A stretch of 64,000 bases of DNA from Phycisphaerales bacterium (GTDB lineage: Bacteria; Planctomycetota; Phycisphaerae; Sedimentisphaerales; Anaerobacaceae). The DNA is taken from NCBI GenBank assembly GCA_003141315.1, contig PLLP01000002.1, positions 62,001 to 126,000 on the forward strand, in the 5' to 3' direction. This document shows, piece by piece, positions 1 to 64,000 of this stretch. Position 1 is the stretch's first letter, and each line of letters begins with the position of its first letter. The notes beneath the pieces were generated by a model. The model did no database searches. It was given only the letters and a program-made list of their open reading frames with translations, and was not told the DNA's origin. The translations under genes were made by a program, and so were the position numbers.

Positions 1-1286
1 CCTTTTTCCACCAGCTCCTTAAATAAACGATTCTTCGGAACAAAGTATGGCAATTGCCACAGCGAAATGTGAAACCCCTGCGTCTTCAGGTCCGCTATCA
101 TTTTGTTCGGGTCGCTGAAACGTGACTTGGCAAATTCATAATCGCATCGCCAGTCGGTCTCGAACCAGCCGGTATCGAAATGAATCACATCGCACGGAAT
201 ACGGTTCTCCCGCAGTTTGGCGGCGACATCGCGCCCTTCCTGCTCGGAATAATAGGTAATCCGGCTCATCCACAAACCGAACGACCACAATGGCGGCATC
301 GCGGCTTTGCCCGTCAGATTCGTATATTCGTCGAGAATCTCCTTGGGGCTGCCCAGAAAAACGAACAAATCAGCCGCATCATCGCCAATCATCAAAGAAT
401 AAATTTCGTTGAAATATTTTCCAAAATCACAGGTAATCGGCGACGACGTGTGCATAAATACCCCGTAGCCGCGGCTGCTCATAAAAAACGGCACCGGCTT
501 ATACATCTTCTCGGTCTGGGCACCCCTCGCATCGTCGGCCCACAGGACAACTTTCTGGCCGCGTTTATCCAGCCGCGTGAACGACTCACCGCAACCGAAA
601 ATCTTTTCACCGGGCTCAAGCGAAAATACCGCGTTGAAGCTGCGGGAATAATCCGACGCCCTGCGGACAAACGAAAACGGTAATATCGGCGTAATGCTCG
701 TGCCGTTATCTTTGTTGTGATTGCTCCGCGTCAGCAGTTTCCCATCGGCGTCCCGCAATTCGATGTGCCACGGATTTTTCAGAATAGTGATTGACCCGCA
801 AGAGCTCGAATAACGGTGACCGCCCGCAACCGCGCTGTATTTCCACGCCCCTTTATCGCTCGTGGCTTTGCCGCCGGCCAGCATAAGAGATTGCCCGTCA
901 GACTTAGATTCCAAACCGCTTTTCATACGGATTCGGATTGTCCGCGGCGAAATAAATTCCACCGAAAACGGCAGGGCCGGCGATTCGGCGTATTCGGAAC
1001 CGGGAAATTCATTGGCCCGCACGGATTTAGGGGCGGCAAAAATATTATTAAACGCCACATTGGTAGCGTACACGTTCCGGCGATAGACAATTTTGCCCGT
1101 CGCGGTATTGGGGTCGAATTCGGTCAGACTGTCAGCCAGATAATAGGTGTTGGTAAAATCCCGAAAATCGCCGCTGATGTCAACCGGCTCATTGAGCAGT
1201 GTAAAGGAATTGGCTGTCGCCGGCGTTGAAAAAAAAGAAACCGTCGCAGCAAACAATAAAGAAGAAATAATTTGTCTGGGATTCAT
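1..1286 (-). CDS. GH31 family alpha-glycosidase (alpha-xylosidase/alpha-glucosidase type), 3' end outside window
   Basis: Read on the minus strand from the ATG at 1286, a frame stays open to the window edge (about 428 codons). It starts with a clear signal peptide (MNPRQIISSLLFAATVSFFS, then TPATANS), so the product is exported. The N-terminal half is the beta-sandwich typical of GH31 enzymes. Near the edge come the hallmark start of the catalytic barrel (PPLWSFGLWMSR) and the segment DVIHFDTGWFETDWRCDYEF, as in YicI-like alpha-xylosidases. The catalytic nucleophile Asp would lie beyond position 1, so activity cannot be judged. GH31 members remove alpha-linked xylose or glucose from oligosaccharides; xyloglucan-derived substrates would fit the arabinose genes further on, but that is inference. 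Confidence 0.85.
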   Translation of the reverse strand, partial: MNPRQIISSLLFAATVSFFSTPATANSFTLLNEPVDISGDFRDFTNTYYLADSLTEFDPNTATGKIVYRRNVYATNVAFNNIFAAPKSVRANEFPGSEYAESPALPFSVEFISPRTIRIRMKSGLESKSDGQSLMLAGGKATSDKGAWKYSAVAGGHRYSSSCGSITILKNPWHIELRDADGKLLTRSNHNKDNGTSITPILPFSFVRRASDYSRSFNAVFSLEPGEKIFGCGESFTRLDKRGQKVVLWADDARGAQTEKMYKPVPFFMSSRGYGVFMHTSSPITCDFGKYFNEIYSLMIGDDAADLFVFLGSPKEILDEYTNLTGKAAMPPLWSFGLWMSRITYYSEQEGRDVAAKLRENRIPCDVIHFDTGWFETDWRCDYEFAKSRFSDPNKMIADLKTQGFHISLWQLPYFVPKNRLFKELVEK

Positions 1287-1332
1287 CAGATTTTCCTTCC
1301 TTAATAATATAAAATTGCCCTGTAGAAAGTTT

Positions 1333-1367
1333 GTCATTGCGAATCCACCGCAGGCAAAAAAGCAATC
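1333..1367. repeat. GTCATTGCGA...GCAATC dispersed repeat
   Basis: Short intergenic inverted repeat with ends GTCATTGCGA and GCAATC. It lies between the GH31 gene and the membrane protein gene. A second copy in the other orientation lies at 42486-42517. This kind of element is common between genes in many environmental bacteria. The middle here holds a CCGC/GCGG-type fragment, so the copy looks composite. Confidence 0.6.
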
Positions 1368-1375
1368 TATCGGCT

Positions 1376-2326
1376 CTAAACCTGAGGCAGAGGAACAACC
1401 GACTTCGGAATAAACACGTCGAATTCCGGGCCGAACTGACGCAGGTAGTATAACGAATATGACCTGCTGAATGCGAGAACCGGCAGCAAAACAACCGCCC
1501 ATACATAAGGCAGTGCAAGCAAAACCATTACGCAGCAGCCCCCAAAGCAGCACAGGCAGCAGGGCGCAATATAACGAATAGCGAAGATGATAATGCTGAG
1601 AACGATTTGAAACAGGATATACAGGAAAAATTCGCCTTTATTCGATGATAATAATACCAGGAAAATTCGCCAGCCCTCCGCGGGCCCGCATCGCCGCAAA
1701 TACATTATCGGCACGACAAAATCGGTTGTGAACTTAAAGAAAATCGCCATCACAATTGCCGCGCATATAAACAAAAGCACCGCTGGTATCAGGCAGGTTA
1801 CCCCAGCAACGGCCGATATGCCGCGTTCTACGATGAGCAGCGCAAATATAATTATCGCAACCACAAAAAATGCTATAACGAAAAATGATATAATCCCCGC
1901 AATGAGTTTGAAAACAAACAGCCTGTTGCCTTCTTTGCTGTATTGATTCCAGGGCAGCTCTACTCCGGCCTCGTTGTTCGCGATACAATGCAGAAACATA
2001 AACTGGCCCCTGCTGCGAAGCCAGGAAAAGACAATACTCACGGCAATAATTAAAATTAAAACAACCGCTCCTATCGCAATTACGAGAGGCCAGTTCTCGT
2101 TCACAAAATTCGCCACCTCGGAAGGAATCTGCGAAAAATTTCGGTTGTTGTTCGCCCTGTAGTTAAAATTCGATATTCCTCCCTCACCGAGGTACGCAAG
2201 CCAGGCGCAGAAACCAATCGCCAGCCACCTCGGGAAATCGAAAGGCCGCAGCAGAACCTCCTTTACCCTCTCCAGCGCAACACTCACCGGCTCGATTACA
2301 CTAATGTGCCTGCTTTCCTCTGTCAT
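1376..2326 (-). CDS. Polytopic membrane protein of unknown function
   Basis: 316-residue integral membrane protein with about six hydrophobic segments (around residues 30-45, 80-105, 140-200, 235-265 and 270-300). The N-terminus is soluble and reads ISVIEPVSVALERVKEVLLR. The ATG at 2326 has a GAGG ribosome site about 8 bases upstream. The arrangement resembles uncharacterised multi-pass proteins found beside small membrane proteins in Planctomycetes; I do not recognise a function. The next gene upstream (2379-2687) is also a small membrane protein on the same strand 52 bases away, so the two are probably co-transcribed. Confidence 0.75.
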   Translation of the reverse strand: MTEESRHISVIEPVSVALERVKEVLLRPFDFPRWLAIGFCAWLAYLGEGGISNFNYRANNNRNFSQIPSEVANFVNENWPLVIAIGAVVLILIIAVSIVFSWLRSRGQFMFLHCIANNEAGVELPWNQYSKEGNRLFVFKLIAGIISFFVIAFFVVAIIIFALLIVERGISAVAGVTCLIPAVLLFICAAIVMAIFFKFTTDFVVPIMYLRRCGPAEGWRIFLVLLSSNKGEFFLYILFQIVLSIIIFAIRYIAPCCLCCFGGCCVMVLLALPYVWAVVLLPVLAFSRSYSLYYLRQFGPEFDVFIPKSVVPLPQV

Positions 2327-2378
2327 TACGAGACCTCATCCTGTTCGCTGTTTCAGATCCCCGACCGTTTTAAAAGGA

Positions 2379-2687
2379 TTAAACGACTGTCGGATTCGAA
2401 CAGCCGCCTTGTCCACCCGTGGCAGGCGACTTTAAATTTTGAATCTCTTTGTGGATTGGCCAATCGCCGAACGCAAGCATAAGAATCACTACGATATTTC
2501 CTATCGGCACCAACCACAATAGCCCCCACGCCCAGTTGTACCCGGCCTTCTTGAATATCCTGCAGAAAGACCACGTGAACAGAATTGCCATCAGCAGCAC
2601 GATAATGGCTATAAAAACAACCATCATTACCGCCAGTATAACGGCGGCCGCTTCCGCATCGTTAGGATGTGCAAAAACATCATGCAT
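2379..2687 (-). CDS. Small two-helix membrane protein
   Basis: 102-residue protein starting MHDVFAHPNDAEA. The start at 2687 is preferred over an upstream ATG at 2744 because a strong AAGGAG site lies 8 bases before it. It has two hydrophobic helices (about residues 13-38 and 52-74) joined by RIFKKAGYNWAWGLLWLVP, a layout seen in small inner-membrane proteins of unknown function. The C-terminal tail is short and glycine-rich. It heads a probable two-gene operon with the polytopic membrane protein. Confidence 0.7.
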   Translation of the reverse strand: MHDVFAHPNDAEAAAVILAVMMVVFIAIIVLLMAILFTWSFCRIFKKAGYNWAWGLLWLVPIGNIVVILMLAFGDWPIHKEIQNLKSPATGGQGGCSNPTVV

Positions 2688-3045
2688 ATTTACTCTCCTT
2701 AAAAAAACAACCGTGAATATATCTCTTTTCGTGGAATTACACAAGCCTTTTCTTTCGTTTAGCCCCCGCAGGCCGACTTAATTCCCACCCTTCCCTATGT
2801 GCCTTTGTGCCTCTGTTCCTTAATTAGTCGTTAGTATTTAGTATTCAGTATTTAGTTATAAAAATCCGTGCAATCCACAGTTTCATTTTTTTATCCTTTC
2901 TCACCATTACGCCTGCCCGTATTTCTTTAGAAAAATTTCACCGCTGGCCGATATAAACCTTGTTGGTAATGTTAAAAATCGGGTCTAAACAGACTTTGAA
3001 TCGCCCGTTCCCGCACCTTTTTATCGGACTGTAAAGGAAACGCTT
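2688..3045. other. Intergenic region, about 360 bases, upstream of ftsK
   Basis: No gene found. It holds remnants of dispersed repeats: a 'ccctatgtgcctttgtgcctctg' type tract near 2791-2815 (related tracts near 9215, 33250, 48690 and 50660), a tandem of TTTAGTATT-like units at 2830-2855, and an 'aatccgtgcaatccacag' type tract near 2864-2882. The divergent promoters for ftsK and the small membrane protein gene should lie here, but I could not assign one securely. Confidence 0.6.
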
Positions 3046-5574
3046 GTGAAAAAGAAACGCACGCAGAGCCACCTCATCGCCGCAGGAAGTATCGGCATAG
3101 TTTTACTTCTCATCCTTTTTTTCAGCTGCCTTTCCTTCAACATAGGCGACTGGCCAAGCCCTTACAGTTCGCCGCATAACAATCCAGCGAAAAACTGGTG
3201 CGGCTCCGCCGGCGCATTCTGTGCCTATCATCTGCTTTATCTGCTCGGCCCGGGCGTCTTTATCCTTATCATTTTCAGCGGCTGGCTGCTCGTCCTAAAA
3301 GTCGTCGGCCAAATCGACCCAAAATTCGCAGATAAAAAAGTCGCCCAGCCTGCGATGCGTTCCACCGGTGCGGCGATACTCACTTTGGCAATCTCCGCCA
3401 CCTTTTTTTGCCTCTGGCCGCACAGCGCATTCCAGTTCCCTATTGGTTCAGGAGGCCTGCTCGGCGTAGGCGCAGCCGTATTCCTTAAATCCCATTTCGC
3501 CGCATTCGGGGCATTCCTCCTTCTGCTCGCACTCTGGGCGGTCGGCGGCCTTCTGCTTGCTGATGACCTCGTTGTGATGGCGCTGCAGCACACAGGACAC
3601 GGCTTCGTTAAAGGATTGGGTCTCGTTGTGCCAGCCTGGACAACCGCCATCGAGCATTCGGAAAACGTAAAAGACATCTGGCGCCGCCTCAGCCTGAAAC
3701 AAAAGAACCTCACCCCGCAGGAACAACTGCTCTTATCGCTCAACAGAAACAAACAACACGGAGATGGCGCTGGGACTTTAACGCCCGCCTCCGCACAAGC
3801 AGGCGTTTCTGACATAAAAGAGATAAAAAATACCGAAAATATCGGCCGCCCGCAATCATCTAAACTGGAAAAACTTACGCCGGAATCATCTTTCTCCGGG
3901 CAAATCAGCGTCCAGTCCCGGCAGGGTCGGCAACTTGACAATCAGCAAAATCCCGATGCATTCGATGATTACGTCCTGCCCAACATCGACCTGCTTTCCG
4001 AGCCGGAATACACCTTCTCCGAACTGCAGGGCAAGGTCGTACAATCCAAGGCCGCCGCACTCGAAAAATTGCTCGCGGAATTCGACGTCAATGCCAAGGT
4101 CGTCGCCGCCGAGACAGGCCCGGTCGTGACGATGTTCGAGCTCGAACTGGCACCGGGCGTAAAGGTAAGCCACATAAGCTCGCTCTCCAATGATATTGCC
4201 CGCGCACTTTCCGCCGGCGCCGTCCGCGTCGTCGCACCTATGCCCGGCAAACACACCATCGGTATCGAAGTGCCTAACCTCGAAAAAGAAAGAGTCCGTA
4301 TGAAGGATATCATCAGGCTCGCCGCAAATAAACCCGGCAATATGCAGGTGCCCCTCTTCCTCGGCAAAGATTCCGCAGGCGAAGCGCTCATCAGCGACCT
4401 CACCGATATGCCGCACCTGCTCATCGCAGGCACCACAGGCTCCGGCAAAAGCGTCTGCATCAACAGTATAATCGCGAGTATCCTCCTGACGAAAAGACCC
4501 GACGAGGTGAAGCTCATCCTCATCGACCCGAAAATGGTCGAGATGACCGCCTTCAGCACCATCCCGCACCTGATGTGCCCCATCGTCACCGAGACCAACC
4601 GCGCCGTCCAAATCCTCGAATGGGCCACCGTCAAAATGGACGAACGATACGCACTGCTCGCAGAGGCCCGCGTCAAAAATATCAAGGAATTCAATAGTCT
4701 CGGCTCGGAAGAAATCATCAAACGCTTCGACCCCACCAGCCCCGAGGAAGAAGCCAAAATCCCAAAGAGACTGCCCTATATTATAATCGTCATCGACGAG
4801 CTGGCTGACCTTATGATGACCGCCCCGAAAGAAATCGAGGCCTACATCGTCCGCCTCGCGCAGAAAAGCCGAGCCGTCGGAATCCACATCGTCCTCGCAA
4901 CGCAGCGTCCGCAGGCAACCGTCGTGACAGGCCTTATAAAATCCAATATGCCAAGCCGTATCGGCTTCCGCGTCGCAGCGAAAATGGACAGCCGAATCAT
5001 TCTCGACCAGAACGGCGCCGAAGCGCTGCTCGGCCAGGGCGATATGCTCTTCCTCAAGCCCGGCACCAGCGACCTCATCCGCGCACAAGGCACGTTTGTC
5101 GATGAGCAGGAAGTCAAAAAAATCGTCAGGCACCTCAAGGAAATCGCCGAGCCGCAATTCCACCCCGAGCTCACCCAGCTGAACCGCATCGACATATCGG
5201 ATATGGAAACCGACGAACTCTTCGACGAGGCCGTCCGAATCGTCCTCGAAAGCGAACGCGGCTCCGTCTCACTCTTGCAGCGAAGACTCGCCGTCGGCTA
5301 CGCACGCGCATCGCGAATGATTGAGGCGATGGCCTCTATGGGCATCCTCGGCGAATACAAAGGCAGCCAGGCCCGCGAAGTCCTCATCACCGTCGAGGAT
5401 TACGAACGATTGAGACAGCAACGCGAATCCGCCGCAGCCGCCGGACACGCTGAACAAGCCGAACCTCATCAGGCTGCTGACGATGAAAAAATCGCTGATG
5501 AAGATGAATCCGAGCCTGTCGCCAAATCCACCAAACCGAAACACCAAAACGCCTCCATTGCAGAAGAAGATTAA
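3046..5574 (+). CDS. ftsK: DNA translocase FtsK/SpoIIIE
   Basis: 842-residue membrane-anchored DNA pump that clears and sorts chromosome termini at the division septum. The GTG start at 3046 follows AAAGGAAA. Four to five N-terminal membrane helices (residues 10-185) are followed by a short linker, the alpha/beta domains with the Walker A motif GTTGSGKSV (about 462-470), the Walker B segment IIIVIDELADLMM (about 579-591), the ATQRP motif, and a C-terminal winged-helix gamma domain (about 715-780, SERGSVSLLQRRLAVGYARA) that would read polar guide sequences. The tail is acidic and low-complexity. The linker is short compared with Escherichia coli FtsK. A terminator follows at 5610. Confidence 0.97.
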   Translation: MKKKRTQSHLIAAGSIGIVLLLILFFSCLSFNIGDWPSPYSSPHNNPAKNWCGSAGAFCAYHLLYLLGPGVFILIIFSGWLLVLKVVGQIDPKFADKKVAQPAMRSTGAAILTLAISATFFCLWPHSAFQFPIGSGGLLGVGAAVFLKSHFAAFGAFLLLLALWAVGGLLLADDLVVMALQHTGHGFVKGLGLVVPAWTTAIEHSENVKDIWRRLSLKQKNLTPQEQLLLSLNRNKQHGDGAGTLTPASAQAGVSDIKEIKNTENIGRPQSSKLEKLTPESSFSGQISVQSRQGRQLDNQQNPDAFDDYVLPNIDLLSEPEYTFSELQGKVVQSKAAALEKLLAEFDVNAKVVAAETGPVVTMFELELAPGVKVSHISSLSNDIARALSAGAVRVVAPMPGKHTIGIEVPNLEKERVRMKDIIRLAANKPGNMQVPLFLGKDSAGEALISDLTDMPHLLIAGTTGSGKSVCINSIIASILLTKRPDEVKLILIDPKMVEMTAFSTIPHLMCPIVTETNRAVQILEWATVKMDERYALLAEARVKNIKEFNSLGSEEIIKRFDPTSPEEEAKIPKRLPYIIIVIDELADLMMTAPKEIEAYIVRLAQKSRAVGIHIVLATQRPQATVVTGLIKSNMPSRIGFRVAAKMDSRIILDQNGAEALLGQGDMLFLKPGTSDLIRAQGTFVDEQEVKKIVRHLKEIAEPQFHPELTQLNRIDISDMETDELFDEAVRIVLESERGSVSLLQRRLAVGYARASRMIEAMASMGILGEYKGSQAREVLITVEDYERLRQQRESAAAAGHAEQAEPHQAADDEKIADEDESEPVAKSTKPKHQNASIAEED

Positions 5575-5609
5575 TCAACTCTTCCTTCTTGCATTTAGTA
5601 TTCCTAAAG

Positions 5610-5636
5610 CCCCCAACTCTATGTTGGGGGTTTTTG
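5610..5636 (+). terminator. Intrinsic terminator after ftsK
   Basis: Perfect 8-bp stem CCCCCAAC/GTTGGGGG with a 5-base loop, followed by TTTTTG. It is preceded by TTCCTAAAG, the same lead-in as the hairpin at 25663, so this is a recurring terminator family. Confidence 0.85.
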
Positions 5637-5835
5637 TTTAGTTCGCCGAAGGCGAATCCACCTCCGGCGGACCGACTAAGGATTATCCCGCCTTTTTTTG
5701 TGTTTTTAAAATCTGTGTAATCTGTGGCTAAATATTATTTGCTCTCGACGTTATATTCCTGCGGTTTGCCAGGCAAAAGCGCATCTCGGCAAAAAAAACT
5801 GTAAAAGTTTCAGGATTTGGCTATAATCTCGGCGT

Positions 5836-6654
5836 ATGATGAATTTCATAAAAAGATTGCTGGCTATTCCCGTAAGGCTTCTTGCCCGGCTGCTCGGCAC
5901 CGGCAACTATTTCAACACGACCGCATTATGGTCGGCCGTCTTCAACCTAACCGCATCAGGCGAGGACGGCACAAGCCTGCTCTATGCAATCTATATTAGA
6001 AACGGCCTCGATAAAACCCGCTTGGCCGCCCGGAATATTATCACCATCTCGCAATCCGCCCGCCCTGCCGTCATCATCGCCAGCCTCGAATTTCGCGAAG
6101 GCAATATCAGCGAGGCCAACCAGTGGGTGAAACTCGCCACTGACAGCAACGCAAAAGACATCGAGCAGCTTTTGGTTATAAAATTATACCTTACCGAATT
6201 CTTTTCCGAGTATGACAAAAAAATCATTATCGAGGAAATCCTTTCCAAAAATTATCTGCCGATGGAGGTGACAAGGCTTGCCCTCATCGAAAAGGCTTTT
6301 CTTGCGCTCGAGGAAAAGGACTGGCCTGGCGCGGGGAAAATCGCCGACCGAATCCTTTCCGTTGAGGAGCATTTTGCTGCCCGAATCGTCAAGGCCGCCG
6401 TTGCGATGGTGAATAAAAACCTCACCGCCGCCGAGCAGCTCTTGAAAAAGGCGCAGCACAAAACCGCCGCTGCCCAGTTCTACCCGCTCGCTTCACACGC
6501 CCTTCTCTGCGTCGGGAATACCGAAATGGCTATGGAATATCTCTGTAGGGCCGGCAAACTCGACAGCCGCCTTATTCAATCAAACACAACCCTCGGCAAA
6601 TTCGCCCGCTCGCAGGAATTTGCCGACTACTGCCGCAGGAGGCAACAGCAATGA
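5836..6654 (+). CDS. TPR-like helical repeat protein, unknown function
   Basis: 272 residues. The N-terminus is basic and amphipathic (MMNFIKRLLAIPVRLLARLLG), perhaps a membrane-associated helix. The rest is alpha-helical with TPR-like spacing, for example AAVAMVNKNLTAAEQLLKKA and LASHALLCVGNTEMAMEYLC. No catalytic motif is visible. The last four bases overlap the start of the site-2 protease gene (ATGA junction), so translation is probably coupled and the two proteins may act together, for example as substrate adaptor and membrane protease; that role is inference. Confidence 0.75.
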   Translation: MMNFIKRLLAIPVRLLARLLGTGNYFNTTALWSAVFNLTASGEDGTSLLYAIYIRNGLDKTRLAARNIITISQSARPAVIIASLEFREGNISEANQWVKLATDSNAKDIEQLLVIKLYLTEFFSEYDKKIIIEEILSKNYLPMEVTRLALIEKAFLALEEKDWPGAGKIADRILSVEEHFAARIVKAAVAMVNKNLTAAEQLLKKAQHKTAAAQFYPLASHALLCVGNTEMAMEYLCRAGKLDSRLIQSNTTLGKFARSQEFADYCRRRQQQ

Positions 6655-7232
6655 ATCTCCAATTAGCTATTGTTTTACTGCCGGGCCTGATTATCGGACT
6701 GACAATCCACGAGGCTTCGCACGCCCTTTCCGCAAAACTCCTCGGCGACAGAACGGCCTATAAAATGGGCCGTGTAAGCCTGAATCCCTTCAGACACCTC
6801 TCGCTGCTCGGCACCGCCGTCCTTTTTTTGGTCGGATTTGGCTGGGGAAAACCCGTCCTCGTCAACCTCTACAACTTCAAAAAACCCAAACTCCACTATC
6901 TGCTCACGTCCCTGGCGGGGCCCTTCTCGAACCTGCTCCTCGCTGCCGCCGCTCTCGGAACTCTTTACCTTAAGCCCTACTGGGTTATCTCTTTTCTCGC
7001 TTACAGCGTATTTTTTGTCAATATTATCCTTTTTGTTGTCAATCTTGTCCCGATTCCGCCTTTAGACGGCAGCAAAATCTGGCCCTGCCTTATCCCAGGA
7101 CTGCGACCGGTCGTTTCTGCGAAATGGTCGATGTTTTGGGTAGTCTTTCTTATTATTATCTTTTACACCAACGCTATTGGTTGGCTGATTGGGCATGTTT
7201 TTGCACTTCTTACACCCCTTTTGCCGGCCTGA
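6651..7232 (+). CDS. Site-2 protease family (M50) intramembrane metalloprotease
   Basis: 193-residue polytopic protein. Helix 1 carries the zinc motif HEASH (HExxH, in GLTIHEASHALSAKLLGD, about residues 17-37). Near residue 135 is the second conserved element PIPPLDGSKIW, whose Asp completes the metal site in this family. It matches the small Rip/YwhC-like M50 class, which lacks a PDZ domain and cuts membrane proteins within the bilayer. It overlaps the upstream TPR-like gene by 4 bases. The substrate is unknown. Confidence 0.9.
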   Translation: MNLQLAIVLLPGLIIGLTIHEASHALSAKLLGDRTAYKMGRVSLNPFRHLSLLGTAVLFLVGFGWGKPVLVNLYNFKKPKLHYLLTSLAGPFSNLLLAAAALGTLYLKPYWVISFLAYSVFFVNIILFVVNLVPIPPLDGSKIWPCLIPGLRPVVSAKWSMFWVVFLIIIFYTNAIGWLIGHVFALLTPLLPA

Positions 7233-7518
7233 ACCTTAAAATTATAAATGTCAATATGGGTAAAATCTATAAATTTTTGCCCTGCCCCCATACTTCCCAA
7301 GTTGAGCAGCTTATATCAGTATGCCAAACGCATTTATTACAGGTCTAATTTTCTTATTCAAATTTTCACGCCGCAAAACCTTAATCTTTCCTTATTTCCC
7401 ACGATAAAGTCTTGTTAGAAGGATGCTCTTTAAATGGAACGGAACTGTTTCCTTAACCGAAGGAGGCCTCAAAAGGGCCAAAAGCATTTTAAAATGTTTT
7501 TTTTAAGGGGTCAAACGT

Positions 7519-8328
7519 ATGTTAGCAATCAAGAACAACATTATGGCTACAAACGCCGCGAGGCATTTGAGCCAAAGCTATGACAGCTTGGCAAAATCAG
7601 TCGAAAGGCTGTCATCTGGTCAGCGTATCAATAGCGCTAAGGACGACGCTGCTGGCTTGGCCGTGAGAGAGCTGATGAGAGCGGATATCGCTGTCATACA
7701 GCAGGGAACTCGTAACGCACAGGATGGCGTAAGTATGCTGCAGACCATGGAAGGTGCAATGGGCACTATAGATAGCGCCCTGGTCCGTATGAAACAGCTC
7801 GCAGAACAAGCCGCCACAGGTTCATATTCAGCCGCACAGCGGTCAATTATGAACAGCGAGTTCGGCGAAATGGCCAACGAAATCGAGCGTATTGCCACTT
7901 CAACGTCATTTAACGGAATCAAGATGCTCGATAACTCCGCCACAGTGACAGTTCATTTCGGCGGCACAAACGACTACATTGATATTACCGGCAGCAAGAT
8001 GACCAAGGCCGGCCTCGGCGTCTCTTCTGTAAGCATTGCCTCCGCAACAAGCGCAACAGCAGCCCTGGCCACTTTGGACAGCGCCATCAGCACAAAGGAT
8101 ACCGCCCGTGCAAAATTCGGTTATAAGATGAACCGTCTCGAAAGCACGGTCGAGGTGCTCAACATTCAGTCTGAGAACCTCTCGACATCCGAGTCGCGTG
8201 TATCAGACGTTGATGTTGCGACCGAAATGGCAGCTATGACAAGAAATCAGGTGTTGGCACAGGCCGGCGTTGCCATGTTGGCACAGGCCAATACTACACC
8301 TCAGATGGCTCTTACTCTCCTTAGATAA
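7519..8328 (+). CDS. fliC: Flagellin, short form
   Basis: 269-residue flagellin with both conserved terminal parts. The N-terminal D0/D1 segment includes SVERLSSGQRINSAKDDAAGLAV and TRNAQDGVSMLQTMEGAM. The C-terminal segment includes ARAKFGYKMNRLESTVEVLN, SRVSDVDVATEMAAMTRNQVL and a terminal LTLLR. Between them only about 60 residues replace the usual surface domains D2/D3, so the filament would be thin and smooth. AAGGGG precedes the ATG by 8 bases. A hairpin follows at 8355 and then fliS, the flagellin chaperone; no other flagellar gene is in the window. Confidence 0.95.
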   Translation: MLAIKNNIMATNAARHLSQSYDSLAKSVERLSSGQRINSAKDDAAGLAVRELMRADIAVIQQGTRNAQDGVSMLQTMEGAMGTIDSALVRMKQLAEQAATGSYSAAQRSIMNSEFGEMANEIERIATSTSFNGIKMLDNSATVTVHFGGTNDYIDITGSKMTKAGLGVSSVSIASATSATAALATLDSAISTKDTARAKFGYKMNRLESTVEVLNIQSENLSTSESRVSDVDVATEMAAMTRNQVLAQAGVAMLAQANTTPQMALTLLR

Positions 8329-8354
8329 TTAGACAACATAGAATGAATAACAGG

Positions 8355-8386
8355 GGAGATGCCCGAAAGCAATTTCGGGCATCTCC
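8355..8386 (+). terminator. Strong hairpin between flagellin gene and fliS
   Basis: Perfect 14-bp stem GGAGATGCCCGAAA/TTTCGGGCATCTCC with a GCAA loop, 26 bases after the flagellin stop. There is no long U tract, so it may be an mRNA-stabilising or partially terminating hairpin that lowers fliS expression relative to flagellin. Confidence 0.7.
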
Positions 8387-8452
8387 TCATAATTAAAAAA
8401 GTCATTTTAGATATTCTTTAATTCCAAATTTAAATGTGTACGGGGTAAAACT

Positions 8453-8812
8453 ATGAACGGAATCGATGCTTACAAAGAAACTTCCGTCACCACTCAAAAT
8501 AAAGGCCGCCTCATCGTTCTACTTTACGAAGGCGCTATCAAGTTTATGTATCTGGCCATCGATGAACTCGAAGCAGGCAACTACGAGGCGAAGAGCAGAT
8601 ACCTAATCAAGGCGCAAAATGTAATCAGCGAGCTAAACGCCGTCCTCGATATGGAAAAAGGAGGCCAGATTGCCGCCAATCTCCGCAGCCTCTACAATTT
8701 TATGAGCAACAGCCTCGCGCGGGCCAACACCAAACAAGACCCCGAAATGATTCGTCAGATTATAAAACTCGCCGAGGAGCTTAACGAAAGCTTCAAGGCT
8801 ATCAGCCCATAA
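8453..8812 (+). CDS. fliS: Flagellar secretion chaperone FliS
   Basis: 119-residue all-helical protein. It has the FliS signature: DAYKETSVTTQNKGRLIVLLYEGAI near the N-terminus, then LIKAQNVISELNAVLDMEKGG and LYNFMSNSLARAN. FliS binds the C-terminus of newly made flagellin and prevents premature polymerisation before export. Its place just after the flagellin gene fits. Length is normal for the family. Confidence 0.93.
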   Translation: MNGIDAYKETSVTTQNKGRLIVLLYEGAIKFMYLAIDELEAGNYEAKSRYLIKAQNVISELNAVLDMEKGGQIAANLRSLYNFMSNSLARANTKQDPEMIRQIIKLAEELNESFKAISP

Positions 8813-8829
8813 AAATTATCGCAAAAATT

Positions 8830-9201
8830 ATGAAAAAAAGCAGGCCACTTCTATTACTTCTAATCGCGGCAGCCTGCACCTTTGCTGCCCTTGCATCTCC
8901 CGCAATCCGCGGCTCAGGCAGCAAAGTCTACGAAGTCCGCCCGCAAATCAACATCCCCGAATACCAGCTATATCCATCTAATACGACCGCCTCCGATGAA
9001 AAATTATCCGCCGTCTTCACTGAGCTGGAAACCATCTCCGAAAAACTGGATTCGATAGATTCAAAATTGGCAAAGCTATCCGACAGACTTGAGAAAATTG
9101 AAAACGTGGTTCTTCCAAACAAGGCTCAGAAGGCTGTATCCGGCAATACTGCTGCAATTGACCAGAACCAGATTAAACCCGTCCTGCCTGCTAAAAAATA
9201 A
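8830..9201 (+). CDS. Small exported coiled-coil protein, unknown function
   Basis: 123 residues. The N-terminal signal/anchor (KKSRPLLLLLIAAACTFAAL) could be a type I or type II signal (AAC near position 16). Residues about 55-93 form a heptad-patterned coiled coil (AVFTELETISEKLDSIDSKL, then AKLSDRLEKIENVV). The tail is unstructured. It starts 17 bases after fliS, so it may share that transcript, but no flagellar family is recognised. Confidence 0.65.
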   Translation: MKKSRPLLLLLIAAACTFAALASPAIRGSGSKVYEVRPQINIPEYQLYPSNTTASDEKLSAVFTELETISEKLDSIDSKLAKLSDRLEKIENVVLPNKAQKAVSGNTAAIDQNQIKPVLPAKK

Positions 9202-9348
9202 TCCCCCCACCCTTCTCTATGTGCCTTTGTCCCTTTGTGCCTCTATGCCTATTTTTCTCTGCGTTCCCATCCGCCACAACCCTTGCGATACCTGCTAATC
9301 AAGATATAATATATATTAATGATATAGTTTTTAGAAACCGGAGAATTT

Positions 9349-11472
9349 ATGCTGAAATTATTGCGATTGTGGATTGTTTTAGCGTTGTTGCTACCGGCTT
9401 CGGCACAGGCGGCTGAACCTCTTGTAATCCTTGACGCCAACAAACTGCCCGAAGGGCCTCTTGCGACCTGGGAAAACCAGGGCAGCCTGAAGGGCGTTTT
9501 CCGAAATGGCAACACCAATCCCCAGGTAAAGATAATCGACGGCGTTAAAGCCGTAGTTTTCGACAGCAACACTCATCTGACGGCTGACTTCAACGCACCA
9601 TCCGAAATTACCGGCGACAAACCCTGGACGTGCATCGTGAGAGCATACAGCACAAAAATCCCGGACGAGCAGACTTTGATTTCATGGGCCAATCGCCCCG
9701 AAAATTGCCTCGAAATCGAATACGGCGATTCGCCTGAGTGGGGCGCAATCGGCACATGGAACGACCCGTATACGCTCGGCTGGACAAAAGAAGTTCCGAA
9801 CGCCGGCCAATGGCACTATTTAGTCTATACCTATAGCGGCGGACAAAATGGCCAGATTCAGGCCTGGTGCGACGGCGAAATGCGGGCATCCAAAAAGGCT
9901 GCCCTCGCTACCAAGCCGGGCAAACCTTTTGTCCTCGGCGCCTGTATTTTGGAAACTGCCGCCGGCAAATACCAGTACGTCCACCAATTTTCCGGCGCTT
10001 TGGCAGCGGTAAAAATCTACGGCCGCGCATTTACGCCCGTGGAAATCTGGAACGTAAGCGGAATAAAAATTGTCTATCCGGTATCGCCTGCGCCATCTTC
10101 CACGGTTGATACGCTCACAACAACGCTAAATTGGCTGCCCGGCGACACCTGCGCCGCCTCCTATGATATTTATCTTGCGACAAACCGGGCGGATGTAGAA
10201 AAAGCGGAGAACACCCTGCCTATTGGCAACGCCGAAAATTGGGAAAAAGCCTACAAGGGCAGTCAGCCTGCAACTAAATCTGAATTTGGTCCCGTCGCCT
10301 TAACTTTGGGCCAGACCTGTTTTTGGCGCATCGACCAGCGGAACGCCGCAGGCAAGATAATTGAGCGCGGCCAGATTTGGACTTTTTCAGCTGATAATGG
10401 CCAGGCCATCGACCCCGCTCCTGCCGATGGCTATATTTTTGTTGAAGGCGGCAAAATGACGCTCCGCTGGAAGCCGGGGAAATACGCCGTCTCACAAAAC
10501 CTCTACATCAGCCAAAGCGAACAGGAAGTCCTCGCCAAACAAAAGCCCGACGTCGCTTCTCTGCCCGCAACCGTTTCTTCCGCAACGCTGCCGTTAAAAA
10601 ATCCGAAATTGGGGAAGACCTATTTTTGGCGAATCGAATCAATCAATCGCGACAAATTACCAGTAAGCAAAGGCGCCGCCTGGTCATTTCGAATCGTGCA
10701 TAAACAACTCAAGGTCTATCTGCTCGGCGGCCAATCCAACGCCGTCGGCTGCACCTCTGTCGATGGGATTCCGGAAAAACTCAAAGGTTATAATAAAAGC
10801 GTAATCATCTTCATCCGCGGCGAATGCAGAGTCGACGACTATGGATGGAATTTTCTTAAAAGCGGTCTCGGAAGCTCCTATAACGACCGCGGCGGCCGAG
10901 GAACTTTTGGCCCGGAACTCACCTTCGGTGCAAATATGGCGTCGTCAACGCCCGACAGCGTCATCGCTATCTTGAAGTGCGCATGGGGCGGAACAAATCT
11001 CGATATCCAGTGGCGACCGCCCGGCGCAGGCGGCAGGGTTGGCCCGCTTTATACCAACTTCGTCAAGGCCGTACATGAAGGAATCACCGCCCTCGACCCC
11101 GCCTTCGAACCGCAGTTCGCTGGTATGATTTGGATGCAGGGAGAGAACGATTCCTACGACAAGAAAATGGCCGATGATTATGCCAGGAATCTCACCTGCT
11201 TTATCAGCGACATACGCAATGAATTGAAGGCGCCGGATATGCCGTTCGTGTTGGCGCAGATATCGAAATCGCCGGCGTGGGACGCTTATGGCTCCCAGAT
11301 ACGTGCGGCAGAGTCGGAAGTCGCAAAGTCGGTTCCGCACACCGCCACCTTCGCAACCGATGACTACAAATTATGCGACCCCTGGCATTACGATACCGCT
11401 GGAATGCTGTCCCTCGGCGAACGTTTCGCCAAAGCGATGAAGGAACTGGAAAAAACCAACCCCGCTCCCTAA
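9349..11472 (+). CDS. Exported sialate O-acetylesterase-type (SASA) carbohydrate esterase with LamG-like and Fn3-like domains
   Basis: 707 residues with a signal peptide (MLKLLRLWIVLALLLPASAQA). Residues about 25-230 resemble a LamG/concanavalin-like lectin domain. Two beta-sandwich Fn3-like modules follow (about 235-450). The C-terminal catalytic domain begins at about 454 with VYLLGGQSNAVGC, which contains the nucleophilic Ser of the GQSN block, then CAWGGTNLDIQW, IWMQGENDS and DPWHYD near residue 678 (the Asp/His part of the site). Such esterases remove O-acetyl groups from sugars, often from acetylated plant polysaccharides such as xylan. It ends 4 bases into the convergent methyltransferase gene. 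Confidence 0.85.
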   Translation: MLKLLRLWIVLALLLPASAQAAEPLVILDANKLPEGPLATWENQGSLKGVFRNGNTNPQVKIIDGVKAVVFDSNTHLTADFNAPSEITGDKPWTCIVRAYSTKIPDEQTLISWANRPENCLEIEYGDSPEWGAIGTWNDPYTLGWTKEVPNAGQWHYLVYTYSGGQNGQIQAWCDGEMRASKKAALATKPGKPFVLGACILETAAGKYQYVHQFSGALAAVKIYGRAFTPVEIWNVSGIKIVYPVSPAPSSTVDTLTTTLNWLPGDTCAASYDIYLATNRADVEKAENTLPIGNAENWEKAYKGSQPATKSEFGPVALTLGQTCFWRIDQRNAAGKIIERGQIWTFSADNGQAIDPAPADGYIFVEGGKMTLRWKPGKYAVSQNLYISQSEQEVLAKQKPDVASLPATVSSATLPLKNPKLGKTYFWRIESINRDKLPVSKGAAWSFRIVHKQLKVYLLGGQSNAVGCTSVDGIPEKLKGYNKSVIIFIRGECRVDDYGWNFLKSGLGSSYNDRGGRGTFGPELTFGANMASSTPDSVIAILKCAWGGTNLDIQWRPPGAGGRVGPLYTNFVKAVHEGITALDPAFEPQFAGMIWMQGENDSYDKKMADDYARNLTCFISDIRNELKAPDMPFVLAQISKSPAWDAYGSQIRAAESEVAKSVPHTATFATDDYKLCDPWHYDTAGMLSLGERFAKAMKELEKTNPAP

Positions 11473-12350
11473 AATCGCCGCAATTTTATGCATTTATAAA
11501 TCTTGTAGTATTCGTACCAGCTCCTGCCGCTGCGGCCTTGAATTGTGAAGCTGAAGTTGTGCTGCCGCAAAAGCTCTTGCCACAAGCATTCGGGGATGAT
11601 GCAGTTCTTTCCGGCAAAGTAGTACCTGCGTATAAAGGATAATTCTTCGGGCGAAATTGTGCCGGCTCGCAGGAAATCATCGCATTCTCTAAACAGCTTT
11701 CCGTTATCGAGGATAAACGTCCTCTGGTCATAACAACATTTGTAATGGCCGAGCATTCGCGTGTCGAATCCGAATTCTGTTTCGTTAATCCGGCCTTTAC
11801 GAAATCTGTCTATTATCTTAAGTGCGGTATATTCGTCAGGATTGAAATCATCAGGAATGACAGCCATTCTTGTGATAAAATAACCATCCGGCAGAAGCGA
11901 GCCTGCGATATTGGCCAGGAGAATTCGATGCTGCTCGACATCCAAAAGATTACCGAAAATTCCGTCGCCCATAATAACACGGACTTGGCCTGGCAGGTAA
12001 TTTGGAAAGTCAAGCCAGTTGCCGTTAATGACAATTTCTTTTTGACGATATGGTGCGGCAAGCCAGTCGGTATATGTCTCTATTGCCTGCCGGCTGTAAT
12101 CAATTGTCAGGACTTTTGCAAATGATTTTGCCGCCAATAAACGCAGCTCAGGTGTCATTCCGAGGATAACTGCTGTATCGCCGGAGCAATCTCGCGGCAA
12201 AGCGGCTGCGTAGGCTTCTATTTCGACTTCGTTCGGACAACCTGCCTCGAAACGCTGACGGCAGGCACTATCCTTAATTCTCGCCGTGAGCGATTTTTTA
12301 TCCCATTGATTCGGCAGACAACTTGACCTTAATTCATTTTTCGTATTCAT
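11469..12350 (-). CDS. SAM-dependent methyltransferase-like protein
   Basis: 293 residues. The Rossmann-type core reads DTAVILGMTPELRLLAAKSF (motif I region, with G-M-T-P instead of the usual glycine-rich loop), VLTIDYSRQAIETY with the acidic ribose-binding Asp, VRVIMGDGIFGNL, and GSLLPDGYFITRM as a late strand. It looks like a class I methyltransferase, but the acceptor is unknown. The start overlaps the end of the PP-loop gene by 17 bases, so the pair is translationally coupled. It converges with the acetylesterase gene. Confidence 0.65.
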   Translation of the reverse strand: MNTKNELRSSCLPNQWDKKSLTARIKDSACRQRFEAGCPNEVEIEAYAAALPRDCSGDTAVILGMTPELRLLAAKSFAKVLTIDYSRQAIETYTDWLAAPYRQKEIVINGNWLDFPNYLPGQVRVIMGDGIFGNLLDVEQHRILLANIAGSLLPDGYFITRMAVIPDDFNPDEYTALKIIDRFRKGRINETEFGFDTRMLGHYKCCYDQRTFILDNGKLFRECDDFLRAGTISPEELSFIRRYYFAGKNCIIPECLWQELLRQHNFSFTIQGRSGRSWYEYYKIYKCIKLRRF

Positions 12351-13515
12351 TCGAACTTGTTTGGGAATAGATTATTTTCAGCTTCTTTTTGAACGGGCGT
12401 TTTATCCTCTTCGAAATCTCGTGAAACTGGTTTTTGAGAAACTTTTTAGGTACTATGCGCACCCTTCGGCTTCTCTTTAGCAGCCCTTCCACGGCTTCTG
12501 CCAATGGTTTATCGAGAACACCTCTTTCCAGCAATTTTTGATATGGCTTCATTAAATACTGTCCGATTCGGGAAAGTTTGTTTACGCTTTCGGCAAGTGA
12601 TTCGCGATTTTCAAAACCAGGAAAATAATCGAGCTGCCGGCTTTGCGCAAGAACGAGCATCGTTCGGATACATTTTTCACAGCAGCCGCAATTCGGCGAT
12701 GAACCCGTATTCTGAAAACATACCCTCAGGTGTTTTCTGACTAACGGCTCATTCATAATTTCCCGCAGCTTGTCCGACCGCCAAATCTCATTTCCGGCGT
12801 GAATAACCTGGAGAGATTCTGAAGACCACAGATGGTCTATTTTCCAGTGAGAACCCCACGGCACATCACAGTCAAGAGCATAAGAGGCAGAGACAATCAG
12901 CCGGTCAAAATGATGATTCAGCAGATGGCCGAGAGCGGCAAGCGCGCCGCCATGGGAATTTGGCCATGAGGCATAAGCCGATACCGGATGTTCACGCAGA
13001 TTAGTGGTCACAGCTATTGAAGTTGTATTGGTAGCTTCGGAAATATCCCGCAGCGACCTGTGGAAAGAAGCAATCCTGTCCGCATTGCCCACCGGAATAT
13101 CGAATCCATAAGCGCTTACAAGGTAATCAATTTTGTGCGAACCGCGAAGCAGGTTATAAAACGAATCAACCCCGCCGCTAAAGCACAAAGCTGTTTTCCG
13201 ATTGCCCGCTTCGATGTGAGTCTTTTTCCTGACGCCGTGAAATTCGACACCCCTGTATGCCCACCATTTTGCAAAAACCTTCGACATCTCCTCAATGTTC
13301 GACATCCACACGGGACTAAGAGGGGCATCAATGGTAATGTCGCAACTGCTCTCGAACGCAGGGACAAGAATAGCGCTTAAAAACGCTTCCGCAGAAGGCC
13401 GAATCGAAATATCCGCCGTCTCAAACCATAATGGTTTATCCTGGACATGCGAAATAACACGATGAACACCCTCTTCGAATGTATAATTTGGTTTTGTGAC
13501 TTCTATCGTTGCCAT
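12334..13515 (-). CDS. PP-loop ATPase (QueC-like/adenine nucleotide alpha hydrolase fold)
   Basis: 393 residues with the ATG at 13515; a TTG lies directly before it. The PP-loop ATP-binding motif SGGVDS sits near residue 135 (ALCFSGGVDSFYNLL). A cysteine cluster, NCGCCEKCIRTML, near residue 290 probably binds metal, as in QueC and related enzymes. These enzymes adenylate a carboxyl or carbonyl group for attack by ammonia or sulfur. The N-terminal third is not recognised and the C-terminal tail is very basic. It is coupled to the methyltransferase gene, suggesting a two-step modification of a small molecule, glycan or macromolecule; the substrate is unknown. Confidence 0.75.
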   Translation of the reverse strand: MATIEVTKPNYTFEEGVHRVISHVQDKPLWFETADISIRPSAEAFLSAILVPAFESSCDITIDAPLSPVWMSNIEEMSKVFAKWWAYRGVEFHGVRKKTHIEAGNRKTALCFSGGVDSFYNLLRGSHKIDYLVSAYGFDIPVGNADRIASFHRSLRDISEATNTTSIAVTTNLREHPVSAYASWPNSHGGALAALGHLLNHHFDRLIVSASYALDCDVPWGSHWKIDHLWSSESLQVIHAGNEIWRSDKLREIMNEPLVRKHLRVCFQNTGSSPNCGCCEKCIRTMLVLAQSRQLDYFPGFENRESLAESVNKLSRIGQYLMKPYQKLLERGVLDKPLAEAVEGLLKRSRRVRIVPKKFLKNQFHEISKRIKRPFKKKLKIIYSQTSSNEYEK

Positions 13516-13555
13516 CAATTTTTGTTTTGTATTCGAACTGCCTTCTTTCGTTTAG

Positions 13556-13580
13556 CCCCCACCCCTGCGGTGGGGGTTCT
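13556..13580. terminator. Terminator-like hairpin between PP-loop and GIY-YIG genes
   Basis: Stem CCCCCACC/GGTGGGGG with a 5-base loop followed by TTCTTTT on the plus strand. Both flanking genes read on the minus strand, so its orientation does not serve either as a classic terminator; it belongs to the recurring GCCCCC/GGGGG hairpin family. A TCCGCC-GCA-GGCGGA palindrome follows at about 13591-13605. Confidence 0.55.
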
Positions 13581-13689
13581 TTTGGTTAGTCCGCCGCAGG
13601 CGGACTACAATCCTGCGAGCGAAGACTAAAGGCTTTTGTATAAACTGATATTTTAACGTATTTGAGTGTGCTTTAAAGGTCTTTAGATA

Positions 13690-13986
13690 TTATTTTGTCT
13701 TACGCTTACTCAATCTCTTAAGGGCGTCGATATTGCCTGCGATCAAAGCTTCTTTTTCTGCTCTTGACCACCTTTTAATTTGGTTTTCACGTTGTATTGC
13801 CTTTTTCTGCGTCTCAAACTTTTCGCAGTGCACTAATTCGACGGGAAGTCTCAAAGCAGTCCATTTTGGTCCTCGGCCAGCATTGTGTATTGATAATCGC
13901 TGCTCTGGATTATCTGTGGAGCCTACATAGTAACTGCCGCCCTCACATTTGAGAATATAAGCGTAGTAACTTTTATTGTGGTTCAT
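13690..13986 (-). CDS. GIY-YIG nuclease superfamily protein (UPF0213-like)
   Basis: 98-residue single-domain GIY-YIG protein. YYAYILKCEGGSYYVGSTDN is the GIY-YIG segment, followed by the conserved Arg of NPEQRLSIHNAGRGPKWTALR and the Glu of QRENQIKRWSRAEKEALI. Free-standing members occur in many bacteria; their cellular role is poorly known (nuclease or repair functions have been proposed). The C-terminus is basic. Confidence 0.9.
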   Translation of the reverse strand: MNHNKSYYAYILKCEGGSYYVGSTDNPEQRLSIHNAGRGPKWTALRLPVELVHCEKFETQKKAIQRENQIKRWSRAEKEALIAGNIDALKRLSKRKTK

Positions 13987-14030
13987 GGAGCTTCCTTCAG
14001 AATATCCACCAAATGTTACATGAGATGCCC

Positions 14031-14053
14031 TTCGACAAGCTCAGGGCATTCGA
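14031..14053. repeat. CTTCGACAAGCTCAGGGCA palindromic repeat copy
   Basis: Copy of the GCCCTTCGACAAGCTCAGGGCA element, widespread between genes in this window. An inverted pair of CATTCGACTCG (about 14046) and CGAGTCGAATG (about 14130) flanks the following 80 bases, next to the 3' end of tmRNA. Related copies lie at 30925, 36335, 40024 and 57575, three of them inside genes. Confidence 0.6.
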
Positions 14054-14138
14054 CTCGTAATAAAGCTCATGTTTTTCAACTGTTCTTGTGTTTTAGTCTC
14101 GAAAAATGGCCTGCCATGAGCGAGCGAAGCGAGTCGAA

Positions 14139-14491
14139 TGGAGGCGGGGGGATTCGAACCCCCGTCCCGTGATATCTCTGATTAAGCTACTACATGTTTA
14201 GTCGTTCCTTTGCTGTTCGCTTACCTCAACGCCAAACGACATGCTTTAAGTTCAGCTATCCCGGGATTTGGTCTTTTTCCTCAGGCCCGGGCGACCATTG
14301 GAAGCAGCCTGCTATATTGACGCCCTTACCAGCCCCGCAGGCAGGACCGGCAAGGACGGGTTGCCTAATTTAGGCAGCCATTGCGTACTGGTAGTTGCCA
14401 GTTACAGTTTTACCGGATGATTAACCAGGCCAACCGGCGTCCTGGACATGCAGCTCAACCTTCAACTATCCGGTCGAAGCCTTTCGCCCCC
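14139..14491 (-). ncRNA. ssrA: Transfer-messenger RNA (tmRNA)
   Basis: 353-nt tmRNA, minus strand. The 5' end GGGGGCG pairs with the 3' CGCCTCC to form a 7-bp acceptor stem with one G-U pair. The T arm reads GGGGGTTCGAATCCCCC, and the 5' part contains GGCTTCGACCGGATAG. The tag frame ends in TAA at 14370-14372. Reading back gives GNYQYAMAA (14373-14399), with GGC the likely resume codon. The discriminator A is followed by TTC, so CCA is not encoded. The molecule frees stalled ribosomes and tags truncated proteins for proteolysis. Confidence 0.95.
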
Positions 14492-14637
14492 GTATTCACT
14501 TTTCAATTCGCAGATTTATGTAAAATGCCGTGCAATACTCTGTTATCCGTCCGCTATCCGCTCTGCGCTGTCTCCTTTACGCTGAATCCATTATATCGGT
14601 TCTTCAGGCCTATTGCAATACCCGCCCCTTACAAAAC

Positions 14638-14670
14638 AAAAGCCCCGCCTTTAAATCAGCAGGGCCTTTT
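14638..14670 (-). terminator. Probable terminator after araD
   Basis: On the minus strand, AAAAGGCCCTGC and GGCGGGGCTTTT form an imperfect stem followed by TGTTTTG. It lies about 40 bases past the ribulose-phosphate epimerase stop. Confidence 0.6.
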
Positions 14671-14709
14671 CAAAATCGGATTTACAATCAAAATTTCCTT
14701 TAACCGCTC

Positions 14710-15411
14710 CTAACTTTTCTGGCCGTAATAGGCATTCTTGCCGTGCTTACGCAAAAAGTGCTTATCGAGAAGAACCCGGCTTATCTCTTTCTGCGTATTG
14801 TTAATCGTAAGCGTTCCCATCGCCATCGCCGCCACCTGTTCGAGAACCGCCGCATTTTCGACCGCCTTCGCAGGGGTCTTGCCCCACGTGAAAGGCCCAT
14901 GATTGGCGACCAGAACAGCCGGCACGCTCATCGGGTCGATTTTACCGAACCGCTGAACTATTACCTTGCCCGTGTTCAGCTCGTAATCGCCCTCGATTTG
15001 CCCTTTCGTCATCACCTTCGTCACCGGCACCGGCCCGTAAAAATGGTCCGCATGCGTCGTGCCGAAACTCGGTATCTGCCGGCACGCCTGCGCCCACATC
15101 GTAGCGTAGGTCGAATGCGTATGGCATATCCCGCCGACCTCTTTAAAATTACGGTAAAGCTCCAGATGCGTCGGCGTATCGGATGACGGATTCAGCTTGC
15201 CTTCCAAAATCTTGCCGCTCAAATCGAGCAGCACAATCTTGTCAGCCGTCAGCTCATCGTAAGACACGCCCGATGGTTTTATCGCCACCATGCCTGTCTT
15301 GCGGTCTATCCCGCTGACGTTGCCCCACGTGAATATCACCAGCTTCTGCCTTTGCAGCTCGATATTCGCCCGGCAGACAATTTCCTTCAATTCTTCATAC
15401 ATCGGATTCAA
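14710..15411 (-). CDS. araD: L-ribulose-5-phosphate 4-epimerase
   Basis: 233-residue class II aldolase-fold zinc enzyme converting L-ribulose-5-P to D-xylulose-5-P, the last step of arabinose entry into the pentose phosphate pathway. Visible motifs are TWGNVSGIDR, KPSGVSYDEL, the zinc ligands in CHTHSTYATMWAQ, GTTHADHFYG, and VANHGPFTWG, which supplies a further metal-binding His. Length fits AraD/UlaF. It is the last gene of the minus-strand arabinose operon, 31 bases past the predicted araB stop. Confidence 0.95.
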   Translation of the reverse strand: MNPMYEELKEIVCRANIELQRQKLVIFTWGNVSGIDRKTGMVAIKPSGVSYDELTADKIVLLDLSGKILEGKLNPSSDTPTHLELYRNFKEVGGICHTHSTYATMWAQACRQIPSFGTTHADHFYGPVPVTKVMTKGQIEGDYELNTGKVIVQRFGKIDPMSVPAVLVANHGPFTWGKTPAKAVENAAVLEQVAAMAMGTLTINNTQKEISRVLLDKHFLRKHGKNAYYGQKS

Positions 15412-15456
15412 TCACCAATAACCTGGTTATTGTCTCTTGGTTTATTGGTTATTCCT

Positions 15457-17142
15457 TTACGCGTTCGCCTTGTCTTTTATCTTCAGCATTTCCTTCATAA
15501 CATTAATCATATTTCCGTTCCAGTTCGGCACGGCGAAACCGTCGTGAATCTGTTTATACAATCCGTAAATCTGCTTATAGACCTCGTGATTTTCCGGTAT
15601 CGGTTTAAAGACCTTGGCCTTGACGCCGCACATCGCCTTCTGTGCATCGGCGAAATTGTTATATCCGCCCGCCCTGCTGCCCGCAACGACGGCGCCTGCT
15701 ATCGCTGAACCCAGCGCACAGGTCTGCGCCGAACGCGAAATCTTCATCTCGCGACCAGTCACATCGGCGTAAATCTGCATAACAAGCGGGCTCTTTTCCG
15801 CTATGCCGCCGCAATTGACGACCTGGTTGATTTTCACGCCGTATTCCTCGAACCGGTTGATAATCGTTAGCGCGCCAAACGCTGTCGCTTCAATCAATGC
15901 ACGGTAAATCTCGCCGGGCGTCGTATGAAGCGTCTGGCCGAGAAGCAATCCTGTCAATCTCTGGTCAACCAGAATCGTCCTGTTGCCGTTATTCCAATCG
16001 AGCGCCAAAAGGCCCGATTGCCCCGGCTTCGATTTCAACGCCTGTTTTGTAAGCTCCTCATGCGTTCCTTTTTTGGCGCCGCCAGGCTGAATATAATTGA
16101 CGAACCAGTTGAATATATCGCCGACCGCCGACTGCCCCGCTTCCAGACCGAAATATCCCGGCAGAATCGAGCCGTCAACTATTCCGCAAATCCCCGGCAC
16201 ATCCGGCAGATTTGTCGTGTTCGGCGCAACCACCATATCGCATGTGCTTGTGCCGATAATTTTTACCAATGTCCCGGGCGCAATCCCTGAACCCACACCG
16301 CCCAAATGCGCATCGAACGCGCCAATCGCAACCGGAATGCCGGCACGCAGCCCGAGCTTCTTTGCCCATTCTTCGGTGAGGTCGCCAGCTTTCATATCCA
16401 CCGCGTAGGTCTTGTGCGGCAGATTGTCGCGCAATTTTCCTAATTTCGGGTCTAATTTCATCAGGAAATCCTTCGCTGGGTAACCCCCCCACTTATCGTT
16501 GAACATCGCCTTGTGGCCCGCAGCACAACGGCAACGTTTCAGCTTCGACGGATGCTCTGTCCCAGTCAAAACCGCTGGTATCCAATCGGCATGCTCGACC
16601 CACGTGTACGCGGCATCATAAACCTTCGAGTCAACCCGCAGGCAGTGCAGAACCTTGCTGAAGAACCACTCCGACGAATACGTCCCGCCGCACTTGGCTA
16701 AATATTCAGGATGCTCCTTCTTCGCAAGCGCCGTTATCTGGGCTGCCTCCGCAAAACCTGTGTGGTCCTTCCACAGCCAGGCGTGTGCATGCGGATTCTT
16801 CTTAAATTCTTTCGACAATGCAAGAGGTTTTCCGTTCGCATCTACCGGCAGAGGCGTCGAACCTGTCGTGTCAACGCCGATACCGATTACCTCTGCGGGG
16901 TTGAACTTCTTGTTTGCCTTTTTCGCCTGGGCAAGGGCTTTTTTCACCGTCTGCTCGATACCCTTGAGGTAATCTTCAGGGTTTTGCCTTGCCAGATTGT
17001 GGTCTTTCTTGTCGATAATAATCCCCATCTCACCCGTCGGGTAATTATAAACCGCAGTCCCAAGCTCATCGCCGGTCTTGACGTCGACAATTAAGCACCG
17101 GACAGAATTCGTCCCGTAATCCAAGCCTATTGCATAAGCCAT
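15457..17142 (-). CDS. araB: Ribulokinase (L-ribulose kinase)
   Basis: 561-residue FGGY-family kinase that phosphorylates L-ribulose. The ATG at 17142 (MAYAIGLDYGTNSVRCLIVD) is chosen over a TTG 18 bases upstream because GGAAGGG precedes it. The N-terminal ATPase motif GLDYGTNSVR, GIGVDTTGSTPLPVD, GAFDAHLGG, IIGTSTCDMV and the C-terminal NCGGIAEKSPLVMQIYAD all fit ribulokinase, and the length is right. It sits between the symporter and araD genes; the isomerase AraA is not in the window. Confidence 0.94.
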   Translation of the reverse strand: MAYAIGLDYGTNSVRCLIVDVKTGDELGTAVYNYPTGEMGIIIDKKDHNLARQNPEDYLKGIEQTVKKALAQAKKANKKFNPAEVIGIGVDTTGSTPLPVDANGKPLALSKEFKKNPHAHAWLWKDHTGFAEAAQITALAKKEHPEYLAKCGGTYSSEWFFSKVLHCLRVDSKVYDAAYTWVEHADWIPAVLTGTEHPSKLKRCRCAAGHKAMFNDKWGGYPAKDFLMKLDPKLGKLRDNLPHKTYAVDMKAGDLTEEWAKKLGLRAGIPVAIGAFDAHLGGVGSGIAPGTLVKIIGTSTCDMVVAPNTTNLPDVPGICGIVDGSILPGYFGLEAGQSAVGDIFNWFVNYIQPGGAKKGTHEELTKQALKSKPGQSGLLALDWNNGNRTILVDQRLTGLLLGQTLHTTPGEIYRALIEATAFGALTIINRFEEYGVKINQVVNCGGIAEKSPLVMQIYADVTGREMKISRSAQTCALGSAIAGAVVAGSRAGGYNNFADAQKAMCGVKAKVFKPIPENHEVYKQIYGLYKQIHDGFAVPNWNGNMINVMKEMLKIKDKANA

Positions 17143-17222
17143 AATTTGACACCCTTCCAAAAATTAAATTTTTATAAAAGAGTTTTTTTGTCCATAATGC
17201 ATTTATGTCCGCCTTTGGCGGA

Positions 17223-19013
17223 TTACCAGAAGTAAATATAGAACGCCGCAACTGCCGCCAAGATGATTATCGTATTAATAACATCCCATTTGTTCCAGCT
17301 CGCCCTCGTAGCAAGTTTTTCCTCTGGTGTAGAACCGTAGAATGTATAGCGAACCGTCTTCGGGTCAGGCGCCTTCGTCAGCAAGCTAATGGTTACTAAC
17401 AACACTATCGTAATAATCAGGAGCGCTTCGCAATAGTATAACCAGTGTACGTGCTGCAGGTTATACAAAATTCCGTATTTAGCCTGAAGCGCATTTATGT
17501 TAGCTTCTTGTTGGGCTGCAGTCATAGTGCCGCTATCGACAGCTTCTTTCCATCCCTTCTTCGGAAGGTCGATAAGCAAATCGAGAGCCAGCCGTCCAAA
17601 GCCTCCAATCATACCGACTAAAAATGCCCAGAAGGCGCCTATATGATTTGTCCGCTTCCAGAAAATACCCGCCACAAACAGCACTGCTATCGCAGGCGAC
17701 ATATACCCCTGAACTTGCTGCAAATATAAGTAGAGGTTCTTGCCAAGGCCTATAATCACAGTCGCCCACACCATACCTAATACTACAATCACAGCCGTTG
17801 CGATACGACCGACAAACACCTGCGTTGCCCCAGAGGCCTTCGGATACCACTTTTGATAGAAGTCCATAGTAAAGAGTGTTGCTGATGCATTGAATTTCGA
17901 AGCGAGCGAAGCCATCAGGGCTACCAGCATACCGCACGCCACAAGTCCGCGAATTCCTGACGGAAGGATTTGTGCAACAAGCGATGTATATGCCTCGTCA
18001 GCAATCTTAACGTTAAGCATTCCGCTCTGAGACAGTGCCAGAGCTGCCATACCAGGAATCAGAAAGATAAATACCGGCGTAAGTTTCAGATACGCTGCTA
18101 AAATGCTTCCGCGGCGCGATTCTTTCTCATTTCGTCCTGCCAGAACACGCTGGACGATATACTGGTCTGTACACCAGTACCAGAAACCTATAATCGCAGA
18201 GCCCGGTAAAACCGCCAGCCATGGAAATTCCGGGTCCGAAAGCGGCCGGACCAGCTTCACATTGCTGCCAACCGCCGCCATCATATGCCTCCAACCTTCT
18301 GCAAGGCTGCCTGCGCCAAGTTTAGTCAAACCAATATAGAGAATGCATATTGATCCGAATAAAAGCACAGGCGTCTGAAGGACTGCCGTGTACATAATTA
18401 CTCGCAGTCCCCCGAGCACCGTATAAATCCCTGTAACGAGAGCAAGGCCTATAGCTATAGGCCAGAACGCATCAATAGTATGGTTAAATATCGTTACGTT
18501 GTGTATTCCAAGAAGTACCTTGAAGACTACGCTGCCCGCATAAAGTGTCACCGCAATTTTGGTAAGCACCAAACTCGCGATAGTCAAAATGCTTAGAATC
18601 GAACGCGAGCCGCGAGAGAATCTCAGCTCCAGAAATTCCGGCATCGTAAATACTTTGATGCGGTCGTAAATCGGCACAAATACCCAGCCGAGCACAAGGA
18701 TGAGCCACGCCTGTATCTCCCAGTGGGCCATCGCTAAACCTGAAGCAAAACCTGCGCCGGCAAGACCAACCAAATGTTCCGAACCGATATTCGATGTGTA
18801 AATTGACGTTCCGATTGGAAGCCAGCCCGCATCCCGGCTCGACAAAAAATAATCCTGCCCTGACCGCGCTTTCTTCAACATTGAATACCATATTATTGCC
18901 ACCATCCCCAGCAAAAACAGGCCGATGAAAAGCCAATCCCATTTGTCGAACACTGAACCGGTGTTGACGGGTACCGCCTCAGCGATGGCCAACATTGAAT
19001 TAAGTATGTCCAT
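17223..19013 (-). CDS. Sodium:solute symporter (SSS family), probable sugar importer
   Basis: 596 residues with about 14 membrane helices. The family signature is visible in MLKKARSGQDYFLSSRDAGW, LPIGTSIYTSNIGSEHLVGL and GFASGLAMAHWEIQAW. The architecture matches SGLT-like sodium/sugar symporters, and the position between mutarotase and ribulokinase genes points to arabinose or another pentose as cargo (inference). The ATG at 19013 is preceded by AAAGGA. Confidence 0.92.
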   Translation of the reverse strand: MDILNSMLAIAEAVPVNTGSVFDKWDWLFIGLFLLGMVAIIWYSMLKKARSGQDYFLSSRDAGWLPIGTSIYTSNIGSEHLVGLAGAGFASGLAMAHWEIQAWLILVLGWVFVPIYDRIKVFTMPEFLELRFSRGSRSILSILTIASLVLTKIAVTLYAGSVVFKVLLGIHNVTIFNHTIDAFWPIAIGLALVTGIYTVLGGLRVIMYTAVLQTPVLLFGSICILYIGLTKLGAGSLAEGWRHMMAAVGSNVKLVRPLSDPEFPWLAVLPGSAIIGFWYWCTDQYIVQRVLAGRNEKESRRGSILAAYLKLTPVFIFLIPGMAALALSQSGMLNVKIADEAYTSLVAQILPSGIRGLVACGMLVALMASLASKFNASATLFTMDFYQKWYPKASGATQVFVGRIATAVIVVLGMVWATVIIGLGKNLYLYLQQVQGYMSPAIAVLFVAGIFWKRTNHIGAFWAFLVGMIGGFGRLALDLLIDLPKKGWKEAVDSGTMTAAQQEANINALQAKYGILYNLQHVHWLYYCEALLIITIVLLVTISLLTKAPDPKTVRYTFYGSTPEEKLATRASWNKWDVINTIIILAAVAAFYIYFW

Positions 19014-19039
19014 ATACAGTCCTTTCGTTAAACCATTGA

Positions 19040-20185
19040 TTACATAGTTTTAAATATATGTACCGTCTTTGTTTTATAAACCTGGCCCGGCTTCAGCTCC
19101 GTTGATGGGAAATTCGCATGATTCGGCGAATCAGGATAATGCTGCGTCTCCAAGCAGAAACCCGTCCGGTGCTTATATACCGCGCCGCCCTTGCCGACTA
19201 TAGTGCCGTCGAGGAAGTTGCCGCAATAAAATTGTATCGCGGGCTGGTCTGTCCATACTTCCATTACCCTGCCGCTGTTCGGCTCAAGAACCTTCGCCGC
19301 CAACGACATCTCGCCCGCCTTCTTATTCAGTATCCAGTTGTGGTCATAACCCTTGCCGAATGTCAATGGCTGATAATCCGCGGCAACACGCATACCAATC
19401 GCTACCGGCTTTCTGAAATCCATCGGCGTCCCCTGAACTGGAACTATATCGCCTGTCGGTATCAAACCATCGTCTGTCGGCGTAAATTTATCCGCGTTGA
19501 GCGTAAGCTGATGGTCCAAAATTGTCCCCGACCCCGCGCCCGCCAAATTGTAATAATTGTGCTGAGTAAGATTGCACACCGTGGGCTTATCCGTCGTAGC
19601 CTCATACTCAACCGTAAGCTCATTTTTGTTCGTAAGCATATAGACAACCTTAATATTAAGATTGCCGGAATAGCCTTCCTCGCCGTCCTTGCTTAAATAC
19701 GTAAGCTCGAGGCCCACGCCGTCCTTCGTCTGAACTTCCTTGGCATTCCACACGACCTTGTCGTATCCCTTGGTGCCGCCGTGAAGATGATTCTTGCCGT
19801 TGTCATTTGTTGCCAGCGTGTACTCCCTGCCTTCAAGAGTAAACTTCCCCTTGCCGATGCGGTTGCCATATCTGCCTATTAATGCTCCGAAATATGGGCT
19901 GCTCTTGATATAACCATCGAGCTTGTCATAACCGAGGACGCAGTCGGCCATCTTGCCGTTTTTATCCGGCAGCCAAAGCTCTGTCATAATGCCGCCATAA
20001 TTTGTAATCTTCGCGACAAGGCCGTTTTTGTTAGTGAGCGTCCAAAGGTTTACTTCCTTGCCATCTGCTTTTCCATAAGACTGTTTCGTGATACCCATTT
20101 TTTTCTCCTCAACTCTTGCCTGTCCGCAGCCAATAGCAGACATAACCAGCAGGAGCAGAAACAATAATACCAGACTCTTTTTCAT
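19040..20185 (-). CDS. galM: Aldose 1-epimerase (mutarotase), predicted lipoprotein
   Basis: 381 residues from the ATG at 20185, which has AAGGAG 9 bases upstream; a longer frame to 20275 lacks such a site. A type II signal (KKSLVLLFLLLLVMSAIGCG) predicts lipid attachment, so this mutarotase probably works outside the cytoplasmic membrane. Domain motifs are NYGGIMTELWLPD, GRYGNRIGKGKF, NHLHGGTKGYD with a catalytic His, NLTQHNYYNLAG with the second His, and CLETQHYPDSPNH with the catalytic Glu. It would interconvert sugar anomers before uptake. First gene of the arabinose operon. Confidence 0.93.
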   Translation of the reverse strand: MKKSLVLLFLLLLVMSAIGCGQARVEEKKMGITKQSYGKADGKEVNLWTLTNKNGLVAKITNYGGIMTELWLPDKNGKMADCVLGYDKLDGYIKSSPYFGALIGRYGNRIGKGKFTLEGREYTLATNDNGKNHLHGGTKGYDKVVWNAKEVQTKDGVGLELTYLSKDGEEGYSGNLNIKVVYMLTNKNELTVEYEATTDKPTVCNLTQHNYYNLAGAGSGTILDHQLTLNADKFTPTDDGLIPTGDIVPVQGTPMDFRKPVAIGMRVAADYQPLTFGKGYDHNWILNKKAGEMSLAAKVLEPNSGRVMEVWTDQPAIQFYCGNFLDGTIVGKGGAVYKHRTGFCLETQHYPDSPNHANFPSTELKPGQVYKTKTVHIFKTM

Positions 20186-20627
20186 CGTTTTATTCTCCTT
20201 ATTGAACTGCAAAATCCATTTTTCTGTTTTCCCGCCACATAAACAATCCTCCCCGATTGAAAAAATCCCTTTCAATCAGGAAAAGTCGCTAAAACTTTCT
20301 TGCGAATCTATCCGCCATTTCTGCCGCGGATTTATCCGCACCATTTTACTGTTTGCCCGCCCGCCCGCAAGTATATTTTCCCCCTCCCGCCACGCAAATT
20401 ATCCAGCCTTTCGCACCCTTCTCACCTTTTCACGCCCTTCTTCTGTATTCTGTGTTCTGTGTCCTCTTTCCACCCTTCTCACCTCTTTCTATGTAGTTAT
20501 ATAACTAACAACATCTGAAAATAGATGTTGCTTACTTCCCGTCCTTCCCACCCTTCTTCCCCTTCGCACCATTTTTATTATCTTGTTCATCCAGTAATCC
20601 TGTCTAACTTTCTTTGTGCCGGAGCTT

Positions 20628-20669
20628 GTCCGCCGAAGGTTCGCCGCAGGCGAATCCGCTACGGCGGAC
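20628..20669. repeat. Nested TCCGCC/GGCGGA palindrome
   Basis: Outer arms GTCCGCCG and CGGCGGAC enclose a second palindrome, TTCGCCgcaGGCGAA. This looks like one repeat inserted into the loop of another. Simple copies lie at 20722-20736 and 21047-21063, and relatives in many other gaps of the window. Confidence 0.75.
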
Positions 20670-20764
20670 AACCGTCCAACGATTCTATATTCTGTCTGCT
20701 GTCTTCTATGTTCCGCCTCGGTCCGCCGGAGGCGGATAAGCCTGTGTCCTGGGGTCTTACCAAT

Positions 20765-20780
20765 TGTTCCACGTGGAACA
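20765..20780. promoter_or_regulatory. parS: parS centromere site, copy 1
   Basis: Perfect 16-bp palindrome TGTTCCACGTGGAACA, matching the ParB-binding parS consensus of bacterial chromosomes. It lies 441 bases before parB. The preceding sequence (GGTCTTACCAATTG) is nearly the same as before copy 2, so a longer unit was duplicated. Confidence 0.9.
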
Positions 20781-21084
20781 TTTCCGCTTGGCAGCAGCTA
20801 TCCTGTGCAGCACGCAGAATCAGACAGATTGCCAAGTCATATTGCGTATCAAAATCCCGTTCATCCTGTCAATCCTGTCAAAAAGATAGAATACAGAAAA
20901 CAGAATACAGTAGTCAGAACAAAAACTCTCTGTGATCCGAAGGTTCGCCGCAGGCGAAGCAAGCTGGATTCTACTTTCCGACTTTTGACTTATAACTTAT
21001 GCCTTTGGCCTTGTGTCCTGTATCTTGGGTCTTAAGTCTTGCGTCTGTCCGCCGCAGGCGGATTGGGCCTGGCGTCTTGCCAAT

Positions 21085-21100
21085 TGTTCCACGTGGAACA
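21085..21100. promoter_or_regulatory. parS: parS centromere site, copy 2
   Basis: Identical TGTTCCACGTGGAACA core, here extended into a perfect 22-bp palindrome (21082-21103). It lies 121 bases upstream of the parB start codon, so ParB spreading from here could also repress parB. Confidence 0.92.
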
Positions 21101-21220
21101 ATTAAAATTTCTTGTATTTGTAAAGTTTTTTCACTGGATTAACCGAAAATTTATTTGTAGCATACCAAAAAATATAAAATATGGAAATATAGGCATAATG
21201 GGCAAATTAAGGAGGCCAAA

Positions 21221-22174
21221 ATGGAAGTTAAGGAAATCAAAAAAGAAAAACCAAGACATCTCGGCAGGGGGCTGCAGTCGCTTTTAGGTCCTATAACATC
21301 GTTTCCTGCCGGAGAGGAGCAGTTTGTTCCAATATCTATTTCAGACCCTAACCTATTGTCGGATAAGCACTTATACAACCTTCACGAGATAAATATCGAC
21401 CAGGTTGCACCGAACCGCTACCAGCCGCGTCAAACATGGAACGAAGACGACCTCAAAGACCTGGCTGAATCAATCAAGGCTAAAGGGGTTATCCAGCCAA
21501 TCGTTGTAAGAAAAGCCGCTTCCGGCTTTGAGCTGATTGCCGGCGAACGCAGATTAAGGGCTGCCAAACTCGCAGGTTTGGCTGTTTTGCCCGCAATCGT
21601 CCGGCCGGCCACCGACCAGGAGATGCTCGAAATCGCCCTCATCGAGAATATCAGCCGTACCGATTTGAACCCCATCGAAAAGGCAAGGGCCTATAAAAAC
21701 TACGTTATCACATTTAATATCAGCCATGATGAGGCCGCCGCCAGGCTTGGCCAGTCCCGCCCGGTCATCACTAATTACCTCCGCCTGCTCGACTTGCCCG
21801 ATGAAATTCAGCAGATGCTCGTCGATGGCCAGATCTCGATGGGACACGCCCGCGCAATCCTCTCTCTGCCGACCGATGACCTTCGCAGGAAACTCGCCAA
21901 CCGCGCAATGGCAGGCAGACTTAGCGTCCGCGAGGTCGAAAGGCTTGTGCGAAAATATATTACCGGCTCGGAAACCTCGAATAGGCCGCTGCCCGTAAAA
22001 CCGCCGCATATAATCGACCTCGAAAACCGCCTTACCAGCCAGCTCGGCACAAAGGTCTCTATCGAAACCCGCAAAAACGGCAACCGCGGAAAAATCATCA
22101 TCGAATTCTACTCTATCGACGACTTCGACAGAATTACGGAACAAATTGGCCTAAATTCTCAGCAGCAGCTTTAG
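21221..22174 (+). CDS. parB: Chromosome-partitioning protein ParB
   Basis: 317-residue ParB/Spo0J protein. The N-terminal tail RHLGRGLQSLLG is the usual ParA-stimulating motif. The CTPase/nuclease-like core contains QPRQTWNEDDLKDLAESIKA, QPIVV, LIAGERRLRAAKLAGL (GERR motif) and IENISRTDLNPIEKA. The helix-turn-helix is around NISHDEAAARLGQSRPVITN, and a C-terminal dimerisation part follows. An AGGAGG site lies 5 bases before the ATG. Two parS sites lie just upstream. A parA gene, normally adjacent, is absent here. Confidence 0.96.
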   Translation: MEVKEIKKEKPRHLGRGLQSLLGPITSFPAGEEQFVPISISDPNLLSDKHLYNLHEINIDQVAPNRYQPRQTWNEDDLKDLAESIKAKGVIQPIVVRKAASGFELIAGERRLRAAKLAGLAVLPAIVRPATDQEMLEIALIENISRTDLNPIEKARAYKNYVITFNISHDEAAARLGQSRPVITNYLRLLDLPDEIQQMLVDGQISMGHARAILSLPTDDLRRKLANRAMAGRLSVREVERLVRKYITGSETSNRPLPVKPPHIIDLENRLTSQLGTKVSIETRKNGNRGKIIIEFYSIDDFDRITEQIGLNSQQQL

Positions 22175-22280
22175 TAAATAATTGCCTCCAGTGAAAGTGG
22201 AGATTTATGCGCCAGATTTTGAAGTTAGATACCTGCTGCCACAGGTGTGATAAAACAAATTGGCCGGTTTGGATTGAACT

Positions 22281-22721
22281 ATGAGAGCGATAATACAAAG
22301 AGTCTCGCGGGCGAAAGTTGATATTTTGGACAAAACGATAGCAATTATCCAAAATGGTCTGCTCGCTTATCTCGGCGTCGCCGCAGGTGATACCGAGGCC
22401 GACGCGAAGTTCTTCGCCGAAAAAATTCCCGCCCTGCGAATTTTCCCCGACGAAAATGACAAAATGAATCTCAGCGTTATCGACGCCGGCGGCTCGATTT
22501 TGCTCGTGAGCAATTTCACGCTTTATGGCGATTGCCGGAAGGGCAGACGACCCGGTTTCGATTTGGCCGCAAAACCCGAGCAGGCAAAACAGCTTTACGA
22601 ACTCGTTGTCGAGCTTATAAGGAAGCAGGGCATAAACGTCCAGACGGGCGTATTCGCCGCTGATATGCAGGTCGAAAGCGTAAACGACGGCCCGATAAAT
22701 TTTATTCTCGATAGTAGATAA
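22281..22721 (+). CDS. dtd: D-aminoacyl-tRNA deacylase
   Basis: 146-residue DTD proofreading enzyme that removes D-amino acids (and glycine from tRNA-Ala) from tRNA. Motifs are MRAIIQRVSRAKV at the N-terminus, the active-site loop SNFTLYGDCRKGRRPGF (family S-Q-F-T-L; here Asn replaces Gln) and the C-terminal NDGPINFIL (family N-x-G-P). Length is typical. Confidence 0.93.
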   Translation: MRAIIQRVSRAKVDILDKTIAIIQNGLLAYLGVAAGDTEADAKFFAEKIPALRIFPDENDKMNLSVIDAGGSILLVSNFTLYGDCRKGRRPGFDLAAKPEQAKQLYELVVELIRKQGINVQTGVFAADMQVESVNDGPINFILDSR

Positions 22722-22734
22722 AATATTCCTAAAA

Positions 22735-22870
22735 ATCCGAAATCCGAATGCCGAAATCCGAAACAATGACGAATGACAAAAATTCAAATGTTCAAAACGT
22801 TTCGGATTTTGTTCGTTAGATCATTTGAATTTGTTTCGAATTTCAGATTTCGTGTTTCGAAATTTATTTT
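22735..22870. repeat. Imperfect inverted repeat of 'aaatccgaa' units
   Basis: About 135 bases forming a large imperfect hairpin. The left arm holds repeated AATCCGAAA/AATGACGAATGACAAA units and the right arm their complement (GTTTCGGATTTTG, TTTCGAATTTCAGATTTCG). It lies between dtd and the MBL gene. A comparable hairpin of 'aaatttcaaat' units is found inside the RNase P RNA. Confidence 0.65.
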
Positions 22871-22930
22871 TTGCTGGTATAATGCCGAACTCTTTTAATT
22901 GAACAGGCGTTTGCTGAATAAGGAATAATT

Positions 22931-24346
22931 ATGGATATAAAATTAACATTTTATGGCGCGGCACAAAACGTCACAGGCTCCAAGTTTCTGCTCCAGGCGG
23001 ACGGCACAAATATTCTCGTTGACTGCGGTATGTATCAGGAACGCCAGTTCAAAGAGCGAAACTGGAAACCGTTTCCTTTTCCGCCCAAAAGTGTTAACGC
23101 CGTTTTTCTCACCCACGCGCATCTCGACCATTGCGGCCTTTTGCCGAAATTAGCCAAGGAGGGTTTCAGCGGCCCGATTTACTGCACGCAGGCCACCGCC
23201 GACCTCGCCAAAATTATCCTGCTCGACTCGGCAAAGCTATTGGAAGAGGATGCCGAGCATAAACGAAAGCGTCACGAAAAAGAAGGCAGAAAAAGTCCAT
23301 ATCCGGAAGTTCCGCCTTACACAATCGCCGACGTCCAGGCGTGCCTGCCGCTATTCAAACCCCTCGAATACGACCAGCCTTTGAATCTCACAACCGGCGT
23401 CCAGGCAATTCTTTACAACGCAGGGCACGTCCTCGGCTCATCAATCGTCGCGGTGCGCGTCGGCCCTAATCCGCCCACCCCAGATACAAGGTCCATACTT
23501 TTTACCGGCGATATGGGCAGACCGAACAGGCCTATCATCGGCGACCCCGAAATCTTCGACAAAGCAGACTACGTTGTCGTCGAATCGACTTACGGCGACA
23601 GGGTACACGACGACTCCGCCGACACCGGCCAGCAGCTCGCCGACATCATAAACTCCACCCGCAAAGCCGGCGGAAATATTGTTATCCCGAGCTTCGCCCT
23701 CGAACGCTCGCAGGAAGTCCTCTATTTTCTCGGCGGACTGATGCGCAGCAAAAAAATAAAACCCATAAAAATTTATCTCGATAGCCCGATGGCCTCGAAA
23801 ATCACGGACGTCTTCAGAAAACATACCGACCTCTACGACCCGGAAATGGTGGAACTCCTGAAAAATCACCATTCGCCCTTCGAATTGCCCGGGCTCAAAT
23901 GCACCTCGACAGCCGAACAATCCAAAGCCATTAACAAACTGAAAAGACCCGTCATAATTATCGCAGGCTCCGGAATGTGCACCGGCGGCAGAATCAAACA
24001 TCACCTCGTCAACAACATTTCCAGGCCCGAATCGACAATCCTCTTCGTCGGCTACCAGGCCACCGGCACGCTCGGCAGGCAAATTCTCGACGGCCAAAAA
24101 CAAGTTCGAATCTTCGGAAACTTCCACCCCGTCAGGGCAAACGTGCAGGCGATTCACAGCTTCTCCGCTCACGCAGACAAAAATGAGCTGCTCACCTGGC
24201 TGAAAAAAATCCAGTCGCCGCCGAAAGAAATTTTTGTCGTCCACGGCGAACCCGAAAGCAGTGCGTCGCTCGTCGATTACCTCCACTCGAATACCGGCTG
24301 GAACGTCGTCGCTCCGAAATACCTCCAGCAGATAAAACTAAATTAG
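22931..24346 (+). CDS. MBL-fold/beta-CASP RNA metallohydrolase
   Basis: 471 residues. Metallo-beta-lactamase motifs include THAHLDHCG (HxHxDH), NAGHVLGSS, LFTGDMGRPNRPI and VVESTYGDR. The beta-CASP motifs that mark nucleic-acid-processing members include SFALERSQEVLYFL, AGSGMCTGGRIKHHL and VHGEPESS. It resembles YSH1/CPSF73-type nucleases acting on RNA 3' ends or in RNA decay. AAGGAATAATT precedes the ATG. Confidence 0.92.
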   Translation: MDIKLTFYGAAQNVTGSKFLLQADGTNILVDCGMYQERQFKERNWKPFPFPPKSVNAVFLTHAHLDHCGLLPKLAKEGFSGPIYCTQATADLAKIILLDSAKLLEEDAEHKRKRHEKEGRKSPYPEVPPYTIADVQACLPLFKPLEYDQPLNLTTGVQAILYNAGHVLGSSIVAVRVGPNPPTPDTRSILFTGDMGRPNRPIIGDPEIFDKADYVVVESTYGDRVHDDSADTGQQLADIINSTRKAGGNIVIPSFALERSQEVLYFLGGLMRSKKIKPIKIYLDSPMASKITDVFRKHTDLYDPEMVELLKNHHSPFELPGLKCTSTAEQSKAINKLKRPVIIIAGSGMCTGGRIKHHLVNNISRPESTILFVGYQATGTLGRQILDGQKQVRIFGNFHPVRANVQAIHSFSAHADKNELLTWLKKIQSPPKEIFVVHGEPESSASLVDYLHSNTGWNVVAPKYLQQIKLN

Positions 24347-24823
24347 ATGTAAAACAATCGCATCTATTTTTGCCGCCGGCATTACCCCCAGAACCGCATA
24401 AATATATATTCGTAAGTATAATAGAGACCGCCCAATGTGAGGTGCGACGTTGGTGTGGTAAGTTTGTATGCAATTTGATGGAGGGTTTTTGTGCCCCCAT
24501 TTTTAAGGAATAGATATAGAGGAGCGGACAATTTACCCGCCTTCGCAGAAAGCCATTCGCCGTGGCGGATAAAACCGTGGAGCTTCACAATTACGGCGAA
24601 CCCTTTATCGCCGGTTTTAGCCTGCTGTTATCGGACAATCGGCAAAATAAAAAATGCCGGCGGCGATAAAACATCGCACATACCACTGAAAAAAGTGTTT
24701 TTTATAGTCCAATAAAAAAATAATTCCGCGCCCTTAAGCGCAGCGGCAATTGTTTCGATATTTATCATACTAAATAGATACAGCAGAGGGCAGGTTGTGA
24801 CTTTTGGAAATCGGGGCAGAAGT
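24347..24823. other. Intergenic region with one weak reading frame
   Basis: About 480 bases without a supported gene. On the minus strand a frame from GTG at 24588 to 24382 (68 codons, LSAPLYLFLKNGGTKTLHQI) can be read, but no ribosome site is visible and I recognise no family; it may be a gene relic. A hairpin-rich segment GCCGGCGGCG lies near 24657. Confidence 0.4.
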
Positions 24824-25633
24824 ATGAAAATTAAATACGTAGTTTCGTCGATGGTTTTCTGGGGGTGTGAAAACAACCTCACGTTCGAGCAGGACTGCGA
24901 ATTCCTGAGGTCGCTCGGGTTCGGAATCGAGCTTTGGCCAAACGAGGGCGGCCTAAACGCCTGCAAATACGACAGGCGAAACTGGAAAAGACTTTCGCAC
25001 GCCACGAAAGAGATGCTCGTCTCGATGCGTTCCCGAAACGACAACCCCACCCTCGAACAATGGCAGGAGCAGATTCAGTGCGCAGAAATGCTCGACTCGC
25101 GAATCGTCACCGACCTGCGAAGCTTCGGAATCCCCGAAGGCGAAGACCTCAACGGCAGAGACCTCCCAAGGCAAATTGTCGAAATGGCGCAGCAAAGCAA
25201 CGTCCGCCTCTGCATCGAGACCGGCTCCTTGAAACAGGTTAAACAGCTCGGCAAAAAATTCGACTCTATCGGCTACTGCCTCGATACCGGGTTCGCAAAT
25301 TTGGATAAAAACGTCGGCTTCAAAAAATACGTCGATGAATTGGCAGAAAGAATTACACATCTGCACATCAACGATAATTACGGCCGCACCAACGATCACG
25401 CCCCGCCTGGACTCGCCGGCGGAATCTCACGACAGAACTGGGATTACCTGCTCGAAGCCCTCAACCGTTATGATAACGAAATTATCGCCTGCCTCGAAAT
25501 GAGGCCGCCGAGCCCGACCTGTATAATCAGGCAGGCCAGCGATTTCCTCTTCGACCATTTGAACTGGCCCGACAAACCCCGGTCCAGCGAGGATAGGCCG
25601 GCCAGAAACCGTATCCCCGCCAAAAACAGATAA
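24824..25633 (+). CDS. Sugar phosphate isomerase/epimerase-like TIM-barrel protein
   Basis: 269 residues from the ATG at 24824; a GTG at 24797 is an equally open alternative. The fold is that of xylose-isomerase-like (AP_endonuc_2) barrels: ELWPNEGGLNACKYD, CIETGSLKQVKQL (metal-ligand Glu region), GYCLDTGFANLD, ITHLHINDNYGRTNDHAPPG (His/Asp metal ligands) and ACLEMRPP at the C-terminal strand. It probably isomerises or epimerises a sugar or sugar acid; the substrate is unknown. A terminator follows at 25663. Confidence 0.8.
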   Translation: MKIKYVVSSMVFWGCENNLTFEQDCEFLRSLGFGIELWPNEGGLNACKYDRRNWKRLSHATKEMLVSMRSRNDNPTLEQWQEQIQCAEMLDSRIVTDLRSFGIPEGEDLNGRDLPRQIVEMAQQSNVRLCIETGSLKQVKQLGKKFDSIGYCLDTGFANLDKNVGFKKYVDELAERITHLHINDNYGRTNDHAPPGLAGGISRQNWDYLLEALNRYDNEIIACLEMRPPSPTCIIRQASDFLFDHLNWPDKPRSSEDRPARNRIPAKNR

Positions 25634-25662
25634 ATTAACACCACTATTTATCGTTCCTAAAG

Positions 25663-25683
25663 CCCCCGACTTTATGTCGGGGG
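25663..25683 (+). terminator. Terminator after the sugar isomerase-like gene
   Basis: Perfect 8-bp stem CCCCCGAC/GTCGGGGG with a TTTAT loop, preceded by TTCCTAAAG as at 5610 and followed by TTATC. Confidence 0.75.
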
Positions 25684-25820
25684 TTATCATCGTTGTGTTT
25701 TCCACTGTATTCCAAATAACGAGTTTTGCACTTGTAAGTAAAAGGCGTTCTGATTATATTTTATTCGTTATCTGTCCGCTGAATTTATCAGTCGCGGAAT
25801 TGCCGTTATAAGGAGAAAAA

Positions 25821-26618
25821 ATGAAACCGAAACTTATCGTAGTTGGTTCCGCCGGCCGAATGGGCAGACGCATAATATCCGCCGCCCTCGATTCCGCCCG
25901 CTTCGATATTATCGCCGCTCTCGAAAAAACAGGCTGCCCCGACATCGGCAAAGACGCAGGCGAGCTTGCCTGCGGAAAAAGCATCAGCCTGAAAATCTCA
26001 GACTCCTGGCCCGCCGCCGCGGATGTCGCAATCGATTTTTCCCAGCCTGCCGCCGCTGATGATACAATCAGCCGCTGCCTCGATAAAAAAATCGCCCTTG
26101 TTTTGGGTACAACGGGATTAACGCCGCAGCAGCACGAGAAAATCAAAGCCGCCTCCGCAAAAATACCCGTCCTCTACAGCACAAATACCAGCCTTGGCAT
26201 GAACGTCCTCTTCGCGCTCGTCGGCAAACTCGCGTCGATGCTCGGCGAAGATTACGACATCGAAATCGTCGAGCAGCATCACCGCTTCAAAAAAGATTCA
26301 CCCAGCGGCTCTGCAATTACTCTGGCGGAAAATATCTGCAAAGCGACAGGCGCTAATTTTTCGGATGCAGTTATTTTCGGAAGGCACGGCAAAGACGCGC
26401 TCCGCAAAAAAGGCCAACTCGCAATCCACTCCGTCCGCGCAGGCGATATTACCGGCGTCCATTCCGTAATCTTCGGCACGACCGGCGAGACAATCTCGCT
26501 CAATCACACGGCGAGCACCACCGAATGTTTCGCGAAAGGCGCCTGCCTCGCCGCCGCCTGGCTCGTCGGGAAAAAACCCGCCCTCTATTCAATGGCCGAC
26601 GTCCTTAATATTAAATAG
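25821..26618 (+). CDS. dapB: 4-hydroxy-tetrahydrodipicolinate reductase
   Basis: 265-residue enzyme of lysine/diaminopimelate synthesis. The nucleotide-binding motif is VVGSAGRMGRRI, then AIDFSQPAA, LVLGTTGLTPQQ, STNTSLGMNVLF and the catalytic VEQHHRFKKDSPSGSA (His-His and Lys). AAGGAG lies 9 bases before the ATG. No other dap gene is near. Confidence 0.96.
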   Translation: MKPKLIVVGSAGRMGRRIISAALDSARFDIIAALEKTGCPDIGKDAGELACGKSISLKISDSWPAAADVAIDFSQPAAADDTISRCLDKKIALVLGTTGLTPQQHEKIKAASAKIPVLYSTNTSLGMNVLFALVGKLASMLGEDYDIEIVEQHHRFKKDSPSGSAITLAENICKATGANFSDAVIFGRHGKDALRKKGQLAIHSVRAGDITGVHSVIFGTTGETISLNHTASTTECFAKGACLAAAWLVGKKPALYSMADVLNIK

Positions 26619-26695
26619 GGGTTAGGGTGTAGGGGATAGAAAAAAGCATTTACTTTTTCCGGTTAGCCCGCCTCTGGCGAACAGGGGGATTTTTG

Positions 26696-27088
26696 TCAAA
26701 ATTCTTCAGTGACAAAATCGAATACGTAATAAATCGCAATTCCTGCGATAATTATAAAAGCGTGCCAAAGCTGAATTTTGGGTACATAATCCGAAATAGT
26801 CTGCCGCGATATGGTGAACAGATTTTGCGTCCAGCTGGAAACCGCATGCGGAATTTCAGGGAAAAACAGAAAGACAGCAACAGCAGCAAGGGGTAATATT
26901 ATACAACCCGCCAAGGCCAGTCGTTCCTCGAAAACAATCTCAGCCAAAATCTTTTGCTGCCTTCTGGTCTCTATTTGCCTTAAAAGCCTTTCTTTGAAAT
27001 CAGGCCTGTCAGGCTCTGTGTGTTTTTTTAAGCCGCACCTGAGCATTTTGTCAAACGCATCTTCATAATTGGGTTTATTTGTAAGCAT
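26696..27088 (-). CDS. Membrane protein co-encoded with ECF sigma factor (possible anti-sigma factor)
   Basis: 130 residues. The N-terminal about 50 residues are soluble and charged (RPDFKERLLRQIETRRQQK), followed by two transmembrane helices (about 53-75 and 105-122). No ZAS-type HxxxCxxC motif is present. The start overlaps the sigma factor gene by 14 bases, the usual arrangement for an anti-sigma factor. That role is inferred from position only. Confidence 0.6.
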   Translation of the reverse strand: MLTNKPNYEDAFDKMLRCGLKKHTEPDRPDFKERLLRQIETRRQQKILAEIVFEERLALAGCIILPLAAVAVFLFFPEIPHAVSSWTQNLFTISRQTISDYVPKIQLWHAFIIIAGIAIYYVFDFVTEEF

Positions 27089-27656
27089 CGGTATTTTCTC
27101 CGAAAGAGCCTTCCAAAAGTTTTTTCAATCTTTCCCGGCCTCTGAATAGATACGTCTTAACGGTATTTTTGTTTGTCTTCATAATCTTCGCGATTTCTTC
27201 GACGCTTTTGTCCTCGCGATAAAACAACACGATTGATAATGCCCATAATTTTGGCAGCCGTTCGACCGTTTGCCAGACTAAATCGCTCTGTTCCCTGCAT
27301 TCAAGACCGTCAGCAATATCATTTTTCCCAGCCTCGGACTGCACATCAAAATCACCGAGCAATTCTCCGCTGCGGCCTTTGCTGCGAAGGTAATCTATCG
27401 CCTTATGGTATGCTATGCGCCACAGCCACGTATCTAACTTGCTTATCCCGGCGAAACTGCCGATTTTTTTATACACCGCAAGAAAGGTTTCATTTGCCAC
27501 ATCTTCACTCTCGTTTGCGTTAAGCCCAAGTGTATGGCAGCATAAAAACACCATTTTTTGATATTTATCAACGAATTCGGCAAACGCACAATGGTCGCCG
27601 CTTACAAGCAGTCTCTGCCAATCTTCTTTTTGCTGTTCGTCCTCTGTGTTAGACAA
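27075..27656 (-). CDS. ECF-type RNA polymerase sigma factor
   Basis: 193 residues if started at TTG 27656, which has GGAAAGG 7 bases upstream; an open extension to TTG 27710 adds 18 residues. Region 2 contains FAEFVDKYQKMVFLCCHTL and SKLDTWLWRIAYHKAIDYLR. Region 4 has the helix-turn-helix DKSVEEIAKIMKTNKNTVKT followed by YLFRGRERLKKLL. It directs RNA polymerase to a small regulon. It is coupled to the downstream membrane protein gene and divergent from the DUF6249-like gene at 27814, a likely target. Confidence 0.92.
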   Translation of the reverse strand: MSNTEDEQQKEDWQRLLVSGDHCAFAEFVDKYQKMVFLCCHTLGLNANESEDVANETFLAVYKKIGSFAGISKLDTWLWRIAYHKAIDYLRSKGRSGELLGDFDVQSEAGKNDIADGLECREQSDLVWQTVERLPKLWALSIVLFYREDKSVEEIAKIMKTNKNTVKTYLFRGRERLKKLLEGSFGENTDAYK

Positions 27657-27813
27657 TGGGCAACCTTTCCTTTTATTTGTTAGTCGAATAAAGGGATTAA
27701 AAAGTTTCAACTTTTTTGAAACCTCTTTTATAAAACCTGCGACTAATTATATAAAGACAGGCGCTAATATCCAAAGTGAAAACAGATGCTAAATTTACTC
27801 GAAAGGAGAATAA

Positions 27814-28185
27814 ATGTTTCCGATACTTGCAGATGCTGAGGCAGAACCATCAATAATAATTGGTCTTACGGCAATTACAATGTTAGTTGCGATGTTTTCA
27901 TTGTTGTTTTTTGTGAGGCGTCTGCAACACAAAGAAATAATGGCGGCCATTGAAAAAGGCATCCCGCTGCCGACAAAGCCGACAACCACCAAAGGTCCTC
28001 GTTGGATAACAAATATTTCGATAGGCGTTGGATTTCTTATAATTTCTTTGGCCTTTCTTGTTGATTTTTTTATCGGGTTAATTCACAACCGAATCACGGG
28101 AGACTTCCCGGTCTTTGTATTTCTCTTTGGAATAGGCGCAGCCTTTCTCGTGCGCGGCCTGTTGCAGCGGAAATTCCAGCAATAA
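27814..28185 (+). CDS. DUF6249-like small membrane protein
   Basis: 123 residues with a first helix at about 12-34, a cytoplasmic segment RRLQHKEIMAAIEKGIPLP, and two further helices (about 65-90 and 97-115). The 'HKEIMAAIEKGIPLP' segment after the first helix is typical of this family, which commonly sits next to ECF sigma factors. AAAGGAG precedes the ATG. Divergent from the sigma gene across 157 bases (103 if the upstream TTG is used). Confidence 0.7.
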   Translation: MFPILADAEAEPSIIIGLTAITMLVAMFSLLFFVRRLQHKEIMAAIEKGIPLPTKPTTTKGPRWITNISIGVGFLIISLAFLVDFFIGLIHNRITGDFPVFVFLFGIGAAFLVRGLLQRKFQQ

Positions 28186-28279
28186 GGGAACCTCTAAAAA
28201 TATGTTTATTGTCCGCCGACTTGTCCGGCGTAGTTTGCTTGTCCTCCATAGCATTGGCGAAGGAGGAAACGCAGGCGGG

Positions 28280-29719
28280 TTAAGTTTTAAGTTTTCTGAG
28301 GATGTCCCAGTATGCGCCGCGGGCGCCGCTGCGAATCGCGTCAGCTAATTCCGTGTTATCGTTGTAATTGTGGTCGGTAGCGTGAGCGGCAAAATCCTCT
28401 TCGAGTGCGGGGGCGAAAAATCTCTTGTCGGCGGCAATTAAATCTCGCACAAGCCGGGCAGGATTCGGGCCAAGCAAAGACGAGATGTAAAAGGTCGGCT
28501 GGAAAAAATCGACCGGGCCGGCGTATTTGCGTTTTATATTTGGATTGGTTTCGAGTCCACCTTTGGCGGATTCATTGCAGACAAGTTTTTCCATAGCGGT
28601 ATGCGGATAGATTCTTACGCCTACACCAGAACCGACGCAATCGGGATTGACGGCTTTTAGAAAATTGATTGAGTCGGCTGCGGTTTCGGGCGTTTCGCCT
28701 GGGCCGCCGATAAGCAAATCGAGCATAACGGTAATACCGTTTTTGCGGCAAAGCTGCACGGCTTTTTCTATGTCGCTCCTCGTATATGGCTGGCGGTATA
28801 TTTTGAGCATAGTTTCATTTGCGGAATCGGTTGTGAAGTCGATGCCGGCGCAGCCCGCCTTTTTCATAATAGAGGCCAGGGCGTCATCGAAAGGCACAAT
28901 CGAGAGGTATGTGTACCAGCGGATTTTTTTGCCGATACCGCGGCGGACGATTTCCTCGCAAACGGCGAAGGCGTGGCTGTAAGGGATGTTGAATTCGGGG
29001 TCGCAGATATGCAGGCAATTGATACCCTGTGAGAGGAGATTTTCGATTTCATCGGCGACCTCCGCAGGCGGCCTGAGCCTGGAGGCAGAGCCTTTTGCGA
29101 CAGGGTCTGCGCAGTAGATGCAATCGCGCGGGCAGCCTCTTTTTGTTTCGATGCCGATTTGGCCGCCATTTGCGAAATACCATTTGTTGTCGATAGCGGC
29201 TCTGCTTGTCGGCAGGGATAATTTTTTTGGCCAGGCGGGTTTATTGGCGATTGTTTTGCCATCGCGGCGCCATACGAGGCCGGCCACTTCGGCGAAATTT
29301 TTATTGTTTCGGAGCTGATTGTATAAATCGATGATAGCTTGTTCGCCGTCGCCGTGAATACCGAAATCGGATGCGGTAAATTCGACAATCTGTTTTGGGA
29401 AGATTGAGAAGCCGACACCGCCGACAACGACAGGAGCGAGGGTGAGTTTTTTTATTTTTGTGACGATTTCTTTTAGTTTCGGGACGAACCACTGTGCGCT
29501 CGGCCAGAAGCAATCGTCAATATTCCTAAACGAAAGGCCTACGAGCAGCGGATTGTGTGTGCTGAAATAATCTTCAATCGCCTTATCGGGGTTATCGCAG
29601 CGGCACAGGTCGAGAACCTCGGTTTTTATGCCGGCGTTTTGCGCTGCGGACGCGATATAATCGAGGCCCACCGGTGCGATGGGCGGTTTCATCAAATTCG
29701 TGTTTATAAGTGTAAGCAT
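28280..29719 (-). CDS. B12-binding radical SAM protein
   Basis: 479 residues. The N-terminal cobalamin-binding-like Rossmann domain (about 1-150) contains PPIAPVGLDYIASAAQNAG and VVVGGVGFSIFPKQIVEF. The radical SAM core begins with TKRGCPRDCIYCADP (the CxxxCxxC cluster motif, about residues 194-205). A conserved DLLIGGPGETPETAADSINF follows. Class B radical SAM enzymes of this design methylate or rearrange unactivated carbons; substrate and role are unknown. It stands alone; tatC follows upstream on the same strand. Confidence 0.88.
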   Translation of the reverse strand: MLTLINTNLMKPPIAPVGLDYIASAAQNAGIKTEVLDLCRCDNPDKAIEDYFSTHNPLLVGLSFRNIDDCFWPSAQWFVPKLKEIVTKIKKLTLAPVVVGGVGFSIFPKQIVEFTASDFGIHGDGEQAIIDLYNQLRNNKNFAEVAGLVWRRDGKTIANKPAWPKKLSLPTSRAAIDNKWYFANGGQIGIETKRGCPRDCIYCADPVAKGSASRLRPPAEVADEIENLLSQGINCLHICDPEFNIPYSHAFAVCEEIVRRGIGKKIRWYTYLSIVPFDDALASIMKKAGCAGIDFTTDSANETMLKIYRQPYTRSDIEKAVQLCRKNGITVMLDLLIGGPGETPETAADSINFLKAVNPDCVGSGVGVRIYPHTAMEKLVCNESAKGGLETNPNIKRKYAGPVDFFQPTFYISSLLGPNPARLVRDLIAADKRFFAPALEEDFAAHATDHNYNDNTELADAIRSGARGAYWDILRKLKT

Positions 29720-29762
29720 AGGTTAAACCGTAAAAAATCCGAATAACAAAAACAAAAATAAC

Positions 29763-29800
29763 CCCCGACATAATCCTCCTGCGGCGGACAAGAGTCGGGG
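29763..29800 (-). terminator. Terminator after tatC with a repeat in its loop
   Basis: On the minus strand the stem CCCCGAC/GTCGGGG is followed by GTTATTTTTGTTTTTG. Relatives at 5610 and 25663 have 5-base loops; here the loop is 24 bases and contains a TCCGCCGCAGGAGGA repeat fragment. The flanking CTAAAG is conserved. Confidence 0.75.
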
Positions 29801-29824
29801 CTTTAGGAGCAAATAAATATAAAA

Positions 29825-30595
29825 TTAAACGGCATTTTTTGCTTTTTTGCGTTCAGAGAGCCAGCCGAGAAGGACGCCCAGTTCGAAGAGAAGATACATC
29901 GGGATACACATCGCAAAAAGAGAAAATGGGTCGGAACCCGGTATCACGCACGATGCCGTGATAACGATGCCGAGGATAACATACTTTCTGGTCTTGTTCA
30001 GTGTTTTAACTGAAATAAGTCCGGTTTTAATAAGAAAGAAAATCGCTATCGGGGTTTGAAAGGCAATGCCGAAAATAAGCGCCATCATCCCAATAAACGA
30101 TATATAATTAGGAAATGTGAAGTTCGAATCTACGCCGAGAAAATCTTTGTTAAAGAACACGAAAAACTTCAGGGTAAGAGGCGCTATCAAAAGGAAAAAG
30201 AGCAATGCGCCGGCAACGAAGAGGATGGCAGAAAAAGGGACGGCGATATAGACGTATCTTTTTTCGCGAGGGTAAAGGCCTGCGGAAATGAACATCCAGA
30301 GCTGATAAAAAATCCAGGGCGAGGCGAGAAGAAGACCTCCCACACCTGCAATCTGCATGAAACTCGTAAAGCCCTCCGTGGGCGAAAGAATCTGCAGGCG
30401 AGCATCCTTGCCCATCGATTCGATGTATGGTTTTTCGATGAAGGAGATTATCGCCTTGCCAAAAAAAAGGCAGAGAAGAATTCCAACTACCAATCCTGCG
30501 ATTGAAAGAATCAGCCTTCGGCGCAATTCATCGAGGTGTTCCTCCAAACTCATGGCGGAATTAAGCGGTTCATCTCTCGTGGGAGTATCGGCCAT
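29825..30595 (-). CDS. tatC: Twin-arginine translocase subunit TatC
   Basis: 256 residues with six membrane helices. TatC hallmarks: N-terminal SLEEHLDELRRRLILSIAGL, SPTEGFTSFMQIAG, the periplasmic-loop PWIFYQLWMFISAGLYPREK and FGIAFQTPIAIFF with the conserved glutamine region. TatC binds the twin-arginine signal of folded proteins for export. It lies directly after tatA. Several predicted Tat substrates are encoded at 33-37 kb. Confidence 0.96.
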   Translation of the reverse strand: MADTPTRDEPLNSAMSLEEHLDELRRRLILSIAGLVVGILLCLFFGKAIISFIEKPYIESMGKDARLQILSPTEGFTSFMQIAGVGGLLLASPWIFYQLWMFISAGLYPREKRYVYIAVPFSAILFVAGALLFFLLIAPLTLKFFVFFNKDFLGVDSNFTFPNYISFIGMMALIFGIAFQTPIAIFFLIKTGLISVKTLNKTRKYVILGIVITASCVIPGSDPFSLFAMCIPMYLLFELGVLLGWLSERKKAKNAV

Positions 30596-30638
30596 TTGGT
30601 TTCAGAAAAAATTTGAAAAATTTCCTAAAGGGAAAATC

Positions 30639-30905
30639 TCAATTATGCGTGCCTGAATCACCGGTTTTTGACGTATCTTTATTAATATCATCTTTTAATT
30701 TTTTTACGCCGCTTTCAGCATCATTTCCAGTATCTTCTGCTTCCTTAAGGCCTTTTTTGAACTCGCTCACACTCTTGCCGAGGCTTCTTGCAAGAGAAGG
30801 CAGCCGGGAACCCCCAAAAATTAAAAGGGCAATAAGAAGAATCCAAAGCCAATCCATGCCCTCCGGCATCCCTAACGCCAGGAAATATTGAGTATGCTCA
30901 ATCAT
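30639..30905 (-). CDS. tatA: Sec-independent translocase subunit TatA/E
   Basis: 88 residues. A single N-terminal helix ([20 protein letters not shown], with the FGGSRLP motif at its end) is followed by an amphipathic helix ([20 protein letters not shown]) and an acidic tail. It forms the pore-forming part of the Tat system with TatC, whose gene starts 43 bases downstream. Confidence 0.94.
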
Positions 30906-31215
30906 TTTATTAAACTCCTTATTGGTTCGACAAGCTCACCATTTTGGATTTTTCATCATTATAACGCCGCTTACGCCTCTGTGTCAACAAATCTCGGCAA
31001 ATAATAGCCTTGTGCAGATGAATCGGCCTGTCGGGATTGACAAGGCCTTGATTCTATGACGACTTGTCGGACTACGGATACATCTGTGCAGATTAAGGCT
31101 TCGCGAAGCGTTTTTCCATCATCGCACGTGACATTTATTGGAAATTTCTCTTTTAATCAGTAAGATGAATTGGAAAATATGTTTTTAAGAGCGGAATCTT
31201 TCAAAGGAGAACGGT
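30906..31215. other. Intergenic region upstream of the PEP-CTERM gene
   Basis: 310 bases with no gene. A GGTTCGACAAGCTCACC repeat copy lies at 30923-30939. The tract 'cgggattgacaaggc' near 31034 recurs at 32157. GGAGAA precedes the ATG at 31216. Confidence 0.5.
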
Positions 31216-32126
31216 ATGAAAAAAAGGGCACCTCTATTGTATGCAGTAAGTAAAATTAAGAAAACTTCGTGTCTTTGTGTCTTCGCGATATATCTTCTCG
31301 TTTTCGGTTCCGGTTATGCAATGGCCGGCTGGATTACTCTCGATATGCCCGGCTACACAGTCAACACAATGGCACGTGGTATAGACGGCAGCAATATTGT
31401 CGGTAGCTACGATGACGCCTCCGGCACGCACGGTTTTCTATATAACGGTACAAACTGGACGACTTTCGATATGCCGGGGGCGTCTGAAACATGTCCTTCT
31501 GGCATAGACGGCAGCAATATTGTGGGCCGCTACTATGACGCCTCCGGCGTGCATGGTTTTTTCTATAATGGTTCAAGATGGACAACTCTCGATATGCCCG
31601 GCGCACCACACTATACTGATGTATATGGCATCGATGGCAGTAATATTGTCGGTAACTACGAAGACGTTTCTGGCATAGGACACTTTTTCTATATAATGGT
31701 TCAGAATGGACAACTCTTGAAACGCCCAGCGCGTTCTATACAAATAGTGGCATATCCGGCAGTAATATTGTCGGCACCGATGGCGCGAGAAGTTTTCTTT
31801 ATAATGGTTCAGACTGGACAACTCTCGCTATGCCCGGCACAGACACGACATTTGCATTGGGCATAGATGGCAGCAATATTGTCGGCGGATACATTGACGC
31901 CTCCGGTGGTCAGCACGGTTTTCTCTATGATGGGATAACATGGACCACTCTCGATATGCCCGGCGCATCCTGGACAGTCGCACGCGGCATAGACGGCAGC
32001 AGTATTGTCGGCGATTACTACGACACCTCCGGCTGGCAGCATGGCTTTATCTACACGACACCTGAACCGGCGACGATTTTACTCCTTGGTTTGGGTGCTA
32101 TAGCAATGATAAGAAAAACCAGATAA
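31216..32126 (+). pseudogene. PEP-CTERM repeat protein with internal frameshift
   Basis: Signal peptide (SCLCVFAIYLLVFGSGYAMA) followed by tandem units of about 40 residues with the core GIDGSNIVGxYxDASGxHGF and WTTLDMPGA. The frame breaks at about 31690-31696, where TATATA stands in place of the TATA expected from the sister repeats (TTCTATAATGG elsewhere). Past that point the repeats continue in another frame to 32126 and end in the sorting signal PEPATILLLGLGAIAMIRK. One 2-base deletion would restore a single protein of about 300 residues. PEP-CTERM proteins are exported and anchored by exosortase, which is not in this window. Could be a pseudogene, phase variation or an assembly error. 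Confidence 0.85.
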
Positions 32127-32161
32127 CAGCTTTGTGAAAACGGGGTTGGGACTTGCCGGGA

Positions 32162-32189
32162 TTGACAAGGCGGGTCGATTTAATATAGA
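32162..32189 (+). promoter_or_regulatory. Sigma-70-type promoter upstream of the DUF6599-like gene
   Basis: TTGACA, a 16-base spacer and TATAGA, about 75 bases before the start codon at 32265. The -35 element sits in the 'gggattgacaaggc' repeat also found at 31034. Confidence 0.55.
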
Positions 32190-32264
32190 ATTACCGGATA
32201 ATCAGGCCCGCCTGCCCAGAGACTCGTTCGGGGGGGCAGACTCGGCCTGTATCTGGAGCTTGTA

Positions 32265-33251
32265 ATGAGTTCAAATAAAATACCGCGCTATGAATCGATA
32301 ATAAGCGCAGGCGTAATATTATTGTTGTGCGGGATAGCGGCGGCGATAATCCTGCCGCAATTCAGTCAGCAAACATCAGGTCAAACGCAGAACACATCAG
32401 AACCGGCAGCCGGCGAATCAATCGAGAATATTCTTTCACAGCTTTCGCCAAAGGGTTTTTCGGCGGTGTCGAAGGCGGCGGTTTACGACGCCGATACGCT
32501 ATACGAAAAGATTGACGGGCGTGCGCCGCTTTATACGGAATCGGGTTTTGAAAAATTATTCACCCGGCTTTACAAGAGCGACTCTAACGAGATAGTCACC
32601 TTCGAGATTTTTGTTTATGGTATGGCCAAGCCTGAAAATGCACTGGCGGTATATAGTCAGCAGAAAAGAGACGATGCGGAGGACCTCACGGATTTTGATT
32701 TCGGATACCAGACAAGCAATGCGATTTTTTGCAGTCTGGGTAAATACTATTTAGAGATAATCGGGTCGGCACAATCGGCAGAACTGGTTAAATCGATGAC
32801 GGAGTCGGCAGTTGCGATAAAGGCAGCACTTCCTTCGGGCGGCGCTATCAAGACGGAGGAAATGGTAATTTTACAAAAGGCGGGGGCCGAGGCGGGAACA
32901 ATAAAGTTTTCCACGGACAATACATTCAGCTGCAAAGAGTTGACAAATATATTTTCAGCAGAGATAAAAGTTGACGGCAAACCGGCGACGATTTATTTGA
33001 GCAAACGCACCGATGAAAAAGAGGCAATCGCACTTGCAGATGCTTACGCGAAATTTCTCGCCAGGATTGGGGCGACAGAGAAAAAAATTGCCCTGCCTGC
33101 GGAATCGGCAAGGTGTTTCGATGAATTCGGGCCGATAGAAGTTGTTTTTAATAACGGCAATTTTCTCGCGGGAGTTCACGAGGCTGCAGATATGGAATTG
33201 GCGGCAAAGGCAGCGAAGATGCTAAACGAGGTATTAAAGGGAGCAAATTAG
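32265..33251 (+). CDS. DUF6599-like membrane-anchored protein
   Basis: 328 residues. An N-terminal helix (IISAGVILLLCGIAAAIILP) anchors an extracytoplasmic domain containing YDADTLYEKIDGRAPLYTES and the pattern FTRLYKSDSNEIVTFEIFVYG, resembling DUF6599-type proteins of unknown function. GGAG lies 8 bases before the ATG. It precedes the DUF362-like/ferredoxin/aldo-keto reductase genes on the same strand, separated by about 110 bases of purine-rich repeats, so it may belong with them. Confidence 0.7.
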   Translation: MSSNKIPRYESIISAGVILLLCGIAAAIILPQFSQQTSGQTQNTSEPAAGESIENILSQLSPKGFSAVSKAAVYDADTLYEKIDGRAPLYTESGFEKLFTRLYKSDSNEIVTFEIFVYGMAKPENALAVYSQQKRDDAEDLTDFDFGYQTSNAIFCSLGKYYLEIIGSAQSAELVKSMTESAVAIKAALPSGGAIKTEEMVILQKAGAEAGTIKFSTDNTFSCKELTNIFSAEIKVDGKPATIYLSKRTDEKEAIALADAYAKFLARIGATEKKIALPAESARCFDEFGPIEVVFNNGNFLAGVHEAADMELAAKAAKMLNEVLKGAN

Positions 33252-33360
33252 GCACAAAGGGGCAAAGGCACTAAGGCACAAAGAAAAAAGTGAGAAGGGT
33301 TAAGAGTGAAGCGAGAAGTGCGAAGTGAGAGAAAAGTAGGAAAAGTTTGAAAAGTGAGAA

Positions 33361-34356
33361 GTGTGCGAAGTGAGTGAATCCGAAGATAAAAAGATAGACA
33401 GGCGAAAGTTTTTGGCAAGAGGCGCGAAGGCGGCGTTATCCATAGCGGCGGCAAGCATCATTGCCAAAACGCTTTACGACAAGACGGGGCCGAGCGGCGA
33501 GCCGGAAACGGGGCTTGTGTCGCTGCCGGATTTTTCGGTGCCGGCAAAAGACGGGCAGGTAATCAGCGTCGTCAAAGGCAGCGACCGGATACAGACGGTC
33601 GATAAGGCGATAGATTCGCTCGGCGGGATTGAGCGCTTCGTCAAGCCGGGCGATGTCGTGGTGATTAAGCCGAACGTTGCCTTTACGACGGCGCCGGGGC
33701 TGGGCGCGACGACAAACCCGAACCTCGTTGCGGAGGTTGTAAGGCTTTGCTATACGAGGGGGCAGGCGAAAACGGTCTATGTGACGGATAACCCGATAAA
33801 CGACGCCGAAAGCTGTTTTGCGCTGAGCGGGGTAGGTAAGGCAGCGGCGCAGGCGGGGGCGAAAGTTATCCTGCCGAAAGACAGATTTTTCAAAAAGACA
33901 ACGCTTAAGGGCGGCAAACTTATAAAGAATTGGCCGATATTGTATGAGCCGCTGGCGAAGGCGAACAAGATAATCGGGATTGCACCGGTGAAGAACCACA
34001 GCAGGGCCGGCGCGTCGATGACGATGAAAAACTGGTACGGATTGCTCGGTGGGAGGCGGAACGTTTTTCATCAGGACATAAACTTAACAATCACGGAACT
34101 GGCGATGCTGGTGAGGCCGACGCTGGTGATTCTGGACGGCACGGAAGTGATGATGACCAACGGGCCGACAGGCGGTTCGTTTTCGGATTTGCGAAGGAAG
34201 GACACGATGATTGCGAGTTGCGACCAGGTTGCCGCCGACGCATTCGGATGCACGCTTCTCGATATGAAGATTGATGACCTGGCGTATCTTTCGATGGCGG
34301 AAAAAGCCGGCGTAGGCAAAACCGATTATCAATCGCTGAAGCCAGCCAACCTCTAA
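33361..34356 (+). CDS. DUF362-type protein with Tat signal
   Basis: 331 residues from GTG 33361 (another GTG lies at 33370). The twin-arginine motif DRRKFLARGAKAALSIAAAS predicts export of a folded, possibly cofactor-bearing protein. The body matches DUF362 proteins: VVIKPNVAFTTAPG, TNPNLVAEVVRLC, GIAPVKNHSRAGASMTMKNWYG and VILDGTEVMMTNGPTGG. Members are often linked to iron-sulfur clusters, though no ferredoxin cysteine motif is seen here. Upstream bases are the GTGAGAAGGGT-like repeat, so the start is less certain. First of a three-gene redox cluster. Confidence 0.8.
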   Translation: MCEVSESEDKKIDRRKFLARGAKAALSIAAASIIAKTLYDKTGPSGEPETGLVSLPDFSVPAKDGQVISVVKGSDRIQTVDKAIDSLGGIERFVKPGDVVVIKPNVAFTTAPGLGATTNPNLVAEVVRLCYTRGQAKTVYVTDNPINDAESCFALSGVGKAAAQAGAKVILPKDRFFKKTTLKGGKLIKNWPILYEPLAKANKIIGIAPVKNHSRAGASMTMKNWYGLLGGRRNVFHQDINLTITELAMLVRPTLVILDGTEVMMTNGPTGGSFSDLRRKDTMIASCDQVAADAFGCTLLDMKIDDLAYLSMAEKAGVGKTDYQSLKPANL

Positions 34357-34408
34357 AAAGAGTGAAGGGTTAAGAGTGAAGCGTGAAGGGCAATAAGGGT
34401 ATATTTTT

Positions 34409-36202
34409 ATGAGAATAGTGACAGCCAGAAGGATAAGCCAGGTGTTTTTCTTCGCCCTTTTTATATGGCTGTGCATCGTGACGGCTGTGGGCGATAAGTT
34501 TTGGCAATTACGACATTGGCCGGTAAATTTGTTCTTAAGCCTTGACCCGCTGGTTGCGATTGGCACGATACTCACGACGCAGACATTGTATTGGCATCTT
34601 CTGTTGGCTCTTGCGACTATCATTCTTACGATAATTTTGGGCAGGTTTTTTTGCAGCTGGGTGTGCCCGTTCGGGAGCATTCACCATTTTGTCGGCTACT
34701 TAGGCAAGAGGAGTAAGCCCGCCGGCCAAAGGATAAAACTTAACAGGTACCGCAAGGCACAGGGTATAAAGTATTTTGTGCTGGCCTTTCTTTTGGCAGG
34801 TGCGGCGTTCCCATCGATTTCCGCGACACTTCAGACTGGGCTTTTGGACCCGATTCCGCTGGTAAGCCGGTCGGTGAACCTTGTGCTGCTGCCGATAGCC
34901 GATAAACCTTTTGCCCTGCTCGCGGTGACGCAGCGTCTTTACGAACTGGCGGGACTGATTTTCGCGGTGTTTGCGGCGGCGGTTTTGCTGAACTTATTTA
35001 TCCCGCGATTTTACTGCAGATTTGTTTGCCCGCTGGGAGCGCTGTTTGGCGTGGTGAGCAGGTTCGCAATCTGGCGGATAGGGAAAAATAAGCAAGCCTG
35101 CACGGGCTGCAAATTCTGCGAGCAGCATTGCGAGGGCGGGTGCGAGCCGGCAACGACGATAAAAATAGCCGAGTGCGTTCTTTGTTTTAACTGCCGGGAT
35201 GATTGCAAAAAGATGGACGACTGCATAAGCTACCAGACGGTCGCATCGCGGGCGGGCGAACATACAAACCCGGACATATCCCGCAGGGGTTTTATACTGT
35301 CGGTAGCGAGCGGCGTTTTGGCGGTGCCTGCGATAAGGCTTGCGGGGAAGGTTGGCAAGGGGTGGTATTATAAAGTAGTAAGGCCGCCGGGCGCGCTGGC
35401 GGAAGCGGAATTTTTGAAACGGTGCATCAAGTGCGGGCAGTGCATAAAAGTTTGTCCGACGAATGTTTTGCAGCCGGCAGGAATCGAAGGGGGCATCGAG
35501 GGGTTGTGGACGCCGATACTGAATAACCGGATTGGCACGAGCGGGTGCCAGTATAATTGCGTGGCGTGCGGCAGCGTTTGCCCGACGTCGGCGATAAGGG
35601 CGATAAGCCTCGACGAAAAAATGGGGAAGGGAAAATTTGCCAGCAAGGGGCCGATTAAATTAGGGACGGCCTTTGTGGACAGGAATCGCTGCCTGCCGTG
35701 TTCGATGAATAAGCCTTGTATTGTCTGCGAGGAGAACTGCCCGGTGAGCCCGAAGGCGATTTATACGGCTGAGACTTTTAACGCCGTCCGCAACGGAAGA
35801 TTAACCGTGAAAAAGGCGGTTGGTTCGACTTCGCTCACCACGGGCGTCAACACAATTGAGACCGCGGAAAACGGTTTGCCGGTTGACAAATACGGGACGG
35901 GCGATTATTATTGTATAGTTGAAGGTTTATCGGGGCAAATGCGCCATCCGGAAGGCGAACAAAGATGGAAAATAAGGTCAAATACGGAAAACACAATTCT
36001 GTGCGAGGGTAAATTTGAAACTGTTCCCGCTGAAGGCGCAAAAGTTATTATTCAGGTTCGTCTGCAGAGGCCTCTTGTCGATATCGAGCGCTGTATCGGC
36101 TGCGGGGTCTGCGAGCACGAATGCCCGGTGAGCGGTTTGAAGGCGATAAGGATTTCTGCCGAGGGTGAAAGCAGAAGTTATGACAGGCAATTGCTTTTAT
36201 AA
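34409..36202 (+). CDS. Membrane 4Fe-4S protein, NapH-like part fused to a NapG-like ferredoxin part
   Basis: 597 residues. The first 290 have about five membrane helices with the paired motifs FFCSWVCPFGSIHHF and FYCRFVCPLGALFG, plus CTGCKFCEQHC and CVLCFNCRDDC clusters, like NapH/NosR/MauN electron carriers. Near residue 290 comes a twin-arginine-like motif (SRRGFILSV) and hydrophobic segment, then ferredoxin motifs CIKCGQCIKVCP, CPTSAIRA, CEENCPV and CIGCGVCEHECPV. It looks like a fusion of an inner-membrane NapH and a Tat-exported NapG. It would carry electrons across the membrane to the exported partner. Confidence 0.88.
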   Translation: MRIVTARRISQVFFFALFIWLCIVTAVGDKFWQLRHWPVNLFLSLDPLVAIGTILTTQTLYWHLLLALATIILTIILGRFFCSWVCPFGSIHHFVGYLGKRSKPAGQRIKLNRYRKAQGIKYFVLAFLLAGAAFPSISATLQTGLLDPIPLVSRSVNLVLLPIADKPFALLAVTQRLYELAGLIFAVFAAAVLLNLFIPRFYCRFVCPLGALFGVVSRFAIWRIGKNKQACTGCKFCEQHCEGGCEPATTIKIAECVLCFNCRDDCKKMDDCISYQTVASRAGEHTNPDISRRGFILSVASGVLAVPAIRLAGKVGKGWYYKVVRPPGALAEAEFLKRCIKCGQCIKVCPTNVLQPAGIEGGIEGLWTPILNNRIGTSGCQYNCVACGSVCPTSAIRAISLDEKMGKGKFASKGPIKLGTAFVDRNRCLPCSMNKPCIVCEENCPVSPKAIYTAETFNAVRNGRLTVKKAVGSTSLTTGVNTIETAENGLPVDKYGTGDYYCIVEGLSGQMRHPEGEQRWKIRSNTENTILCEGKFETVPAEGAKVIIQVRLQRPLVDIERCIGCGVCEHECPVSGLKAIRISAEGESRSYDRQLLL

Positions 36203-36222
36203 ATATTTTGGAGAACGAAACA

Positions 36223-37512
36223 ATGTTTAAAAAAGAAGAAAAATCAGCCATTAATAGAAGAGGATTTTTGAAGACCGTCGGAGCGGCAGGGATAGGTACC
36301 GCCCTTGTGTCAACAAGGTTGTTTGCGGATTCGACCCCTTCGGCAAGCTCAGGGCAGGCGGCAGCCAAAGACGCCAACACGGCGGCGAAAGACCCGAACG
36401 CGGTAAAAGAGCAGCGGGCAATCCCAATGAGGGAATTCGGGAACAAGGGATTCAAGGTGCCGGCCTGTTCGCTGGGCGTGATGTTCGATGCGGAGGCGAA
36501 TACGGCGGTTCTGCGAAAGGCGCTGCAGTTAGGCGTAACGTTCTGGGATTGCGCTTATGCTTACGGCAATGGAAAGTCGGAAAGCGGTATCGGCATAATA
36601 CTCAAGGAGCAGCCTGAACTGCGAAAGAAACTGATTATTACATCCAAATCGGGCGGGACGCCTGAAGAGCTTGAAAATCATCTGCAGGAATCGCTCAAGA
36701 GGATGAATACCGATTACATCGACGTTTATTACGGCGTTCACGGGCTGGATAATCCGGCGGACCTTACCGATGAGCTGAAGAAGTGGGCAGAGGGCGCAAA
36801 GAAGCGAAAGCTGATTAAGTATTTCGGGTTCAGCACACATTCGAATATGGCGGACAATCTAACGGCGGCGGCGAAGGCAGGCTGGATAGATGCGATTACA
36901 ACGACCTACAACTTCCGCGTAATGCAGGACCCGAAAATGAACGACGCGGTCGAGGCTTGCAATAAGGCGGGGGTTGCACTTATCGCGATGAAGATGCAGG
37001 CGAAGAGGCAGCCGGCTGAAAAGGAAACGCCAAAAGAAAAAGAGGTTATGGAATATTTTACTAGGAAGGGTTTTACGGAGGGGCAGGCAAAGATAAAAGC
37101 GGTTTTGCAGGATAAGCGGATTTGCTCCGCGTGCATCGGCGTCGGGCGCGGCAATATCGAGCACCTGATTACCGACGTGGACGCGGTTCTCGATGAAAGA
37201 GAACTCAGCAAAAAAGATTTGGCGTTCCTGGCAGAACATGCCAAAAAGACCTGCGACGGCTATTGTGCAGGCTGTGCCAGTATATGTGCGGCGGCATCGC
37301 CTGATATGCCTTACGTTGCGGATGTGATGCGGTACCTGATGTATTACAACGGCTACAGGGATGCGGAAATGGCGAAACAGAATTATGCCGGTTTGCCCGC
37401 TGATGCGAGGGCGAAAATGATTAGCGCCGATTACAGCCTTGCGGAAAGCCGCTGCCCGAACAGGCTGCCGATTGCAAAATTGGTTAAAGAAGCGGCGCGG
37501 AAATTGGCGTAG
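36223..37512 (+). CDS. Tat-exported aldo/keto reductase
   Basis: 429 residues from the ATG at 36223, with GGAG 9 bases upstream. A Tat signal (NRRGFLKTVGAAGIGTALVS) is followed by a short repeat-derived linker (PSASSGQAA at about 40-48) and an aldo/keto reductase barrel: GNKGFKVPACSLGVMFD, FWDCAYAYGNGKSE with the catalytic Asp/Tyr, KLIITSKSGG with the catalytic Lys, DVYYGVHGLDN with His. The C-terminal part carries CDGYCAGCASIC, a reduced form of the 4Fe-4S motif in similar reductases. Last gene of the redox cluster. The physiological substrate is unknown. Confidence 0.85.
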   Translation: MFKKEEKSAINRRGFLKTVGAAGIGTALVSTRLFADSTPSASSGQAAAKDANTAAKDPNAVKEQRAIPMREFGNKGFKVPACSLGVMFDAEANTAVLRKALQLGVTFWDCAYAYGNGKSESGIGIILKEQPELRKKLIITSKSGGTPEELENHLQESLKRMNTDYIDVYYGVHGLDNPADLTDELKKWAEGAKKRKLIKYFGFSTHSNMADNLTAAAKAGWIDAITTTYNFRVMQDPKMNDAVEACNKAGVALIAMKMQAKRQPAEKETPKEKEVMEYFTRKGFTEGQAKIKAVLQDKRICSACIGVGRGNIEHLITDVDAVLDERELSKKDLAFLAEHAKKTCDGYCAGCASICAAASPDMPYVADVMRYLMYYNGYRDAEMAKQNYAGLPADARAKMISADYSLAESRCPNRLPIAKLVKEAARKLA

Positions 37513-37626
37513 TTCGTCGCTCCGCTTCGGCGGACTGTAAGTCGTGACTCGTCGCTCGTCGCTCGTTTCTCGTGAAGTCCATCTGTGGTCTACCAAAGGG
37601 CGGACTAGGCTAACCAAAAAAGATAA

Positions 37627-37662
37627 CCCCCGCTGCTGTCTTGCGACAGCAAGACGCGGGGG
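37627..37662 (+). terminator. Compound terminator after the aldo/keto reductase gene
   Basis: The outer stem CCCCCGC/GCGGGGG holds an inner palindrome TGCTGTC-TTGC-GACAGCA. As at 29763, a second palindrome seems to sit in the loop of the standard terminator. Followed by CTAAAT. Confidence 0.65.
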
Positions 37663-37707
37663 CTAAATACAACGACAAATACCGCTCATTTACATTCGCG
37701 GCTCTGT

Positions 37708-37736
37708 GCCCTGCTCCGCCTTAGGCGGAGCAGGGC
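37708..37736. repeat. Perfect 13-bp palindrome of the GGCGGA family
   Basis: Arms GCCCTGCTCCGCC and GGCGGAGCAGGGC around TTA. It could fold in DNA or RNA as a strong hairpin. Confidence 0.75.
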
Positions 37737-38194
37737 TAATCAAAAGAAAAACTCACATCATCCGCCTATGGCGGACCTGCGGCGGGCAAGATAGCGGGAA
37801 AACACCACAAAAGGGTTTGGAGAGGGGAAGAGACGTCCTATAATGTACAATTTGCCTGTATTAACATTGCGTAGGCGTGGCCACAAAAAGGCTCAAAAGC
37901 AAATAGACAGGATTACAGGATAAACAGGATTTTTAAGCCACAAAAAGACACCCGCCTTCGTTAAAACTACGGCGTGGTCCGCCTGCGGCGGACCTGCGGC
38001 GGGCAGACACCAGACTCAAGACGCAAGAAACAAGACTCAAGGCGGGGTGGGGGCAATTAAATTAAAAAAAATGATTGTTATTTATGAAGCTGACGATTAT
38101 TATATTAAGGTTTCGTAAGGAAAAAGATTATAAGGCTGCCAGGGCAATACCTTTATAAGGTGTGTTTGACTATGGCTTTAACAGGATTGATGAA

Positions 38195-38431
38195 CCGTGC
38201 GGAGTAGGCTGATACAAGGTCTGCTCAGCCGAACTACCCAATTTTCGGGTTTGGTAGCCTGGAAACTGGTGTTTCCGCTGCAATGGCGCAGGGCAACTTG
38301 GACTCGGGAGAGTTCTTTGGTGCAGGAGTTTGATTATTCGCCTGCAAGAGGGGGCTCCTGATGTAGAGAGTTCATTTACGCTGCCCGCCGTTGAAGTGGA
38401 GACCCGAAGGATGGTTTCCACTTTTTATTTT
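38195..38431 (+). ncRNA. Unidentified structured RNA or nusA leader
   Basis: About 240 bases packed with helices and ending in a strong terminator, directly before nusA. Visible helices: GGCTGA (38207)/TCAGCC (38225); CTACC (38234)/GGTAG (38253); GGAAAC-TGGT-GTTTCC (38261-38276); CTGC/GCAG around 38278-38291. Two mutually exclusive pairings share the segment at 38322: GCAGG/CCTGC (38341) or CAGGAG/CTCCTG (38355). It does not show tmRNA, RNase P, SRP, T-box, TPP, cobalamin or FMN signatures. It may be an independent RNA or a transcription-attenuating leader of the nusA operon. Confidence 0.55.
38394..38431 (+). terminator. Intrinsic terminator 25 bases before nusA
   Basis: 11-bp stem AAGTGGAGACC/GGTTTCCACTT (one G-U pair) with an 8-base loop, followed by TTTATTTT. 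It must end transcription of the upstream RNA or attenuate nusA. Confidence 0.88.
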
Positions 38432-38455
38432 AAGCAGTTAAGGATAATGGTTTTT

Positions 38456-39706
38456 ATGGTTAATCCGGAACTAATCAGAATCGTAGAAAACATAGCCCGT
38501 GACAGGAAGATAGACAAAGAATCCATTTTTCTGGACCTCGAAGAGGCGATTATTTCGTCGTCGAAGAAGCACTTTGGGGACCTGGCAGGCGTGTTCGAGG
38601 TTCATATCGACCGCAACAGCGGCGAGATGACGGCAACGCGGAACGGCGAGTCGATAGACATAAAGCAGCTGGGTCGTATTTCGGCACAGGCTGCCAAGCA
38701 GGTTATGGTTCAGAAGATACGGGCGGATGAACGGGACTCGATATTCACGGAATTTGCCCAGCGGCGAGGCGAAATCATCAGCGGGACGGTGGTGCGGTAT
38801 GAGGGCGGGACTATGATTATAAGTCTCAACCACCGGACCGAGGCGATTATGCCGAAATCGGAGCAGATTGCGGGTCAGACGCACAAGCCATCTGAGAGGA
38901 TTCAATGCCTGATTCTCGAAGTAAAAGAGGTATCGAGCCAGATTAAAATCATATTATCGAGGACTCACCCGGACTTTATCCGCAGGCTGTTCGAGCTTGA
39001 GGTGCCGGAGATTGTGGAGAGCATAATCGAGATACGCGCTTTGGCGAGGGAGGCGGGCTATCGCACGAAGGTGGCGGTGGCGTCGCTGGATGAGAAGGTC
39101 GATGCGGTGGGGGCGTGCGTGGGCGTTCGAGGCAGCAGGATAAAAAATATAGTCGATGAGCTTGGCGGGGAAAAGATAGACATTGTGCGGTGGTCGGACT
39201 CATCGCAGATATTTATTACCAACGCGCTTATGCCGGCGAAGGTAAGCGAGATAGCGTTGTGTTTCGAGCTTGGCAGGGCAACAGTGGTGGTGGATGACGA
39301 CCAGCTGAGTCTTGCAATCGGCAAGCACGGACAGAACGTACGGCTGGCGGCGAGGATTACGGGCTGGGATATAGATATTCTTACGCCGGACGAATACAAC
39401 CAGTCTATTGAGAAGCTGACGAACTGCGTCAAAACCGTCGAAGGCGGGGACGATATGATGGTGGACAAGCTGATAGCGCTTGGGATTATTTCGGTAGCGG
39501 ACCTGGAGGACGTTGGGGTGGAGCCGTTAGTTAAAGAGCTGAACATCAAAGATGAGCTTGCGGGCAAACTGATAACGGCGGCGGAAGGCGAAGCGAAAAG
39601 GCTGGCATCGCAGAAAACGAGTCAGGCGGAAAACCTGTTAAAGCAGTCCGCTGACGGCGCAGCGCCGCCGGAAGCAAAAGACGGGGGAATAGCCGAAAGC
39701 GTGTAA
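38456..39706 (+). CDS. nusA: Transcription termination/antitermination factor NusA
   Basis: 416 residues from the ATG at 38456 (AAGGA 11 bases upstream; an earlier ATG at 38447 is too close to the site). The N-terminal RNA polymerase-binding domain starts MVNPELIRIVENIARDRKID. An S1 domain (ISGTVVRYEGGTMIISL, about residues 97-165), KH domains (GACVGVRGSRIKNIVDELGGE, LAIGKHGQNVRLAARITGWD) and a helix-hairpin-helix-like end (IALGIISVADLEDVGVEPLV) follow. It paces RNA polymerase and supports termination and antitermination. First gene of nusA-infB-rbfA; rimP, usually upstream, is missing. Confidence 0.96.
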   Translation: MVNPELIRIVENIARDRKIDKESIFLDLEEAIISSSKKHFGDLAGVFEVHIDRNSGEMTATRNGESIDIKQLGRISAQAAKQVMVQKIRADERDSIFTEFAQRRGEIISGTVVRYEGGTMIISLNHRTEAIMPKSEQIAGQTHKPSERIQCLILEVKEVSSQIKIILSRTHPDFIRRLFELEVPEIVESIIEIRALAREAGYRTKVAVASLDEKVDAVGACVGVRGSRIKNIVDELGGEKIDIVRWSDSSQIFITNALMPAKVSEIALCFELGRATVVVDDDQLSLAIGKHGQNVRLAARITGWDIDILTPDEYNQSIEKLTNCVKTVEGGDDMMVDKLIALGIISVADLEDVGVEPLVKELNIKDELAGKLITAAEGEAKRLASQKTSQAENLLKQSADGAAPPEAKDGGIAESV

Positions 39707-39726
39707 ATTAGGTACTGGAGAAATAA

Positions 39727-42456
39727 TTGGCTACTACGAAAGTGTACATTTTGGCGAAGGAGCTTGGGGTTAAGAGCACCGCCATAATCAAGAAATGCCA
39801 GGACGAGGGTCTTGATGAAGTAAAGAATCACATGACGACGATATCGGCGGGTCTCGCGGCGACGATAAAGGAATGGTTCAGCGAAGGCGATCATATTACA
39901 AGCGAGGAGACCACAGACAAGGTTGACCTTCAGAAGGTTCGGGTAAAGCGGAAGGAGAAAGCAGCGTCTGCGGCAGCGGAGGCGCCGGCAGTAGCGATAG
40001 AATCGGTACCAACAACTTCGACTGGTTCGACAAGCTCACCACAAGCGGGTGCGGTTCTTATAGAGCCTGCATCCGGGGCCGGGACGGTTGAGGCTGTAAG
40101 TGCGCCACCGGCGATGCCTGTAGAGACTATTTCGCAAGCGGGGCCGGGGGTCGAGGCAGCTGGAATGCCGGCAGCGGTCGGCGGAGTTCAGGTGCCTGCG
40201 GCAGGAGGAGCAGGTATTCACAAAGCGCCGGTTGAGGTTGTGAAACCGAAGCCGGAACCGATAAAGCCCGCGGGGCCGATGCTTGACAAACCGAGGCCGG
40301 CGCAGTTAACGGGGCCGCGAGTGGTGCGGGTAGAGGCGATGGAGCCAGTTCGCAGGCCGAGTCCGCCGAGACCAAGATATGACAAACCGCTTACTCAGCC
40401 TTTGGTTGATGCGCAATCGAGCGACGGGCTGCTGTCGATAAAGGGCAAGAAGGTCTCGCTGGTAAAACATCCGAAGCACAAGGGGCATGACGGCGTGGTG
40501 GTAAGCGAAGAGCTGCTGCCTGATGCGCCGAAAAAGGCGAAGTATCTTACGCTCCGGCGGCAGAGGGATATTGAAGAGAGGCGGGCACGTCTGGATGCGG
40601 CGGGCGGGGAGCGGCTGCGAATCAGGCCAGTGCGGAAGATTGCGACGAAGGCGGAAAAATCAGCCTTTGGTGGACAGGCGATAGCAAAGCCGACACAGGC
40701 AGAGGTGACCGAGCCGGTATCGATAAAAGATTTATCCGCTGCGCTGGCGGTGAAGTCTGCGGACGTAATCGCGAAACTTATGGGTCAGGGGGTTTTGGCG
40801 ACAGCGAATGAGATAATCAGCAATGAAGTGGCGGAGCTTGTTGCGCTGGAATTAGGGTGCGAATTAAAAATCGTGCCGAAAAAGACACTTGAAGACCAGA
40901 TAAGGGAGCGGTTCGAGACGAGGGAGCGCAAGAATCTAACGCCCCGGCCGATAGTGGCGACAATGCTCGGCCACGTTGACCATGGCAAGACGAGTTTGCT
41001 GGATAAAATCCGCTCGACGAACGTGACGGCTGGCGAGGCGGGCGGTATTACGCAGCACATCGGGGCATACCAGGCGAAGGTCGGAGGCAACAAGGTGACG
41101 TTTCTCGATACGCCGGGCCATGAGGCATTTACCGCGATGCGAGCGCGCGGGGCAAATATGACCGACGTGGTTGTAGTTGTAATAGCTGCTGATGACGGCG
41201 TGATGCAGCAGACCATCGAGGCGATAGCGCACAGCAAGGCGGCGAACGTTCCGGTGATTGTGGCACTTAATAAGATTGACCTGCCGGGACTGGATACCAA
41301 CCGCATTTATTCACAGCTTTCGGAACACAATCTTGTTCCGACGGAATGGGGCGGGCAGACCGACGTTGTAAAGACGAGCGCGGTGACGGGCCAGGGGATA
41401 AACGACCTGCTCGAACATATAAATTATATAAGAGACCTTCAGGACCTGAAGGCGGACGATACGATACCGGCGACGGGCTGGGTGGTAGAGGCAAAGATGA
41501 CTGCGCAGCGCGGGACGATAGCGACGCTGCTGGTCAAGGAAGGTGTGCTGAATAAAGGCGATTGTATTTTGGCGGGCGCTACTTACGGGAAGGTAAAGAG
41601 CATAAAGGACTACTCCGGCAAGAACGTAAAGTCGGCGACAAGCGCTATGCCGGTGGAAATCACGGGTCTAACTGGGACTCCGCAGGCAGGCGACAGATTT
41701 TATTGTCTGGGTGAGGATATAAACAGCGCCAAGCAGGCCGCCGAAGAGAACCTGTCAAGCTCGCGCGAGCGGTCGCTTGCGAAACGCAAGCAGGTGACGC
41801 TCGAAAACCTGTTCAGCCAGATAGCGGCGGGCGATGTAAAGGAGCTGAACATAATTCTTCGTGCTGACGTTCAGGGTTCTGTGGACGTTCTGACGAAATA
41901 TCTTGCGGAGCTGAACACTGAAGAGGTGAAGATTAAGATTCTTCAGGCATCGACGGGCGGGGTGAGCGAGGGCGACGTGATACTGGCGGAGGCATCCAAC
42001 GCCATTATAATAGCCTTCAGCGTGGTAGCCGACGAGAAGGTGGCGAAGATAGCCGAAACCAAGGGCGTGGATATAAGATATTATAACATAATATACCGGA
42101 TTTCGGAGGATTTGAAAAAGTCGATGGCGGGACTTCTGGAGCCTGAGAGGAGCGAGAAGACCATCGGCAGGGTGGTTGTCCGAGACATATTCAAGGTATC
42201 GAAGGTGGGTTCAATCGCCGGCTGTTACGTGAACGACGGGGTGGTTAAAAAATCCGGGAAGGTTCGGCTGATAAGGAACAGCGTTGTTATCCGCAATGAC
42301 CTGTCAATAGATTCTCTCAAGCACTTTAAGGATGATGCGCGTGAGGTGAAGGCGGGTCTCGAATGCGGAATAAAGCTTGCGAAATACGACGACATAAAGG
42401 CCAACGACCTGTTCGAGGTTTATGAGGTTGTGCATACCAAGCGGACGCTGGAATAG
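39727..42456 (+). CDS. infB: Translation initiation factor IF-2
   Basis: 909 residues from TTG 39727, with CTGGAG upstream. The N-terminus has an IF-2 N-domain ([20 protein letters not shown]) and a long Pro/Ala/Val linker. A second IF-2 N-like domain ([20 protein letters not shown], about 333-380) precedes the G domain with [14 protein letters not shown] (about 414), DTPGHEAF and NKIDLPG, then domains II-IV. It places initiator tRNA on the ribosome. The linker contains a captured GGTTCGACAAGCTCACC repeat at 40024-40040 (encodes [11 protein letters not shown]). Confidence 0.97.
40024..40040. repeat. GTTCGACAAGCTCACC repeat inside infB
   Basis: A copy of the dispersed GGTTCGACAAGCTCACC element lies within the linker-coding part of infB, near residue 100. 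The frame is kept. The same sequence is intergenic at 30923. Confidence 0.75.
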
Positions 42457-42485
42457 GGGGGGGTGTGAGACTGTTTAAAAACCGA

Positions 42486-42517
42486 GATTGCTTCGTCGCT
42501 TCGCTCCTCGCAATGAC
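42486..42517. repeat. GATTGC...GCAATGAC dispersed repeat
   Basis: Inverted-repeat element GATTGCTTCGTCGCTTCG followed by CTCCTCGCAATGAC, between infB and rbfA. Same family as 1333-1367, opposite orientation. Confidence 0.65.
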
Positions 42518-42605
42518 AATAGTTTGGTATGTCGCAGGCGGACAGCAATCTTTTATGACCTTTAAGCAATTTTTTCAACAGCCCCAATGTCCGGAGGTCA
42601 GGTAA

Positions 42606-42986
42606 ATGCCGACGCGAAGACAGGAAAGGATGGCCCGCATAATTCGTGATGCGGTGAGCAATGCGGTGATGAATCTGAACGACCCGCGGATAACAAGTTT
42701 TGTGAGTGTTGTCCGGGTTCAGGTGTCAGCGGACATGCGGATAGCCGACATTTCATTCAGTCTTTTCGGGGGCAGCGAGGCGGACCAGAAGAAGACGTTT
42801 ATTGCGATTGAACACGCCCATCCGCGGATACAATCGCAGTTGGCGAGCGGGCTCGATTGCAGGTTTTGCCCGGTATTGCGATTTCACCGGGACGAGAAGA
42901 TGAAGCAGACGATGGAGGCGTTTGGGAAAATAGACGCGGAGCGCCGCAGCAAAGAACAGCATGAGCAGGAGCAGCAGGAACAATAA
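42606..42986 (+). CDS. rbfA: Ribosome-binding factor A
   Basis: 126 residues. The N-terminus RRQERMARIIRDAVSNAVMN and DPRITSFVSVVRVQVSADMR show the KH-like RbfA fold, which assists 30S subunit maturation. The tail is acidic and Gln-rich. GGAGG lies 8 bases before the ATG. It follows infB as in many bacteria, but with about 150 bases and a repeat between them. Confidence 0.92.
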   Translation: MPTRRQERMARIIRDAVSNAVMNLNDPRITSFVSVVRVQVSADMRIADISFSLFGGSEADQKKTFIAIEHAHPRIQSQLASGLDCRFCPVLRFHRDEKMKQTMEAFGKIDAERRSKEQHEQEQQEQ

Positions 42987-43014
42987 CAGCGGTAAAAAAT
43001 AATTTTCGGAAACG

Positions 43015-43692
43015 ATGGAGCTGGAGGTTATGACAGAGTCAAGAAATTTTGCCGGTAAGGTGCAGCAGGTTTTCCGGACATTGAGGCGTAAATATCCGAA
43101 GCCTGAATGTCCTGATTACGAGGAGCCTGCCGATGCTGTTGTGTTCGCGGTTATCAGCGAGCATACGACCGAGCAGCAGTCGGAACACGCGATGCGAAAG
43201 GTAAAGGAGCACTTTATCGATTTGAACGACCTGCGGGTGTCGAGGCCGGAAGAAATCGTCGAGGCGCTCGGCGCCGACAGCGGCGTTTCGGTTCAGTCCG
43301 CAGCGAGCCTTACGATAATACTGAAGGCCATTTTTGAAAAATATAATATGGTGACGCTGACAGACATAAAAAAGCTCGGCAAAAAGCAGATACGCGATAT
43401 CATCAGCCAATTGCCGGAGATGAGCGCGTTCGTGATTGATTACTGTATGCTTACGGCGTACAAGGCGCACGCGATTCCGCTGACGGCGAAGATGTTCGAA
43501 TATTTGAAGGCGGAACGGATAGTCGGCCCCGGGATGGAGCCGCAGCAGGTTTCGCAAATGCTTGCGCGGCAGATACCTGCCAGCCAGGGTTATACTTTTT
43601 ACGCGGTTTTGCGGAAAGAGGCGGAAAGGCCGCCGGCAAAAAAGGATAAGAAAAGCGAGAAAGGCGTGAAAAGTAAGAAGGGTAAGAAATAG
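43015..43692 (+). CDS. Endonuclease III-like (HhH-GPD fold) protein lacking catalytic residues
   Basis: 225 residues from ATG 43015 (ATG 43030 is also possible). It follows the fold of endonuclease III/HhH-GPD DNA glycosylases: PADAVVFAVISEHTTEQQSE in place of the usual FELLVATILSQ-type segment, and LGKKQIRDIISQLPEMSAFVIDYC at the hairpin. But the hallmark LPGVGxKTA (with catalytic Lys) is replaced by LPEMSAFVI, the catalytic Asp segment (VDTHV) by LTAKM, and no C-terminal 4Fe-4S cysteines remain. It may bind DNA without cleaving it. The lysine-rich tail (KKDKKSEKGVKSKKGKK) resembles a dispersed AAAAG/GAAGGG repeat read as protein. Confidence 0.65.
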   Translation: MELEVMTESRNFAGKVQQVFRTLRRKYPKPECPDYEEPADAVVFAVISEHTTEQQSEHAMRKVKEHFIDLNDLRVSRPEEIVEALGADSGVSVQSAASLTIILKAIFEKYNMVTLTDIKKLGKKQIRDIISQLPEMSAFVIDYCMLTAYKAHAIPLTAKMFEYLKAERIVGPGMEPQQVSQMLARQIPASQGYTFYAVLRKEAERPPAKKDKKSEKGVKSKKGKK

Positions 43693-43808
43693 GCGCTAAG
43701 GCACCCGCTCCGCCTGCGGCGGACTACGGCGCGGCAGGCAGGCCGCAGAGAAAAATAAAACTTCAAATTTCAAATATCAAAAAGCAAGAAAAGTGTGAAG
43801 GGTAAAAA

Positions 43809-44684
43809 ATGGCAGAGCAAGTAATCAAGCTTGGGATACCGGCGGGCAGCCTGCTGAAGGCGACAATAGAGTTGTTCAGCCGGGCAGGGTTCCGGATATC
43901 GGATTCGGAGAGGAATTATCTGCCTGCGATAGACGACGAGCAAATTCGGCCGATATGCCTGCGGGCGCAGGAGATGAGCAGGTACGTCGAGGACGGCGTT
44001 CTCGACGCGGGGATAACCGGTTTCGACTGGATAACGGAAAACGGCTCGGACGTTGTCGAGGCGGCGGAGCTGGCGTACAGCAAGAACACGAGCAAGCCTG
44101 CGCGGTGGGTGCTGGCGGTGCCGAACGAATCGAAGACGGAAAAGCCGGAACAACTGAAGGGCGGCATCATCGCGACGGAGCTGGTGAACGTAACGAAGAA
44201 ATATTTCGCCGATAAAAAAATCGACGTCAAGGTCGAGTTCAGCTGGGGTGCGACGGAGATAAAGGCGAGGCTCGTCGATGCAATCGTGGAGCTTACAGAG
44301 ACGGGGGCGAGCCTGCGGGCAAATAATCTTAAGGTGATTGATACGGTGATACAATCGTCGACAAGATTTATCGCCAACAAGACGGCGTGGCAGGATAAAT
44401 TCAAGAGAGAAAAGATAGAAAATATTGCGATTTTGCTGAAGGCGGCGATTGACGGGCAAAGCAGGGTGGGCCTAAAAATGAATGTTAAGAAAAGCGACCT
44501 GCCGGCGATTTTCAAGGTTCTGCCGGCGGAGAAGAGCCCGACGGTTTCGAGCCTGGCGGATTCCGATTATGCGGCAGTGGAAGTAATCATTGAAGAAAAG
44601 ACGGAGCGGCAGTTAATACCTGCGCTCAAAAGGGCGGGGGCAACGGGCATTATCACATACCCCTTGAATAAGGTGATACACTAA
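43809..44684 (+). CDS. hisG: ATP phosphoribosyltransferase, long form
   Basis: 291 residues, first enzyme of histidine synthesis. Motifs are LGIPAGSLLKATIELFSRAGF, YVEDGVLDAGITGFDWI, GGIIATELVNVTKKYF, AIVELTETGASLRANNLKVI and, at the end, the regulatory ACT-like domain (AVEVIIEEKTERQLIPALKRAGATGII) of the long type that needs no HisZ. No other his gene is close. Confidence 0.95.
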   Translation: MAEQVIKLGIPAGSLLKATIELFSRAGFRISDSERNYLPAIDDEQIRPICLRAQEMSRYVEDGVLDAGITGFDWITENGSDVVEAAELAYSKNTSKPARWVLAVPNESKTEKPEQLKGGIIATELVNVTKKYFADKKIDVKVEFSWGATEIKARLVDAIVELTETGASLRANNLKVIDTVIQSSTRFIANKTAWQDKFKREKIENIAILLKAAIDGQSRVGLKMNVKKSDLPAIFKVLPAEKSPTVSSLADSDYAAVEVIIEEKTERQLIPALKRAGATGIITYPLNKVIH

Positions 44685-44739
44685 CTCAAACCGGCCAGAA
44701 GCCGGTTTGGGAATGCAAAAGTTAAAATTAAAAGTGTAA

Positions 44740-44797
44740 TCCGCCGTCGCTTTGCGCTATGGCGGACAAGAATTATGGAATCCGCCTTCGGCGGATA
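44740..44797. repeat. Two TCCGCC/GGCGGA palindromes
   Basis: Copies at about 44741-44765 (loop CGTCGCTTTGCGCTAT) and 44781-44795 (TCCGCCTTCGGCGGA), between hisG and the efp terminator. Confidence 0.65.
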
Positions 44798-44811
44798 AAA
44801 CGAAATTAAAA

Positions 44812-44830
44812 CCCCACGTGAAACGTGGGG
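44812..44830 (-). terminator. Terminator after efp
   Basis: On the minus strand the stem CCCCACG/CGTGGGG is followed by TTTTAATTT. It lies 29 bases past the efp stop. Confidence 0.85.
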
Positions 44831-44858
44831 CTAAATATAAACAGAGAAATGCGGGGGT

Positions 44859-45416
44859 TTATTTTGCGCGGGCGAGGTATGAGCTGTCCTCGGTGCTGAT
44901 TCGGACGACGTCGCCGACATTGATGAAGGGGGGGACTCTCACTTTGAGGCCTGTTTCGAGAACGGCATCCTTCATCTGATTCGTGACGGTTGCGCCTTTC
45001 GAGACGGGCGCTGTGTCCGTGACGGTGAGGTCAACAGTTTTCGGAAGCTCGATGCTAACGACATTTCCCTCGTTGACGAGCGTGACAATAGTGGTATTGG
45101 GTTTGAAGTATTTTATAGCCTCGCCAACAATATCTTCAGAGACGGTCACCTGGTCGAAGTTTTTGGTATCCATAAGGATATGGCCGGCGCTGTCGGAATA
45201 AAGGTATTCCATTTCACGTCTATCCATAAAGGCTTGCTCGATATCTTCTGTGGAGCGGAGTCGTTTTTCGATTGTGATGCCGTCGGAAACTCTGCGGAGC
45301 TTTGCCTGGACGAAAGCCCGGAGGTTGCCCGGTGTGACGTGGGTAGATTTTACGCAGACGTAGAGCTGGCCATCGAGCATAGCGGCCATACCGATACGAA
45401 GTTCACTCGCTTTCAT
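44859..45416 (-). CDS. efp: Elongation factor P
   Basis: 185-residue three-domain protein that rescues ribosomes stalled at proline runs. MKASELRIGMAAMLDGQLY opens domain I; its tip loop reads HVTPGNLRAFVQ, so Asn 31 occupies the place of Lys34 in Escherichia coli. Domains II/III contain KRLRSTEDIEQAFMDRREME and a C-terminal VRVPPFINVGDVVRIST, SSYLARAK. Start ATG at 45416 with GGAGAA upstream. Confidence 0.95.
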   Translation of the reverse strand: MKASELRIGMAAMLDGQLYVCVKSTHVTPGNLRAFVQAKLRRVSDGITIEKRLRSTEDIEQAFMDRREMEYLYSDSAGHILMDTKNFDQVTVSEDIVGEAIKYFKPNTTIVTLVNEGNVVSIELPKTVDLTVTDTAPVSKGATVTNQMKDAVLETGLKVRVPPFINVGDVVRISTEDSSYLARAK

Positions 45417-45549
45417 TTATTTCTCCTGTCCCGAAAAGCCGGGCGCCAAATTCAGAATCCTGCTAAATCCGCCGGCGGCGGACTGTGCTGCCGACGTGGT
45501 GAGCAATCACGGCAGGGGCAATGTATGATACACAATTACGGTTCGGAAA

Positions 45550-47373
45550 TCAAGGGGTCTGGTTAATATATTGCATTTCGAAGTAGAAGCCGTCAGGCCT
45601 GCTTATGCCGTAGAACGTGGATGGGGCGAAGTATTTGCGGACGGCCTGGAACGGTGGCAGGAGCTTGAAATCGAATGGGGTGTCTGAGGCGGAAGGCAAA
45701 ATCCGTTGCGCGGCAAGCGGGCCGCTGAAGGCTTCGTCTTTTTGTTCGGCTGTTCCCTGTTTGAAAACATCCCAGACTCTTTCCCACACGGCAGCGGCAT
45801 TTGTGAAGTCTGCCAATCCGGCGGTGGAGGGGATTGCGGATTTTGCGGCGGTGAACCACTGCTCGGAGCCGAGCGATGAGCCTGCTGGGCCGCCGATAAG
45901 ACGAATTACTTTTTCGACGGCCTGTTCGCTGCCGAAAATCAGATGGGTATCGGTGATGGTAAATGCTATTTTGGATGATGCCCTGTTATCCGATACGGCG
46001 GCGTCATCAATCAGCGGTGCGTGATACGAAAAGGGAAGGCTGGGCATAAGTGAGGACGGGCCAATCGAGTAAATGGTGTAGCCGAGCAGTTCGCGTTTCG
46101 CATCGGGGCGATTGGGTGCGATAAATTTGCTGTGCAGCAGGGCGAGATTTTTTTCGAGGGCAGGCCTGTTCGAGACGGCGATGGCGAGGATGCCTTCCGA
46201 GTCGGCGATTTTTTCCGAAGGGGATTTCAGCGGCCATTCGGTATAAACAATTTGCGAACCTAAATAGTCGATGATGTCTTTTTTCAGTTCGATGGAGGCT
46301 CCGCCTTCGGCAGAAGCGGGGATGAGCGGCGTATATAAAATGGAGGCGTAAGCCGGCGAGGCGGCGCCTATTATTTTGGCGAGTTCATCGAAGGCGGTTT
46401 TTATATCGAGATTGAAAACGCCGACCGCGTAGGCTGACGAAGGGATAAAGGCGGGCGGCTGGACGGAAGCGGAACGCAGGTCGAGCATTTTGCAGACGCC
46501 TTTTTTGTCGCCATCGATTTTCAAGAGGGCCTTGGCGAGGATTGAGCTGTTCGGGAGCCTGGCGAAACCGAGTGAGCCAGCGAGACTTCTTACGTTATCG
46601 ACGCCGAGAAGGCTGATATATTTTTTCGTTTCGCCTGAGGCGTCATCGGCGACGGCCAATTTTATAAACTGCTTTATGTTGACAAAGAAATCGACGTCGT
46701 GGTAAGGGCCTGCCGCCGCGAGACCTGAGGTATAATCGGCGTCATCGGCGAGAGCTGGTGCGGATGACCCTTTTAAGCGGGCGATTGCGAATTTGAGAAT
46801 TTCGGGGTCGGGCGACGCAAGCAGGGTGTCGGCGATGAAGCAGTAGCTCATCTCTGCTTTCTCTTCATCGACAAGGGTTTCGATATTTTCGCCGCGATAA
46901 TCTTCGGCGGGTTTTTGCCGGCCGCCCATATCGATATTTTTCTTAACGAGATTTTTGACGGCATCTTTTATTTTGTCAATCTGGTCTGCCCACTGGGTAA
47001 TAATCAGGACGGGCGACTGGTTGGCGTCTTTGGTTTTGTCGTCGAGAATAAGCGCGACGGCGACCCGGCCCTGCGGCCAAAGGCCCGCGTTATAGAAGAC
47101 CTTGTAAAGATTATTATCGTCGAGGGCGGCGACCTTTTTGCTGATGCCCTGCCTGGCGTTATCGAGGAAGGACGCCATAGTGGAATCTTTATATAATTTG
47201 TAGAAGGGCGTTTTTTCAAACTGCTGCTGCAACTGGTTAAAATTATTCGTCTCAACCAGCAGGATGGTCGAGGGCGGGACCAATTTCGCGGCGCCGGGGA
47301 GAGTAGCGGCCTGAACAGATGAGCAGGCAAAAAGAACTGTCAGCAAAACGAGAGACGTTATTAAATTTTTCAT
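45550..47373 (-). CDS. Secreted protein resembling DUF3352 family
   Basis: 607 residues with a signal peptide (MKNLITSLVLLTVLFACSSV; then QAATL). The mature part opens PGAAKLVPPSTILLVETNNF, a segment common in DUF3352-type exported proteins of Planctomycetes, and continues as an alternating alpha/beta domain with no catalytic motif that I recognise. The cysteine at about 17 could give lipidation, though the VLFACSS site is imperfect. Function unknown. It lies between efp and the protease gene, reading the same way. Confidence 0.65.
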   Translation of the reverse strand: MKNLITSLVLLTVLFACSSVQAATLPGAAKLVPPSTILLVETNNFNQLQQQFEKTPFYKLYKDSTMASFLDNARQGISKKVAALDDNNLYKVFYNAGLWPQGRVAVALILDDKTKDANQSPVLIITQWADQIDKIKDAVKNLVKKNIDMGGRQKPAEDYRGENIETLVDEEKAEMSYCFIADTLLASPDPEILKFAIARLKGSSAPALADDADYTSGLAAAGPYHDVDFFVNIKQFIKLAVADDASGETKKYISLLGVDNVRSLAGSLGFARLPNSSILAKALLKIDGDKKGVCKMLDLRSASVQPPAFIPSSAYAVGVFNLDIKTAFDELAKIIGAASPAYASILYTPLIPASAEGGASIELKKDIIDYLGSQIVYTEWPLKSPSEKIADSEGILAIAVSNRPALEKNLALLHSKFIAPNRPDAKRELLGYTIYSIGPSSLMPSLPFSYHAPLIDDAAVSDNRASSKIAFTITDTHLIFGSEQAVEKVIRLIGGPAGSSLGSEQWFTAAKSAIPSTAGLADFTNAAAVWERVWDVFKQGTAEQKDEAFSGPLAAQRILPSASDTPFDFKLLPPFQAVRKYFAPSTFYGISRPDGFYFEMQYINQTP

Positions 47374-47409
47374 CGCAAAAAATCCTTAAAGACAGAATGG
47401 CTAATCATA

Positions 47410-47457
47410 CCGTCGCCGTGCCGGCGACGGCTAAACAACCCCGTGTGAAACGTGGGG
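47410..47457 (-). terminator. Tandem hairpins after the HtrA-like gene
   Basis: Two hairpins: CCGTCGCCG-TGC-CGGCGACGG (47410-47430) and an imperfect CCCC/GGGG hairpin (47439-47457). The first is nearly identical to the one at 53497-53517, including the following CTAAACAA. Confidence 0.65.
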
Positions 47458-48426
47458 CTAAACGCCAGGACGGACAAGGTCCGGTTTAGTTTTATTTTTT
47501 CTTTTGTCCGGCTGGACGTATCTGAAGCCGGTATTGGGATTATCCTTGTCGTAAGCGAAGGCCTCCCGGTTATCGAGAAACTGTTTTACGTAGTCGATGG
47601 GGATTGCGAAGCCGAGTCCGCCGGCAAAGATGTATCCCATATTTGTGACGCCGATGACTTCGCCCGCGAGATTGAAGAGGGGCCCACCGGAATTTCCGGG
47701 ATTTATGTCGGCATTTGTCTGGACATAGACGAGTCCTTCGAAAGCCCTGCTTTTAGTGCTAACGACGCCGTTGGTAACGGTTCGTTCGAGGCCGAGCGGG
47801 TTTCCGATGGCAAAGACCTGCTCGCCGACTTCGAGTTTGTCGATGTCGCCGAGCGAGACAAAGGTAAGTTTCGTATCGCCGAGGTCTTCGACCTTTAGCA
47901 GAGCGAGGTCAACAAATGGATTCAGCGCTTCGATTTTTACTTTTTTAAAACTTTTCTTTTCGAAGCCTTCCGCGGTTTTCTGGAAGACGGTGACTTCGAT
48001 TTTGGTTTCTCTTTCGACGACGTGGTAGTTTGTGATGAGGTAGCCATCCTTATTGATGAAGAATCCTGAGCCGATGCCGGCGGGAGTGGAGACTTTTACG
48101 ACGGCCTCCGAGACGAGCTCGACGCATTTTTCGATGGACATTTTGGGCCTGGCGGAGGTGGCGAAGATACGGCCTTTGCCGGCGGCGGATTTGTTCGGCT
48201 CGCTGTCGATTGTGTATGAGCTGGTATATTCGTATTCGAGGATTTTTTCTTTCGGGATAGAGATTACCTCAATGCCGATATCGAAGATGATTTGTGCGGG
48301 TCTCTCGGAGAGGATGTCGCCTGTGAGGGTTTGGCCCTGTTTGAGGACGACGCGGTCGGCGTAGAGGCTGCAGCAAATAAGCAAAAGCAGGATACAGGAT
48401 AATTTAACCAGTTTGTATTGTTTCAT
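47458..48426 (-). CDS. HtrA/DegP-type serine protease without PDZ domain
   Basis: 322 residues from the ATG at 48426, with GGAG 8 bases upstream. Hydrophobic N-terminus (LVKLSCILLLLICCSLYADR) as export signal. The N-terminal part of about 90 residues is unrecognised (GQTLTGDILSERP). The trypsin-like domain shows the triad His in ITNYHVV, Asp in PFVDLALLKVED and Ser in INPGNSGGPLFN. It ends without a PDZ domain but with a basic tail. It probably degrades damaged envelope proteins. Confidence 0.9.
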   Translation of the reverse strand: MKQYKLVKLSCILLLLICCSLYADRVVLKQGQTLTGDILSERPAQIIFDIGIEVISIPKEKILEYEYTSSYTIDSEPNKSAAGKGRIFATSARPKMSIEKCVELVSEAVVKVSTPAGIGSGFFINKDGYLITNYHVVERETKIEVTVFQKTAEGFEKKSFKKVKIEALNPFVDLALLKVEDLGDTKLTFVSLGDIDKLEVGEQVFAIGNPLGLERTVTNGVVSTKSRAFEGLVYVQTNADINPGNSGGPLFNLAGEVIGVTNMGYIFAGGLGFAIPIDYVKQFLDNREAFAYDKDNPNTGFRYVQPDKRKNKTKPDLVRPGV

Positions 48427-48753
48427 AAGCAAAGCTCCGAACGTGGTTTTGACAAGTTCCCGGTTTAACTGTCCGCCGCCGTGGCATGGGCTTCCAGCCC
48501 ATGCTATAGTTTATGATAAGCACGGGCAAGATGCCCGTGCCACGAACAATTGCCGCACCGCAGCGTGCCGGCACGAACTATTTAATATAACTCTTTTCGG
48601 CATTTTTGCAAGTCAAAAACAAAAAAACCGGTTGTCTAAATCCCCTATTTCTCCTCTTCTAACAGGCAGGACGAATATAAATAAGGCACAAAGGGGCAAA
48701 GAAACAAAGGCACAAAGAAGAAATCCGCCTTCGGCGGACCCGCTGCGGTTCGG
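48427..48753. other. Intergenic region with a 63-bp dispersed repeat
   Basis: 327 bases. It holds the repeat described at 48481, a purine-rich 'aaggcacaaaggggcaaag' type tract (48684-48715) and a TCCGCCTTCGGCGGA palindrome at about 48724-48738. No gene was found. Confidence 0.6.
48481..48543. repeat. 63-bp 'HGQDARAT' repeat, copy A
   Basis: 63 bases with two hairpins (CATGGGCTTCCAGCCCATG and GCACGGGCAAGATGCCCGTGC). A copy with one difference lies at 60938-61000. Read on the plus strand it gives the peptide HGQDARAT. Confidence 0.9.
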
Positions 48754-50253
48754 TTATAAGCCAGTAAGCCAATGCTCAGTAAATATCTGCAAATCGAGGG
48801 TGTCGATTACATTATCAGGGTACAGGTCGCAAGGGGGATTCCAGTTGGCGTCGGCGGGCGTTGACTGCCAGGCGCTAGCGAAGGCTGCGAAATCAGCAAA
48901 CTCGATGCCGTAAGAACCGCCAAGATCAGGTGTTTCCGGTTGCCAGTTTAGACGCGAGTAACTATAGCCATCACGCATTTTCCAGATATCTTCTGTGCCG
49001 TTAATTGTTTCGCCGACAAAATCCCAGCCTGCATCGGTAAAGGTCGTCTCCGTTTTCATTTTGGCGGTGGTCTTGCCAATGCCGCCAGCGCTGGTGCTCT
49101 GGCCGGAAGTTTCTATATCCCAAAAACTTGCCGTCACCACGCCTTCACAACATTTATACCCAACGATCCCGCCAATGCCATTCCCAGTTCCGGTAACGAA
49201 GCCAGCGGCGTAGCAGTTGGTCACGTTGCCACCATTAGCCCCTATAAGTCCGCCGACAAGACTCTCTCCGCTAACAGAGCCCGTGGCATAGCAATTATTC
49301 ACGCTGCCAGAACTAATACCCACGAGACCGCCAACTTCACCCCCGGTTCCGCTGACGGATCCCGTGGCGTAGCAATTATTCACGCTGCCACTATTAATCC
49401 CCGCTAGTCCTCCGACCTTTTCCCCTGTTCCGATGACGGAGCCTGTGGCATAACAGTTGGTCACGCTGCCACCTGTACTCCCTACGAAACCGCCAACTGC
49501 CATTATTTCACCACTGACGGAGCCTGTGGCGTAGGAACTGGTCACGATGCCGATATCACCATTCTCCCCTATGAGACCGCCGACACACATCATTCCTCTG
49601 ACGGAGCCTGTGGCGTAGCAGTTAGTCACCACGTTGCCATAATAATTATCCCCCACGAGTCCGCCGACAAAAGTTTGTCCTCTGACGGAGCCTGTGGCAT
49701 ATGAATCAGTCACGCTGCCATAATAATTATACCCCACGAGTCCGCCAGTGCCATTCCCGGTTCCGGTAACAGAGCCCGTGGCGTAGCAGTTGGTCACGCT
49801 GCCATAATTCATCCCTACGAGCCCACCAACACAAACACGACCTGTTATATTGGCATCCTCTACACCGAGGTTTTTAATCTGGCCGCCTGAACCGACATAG
49901 CCGAATAAACCAACATAGTCGCTTGAAGGCAGATTGATTGTAGCGTTGCGAATCACAAAACCATCGCCATCGAAAATCCCCGTAAATGTTGCGCCGCTCA
50001 ATTCCCCGTTTGAATCATACATAATCGGTGCGATGACGGCGGTGGTGAAGGTGTAAGCGGCGAGGTTAATATCCGCTGTGAGGATAAACGAGGAGTTGTA
50101 ATCGGCGGGATGGCTGCCGAGATACAATAAGTCGTTCGGGCAGGCGATTTGCCAGGGGTTGTTAGGCTCGCCGGTGCCGCCTGAATAATCGGCCAGAAGT
50201 GGTGCGGCTGACAGAAAGAGTAAGATAATTACAATAACTGCATACTTTCCCAT
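48754..50253 (-). CDS. Secreted GLUG-repeat protein with dockerin-like C-terminus
   Basis: 499 residues from the ATG at 50253 (GGGAGA site). Signal peptide KYAVIVIILLFLSAAPLLAD; then a parallel beta-helix-like run of about ten GLUG motifs (GGLVGxNxGSVTNCYATGSV). The C-terminus (IEFADFAAFASAWQST, then YPDNVIDTLDLQIFTEHWLT) has the paired D-x-x-D/N...W pattern of planctomycete dockerin-type sequences. Probably a surface or exported adhesive protein. Repeats vary slightly, so copy number could change by recombination. Confidence 0.85.
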   Translation of the reverse strand: MGKYAVIVIILLFLSAAPLLADYSGGTGEPNNPWQIACPNDLLYLGSHPADYNSSFILTADINLAAYTFTTAVIAPIMYDSNGELSGATFTGIFDGDGFVIRNATINLPSSDYVGLFGYVGSGGQIKNLGVEDANITGRVCVGGLVGMNYGSVTNCYATGSVTGTGNGTGGLVGYNYYGSVTDSYATGSVRGQTFVGGLVGDNYYGNVVTNCYATGSVRGMMCVGGLIGENGDIGIVTSSYATGSVSGEIMAVGGFVGSTGGSVTNCYATGSVIGTGEKVGGLAGINSGSVNNCYATGSVSGTGGEVGGLVGISSGSVNNCYATGSVSGESLVGGLIGANGGNVTNCYAAGFVTGTGNGIGGIVGYKCCEGVVTASFWDIETSGQSTSAGGIGKTTAKMKTETTFTDAGWDFVGETINGTEDIWKMRDGYSYSRLNWQPETPDLGGSYGIEFADFAAFASAWQSTPADANWNPPCDLYPDNVIDTLDLQIFTEHWLTGL

Positions 50254-50873
50254 TTTTATCTCCCTAAAAAAACCTATGATAAAATATAACAACATCCCGG
50301 CAGGGCGAGACTCTACACAGAGAATCCGCCTGTCGGTTCGCCAAAGGCTGATGAAGTGTCCGGCTGTTCCTTGCGCATCGTTTTTTTCCTCAAAAAGAAA
50401 AGCTGCGCCGTAAGAAAAACAAACCAGAAATTTTTTTGGCAGGAGAAATATAAAATGGGTACTAAAAATATGACTACAAAACTAATTATTAAATTATAAA
50501 AGTTATGAAGTTATAAAATCTATTATCCTGCCATCACTATAATTATTTTACACCAAAGTGGAATGGAAATGCAAGGAATATTTCGGAAATTTTGGTATTT
50601 TTCTGCGATTTTTATAAATAGGGGTTTTTGGGCTGAAAAGAGGGAAAATGAACAAAAATAGCCACAAAGAGGCACAAAAGGAAAAAATGGAATAAAATAA
50701 GCCACAGATTGCACTGATTACACAGATTATTAAAACACAAAAAAAATGGATGGGATTTACAAGATTGACAGGATAATAAAAAAGGGTGAGAAGGGTTTGA
50801 AAGGTGGGAAAGGGGAGAAAGGTAAGAAAAGTGGGAAGGGTTGAGCAATTGCAAAGAAGAAGGAATTAAACAA
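50254..50873. other. Repeat-rich intergenic region before the ilv promoter
   Basis: About 620 bases, no gene found. It includes a 'cacaaagaggcacaaaaggaaaaaatgg' type tract (50662-50690), 'ccacagattgcactgattacacagatt' (50702-50729), a purine-rich 'gagaagggtttgaaaggtgggaaagg' tract (50785-50825), and AT-rich stretches at 50440-50520. Confidence 0.55.
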
Positions 50874-50903
50874 TTGACAGGAGTTGGCCGATTATGGTAT
50901 ATT
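50874..50903 (+). promoter_or_regulatory. Strong sigma-70 promoter for ilv leader
   Basis: TTGACA (50874-50879), an 18-base spacer, then TATATT (50898-50903). The hairpin at 50909 lies at the expected start point, so transcription likely begins within the first bases of that hairpin. Confidence 0.75.
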
Positions 50904-50908
50904 GTTAA

Positions 50909-51160
50909 GGCATTCGCATTAAAAGTGCGGATGCCGGCCTGATAGCCTCCGCGAAGAAACGGGGGATTACAGGATTATGGCTGGCGTAAAAAACCTGTGT
51001 AGGCAGACAGCTTTAACTGAAAAAAGCGGTTAGCCTTGCGGGGAAGAGCCGAAAAGCTGTAACCGTCCAAAGTGCTGTGATATGTATTTTGGGCATCTGG
51101 AATAATGGTGACTGTCCGCCTGACAAAGGCGGCGAAGAATGTCGGGAAAGGTGTATTACA
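50909..51160 (+). ncRNA. Structured 5' leader of ilvB operon
   Basis: About 250-base leader. It begins with a 10-bp hairpin GGCATTCGCA/TGCGGATGCC (50909-50935, one G-U pair). ACAGCTTT and AAAGCTGT form a further helix (about 51007 and 51054) closing an internal domain. A possible 18-codon frame from ATG at 50979 (MAGVKNLCRQTALTEKSG) is not rich in Ile, Val or Leu. A TCCGCC...GGCGG repeat lies at 51115-51132, close to the ribosome site. No intrinsic terminator is seen. It may be a regulatory leader for branched-chain amino-acid synthesis; T-box and known riboswitch motifs were not found. Confidence 0.5.
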
Positions 51161-52954
51161 ATGAGCGCCAAATCACACAAGTCGGCTGGTGAAGCCGGCA
51201 AATCCGCTACGAACGGCGGAGCGGAAAAATCCCCTGCAAAAGCAGTTTCTATTCCTTCATTATCATCGCAGCGTTCAGGAGCGGAGATTATAGTCGATAG
51301 TCTTTTGCGGCACGGTGCGGATACTATTTTCGGTTATCTGGGCGGGGTTGTATTGCCGCTGTTCGACAAATTTTACGGTTCGCCGATACGAGTGATAGTT
51401 CCGCGGCACGAGCAGGGCGGCTGTCATATGGCGGACGGCTTCGCAAGGGCGAGCGGCAAGGTCGGGGTAATCGTGACGACCAGCGGGCCGGGCGCGTGCA
51501 ATATCGTGACGGGGCTGGCGACGGCGATGATGGATTCGATACCGCTGGTTGCGATAACGGGCCAGGTTCGGACTGAACTGATTGGCAACGATGCCTTTCA
51601 GGAGGCGGACATTACGGGCATCACCAGGCCGATAACGAAATACAACTGCATCGTCAAAGACGTAAGAGACCTCGCAAGGACAATTGACGAAGCGTTTCAT
51701 ATTGCATCGACGGGCAGGCAGGGGCCGGTATTGATTGATGTGCCGGTGGACGTCGAGGTTGCGAAATGCGAATATGACGGCAGGGTTGAGATGCAGCTGC
51801 CGGGCTATAAGGTTCGGACGAAGGGTCACGGCGGGCAGATAATTGCCGCTGCGAAGGCGATAAACGAGGCGGAAAGGCCGGTGCTGTATGTCGGCGGCGG
51901 GATAATAAGTTCGAACGCATCCGAGGAGCTTACGCAGCTGATAGCCAAGGCGCATCTGCCGGTAACGATGACGCTGCTCGGGCTGGGCGGTTTCGACCAG
52001 AACAAGGAAGAATCGCTGGATATGCTCGGTATGCACGGGACGGCTTATGCCAATTACGCGATTCAGAACTGCGACCTGCTGATTGCAGTAGGGACGCGTT
52101 TTGACGACAGGGTGACGGGCAAGGTTAAGACGTTTGCGCCGAACGCGAAGGTGATACATATTGATATGGACCCCGCGAGTATATCGAAGAACGTTCCGGT
52201 AGATATACCGGTTGTCGGCGACGCGAAGGAGATTTTGAAGGAGCTGGTTGAGAAGGTTGAGTACCGGCAGCGCAAGGACTGGTTCGCAACAATAGCCGGG
52301 TGGAAGAAGAAATTCCCGATGAAATATGACCGTAATTCCGGCACGATAAAGCCGCAATATGTAATCGAACAGATTTGCGAGCTGACGAAGGGCGATGCGA
52401 TAATCACGACGGGCGTCGGCCAGAACCAGATGTGGACGGCGCAGTTTTACCGGTTCAGCCGGCCAAGGCAATTCATAACGTCGGGCGGGCTGGGGACGAT
52501 GGGTTTCGGTCTGCCGGCGGCGATAGGCGCTCAGATTGCAAAGCCTGAGGCCGTTGTGGTTGACATTGACGGCGACCACAGTTTTAATATGACGATGACT
52601 GAGCTTTCAACGGCGGTTCAGCACAAGCTGCCGATAAAGGTCTGCATTATCAACAACGGGTATATGGGCATGGTTCGGCAGTGGCAGCAGCTTTTCTTCG
52701 AGAAGCACTACTCCTGCAATTCGCTTTTGAACCCGGATTATGCGGAGCTGGCGAGGGCTCTTGGCGCCGAAGGGATAACGGTCGATTTGAAGGCGGATGT
52801 GCCGAAGGCGATAAATAAGATGCTGGCGATAAAGGACAAGCCGTGTCTTGTTGATTTCAGGGTCGAGAAGGAAGAGAATGTCTGGCCGATGGTTCCTACG
52901 GGCAAGAGCCTGCACGAGATGGACGGTTTGGATATTCTTCAAAGCCTTATTTAA
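51161..52954 (+). CDS. ilvB: Acetolactate synthase large subunit
   Basis: 597 residues from the ATG at 51161 (GGGAAAGG about 10 bases upstream). A nonconserved N-terminal extension of about 40 residues (SAKSHKSAGEAGKSATNGGA) precedes the ThDP enzyme core. Motifs: YLGGVVLPLFDKFYG, RHEQGGCHMADGFARASGKV with the ThDP-activating Glu, TSGPGACN, and the ThDP/Mg motif GDHSFNMTMTELSTAVQHKL with INNGYMGM. It makes 2-acetolactate for valine/leucine or acetohydroxybutyrate for isoleucine. Followed by ilvN after 18 bases. Confidence 0.96.
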   Translation: MSAKSHKSAGEAGKSATNGGAEKSPAKAVSIPSLSSQRSGAEIIVDSLLRHGADTIFGYLGGVVLPLFDKFYGSPIRVIVPRHEQGGCHMADGFARASGKVGVIVTTSGPGACNIVTGLATAMMDSIPLVAITGQVRTELIGNDAFQEADITGITRPITKYNCIVKDVRDLARTIDEAFHIASTGRQGPVLIDVPVDVEVAKCEYDGRVEMQLPGYKVRTKGHGGQIIAAAKAINEAERPVLYVGGGIISSNASEELTQLIAKAHLPVTMTLLGLGGFDQNKEESLDMLGMHGTAYANYAIQNCDLLIAVGTRFDDRVTGKVKTFAPNAKVIHIDMDPASISKNVPVDIPVVGDAKEILKELVEKVEYRQRKDWFATIAGWKKKFPMKYDRNSGTIKPQYVIEQICELTKGDAIITTGVGQNQMWTAQFYRFSRPRQFITSGGLGTMGFGLPAAIGAQIAKPEAVVVDIDGDHSFNMTMTELSTAVQHKLPIKVCIINNGYMGMVRQWQQLFFEKHYSCNSLLNPDYAELARALGAEGITVDLKADVPKAINKMLAIKDKPCLVDFRVEKEENVWPMVPTGKSLHEMDGLDILQSLI

Positions 52955-52972
52955 TGAAAGGCGGGCGAGATT

Positions 52973-53458
52973 ATGAAACATATAATAAGCGCATTGGTTG
53001 AAAATAAGCCGGGCGTCCTTGCACACGTTTCGGGAATGTTTGCTGCACGGGCGTTTAATATAGATTCGCTTGTTGTCGGCAGGACAGAAGATGTGAATAT
53101 GTCGAGGATGACGATAGTCGTGAACGGGGACGACCGGATACTCGAACAGGTTCGCAAACAGCTGGCGAAGTTGGTGCCGGTAGTGAAGGTTCAGGATTTT
53201 GCTGGCGAGCCTGTTGTAGCGAGGGACCTGATGCTAATAAGCATATCTGCACCGCCCGGCAAAAGGCCTGAAATCCTTGCGCTTATCGAGATGTTCACGG
53301 GCAAGGTTGTCGATATTGGTCAGAAGTTTGTGATGGTTGAGATAAGCGGGCCTGAGGAAAAAATTGAGGCGTTTATCGAGGTCTGCAAACCTTACGGGAT
53401 AAAGTCTGTAGCCCGGACAGGCACAATCGCTATGATAAGGCAGGAAAAAGAGGCGTAG
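52973..53458 (+). CDS. ilvN: Acetolactate synthase small (regulatory) subunit
   Basis: 161 residues. An N-terminal ACT domain (ISALVENKPGVLAHVSGMFA, FNIDSLVVG) that binds feedback valine is followed by a second regulatory domain (RDLMLISISAPPGKRPEILA, GKVVDIGQKFVMVEISG). Typical IlvN/IlvH. GAAAGGCGGGCG precedes the ATG. Confidence 0.95.
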   Translation: MKHIISALVENKPGVLAHVSGMFAARAFNIDSLVVGRTEDVNMSRMTIVVNGDDRILEQVRKQLAKLVPVVKVQDFAGEPVVARDLMLISISAPPGKRPEILALIEMFTGKVVDIGQKFVMVEISGPEEKIEAFIEVCKPYGIKSVARTGTIAMIRQEKEA

Positions 53459-53466
53459 GGGAAAAC

Positions 53467-53517
53467 AACCCCCGGTGAAGCCGGGAGCTAAATATACCGT
53501 CGCCGTTCCGGCGACGG
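53467..53517 (+). terminator. Tandem hairpins between ilvN and ilvC
   Basis: An imperfect CCCCCGGTGAAGCCGGGAG hairpin (53470-53490) and CCGTCGCCG-TTC-CGGCGACGG (53497-53517), the latter almost identical to the one at 47410. They could cause premature termination or 3'-end protection of an ilvBN transcript, leaving ilvC to depend on readthrough or its own promoter. Confidence 0.6.
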
Positions 53518-53651
53518 CTAAACAAATGACAACCCACAATGGGTCAACATTTTTCTTGCCTGGCGGGGCGGGGGTAATATAATAATTACAACTCGATTTT
53601 TGCCTGAAAGGCAATAAACAAAATTTTCTCTATCAATTGGGAGATTTTATT

Positions 53652-54677
53652 ATGGCGATGAAGATTTTTTACGAGAAGGACGCTTCCATAAACCCCCTCA
53701 AAGGAAAAAAGGTGGCGGTAATCGGTTATGGCAGCCAGGGGCACGCGCACAGTCTGAATCTGCGCGACAGCGGAATCAAAGTGGCGGTGGCGGAGCTGAA
53801 GGTAAGCGCCAATTACAAGATTGCGCTGAAGCATGGTTTCAAGCCGACAGATATTGCGACGGCGGTTAAGGGAGCTGCGCTTATTATAGTGACGCTGCCT
53901 GACGAGGTTCAGGCGACGGTTTATAAGAAGTTTATTGCGCCGAATCTGGTGGCGGGTCAGACGATGGGTTTTTGTCACGGGTTTAATATTCATTTTAAGT
54001 ATATTGTGCCGCCTAAGGGCGTCAACGTGGTGATGATAGCGCCGAAAGGGCCTGGGCATTTGGTGCGGAGCGAATTCGAGAAGGGCGGCGGTGTGCCGTG
54101 CTTAGTTGCGGTGAAGCAGGATGCGACAGGTAATGCGCTGAAGACTGCGCTTGCGTGGGGCAGGGGTATCGGCGGCGCGCGGGCGGGTATTATCAAGACG
54201 ACATTCAAAGAGGAAACTGAGACTGATTTGTTCGGCGAGCAGTGCGTATTGTGCGGCGGGCTGACGAGTCTTATCAAGGCAGGGTTCGAGACGCTGGTGA
54301 AGGCGGGGTATCAGCCGGAAATAGCGTATTTCGAATGTATGCACGAGGTGAAGCTGATAGTGGATTTGATGTACCAGGGCGGCCTCAGTTATATGCGATA
54401 CAGCATATCCAATACGGCGGAATACGGCGACCTTACGAGGGGGCCGAGAATCATTACTAATAAGACGAGGAAAGAGATGCAGAAAATCCTCGGCGAGATT
54501 ACCAGCGGCAAGTTCGCGAAGGAATGGGTATCGGAATACAAAGGCGGGCTAAAGAAATTCAATAAATTATACAAAAAAGACTATAACGGCAAGATAGAAA
54601 ATGTCGGCAGGAAGCTGCGAAGAATGATGAAGTGGATTGACGTCAAAGAGGTCGGCAAGAGCGGGGCGGTATCCTGA
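53652..54677 (+). CDS. ilvC: Ketol-acid reductoisomerase (NADP+)
   Basis: 341 residues from the ATG at 53652 (GGGAG 10 bases upstream); the upstream TTG at 53637 is less likely. The N-terminal dinucleotide fold shows [19 protein letters not shown] (GxGxxGxxxG), then [10 protein letters not shown] and [10 protein letters not shown]. The C-terminal knotted domain shows [21 protein letters not shown] with metal-binding acidic residues and [20 protein letters not shown]. Short (class I) form. It converts acetolactate to dihydroxyisovalerate. Confidence 0.95.
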
Positions 54678-54754
54678 TTAGTTGTAGGCTTAGTGAAGCC
54701 GGCAGTTTGCAGAGCGGATAAATTTGGATTTTTTAACCTGAAAGCGGGCGAAAA

Positions 54755-55552
54755 ATGAGGAACGCAAGGAATGTCTTTGGCGGGTTGAAACCGGCTTTAT
54801 TGGCTATTGTGGTTTTCTGCGCATTTTTTGTGATGACGGGGTGCGGCTTAATTTACTATGTCAAGCCGGAAGGGACGCCATCGAATGAGGAAATCACTAC
54901 CGGCTATTACGATATGGGCCTGAAGGTAAGCACGACCGCCGACGCCATTGAAGGAATTGTCAATCCGGAATATGAGCTGCTCAGCCAGACGAAGCTTGTG
55001 ATAGCGGCTTCGGGAGCGAAAAAGGACGGGTATAAAAGCTGGCTGAAGCTTGTCGGGTTCGACGAGAATGAAAAGGCGGCAAGGCGAAAATGTTTGGTGA
55101 TAGAAGACGAGATGCCGAAGACATTGTTTGCGCTGCCGAGGTCGACGGCGTATATGGAATACCAGATGGTGCTTGATGATGCCTTGAAGACGGCGCCTTA
55201 TGCGAACCAGTCGGCGAAGCTGATGGCGATTCTCAAAGACCTGCAGAAAAAGTCGGGCAAGGATATAGCGGCGGTAAGCAAGGATAACAAGACGGCAAAC
55301 AAATGCGGTGTAATATTTAATCAGTCTCTCTACGCAGCCATCAGGTATCTCGAAAACTCGGCGGCAGAGACGGAAAATCTTGCCACGACCGGCGGAGTGA
55401 GTTTCAGCCACCCGAGCTTCGATAAGGGGATAATCCGGATGGGCCTCGATTATGACACCGCGACTGTGCAGATAAAGATAGGCTCATCGGCAAAGAAGTG
55501 GCGGCTCAGTTTCGAGAAGTCTATCCAGAACCAGGGCGCGATTGAGTGGTAA
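54755..55552 (+). CDS. Predicted lipoprotein, unknown function
   Basis: 265 residues. Lipoprotein signal (LLAIVVFCAFFVMTGCGLIYY, Cys near residue 30). The mature part is alpha/beta with no recognised motif (KLVIAASGAKKDGYKSWLKL, KLMAILKDLQKKSGKDIAAV). AAAGCGGGCG stands before the ATG. Monocistronic, between ilvC and the convergent RNase P RNA gene. Confidence 0.7.
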   Translation: MRNARNVFGGLKPALLAIVVFCAFFVMTGCGLIYYVKPEGTPSNEEITTGYYDMGLKVSTTADAIEGIVNPEYELLSQTKLVIAASGAKKDGYKSWLKLVGFDENEKAARRKCLVIEDEMPKTLFALPRSTAYMEYQMVLDDALKTAPYANQSAKLMAILKDLQKKSGKDIAAVSKDNKTANKCGVIFNQSLYAAIRYLENSAAETENLATTGGVSFSHPSFDKGIIRMGLDYDTATVQIKIGSSAKKWRLSFEKSIQNQGAIEW

Positions 55553-55597
55553 GGGAAGCAAATTAAAAATTAAATTTCAAATATCAAAATAAAAAAA

Positions 55598-56135
55598 GAG
55601 TGGGTCTGTAAGCCGAGTTCTGTCCCGCACCGGTTTGAGAATTTGAAATTTCAAATGTCAAATATCAAAAACGAGGAGGCTGTTCCGCGATTTTCAATTT
55701 TGATTTTTAAATTTTCAATTTTCAAACCGGTGCGGGCGCGATCATTTATCTTGGCCGGCTGTTGCCAGCCGGCTCGAGCGGCCTACCCGCTGTTAATACC
55801 CGGGCCGGGTACCGCAAAACCTGATGCAAGCATCGGGTTCGCTGTCAGCATGTTTGGCCTTGCAGGCGGCTGGGTTTTCCCTGCCGGCACTGTCGCCAGC
55901 GCCGCGGTGCGCTCTTACCGCACCATTTCACCATTGCCTCCCTGCGGTTGTCTTTCGACAACCAGACGCAGAGGTCGGCTGTGTATTTTCTGTGGCACTA
56001 TCCCGCCCCCGCCATTTTGCGAAGCAAAATGACGAGGTGGCAGCAGTTAGCTGTCGCCGTGCCCTTTCCTGCCCGGACTTTCCTCCCCCGCCATTTTGCA
56101 AAGCAAAGCAGCGGGGGCGATCGCGCGACCCACTC
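55598..56135 (-). ncRNA. rnpB: RNase P RNA (bacterial type A-like) with enlarged helices
   Basis: 538-nt catalytic RNA that matures tRNA 5' ends. Helix P1 is GAGTGGGTC (5') with GACCCACTC (3'). Core blocks are GGAGGAAAGTCCGGGC, GGTAAGAGCGCACCGC, GGCGACAGTGCC, GCAAGGCCAAAC, CGGGTAGGCCGC and GACAGAACTCGGCTTACAGACCC. The 3' end runs into TTTTTTTATTTT. It is longer than the usual 350-400 nt because of a 113-base hairpin at 55624-55736 (place of P19) and two similar hairpins at 56004-56036 and 56084-56118 (P9-like position and P3). Confidence 0.95.
55624..55736. repeat. 113-base repeat-like hairpin inserted in RNase P RNA
   Basis: A perfect 15-bp base (CCCGCACCGGTTTGA/TCAAACCGGTGCGGG) continues into complementary A/T-rich tracts (AATTTGAAATTTCAAATGTC and the AAATTTTCAATTTTC side). 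The tracts resemble the intergenic 'aatttcaaatatcaaa' sequence at 55571-55590 and 43764. Confidence 0.8.
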
Positions 56136-56261
56136 GGACGTATTATATCAAAAATTAAAGAGGAAAAATAAAAAAATAAGAAAAGTAGGAAAGGTGTGAA
56201 AGGTAAGAAAAGTGAGAAAGGGTTAGAACTACCCGCGACCTCGCAAGATACAAGCGCTTTT

Positions 56262-59200
56262 TCAGACGGCGGTAAGCTCTTCGACGGTGACGAGTGCGGA
56301 TTGTCGCTGGCGGACCTGCTCGACGAAGGCCTCGAGGTGGGTCGTAAGAGATGGGTCTTCCTGGCCATCGAAGCTGATATTCAGGACGGGCATTCCGCCG
56401 CAATCTGCGCTGACGCGGTTGGTCTGTGTGCTGACGATTGTGGATGGCATACAGGTAAAGGGCATAACGTTGATTACGCCGCCGGAACCCTGGTGGAAAA
56501 GCTCAATCATTTTGCCAACACTTAAAACGGCTTCGCCCTCGAATGAGCTGTGTAAATAAGGCGAGGCGAGAGCGATGACGTCCGCGAGGCTGCCTTCGGC
56601 GAGTTTGCCGAACCGTTTTTCGAGGGGCTTTGCGAGTTTTTTCTCTATCCTGTGCTGGAAGAAGTCCTGGGCTTTGTTGACGAGGACGTTTCGGTAATCT
56701 TTTTGGCGTACAGCCTGGCCGGCCCTGGTGACATTGGTGTAATAGACCCATTCGGCGAGGCTGGCTAATTCGCAGGCGGCACCGAGGTTTTCGAGGCGGT
56801 TTATCAGGTTATCGTTTGCGAAGGGGTGGCTGCGGACGTAGATTTCGCCGACGATTCCGATTTTGGGTTTGGCGGAGCCGGTATCGAATTGAAGCGAGCT
56901 GAACTCGTCCGCGATGGAATCCATCAGGCGGCATAAACTGGATAATTTTTCTCTTCTTTCGACCGCTTCCGTCCACAGCCGGAGCGATTTGTCGTAAAGC
57001 CGCTGTGCAGCGAGTCTGTCCTTTGCGAAGGGGCGCAGGCGTAAAATGAGCTTGTGCAGCAGGTCAATTCCGACGACGGAAGTCCAGGCGGCGAGCAGGA
57101 AGCGGGTTTTCGAGACGTCGAGGCCGCGGCATAAATCGTCGTAGAAACTGGTATCCTGGTTTGGTGTTATGACGGGGACGTCGGGGCAGCCTATCTGCCT
57201 GAGGACGAGCCTGAGCGTGCAGTTATACATTCCGAACCTGCAGGGTCCGCAAGCGCTCGGCATAAAGAATGCGGCTTTAGTTTGGTCGAAGCCGGGGGCT
57301 TTTACGATTTTGAGCATATCGCCTGTGGTGATTGCGCATGGGAGGCATTCTTTTCCGGTGGTGAATGCCCGGCCTTCAATCATAGTCTGTTCATCTGCGA
57401 GCGGGATGACCTGTGCGGGCTGGCCGTAAGCGCGGAAGCAGGCTGCCAGGCCGAAAGAGTTGTCGCCCATATAGGGGATATACCAGGTGCGCTTTTGGGT
57501 TTGCGGGGGCGGCTCTTTTATTTTCAGCGGCGTTTGCGGTTCCGCGTGTTTGCTTTCGAGATTGCACGGGCTGCGGTTCGACAAGCTCACCGTCCCGAGC
57601 ATAGTCGAGGGAGAAGCCCGTGCCACGTCACTGAGGCTGGAAGCCTGTGCCACTTTGCTGGAACTGGAAGCCCGTGCCACACTGCTGGGGCTGGCGGCGG
57701 GTTTGTAGTATTTTAGGCTGTCGAGGAAGGCTTCGAGGCGGGTAATGATTCCTGCGTCTGCGGAATGCTCATCGATTTCGAGTTGGAGGCAGGGTTTTTT
57801 ATCCATAATATCTTTGAAGTAGGTCATCAGGAATGAATCCGGGCCGCAGCTGAAATTCGAGAGGTATATCGCAAAGAGTCTTTTGTCGCGTTTTATGGCC
57901 TCTGCGGAGCGAAGGATTTTTTGGCCATAAGACCAGTAAATTGCGGCGTGCAGTTTTTCATCGCCGAGTTCCGTTTTTGAAAGGTCGAGCATATCGACCG
58001 GAATCGCCCGGGCGCCGAGTTCGGCGAGTTTCGCGGGAAGCTGAAGGTTCATTTCGTTATCGCAGCCGTTATACGGGCGGCTGACGAGAACGAAAAGTCT
58101 TTCATCGGGCTTTAAGTTGGCGAGGATTTCCGTGCCTTTCGCTTTGATGTCGCTATCGAAAGAGTTTTGCGCCTGCTGGGCGGCAGCGAGGGCTTTAATG
58201 GATGCGGATTTCGAGACGCCGATTTTTTTACCAAGCTCGATAAAAGAATTTTCGAGGAGCTTTTGTCCTTCGCCGAGCCGCAGCGGGACGGTGAGGATTT
58301 CGGAGTTCTGCATTTTGCCGTCGAACGCACTTGCAACCTGATATGCGAAAGACTGGACATAGGGGCAGAGCTGGTTATGTTTATTTTCGGGGAAGTTTGC
58401 GGTCATCGAAACGATGCTTGGCAGGAAGACAAAATCGACTTTTTTATTGACCAGCTCGGCGATGTGTCCGAAGGCGACCTTGACGGGGAAGCAGGTTTGC
58501 GCGGTGACCATTTCGACGCCGCTGCGGACGATTCGCTTGCTGGTTTTGCCGGAGAGGACGGGCTGGAAGCCGAGGGTCTGGAAGAACCTTGCGAAGAGTG
58601 GCAGGAGCTGCCAGCCGATAAGCGCCAGCGGGATACCGATGGTTTTTGTGTTTGCTGTTTTGCCCGGCGCCGTGGCGGCATCGAGGCCCGAGAACTCGAA
58701 CAATTTTTTTTGCCTGTATTCGAAGGCGTCGATAGTTTTTGCGGCGAGGGCCGGTGCGGATTTCTTTTTGAGGTTATACCTGTCGCATCGCGAGCCGTAA
58801 TAGAGTGGTTCGGAACCGGGCAGCAGGACTTTTTTAATTTCGCAGCCGTTAGGGCAATATTCGCAGGTAAAAGATTCGACGGTGTATTTTACGTTGACGA
58901 GGCTCTCGAAGCCTTTAAAGCGGCTGGCAGCGGCGGGTTTGTCTTTGGCGGCTTCGGCGGCGATGGCGGCGGCGCCGATTGCGCCGGTGACCTCGTGGTG
59001 GTCGGGGACCATAACGGGCCTGCCGGTGATTTTTTCGAAGGCGGCCCAGACGGCTTTATTGAACGCGGTGCCGCCCTGGAAGCAGATGTGGTTTCCGATT
59101 TTTCGTCTGCCGACGACGCGGTTAAGGTAGTTTGTGACGATGGAATAGCTGAGGCCTGCGACGAGGTCTTCCTGTTTTGCACCCTGCTGGAGGAAGCTTA

Positions 59201-60785
59201 ACAAATCGGATTCCATAAAGACGGTGCATCGTTCGCCGAGTTTTATGGGGTTTGTGCTTTCGAAGGCTTTTTTCGCGAATTCTTCTTTGATGTTTATGCC
59301 GAGGCGGGCGGCTTGTTCTTCGAGGAACGAGCCGGTGCCGGCTGCGCAGGCGTGGTTCATCTCGAAATCGACAACGACGCCGTTTTCGATGGAGATGTAT
59401 TTGCTGTCCTGGCCGCCGATTTCAAAAATGGTATCGACGTCGGGGTTTATAATTGCTGCACCGGCGGCCTGTGCGGTGATTTCATTTACGACGAGGTCGG
59501 CGCCGATAAAATCGCCGGTGAGGTATCTGCCTGAGCCAGTGGTAGCGGCGCCGATGATTTTGACTTTTCCGGCGACAAGTTTTCCGACGATGCCGAGGAC
59601 CTGCTGGACGGCTTCGAGGGGCCGGCCGGCGGTCATAATATACGTTTTGGCGAGAAGTCGCCTTTTTTTATCTATAATTGCTACTTTAGTACTTATGGAG
59701 CCGACGTCGAGGCCGAGATACGCTTCTGTCCCGCCTACGGCGGGCGAAGTTGAGAGCAGGTTATCGAAAACGGGGTTGGCGGGTTCGGGCAGGGATGGTT
59801 TTGTGAGTACTCGCCTGCGTGGTGCGTGGTCGAGGGTACTGGCGTGGCCTGCGAGGTAATCGTCGAGTTTATCGATTTGCAGGCCGCCATTGCTTTTGAA
59901 GTCCGGCCTGTTTTTGGCGACGAGAATAGCGCCGATTGCGCCTGTGAAGAAGTGTTTCAGCGGGACGACGAGTTCGCCGGCTGCGAGTTCGAATACTTCT
60001 TCGAGGGCTTTTATAACGCCGGCATTTGCAGCGACGCCGCCGGTAAAGACGATGGGTTTTACAAACTGTCTTCCGCAACCGAGATTGCTTTTTAGGTTTC
60101 GTGCGAGCGCAAGGCACAATCCCGCCACAATATCATAGACGGGGGTAGCCTGCTGCTGGAGGTGTATCATATCGCTTTTCGCGAAGACGGAGCATCTGCC
60201 GGCCATTCGTGGGACAGTTTTGCTCTGGAGGGCGAGTGCGCCGAACTCGCCTTCGATATCGACGCCGAGACGGGCGGCCTGCTGGTCGAGGAATGAGCCG
60301 GTGCCCGCGGCGCAGACGGTATTCAACGCGAAATCCCTGATGCGGGCGTTTCCATTTTGTCGTTCGAGGAAGACGAGTTTAGTATCCTGGCCGCCCATAT
60401 CGATAATGGTGGCCTGCGGGTGCTGCGGGTAAAGCAGGGCGATAGCGGAGGCCTGCGCCTGCACCTCGTTGACGAAGGGGATATTCATAATCTGCGAGAC
60501 GAGCCTGCCGGCGGAGCCTGTGGCAGCTGTGAGTTCAACATCGGCGGGATTTATCGCTGCCAAAATCGCAGTGAGCTGTTTGTGTACCGTTTCGATGGGT
60601 TTGCCGAGGGTTCTTTTGTAATCTTCGGCGACGATATTTTTGTTTTCGTCAAGCACGACTATATCGCTGCTGGTCGAGCCGACGTCGATACCAACATAGA
60701 GCCTGCCTCGTTTGGTCAGCGGGACGACATTATGCCGCTGACCGCCCGCCAATGAAACCGTTTCTCTTATCCGCTTGTCTTCCAT
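56262..60785 (-). CDS. Giant BadF/HgdC-type activase fused to HgdB-like dehydratase (CoA-dehydratase activase-related)
   Basis: 1507 residues from ATG 60785 (GGAAGG site). Two ASKHA ATPase domains: one from about 29 (VGIDVGSTSSDIVVLDEN) and one from about 355 (LGLDVGSISTKVAI). Each has the 4Fe-4S-binding CAAGTGSFL and RCxVFxxSD segments. A DUF2229-like domain follows (IPLALIGWQLLPLFARFF, near 710), then an HgdB-like C-terminal half (YIPYMGDNSFGLAAC, TTGKECLPCAITTGDML). Domain order matches activase-dehydratase fusions that use ATP-driven electron transfer for difficult reductions. Residues about 1025-1090 form a linker made of captured intergenic repeats. Physiological substrate unknown. Confidence 0.9.
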   Translation of the reverse strand: MEDKRIRETVSLAGGQRHNVVPLTKRGRLYVGIDVGSTSSDIVVLDENKNIVAEDYKRTLGKPIETVHKQLTAILAAINPADVELTAATGSAGRLVSQIMNIPFVNEVQAQASAIALLYPQHPQATIIDMGGQDTKLVFLERQNGNARIRDFALNTVCAAGTGSFLDQQAARLGVDIEGEFGALALQSKTVPRMAGRCSVFAKSDMIHLQQQATPVYDIVAGLCLALARNLKSNLGCGRQFVKPIVFTGGVAANAGVIKALEEVFELAAGELVVPLKHFFTGAIGAILVAKNRPDFKSNGGLQIDKLDDYLAGHASTLDHAPRRRVLTKPSLPEPANPVFDNLLSTSPAVGGTEAYLGLDVGSISTKVAIIDKKRRLLAKTYIMTAGRPLEAVQQVLGIVGKLVAGKVKIIGAATTGSGRYLTGDFIGADLVVNEITAQAAGAAIINPDVDTIFEIGGQDSKYISIENGVVVDFEMNHACAAGTGSFLEEQAARLGINIKEEFAKKAFESTNPIKLGERCTVFMESDLLSFLQQGAKQEDLVAGLSYSIVTNYLNRVVGRRKIGNHICFQGGTAFNKAVWAAFEKITGRPVMVPDHHEVTGAIGAAAIAAEAAKDKPAAASRFKGFESLVNVKYTVESFTCEYCPNGCEIKKVLLPGSEPLYYGSRCDRYNLKKKSAPALAAKTIDAFEYRQKKLFEFSGLDAATAPGKTANTKTIGIPLALIGWQLLPLFARFFQTLGFQPVLSGKTSKRIVRSGVEMVTAQTCFPVKVAFGHIAELVNKKVDFVFLPSIVSMTANFPENKHNQLCPYVQSFAYQVASAFDGKMQNSEILTVPLRLGEGQKLLENSFIELGKKIGVSKSASIKALAAAQQAQNSFDSDIKAKGTEILANLKPDERLFVLVSRPYNGCDNEMNLQLPAKLAELGARAIPVDMLDLSKTELGDEKLHAAIYWSYGQKILRSAEAIKRDKRLFAIYLSNFSCGPDSFLMTYFKDIMDKKPCLQLEIDEHSADAGIITRLEAFLDSLKYYKPAASPSSVARASSSSKVAQASSLSDVARASPSTMLGTVSLSNRSPCNLESKHAEPQTPLKIKEPPPQTQKRTWYIPYMGDNSFGLAACFRAYGQPAQVIPLADEQTMIEGRAFTTGKECLPCAITTGDMLKIVKAPGFDQTKAAFFMPSACGPCRFGMYNCTLRLVLRQIGCPDVPVITPNQDTSFYDDLCRGLDVSKTRFLLAAWTSVVGIDLLHKLILRLRPFAKDRLAAQRLYDKSLRLWTEAVERREKLSSLCRLMDSIADEFSSLQFDTGSAKPKIGIVGEIYVRSHPFANDNLINRLENLGAACELASLAEWVYYTNVTRAGQAVRQKDYRNVLVNKAQDFFQHRIEKKLAKPLEKRFGKLAEGSLADVIALASPYLHSSFEGEAVLSVGKMIELFHQGSGGVINVMPFTCMPSTIVSTQTNRVSADCGGMPVLNISFDGQEDPSLTTHLEAFVEQVRQRQSALVTVEELTAV
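57568..57690. repeat. Captured repeats inside the BadF/HgdB gene
   Basis: On the minus strand three copies of GTGGCACGGGCTTCCAG (variants) and one GGTGAGCTTGTCGAACCG copy follow each other in frame. They encode a VARASS/VAQASS/VARASP run in the linker. Confidence 0.8.
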
Positions 60786-60857
60786 AGACACCTTCCCAAT
60801 GGGTTTCCCGACCAGTTCGGGCCTCACCACACAAGAAACTGCCGGTTTATTATACAA

Positions 60858-61011
60858 AATTAATTATTTATCGCAAGAGATTACTGCCTGTTCTATTTAT
60901 TGGTTCAGGCCATTGCATAACTTTCATAAAAAACCTGGTGGCATGGGCTTCCAGCCCATGCTATAGTTTATGACAAGCACGGGCAAGATGCCCGTGCCAC
61001 ATCGGCAGCCT
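60858..61011. other. Intergenic region containing 63-bp repeat copy B
   Basis: 154 bases between the giant gene and the Skp-like gene. Copy B of the 63-bp repeat is at 60938-61000 and nearly reaches the Skp-like stop codon. Confidence 0.6.
60938..61000. repeat. 63-bp 'HGQDARAT' repeat, copy B
   Basis: Same element as 48481-48543 in the same orientation, with one substitution (GACAAGC for GATAAGC) in 63 bases. Confidence 0.9.
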
Positions 61012-61557
61012 TTAATCCCTGATATTTTCGAGCTCTTTTTCGGAGAGCGGTTTTGTCTTTTTCAATGCCTCAATCGACTTTAGCACCTGTTCATCCGGGT
61101 TGAATGGTTTGATGACCAGGTCGGTGACATCGACGCATTTAACGGCCTCGTCCTGGTATGTGATGTCCCATTTGCTGACGATTACGTCGACGCCGGCCTG
61201 CCTGGCGATTGCGGGGATGTCTTTTTCGATATATTTGAGGTATTCGCTGACGCTTGCGGTGCCGAAGCCCTGCTTGTGCAGTTTTTCCTGCCCCTGCTGG
61301 CCCCACTGTTCGAGAGCCTGCATCTTCTCCTTGTCGCCGGCGGCCTTGGCCTTCTCCATCTCTGCCTTTTTGCTTTTCAACTCGTCGATGAACCGCGAAG
61401 AATGGGCATACGCTATTGCCACCCCCCGCGAGTCAAAGACGCCGATGCGGACGAGCTCCTTTTTGGGTTTTCCCGTGTTCTCTGCCGCGGCGTGCAGCAG
61501 GAGCGCAGAAGCGGTAAGGAAAAGCACAGCACAAATCACAATTTTTCTGGCGTTCAT
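61012..61557 (-). CDS. Exported Skp/OmpH-like protein
   Basis: 181 residues with a signal peptide (VICAVLFLTASALLLHAAA). The mature region ELVRIGVFDSRGVAIAYAHS and SRFIDELKSKKAEMEKAKAA resembles OmpH/Skp periplasmic chaperones, which begin with a short beta strand and a long coiled coil. The C-terminal part (VDVIVSKWDITYQDEAVKCV, DVTDLVIKPF) matches the usual closing strands. ATG at 61557 with AAGGAG site. It starts 4 bases after the MarR gene, so both are co-transcribed. Confidence 0.6.
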   Translation of the reverse strand: MNARKIVICAVLFLTASALLLHAAAENTGKPKKELVRIGVFDSRGVAIAYAHSSRFIDELKSKKAEMEKAKAAGDKEKMQALEQWGQQGQEKLHKQGFGTASVSEYLKYIEKDIPAIARQAGVDVIVSKWDITYQDEAVKCVDVTDLVIKPFNPDEQVLKSIEALKKTKPLSEKELENIRD

Positions 61558-61561
61558 AATA

Positions 61562-62056
61562 TTACTCCTTAAAGTTTTTCATTGTGTCCTCTGAAAGACC
61601 CATACGTATTTTTTCGAGGACGGTGATGATTTTTTTCTGCTCTGGTTTATCCACAGGCGACATTACCTGCCTTACCTGTTTGAGGTAGAGGGGCTCAACT
61701 TTTGTAAAAAGTTTTTTGCCTTTGGCGGTCATTTTAATAATATTGGTTCTGCGGTCAGTGTCGGCGGTTCGCTCAACAAGCTGCGATTTTTCCATTCTGT
61801 CGATGAGACTTGTGATGTTGGCACGGTTGACGAGCATCATCTCGCCGATTTTCGCCTGGGTGAGGCCGCCTGCTGAGCCGGATTGATACTCAATCAGCGC
61901 CAAGACGTTGAACTGGACATCTGTAAGACCGAAATCGCGGAAGAAGTCATCCGCACATTTTTTCAGGAGCGACGCGGTATAATAGATATTGAGGACGGCC
62001 TCGTGTTCGGAGGTTGCTATCGGTTCTTTCAGGCCCAGTTCTTTTTCGAGCGGCAT
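61562..62056 (-). CDS. MarR-family transcriptional regulator
   Basis: 164 residues. The winged helix-turn-helix is visible in FNVLALIEYQSGSAGGLTQA, KIGEMMLVNRANITSLIDRM, then EKSQLVERTADTDRRTNIIKM (wing). N- and C-terminal helices dimerise. MarR proteins usually bind palindromes in their own promoter and release DNA on ligand binding. Upstream DNA to 62547 contains repeated motifs that may be operators. It probably regulates itself and the Skp-like gene. Confidence 0.9.
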   Translation of the reverse strand: MPLEKELGLKEPIATSEHEAVLNIYYTASLLKKCADDFFRDFGLTDVQFNVLALIEYQSGSAGGLTQAKIGEMMLVNRANITSLIDRMEKSQLVERTADTDRRTNIIKMTAKGKKLFTKVEPLYLKQVRQVMSPVDKPEQKKIITVLEKIRMGLSEDTMKNFKE

Positions 62057-62547
62057 AATTTCACCAGTGTTTGTTTTTATATTGTTAATAAACAGATTGT
62101 ATATATGCGAACTATCTTGTCAATAAGAATTTTAAAAATAATTTAAACTTACAAAGGCGTATGGGTTTATTGATAGGCTGTGGATAACTTGTTAAGAAAT
62201 GCCGGTTTCTTTTAACAGGTAAATCGCCGGACGGAGCAACAAGCGGGCATTTACCGGTAAGGTAGTTTCTCTTAACAGAGGCTTCAACAGCTTTTGCACA
62301 TAGGTTATTATCTTAAACCTTTCTATAAAGGGTTGTTAAATAAGGGATTACAATATACCCTCTGTGAGAAATCACACTACTATCAGGGTATATGAATACT
62401 ACTAATATTTTAAAATATATATTATAGTATAGGGTATTCATCTAACTTTTGCCTTGTGACTATAACGAGCAGGCTTCAAATAAAAACGTCGCCAAGGCTT
62501 TGTTAATGAGCCGTTGGCGACGCAGGTTATTTACATTTCAAGAGCCA
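62057..62547. other. Regulatory or unexplained intergenic region upstream of marR
   Basis: 490 bases without a gene. Contents: two or three CTGTTAA-AGAAA-type motifs (62190 inverted, 62207-62219, 62267-62279); palindrome TTACCGGTAA near 62252; TGTGGATAA at 62171 (a DnaA box sequence); inverted ATATACCCT (about 62352)/AGGGTATAT (about 62386) with a further TATAGGGTATTC copy near 62436; A/T-rich 62398-62435. It could be a dense operator region or an unannotated element. A terminator for the next gene is at its right end. Confidence 0.55.
62481..62522 (-). terminator. Terminator after the YncE-like gene
   Basis: On the minus strand CGTCGCCAA...GGCT/AGCC...TTGGCGACG (62487-62522, 9 bp plus 4 bp stem) is followed by TTTTTATTTG. 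It lies 26 bases after the stop codon. Confidence 0.85.
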
Positions 62548-63609
62548 TTATTTTTGAGAGGGGCCGACAATTAATAATTCGAACGAGCCCGGCTCGAAAT
62601 TTCTGCGGCGGCCACCCTGCACCTCGCCGGCAGCAGGGGCCTTGAGTTTCGCTGTCACAAGATATACCAAATGCGTTTTCATATCGAGGGTCATCGTGCG
62701 TGCCATCGGCGCTGTTGAAACAGTCTCAACAACTTTAAACTGGCCCGGCGTCTCTTCCTTTACGACGGTAAGCGTGCCATCCTGACCATTAGAGCTGAAT
62801 GCAAGGCCTGCCTGCGGGTCAAACCCTGCCCCATCAGGACCTTTGCCTATCTCCGCCGTCGCGATGACCTTGCCGGTTGTGTAATCACTTATTACCATTT
62901 TGCCGTTCGAGCAGACGGAAAATAGCCGGTTGTTCCTGCGGTCAATCGCTAATCCGCTTGGTTCTTCGCCGGGCGCTAACGGCCATCGTTTGGTGACGGT
63001 CATCTTTACCGCGTCTATCGCAGCGATTTCACTCGTGTCCTCGATATTGACAAATACCTGTCCCTTCTCATCAGATTCTGCGAATTCCGGCTTGCCGCCC
63101 AATGGTATTGTGCCGAGAAGTTTGTTGCTGTTGGCGTCGATAACACTGCAGTCGCTGCTTCCGCCGTTAAATACGAAAACGCGATTTGTCATCTGGTCAA
63201 ACATAATGGCATCGGGCCTGTTGCCGACTTTGATGCGGCTGGTCTCTTTTAAAGTAGCGAGGTCAAAGACGGTGACCGAGTTATCGCCGCCGTTGCTTAT
63301 AAAACCTTTATTGCGCTTGGGAGCGATTGCTATGCCGTGGACGCCCGGCGTGTTGTTAATATCGCCGATCACTTTTTCTTTCGCTGTATCGAAAACTACG
63401 ACATGGGTCTGGTGCGAAATATAACACCGCTGTGTGCTGCTATCGACGGCAAGAGCATCCCATCCGCCATCTCCGCCTATAGGAATTTTCTTTATCAGTT
63501 TATACGATGACTCTTTTTCCGCACCTGCCGCGACGCCGTTTAACGCAATCGTGCAGAGGGCGGCTGTTAATAACAGCACACTAATTAAACATCTTTTTTT
63601 GGCATTCAT
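62548..63609 (-). CDS. Secreted YncE/YVTN-type beta-propeller protein
   Basis: 353 residues with a signal peptide (RCLISVLLLTAALCTIALNG). The mature part has YVTN-like blade repeats, for example GVHGIAIAPKRNKGFISNGG, DNSVTVFDLATLKETSRIKV, GNRPDAIMFDQMTNRVFVFN and PSGLAIDRRNNRLFSVCSNG. This is the YncE/NHL-like propeller fold, usually a protein- or ligand-binding scaffold outside the membrane. Start ATG at 63609 with AAGGAG nearby. Confidence 0.9.
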   Translation of the reverse strand: MNAKKRCLISVLLLTAALCTIALNGVAAGAEKESSYKLIKKIPIGGDGGWDALAVDSSTQRCYISHQTHVVVFDTAKEKVIGDINNTPGVHGIAIAPKRNKGFISNGGDNSVTVFDLATLKETSRIKVGNRPDAIMFDQMTNRVFVFNGGSSDCSVIDANSNKLLGTIPLGGKPEFAESDEKGQVFVNIEDTSEIAAIDAVKMTVTKRWPLAPGEEPSGLAIDRRNNRLFSVCSNGKMVISDYTTGKVIATAEIGKGPDGAGFDPQAGLAFSSNGQDGTLTVVKEETPGQFKVVETVSTAPMARTMTLDMKTHLVYLVTAKLKAPAAGEVQGGRRRNFEPGSFELLIVGPSQK

Positions 63610-63717
63610 TTGTTTTTCTCCTTATAAAATATTTTATACCATCGATATTTCGCGTATTGCGTGATTCACGACATTTTATGATACCGAAACGTCCTTGAGT
63701 TGCAATAAGAGAAATGC

Positions 63718-64000
63718 TTAGGAGGATTTCAGGACAGCCCAGCGGAACTTGGCGGATGCGCTGCGGGGGTTTGCGTTGATTTCTTTGGATTGCGGCGTGA
63801 TGGGGTCATCGGCGGTCCGCCATATGGCGGAGTATATGCCGTTTCGGACGCCTTCGCGAAAAGCCTTTTTGACGAGGCGGTCTTCGCCGCTGTGGAAACT
63901 GATAATTCCGATTCTGCCACCCGGATGCAGGCAGTATGGGGCGACTCGCAAAAGTTCTTTCAGGCAGCCAAGCTCATCATTGACTAATATGCGCAGGGCC
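63718..64000 (-). CDS. rsmH: 16S rRNA (cytosine1402-N4)-methyltransferase RsmH, 3' part
   Basis: The frame is open from the window edge to a stop at 63718 (94 codons seen). C-terminal RsmH signatures: ALRILVNDELGCLKELL, LHPGGRIGIISFHSGEDRLV, KKAFREG and the ending EINANPRSASAKFRWAVLK. RsmH methylates C1402 of 16S rRNA and normally leads the division/cell-wall cluster, which would lie beyond the right edge. Confidence 0.95.
   Translation of the reverse strand, partial: ALRILVNDELGCLKELLRVAPYCLHPGGRIGIISFHSGEDRLVKKAFREGVRNGIYSAIWRTADDPITPQSKEINANPRSASAKFRWAVLKSS

Follow-up and report, generated by a model that had tools for sequence, protein, structure and literature searches.

Two overlapping leader ORFs and a conserved antiterminator point to a probable translation-reading attenuator upstream of nusA-infB-rbfA in Phycisphaerae

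The nusA-infB operon is almost universally present, and our understanding of how it is controlled is still partial. In the trp, his and pheA attenuators, the position of the ribosome on a leader ORF picks the terminator or the antiterminator, while infC is autoregulated by IF3 at its AUU start codon. To our knowledge, few cis-regulatory RNAs have been described in Phycisphaerae-type bacteria. Work published by Naville and Gautheret (2010; PMC2965389) presents rimP-leader as a putative attenuator of rimP-nusA-infB operons, which consists of a GGGc..gCCC stem without larger conserved element, shows no visible antiterminator in most species, and for which NusA is proposed as regulator. In B. subtilis, the nusA operon is controlled by NusA-stimulated attenuation (Mondal et al., 2016, as cited in PMC12288461). 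According to PMC6511841, the E. coli metY-rimP-nusA-infB operon carries terminators upstream of rimP, is cold-induced and is raised when translation initiation is impaired. Termination-reinitiation at overlapping starts, GUG included, is also documented in E. coli (PMC9841429).

The window, that is the whole stretch of 64,000 nucleotides analyzed here, comes from a genome of 2.35 Mb, in which the locus lies on contig 12. By comparison of NusA, the nearest named relatives are Sedimentisphaerales/Phycisphaerae MAGs (73-76% identity). The leader occupies an intergenic stretch with an aldo/keto reductase gene on one side and nusA on the other, and precedes these genes:

39727..42456, + strand: infB, translation initiation factor IF2 (Pfam IF-2, IF2_N)
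42606..42986, + strand: rbfA, ribosome-binding factor A (Pfam RBFA)
38447..39706, + strand: nusA, start at 38447 or 38456 (Pfam NusA_N, KH_5), first gene of nusA-infB-rbfA

An ORF of 225 aa (43015-43692) located 3' of rbfA gave no match in the Pfam search. The initial annotation had pointed out that rimP, the usual neighbour of nusA, is missing, and this holds well beyond the locus: no RimP_N domain was found in the genome itself or in any of 61 sampled genomes of the class Phycisphaerae. The absence of rimP is thus not peculiar to the nusA leader, and suggests a class-wide loss or strong divergence of RimP, a 30S maturation factor, in Phycisphaerae. Elsewhere in the window we observed a tmRNA (14136-14491, - strand; predicted tag peptide GNYQYAMAA) and a class A RNase P RNA (55593-56136, - strand) that matches the full model and must carry long insertions, since it spans 544 nt against 367 model positions. 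Upstream of the leader, a GC-rich palindromic stretch (CCGCC...GGCGGACCTGCGGCGGGC) is present in two copies (37760-37790 and 37978-38005). The terminator-like hairpin CCCGCTGCTGTCTTGCGACAGCAAGACGCGGGG at 37629-37662 is a dispersed hairpin repeat; its core has exactly 3 genomic copies, and relative L031 carries a near-identical copy between its leader terminator and nusA.

According to our in silico analysis, the leader transcript would run from a promoter-like site to an intrinsic terminator, ending just before nusA:

38075..38103, + strand: predicted sigma70-like promoter TTGTTA-17-TATTAT, with a -10 region GACGATTATTATAAT recognisable here in most family members
38396..38429, + strand: intrinsic terminator, 38396-GTGGAGACC..GGTTTCCAC-38421, stem of 38396-38404 with 38413-38421, followed by a U-run

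The strong terminator reported before nusA is indeed there, with its stem (38396-38421) and U-run about 25 nt from the nusA start, and a terminator therefore lies between the predicted promoter and the first gene, as in leader-ORF attenuators. Several helices had also been proposed and are confirmed; a 267-nt stretch of the leader folds at -97.9 kcal/mol and beats 199 of 200 dinucleotide shuffles (z = -2.8). In agreement with the initial annotation, which recognized no known RNA family, the Rfam search, which covered riboswitches, T-boxes and r-protein leaders, gave no match at gathering score for the leader. Lower-scoring matches were not credible, and the weak ones to c4-a1b1, isrK and CRISPR-repeat models were discarded as far under their gathering scores. 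The structured RNA placed at 38170-38455 is real, but it starts further 5' (promoter at 38075-38103, 5' box at 38134-38141) and is largely also coding, as described below.

Direct DNA similarity to the leader fades quickly and was found in 4 of 60 relatives only, so that leaders were instead collected as the 700 nt 5' of nusA from relatives picked via NusA; these sequences are MAGs, which may carry errors, and their alignment is approximate in variable loops. At most of the 57 loci of the source family (about 45 genera), the leader elements follow a common order: the -10-like GACGATTATTATAAT, a GGCTACCA box, a short ORF, a GTTTCTGCTTCAG box, GGAGG-N6-ATG-stop and a terminator close to GTGGAAAC..GTTTCCACTTTTT. 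A GTGGAAAC-N-GTTTCCACTTTTT terminator match stands 5' of nusA at all but a few of them. The search for homologues that had been advised therefore recovered a leader conserved in Phycisphaerae relatives, and its comparison indicates that it is kept 5' of nusA throughout this Sedimentisphaerales-like order, as well as in at least one other family of Phycisphaerae. In the genome studied, the leader and the terminator pattern are each single-copy. Among family loci the distance from attenuator terminator to nusA ranges from about 45 to 245 nt (L002, L006, L016, L035 and others), and in some family genomes this gap holds an additional hairpin.

The 5' arm of the terminator has a second potential partner upstream, within a long hairpin:

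38271..38279, + strand: antiterminator base, 5' strand (family consensus GTTTCTGCTTCAG), pairing with 38395-38403
38395..38403, + strand: antiterminator base, 3' strand, common to the terminator 5' arm
38285..38305, + strand: antiterminator inner helix, 5' strand (GGCGCAGGGC...GGACTC)
38368..38389, + strand: antiterminator inner helix, 3' strand (cognate pairing; predicted structure)

The terminator 5' arm, TTGAAGTGGAAAC, has its complement in the GTTTCTGCTTCAG box, and the base helix is possible in 54 of 55 family members. Permutation tests compared cognate strands with strands shuffled between genomes; they ignore relatedness and several are confined to one family of related members, and with this reading the base helix gives a cognate mean of -13.9 against -13.1 kcal/mol (z = -5.2). 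In a fixed alignment, standard pairs fill 91.4% of cells, and sliding the partner by 1-3 columns lowers this to 39-54%. Shuffled controls on this alignment are exceeded only modestly, because both arms of the base are nearly invariant; where they change, they change together, as in GCCCGCG/CGGGAGTGG (L007), CCTTTTC/GAAAAGTGG (L008) and GCTTTAA/TTAAGG (L024). Support is much stronger for the inner helix, GCCGGGAAACGAACGAGGTT with AACCTCTGTTCGTTTTTGGC (z = -8.4, 54 relatives). In family f2, an independent, equivalent 5' partner of that family's own terminator arm was found (GCTTTCGCTTTGAAG with TTTTGAAGTGGAAAC, p = 0.003), and in f7 a partner is suggestive, weaker than in f2 (p = 0.009).

The base-pair comparison called for by the initial annotation thus gives compensatory support to the leader helices, by cognate-versus-shuffled pairing. 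The switch itself is another one than had been put forward. GCAGG/CCTGC (38322/38341) and CAGGAG/CTCCTG (38323/38355) are present in the sequence, but they do not form a conserved switch: on inspection of the alignment they fall in the variable apical loop of a larger hairpin, and nothing evidently equivalent is seen in relatives. The conserved switch instead opposes 38271-38279 with 38395-38403 to 38396-38404 with 38413-38421. A terminator and an antiterminator that excludes it by using its arm are kept directly 5' of nusA in dozens of genera, with the antiterminator weaker in f7, which supports the attenuator of the nusA operon suggested earlier.

The same RNA carries two overlapping short ORFs:

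38157..38162, + strand: ORF1 Shine-Dalgarno AAGGTG (AGGTG-like before ORF1 in nearly all relatives)
38172..38207, + strand: ORF1, leader peptide MALTGLMNRAE* (11 aa), from comparison among relatives
38183..38186, + strand: putative ORF2 Shine-Dalgarno AGGA, 10 nt before the ORF2 GTG
38197..38361, + strand: ORF2 (54 aa), GTG start, TGA stop at 38359-38361, in the +1 frame relative to ORF1 with an 11-nt overlap

The ORF1 consensus is MVLTGLANSAE*. In the 33 twelve-codon copies the start is always ATG and all three stops are used (TAG 23, TAA 8, TGA 2), and variation takes the form of synonymous changes and whole-codon in-frame insertions. For ORF2, we counted in-frame stops upstream of a conserved AUG-stop in 54 relatives: 9 in 1805 codons (0.5%), against 65 in 1796 (3.6%) and 47 in 1760 (2.7%) for the other frames. 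This open frame traces back to an invariant GTG within the last codons of ORF1, and a GG-containing tetramer stands 10 nt before the GTG in 72 of 90 relatives from ten families. The base before the GTG is free to vary (C 43, A 36, G 7, T 4), which alters the ORF1 amino acid and leaves the GTG constant. A start of ORF2 at the ATG of 'CAAATGGTGGCC' was rejected because this ATG is not kept (TTG, GTG, ATT or ACG in relatives) and has no Shine-Dalgarno, the GTG upstream being invariant. ORF2 passes through the 5' strand of the long antiterminator hairpin, and the coding signal thereby argues for a short ORF overlapping the antiterminator. No tandem codons for a regulatory amino acid were found in the ORF1 consensus or in ORF2; ORF1 shows no enrichment for one amino acid and hence no classical amino-acid signal. 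The ORF list also contains an antisense ORF opposite the leader (38170-38421).

We ran a strict detector of the overlapping ATG/GTG architecture on nusA leaders by family. It matched 46 of 58 leaders in f1, 13 of 13 in f2, 2 of 2 in f3, 18 of 21 in f7 and 3 of 3 in f12, with sparser matches in f5 (2 of 8), f6 (1 of 1), f15 (1 of 1) and f16 (1 of 3); f15 and f16, with a single match each, may have been hit by chance. In 2600 shuffles, 10 matches arose. None was detected in f4, f9, f11, f13 and f18-f22, and two f4 loci show the same layout slightly beyond the strict limits. About a fifth of source-family members fail the strict pattern, some being too diverged to score. Outside the source family, about 100 nusA loci (other planctomycetes, Omnitrophota, Firmicutes and others) yielded no such architecture; three matches in that set came from near relatives, with leaders that correspond to f1 copies.

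ORF2 stays open over a similar length across families (36-60 codons), in the +1 frame of ORF1, which would also be expected if the two ORFs made one protein by programmed +1 frameshift, or if ORF2 encoded a small protein with a function of its own, the attenuator being incidental. We consider this very unlikely. The AGG-GTG spacing is fixed at 10 nt, the ORF1 stop follows the GTG at a changing distance (mostly 8, 11 or 14 nt), and the copies have no slippery codon in common. ORF2 peptides are unlike between families, and a Pfam search with ORF2 gave no match.

Coding signal across most of the RNA bears equally on the undescribed small RNA that the initial annotation had entertained: two overlapping ORFs with Shine-Dalgarno sequences, conserved starts and all three stops run through it, and leave that reading unsupported. 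More broadly, a strong terminator on a structured RNA with no Rfam family could belong to an undescribed riboswitch or to a trans-acting small RNA whose end simply happens to lie ahead of nusA. This is highly improbable, given that the leader is always 5' of nusA in the loci examined and single-copy in the genome, and that pairing and ORFs account for its conserved boxes.

The ORFs also weigh on a reading in which the terminator is stimulated directly by NusA, or by some other product of the operon, bound to the leader or to the elongation complex, the ORFs being secondary. NusA-stimulated intrinsic termination is reported for the B. subtilis nusA leader (Mondal et al., 2016, cited in PMC12288461), repression of the E. 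coli operon by NusA is cited in PMC2965389, and sequence conservation of the terminator is unusually high here. Such direct control leaves the overlapping ORFs, the invariant GUG and the long antiterminator unexplained, and we regard it as rather unlikely as the main mechanism; an added effect of NusA is still compatible with translation-reading attenuation.

Near its end, ORF2 runs into a further translation signal in the antiterminator loop:

38349..38354, + strand: Shine-Dalgarno-like AGGGGG (GGAGG in most relatives); GGAG at 6-nt spacing to AUG in 49 of 54 relatives
38361..38366, + strand: AUG-stop ATGTAG, overlapping the ORF2 stop in the source locus (TGATGTAG) and ending ORF2 in most relatives

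The codon after the AUG is TAG in 40, TAA in 10 and TGA in 4 of the 54 f1 relatives. The AUG-stop is kept in at least 8 copies in which ORF2 ends in another frame, source locus included, and other families have a Shine-Dalgarno and AUG, then a few codons, then a stop. From this comparison we take the site to be genuine. An interpretation of the AUG-stop as the sole mini-ORF was revised because the frame upstream proved open.

Three further helices lie in the leader:

38134..38141, + strand: 5' box GGCTGCCA, 5' strand of the long-range helix P1, pairing with 38252-38259
38252..38259, + strand: P1 3' strand TGGTAGCC (cognate pairing; predicted structure)
38199..38228, + strand: hairpin P2, which overlaps both the start of ORF2 and the stop of ORF1
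38261..38276, + strand: hairpin P4 GGAAACTGGTGTTTCC, from sequence and cognate pairing

In 41 relatives, cognate pairing exceeded shuffled pairing for P1 (5' box with TGGTGGCC; z = -3.2, p = 0.0012) and P2 (z = -2.9, p = 0.0024), both of which also occur in the structure predicted for the source leader and are less well supported than the antiterminator inner helix. The P4 arms (z = -2.1, p = 0.017) repeat the terminator arms, so that strand exchange is possible, and in the full-length fold the region from 38261 is paired with the terminator 3' arm. Pairing of P4 with a downstream GGGAAAC found no support (z = 0) and a start-stop hairpin hiding the Shine-Dalgarno was weakly supported (z = -1.8); both were dropped.

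The competition was then modelled by partition-function folding of 45 leaders, with the ribosome represented by a 30-nt mask; these are equilibrium values, from which kinetic outcomes may differ. Naked leaders gave a mean of 0.41 for the antiterminator and 0.56 for the terminator, and in several relatives the terminator is already ahead. When the transcript extends just to the antiterminator 3' strand, as in a nascent leader, the antiterminator forms in 41 of 45. A ribosome masking the antiterminator 5' strand gave the terminator in 44 of 45 leaders and the antiterminator in none, and little changed with masks on the stop of ORF1 or on either the start or the stop of ORF2. For the source leader, antiterminator and terminator stand at 0.76 and 0.22 when naked and at 0.00 and 0.997 with a ribosome on the strand, and the nascent antiterminator at 0.96. 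The calculation predicts a near-balanced switch in which a ribosome on the antiterminator strand would release the terminator, so that ribosomes moving along ORF2 should favour termination.

Taken together, these data make it probable that the region is a cis-acting, translation-reading transcription attenuator of the nusA-infB-rbfA operon. The two ORFs, the competition between antiterminator and terminator, and the conservation of both emerge from comparative analysis; the sign of regulation, the coupling of ORF1 to ORF2 and initiation capacity or IF2 as the signal are what we infer from them. The nascent leader would first fold the long antiterminator hairpin (38271-38403), whose base takes up the terminator 5' arm, and an untranslated leader would tend toward read-through. 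ORF1, with its good Shine-Dalgarno and AUG, would load ribosomes that open P2 and permit initiation or re-initiation at the ORF2 GUG; as ORF1 overlaps this GUG, which borders on P2, access to the GUG may be governed by translation of ORF1. A ribosome translating ORF2 would then strip the antiterminator 5' strand, let the terminator form and turn the operon off. Good initiation would yield less NusA, IF2 and RbfA, and poor initiation more, in a negative feedback.

A modelled ribosome at the ORF2 stop/AUG-stop leaves the antiterminator intact, and the favoured model therefore does not explain the conserved site. The same attenuator could work with the opposite sign, a ribosome idling at the Shine-Dalgarno/AUG-stop favouring or locking the antiterminator and translation leading to read-through. 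Both signals are among the best conserved features, they sit in the apical loop of the antiterminator, and a ribosome placed there does not disturb it in folding. We nevertheless give this version a low probability: in 41 of 45 cases the calculated antiterminator already arises in the naked nascent leader, so no ribosome is required for it, and ribosomes would have to cross the antiterminator strand to reach the AUG-stop.

Returning to termination upon ORF2 translation, the presence of IF2 in the operon suggests a feedback on initiation capacity. Tentatively, and with some doubt, the two overlapping ORFs could represent a sensor class for translation-initiation capacity that controls IF2, NusA and RbfA homeostatically, the AUG-stop parking or recycling ribosomes in the antiterminator loop. 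If true, initiation capacity would directly set the supply of the three proteins, which is a testable prediction on how cells match transcription and translation machinery. The locus also illustrates that a call of 'structured RNA' can conceal overlapping small ORFs.

The leader would work like a leader-peptide attenuator and is positive for no described family testable here; a literature search, mostly of papers outside subscription, found no equivalent described system. It resembles rimP-leader as an intrinsic terminator in the leader of a nusA-infB operon with an unusually conserved stem sequence. The GGGc..gCCC stem 5' of rimP was not found in the Phycisphaerae nusA leader, which has instead a stem GTGGAAAC..GTTTCCAC, an antiterminator that is long and conserved, a pair of overlapping ORFs and no rimP gene. 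With the B. subtilis nusA operon it would share premature intrinsic termination in the leader; there the input is NusA itself, whereas here ORFs that are coding by comparison run across the antiterminator. Cold induction of the E. coli operon offers a parallel to the proposed feedback on initiation capacity, while overlapping leader ORFs and a comparable antiterminator are not described there in the accessible text. With infC, the leader has in common an initiation-factor gene and an atypical start codon as sensor, by analogy with the invariant GUG; infC control is, however, translational and acts on the factor gene itself, not on a leader ORF that drives attenuation. As in trp, his and pheA, a ribosome on a leader ORF would choose the hairpin, but here there is no single-codon run, two ORFs overlap at an invariant GUG, translation of ORF2 is predicted to abolish the antiterminator where theirs would allow it, and the targets are transcription and translation factors instead of biosynthesis.
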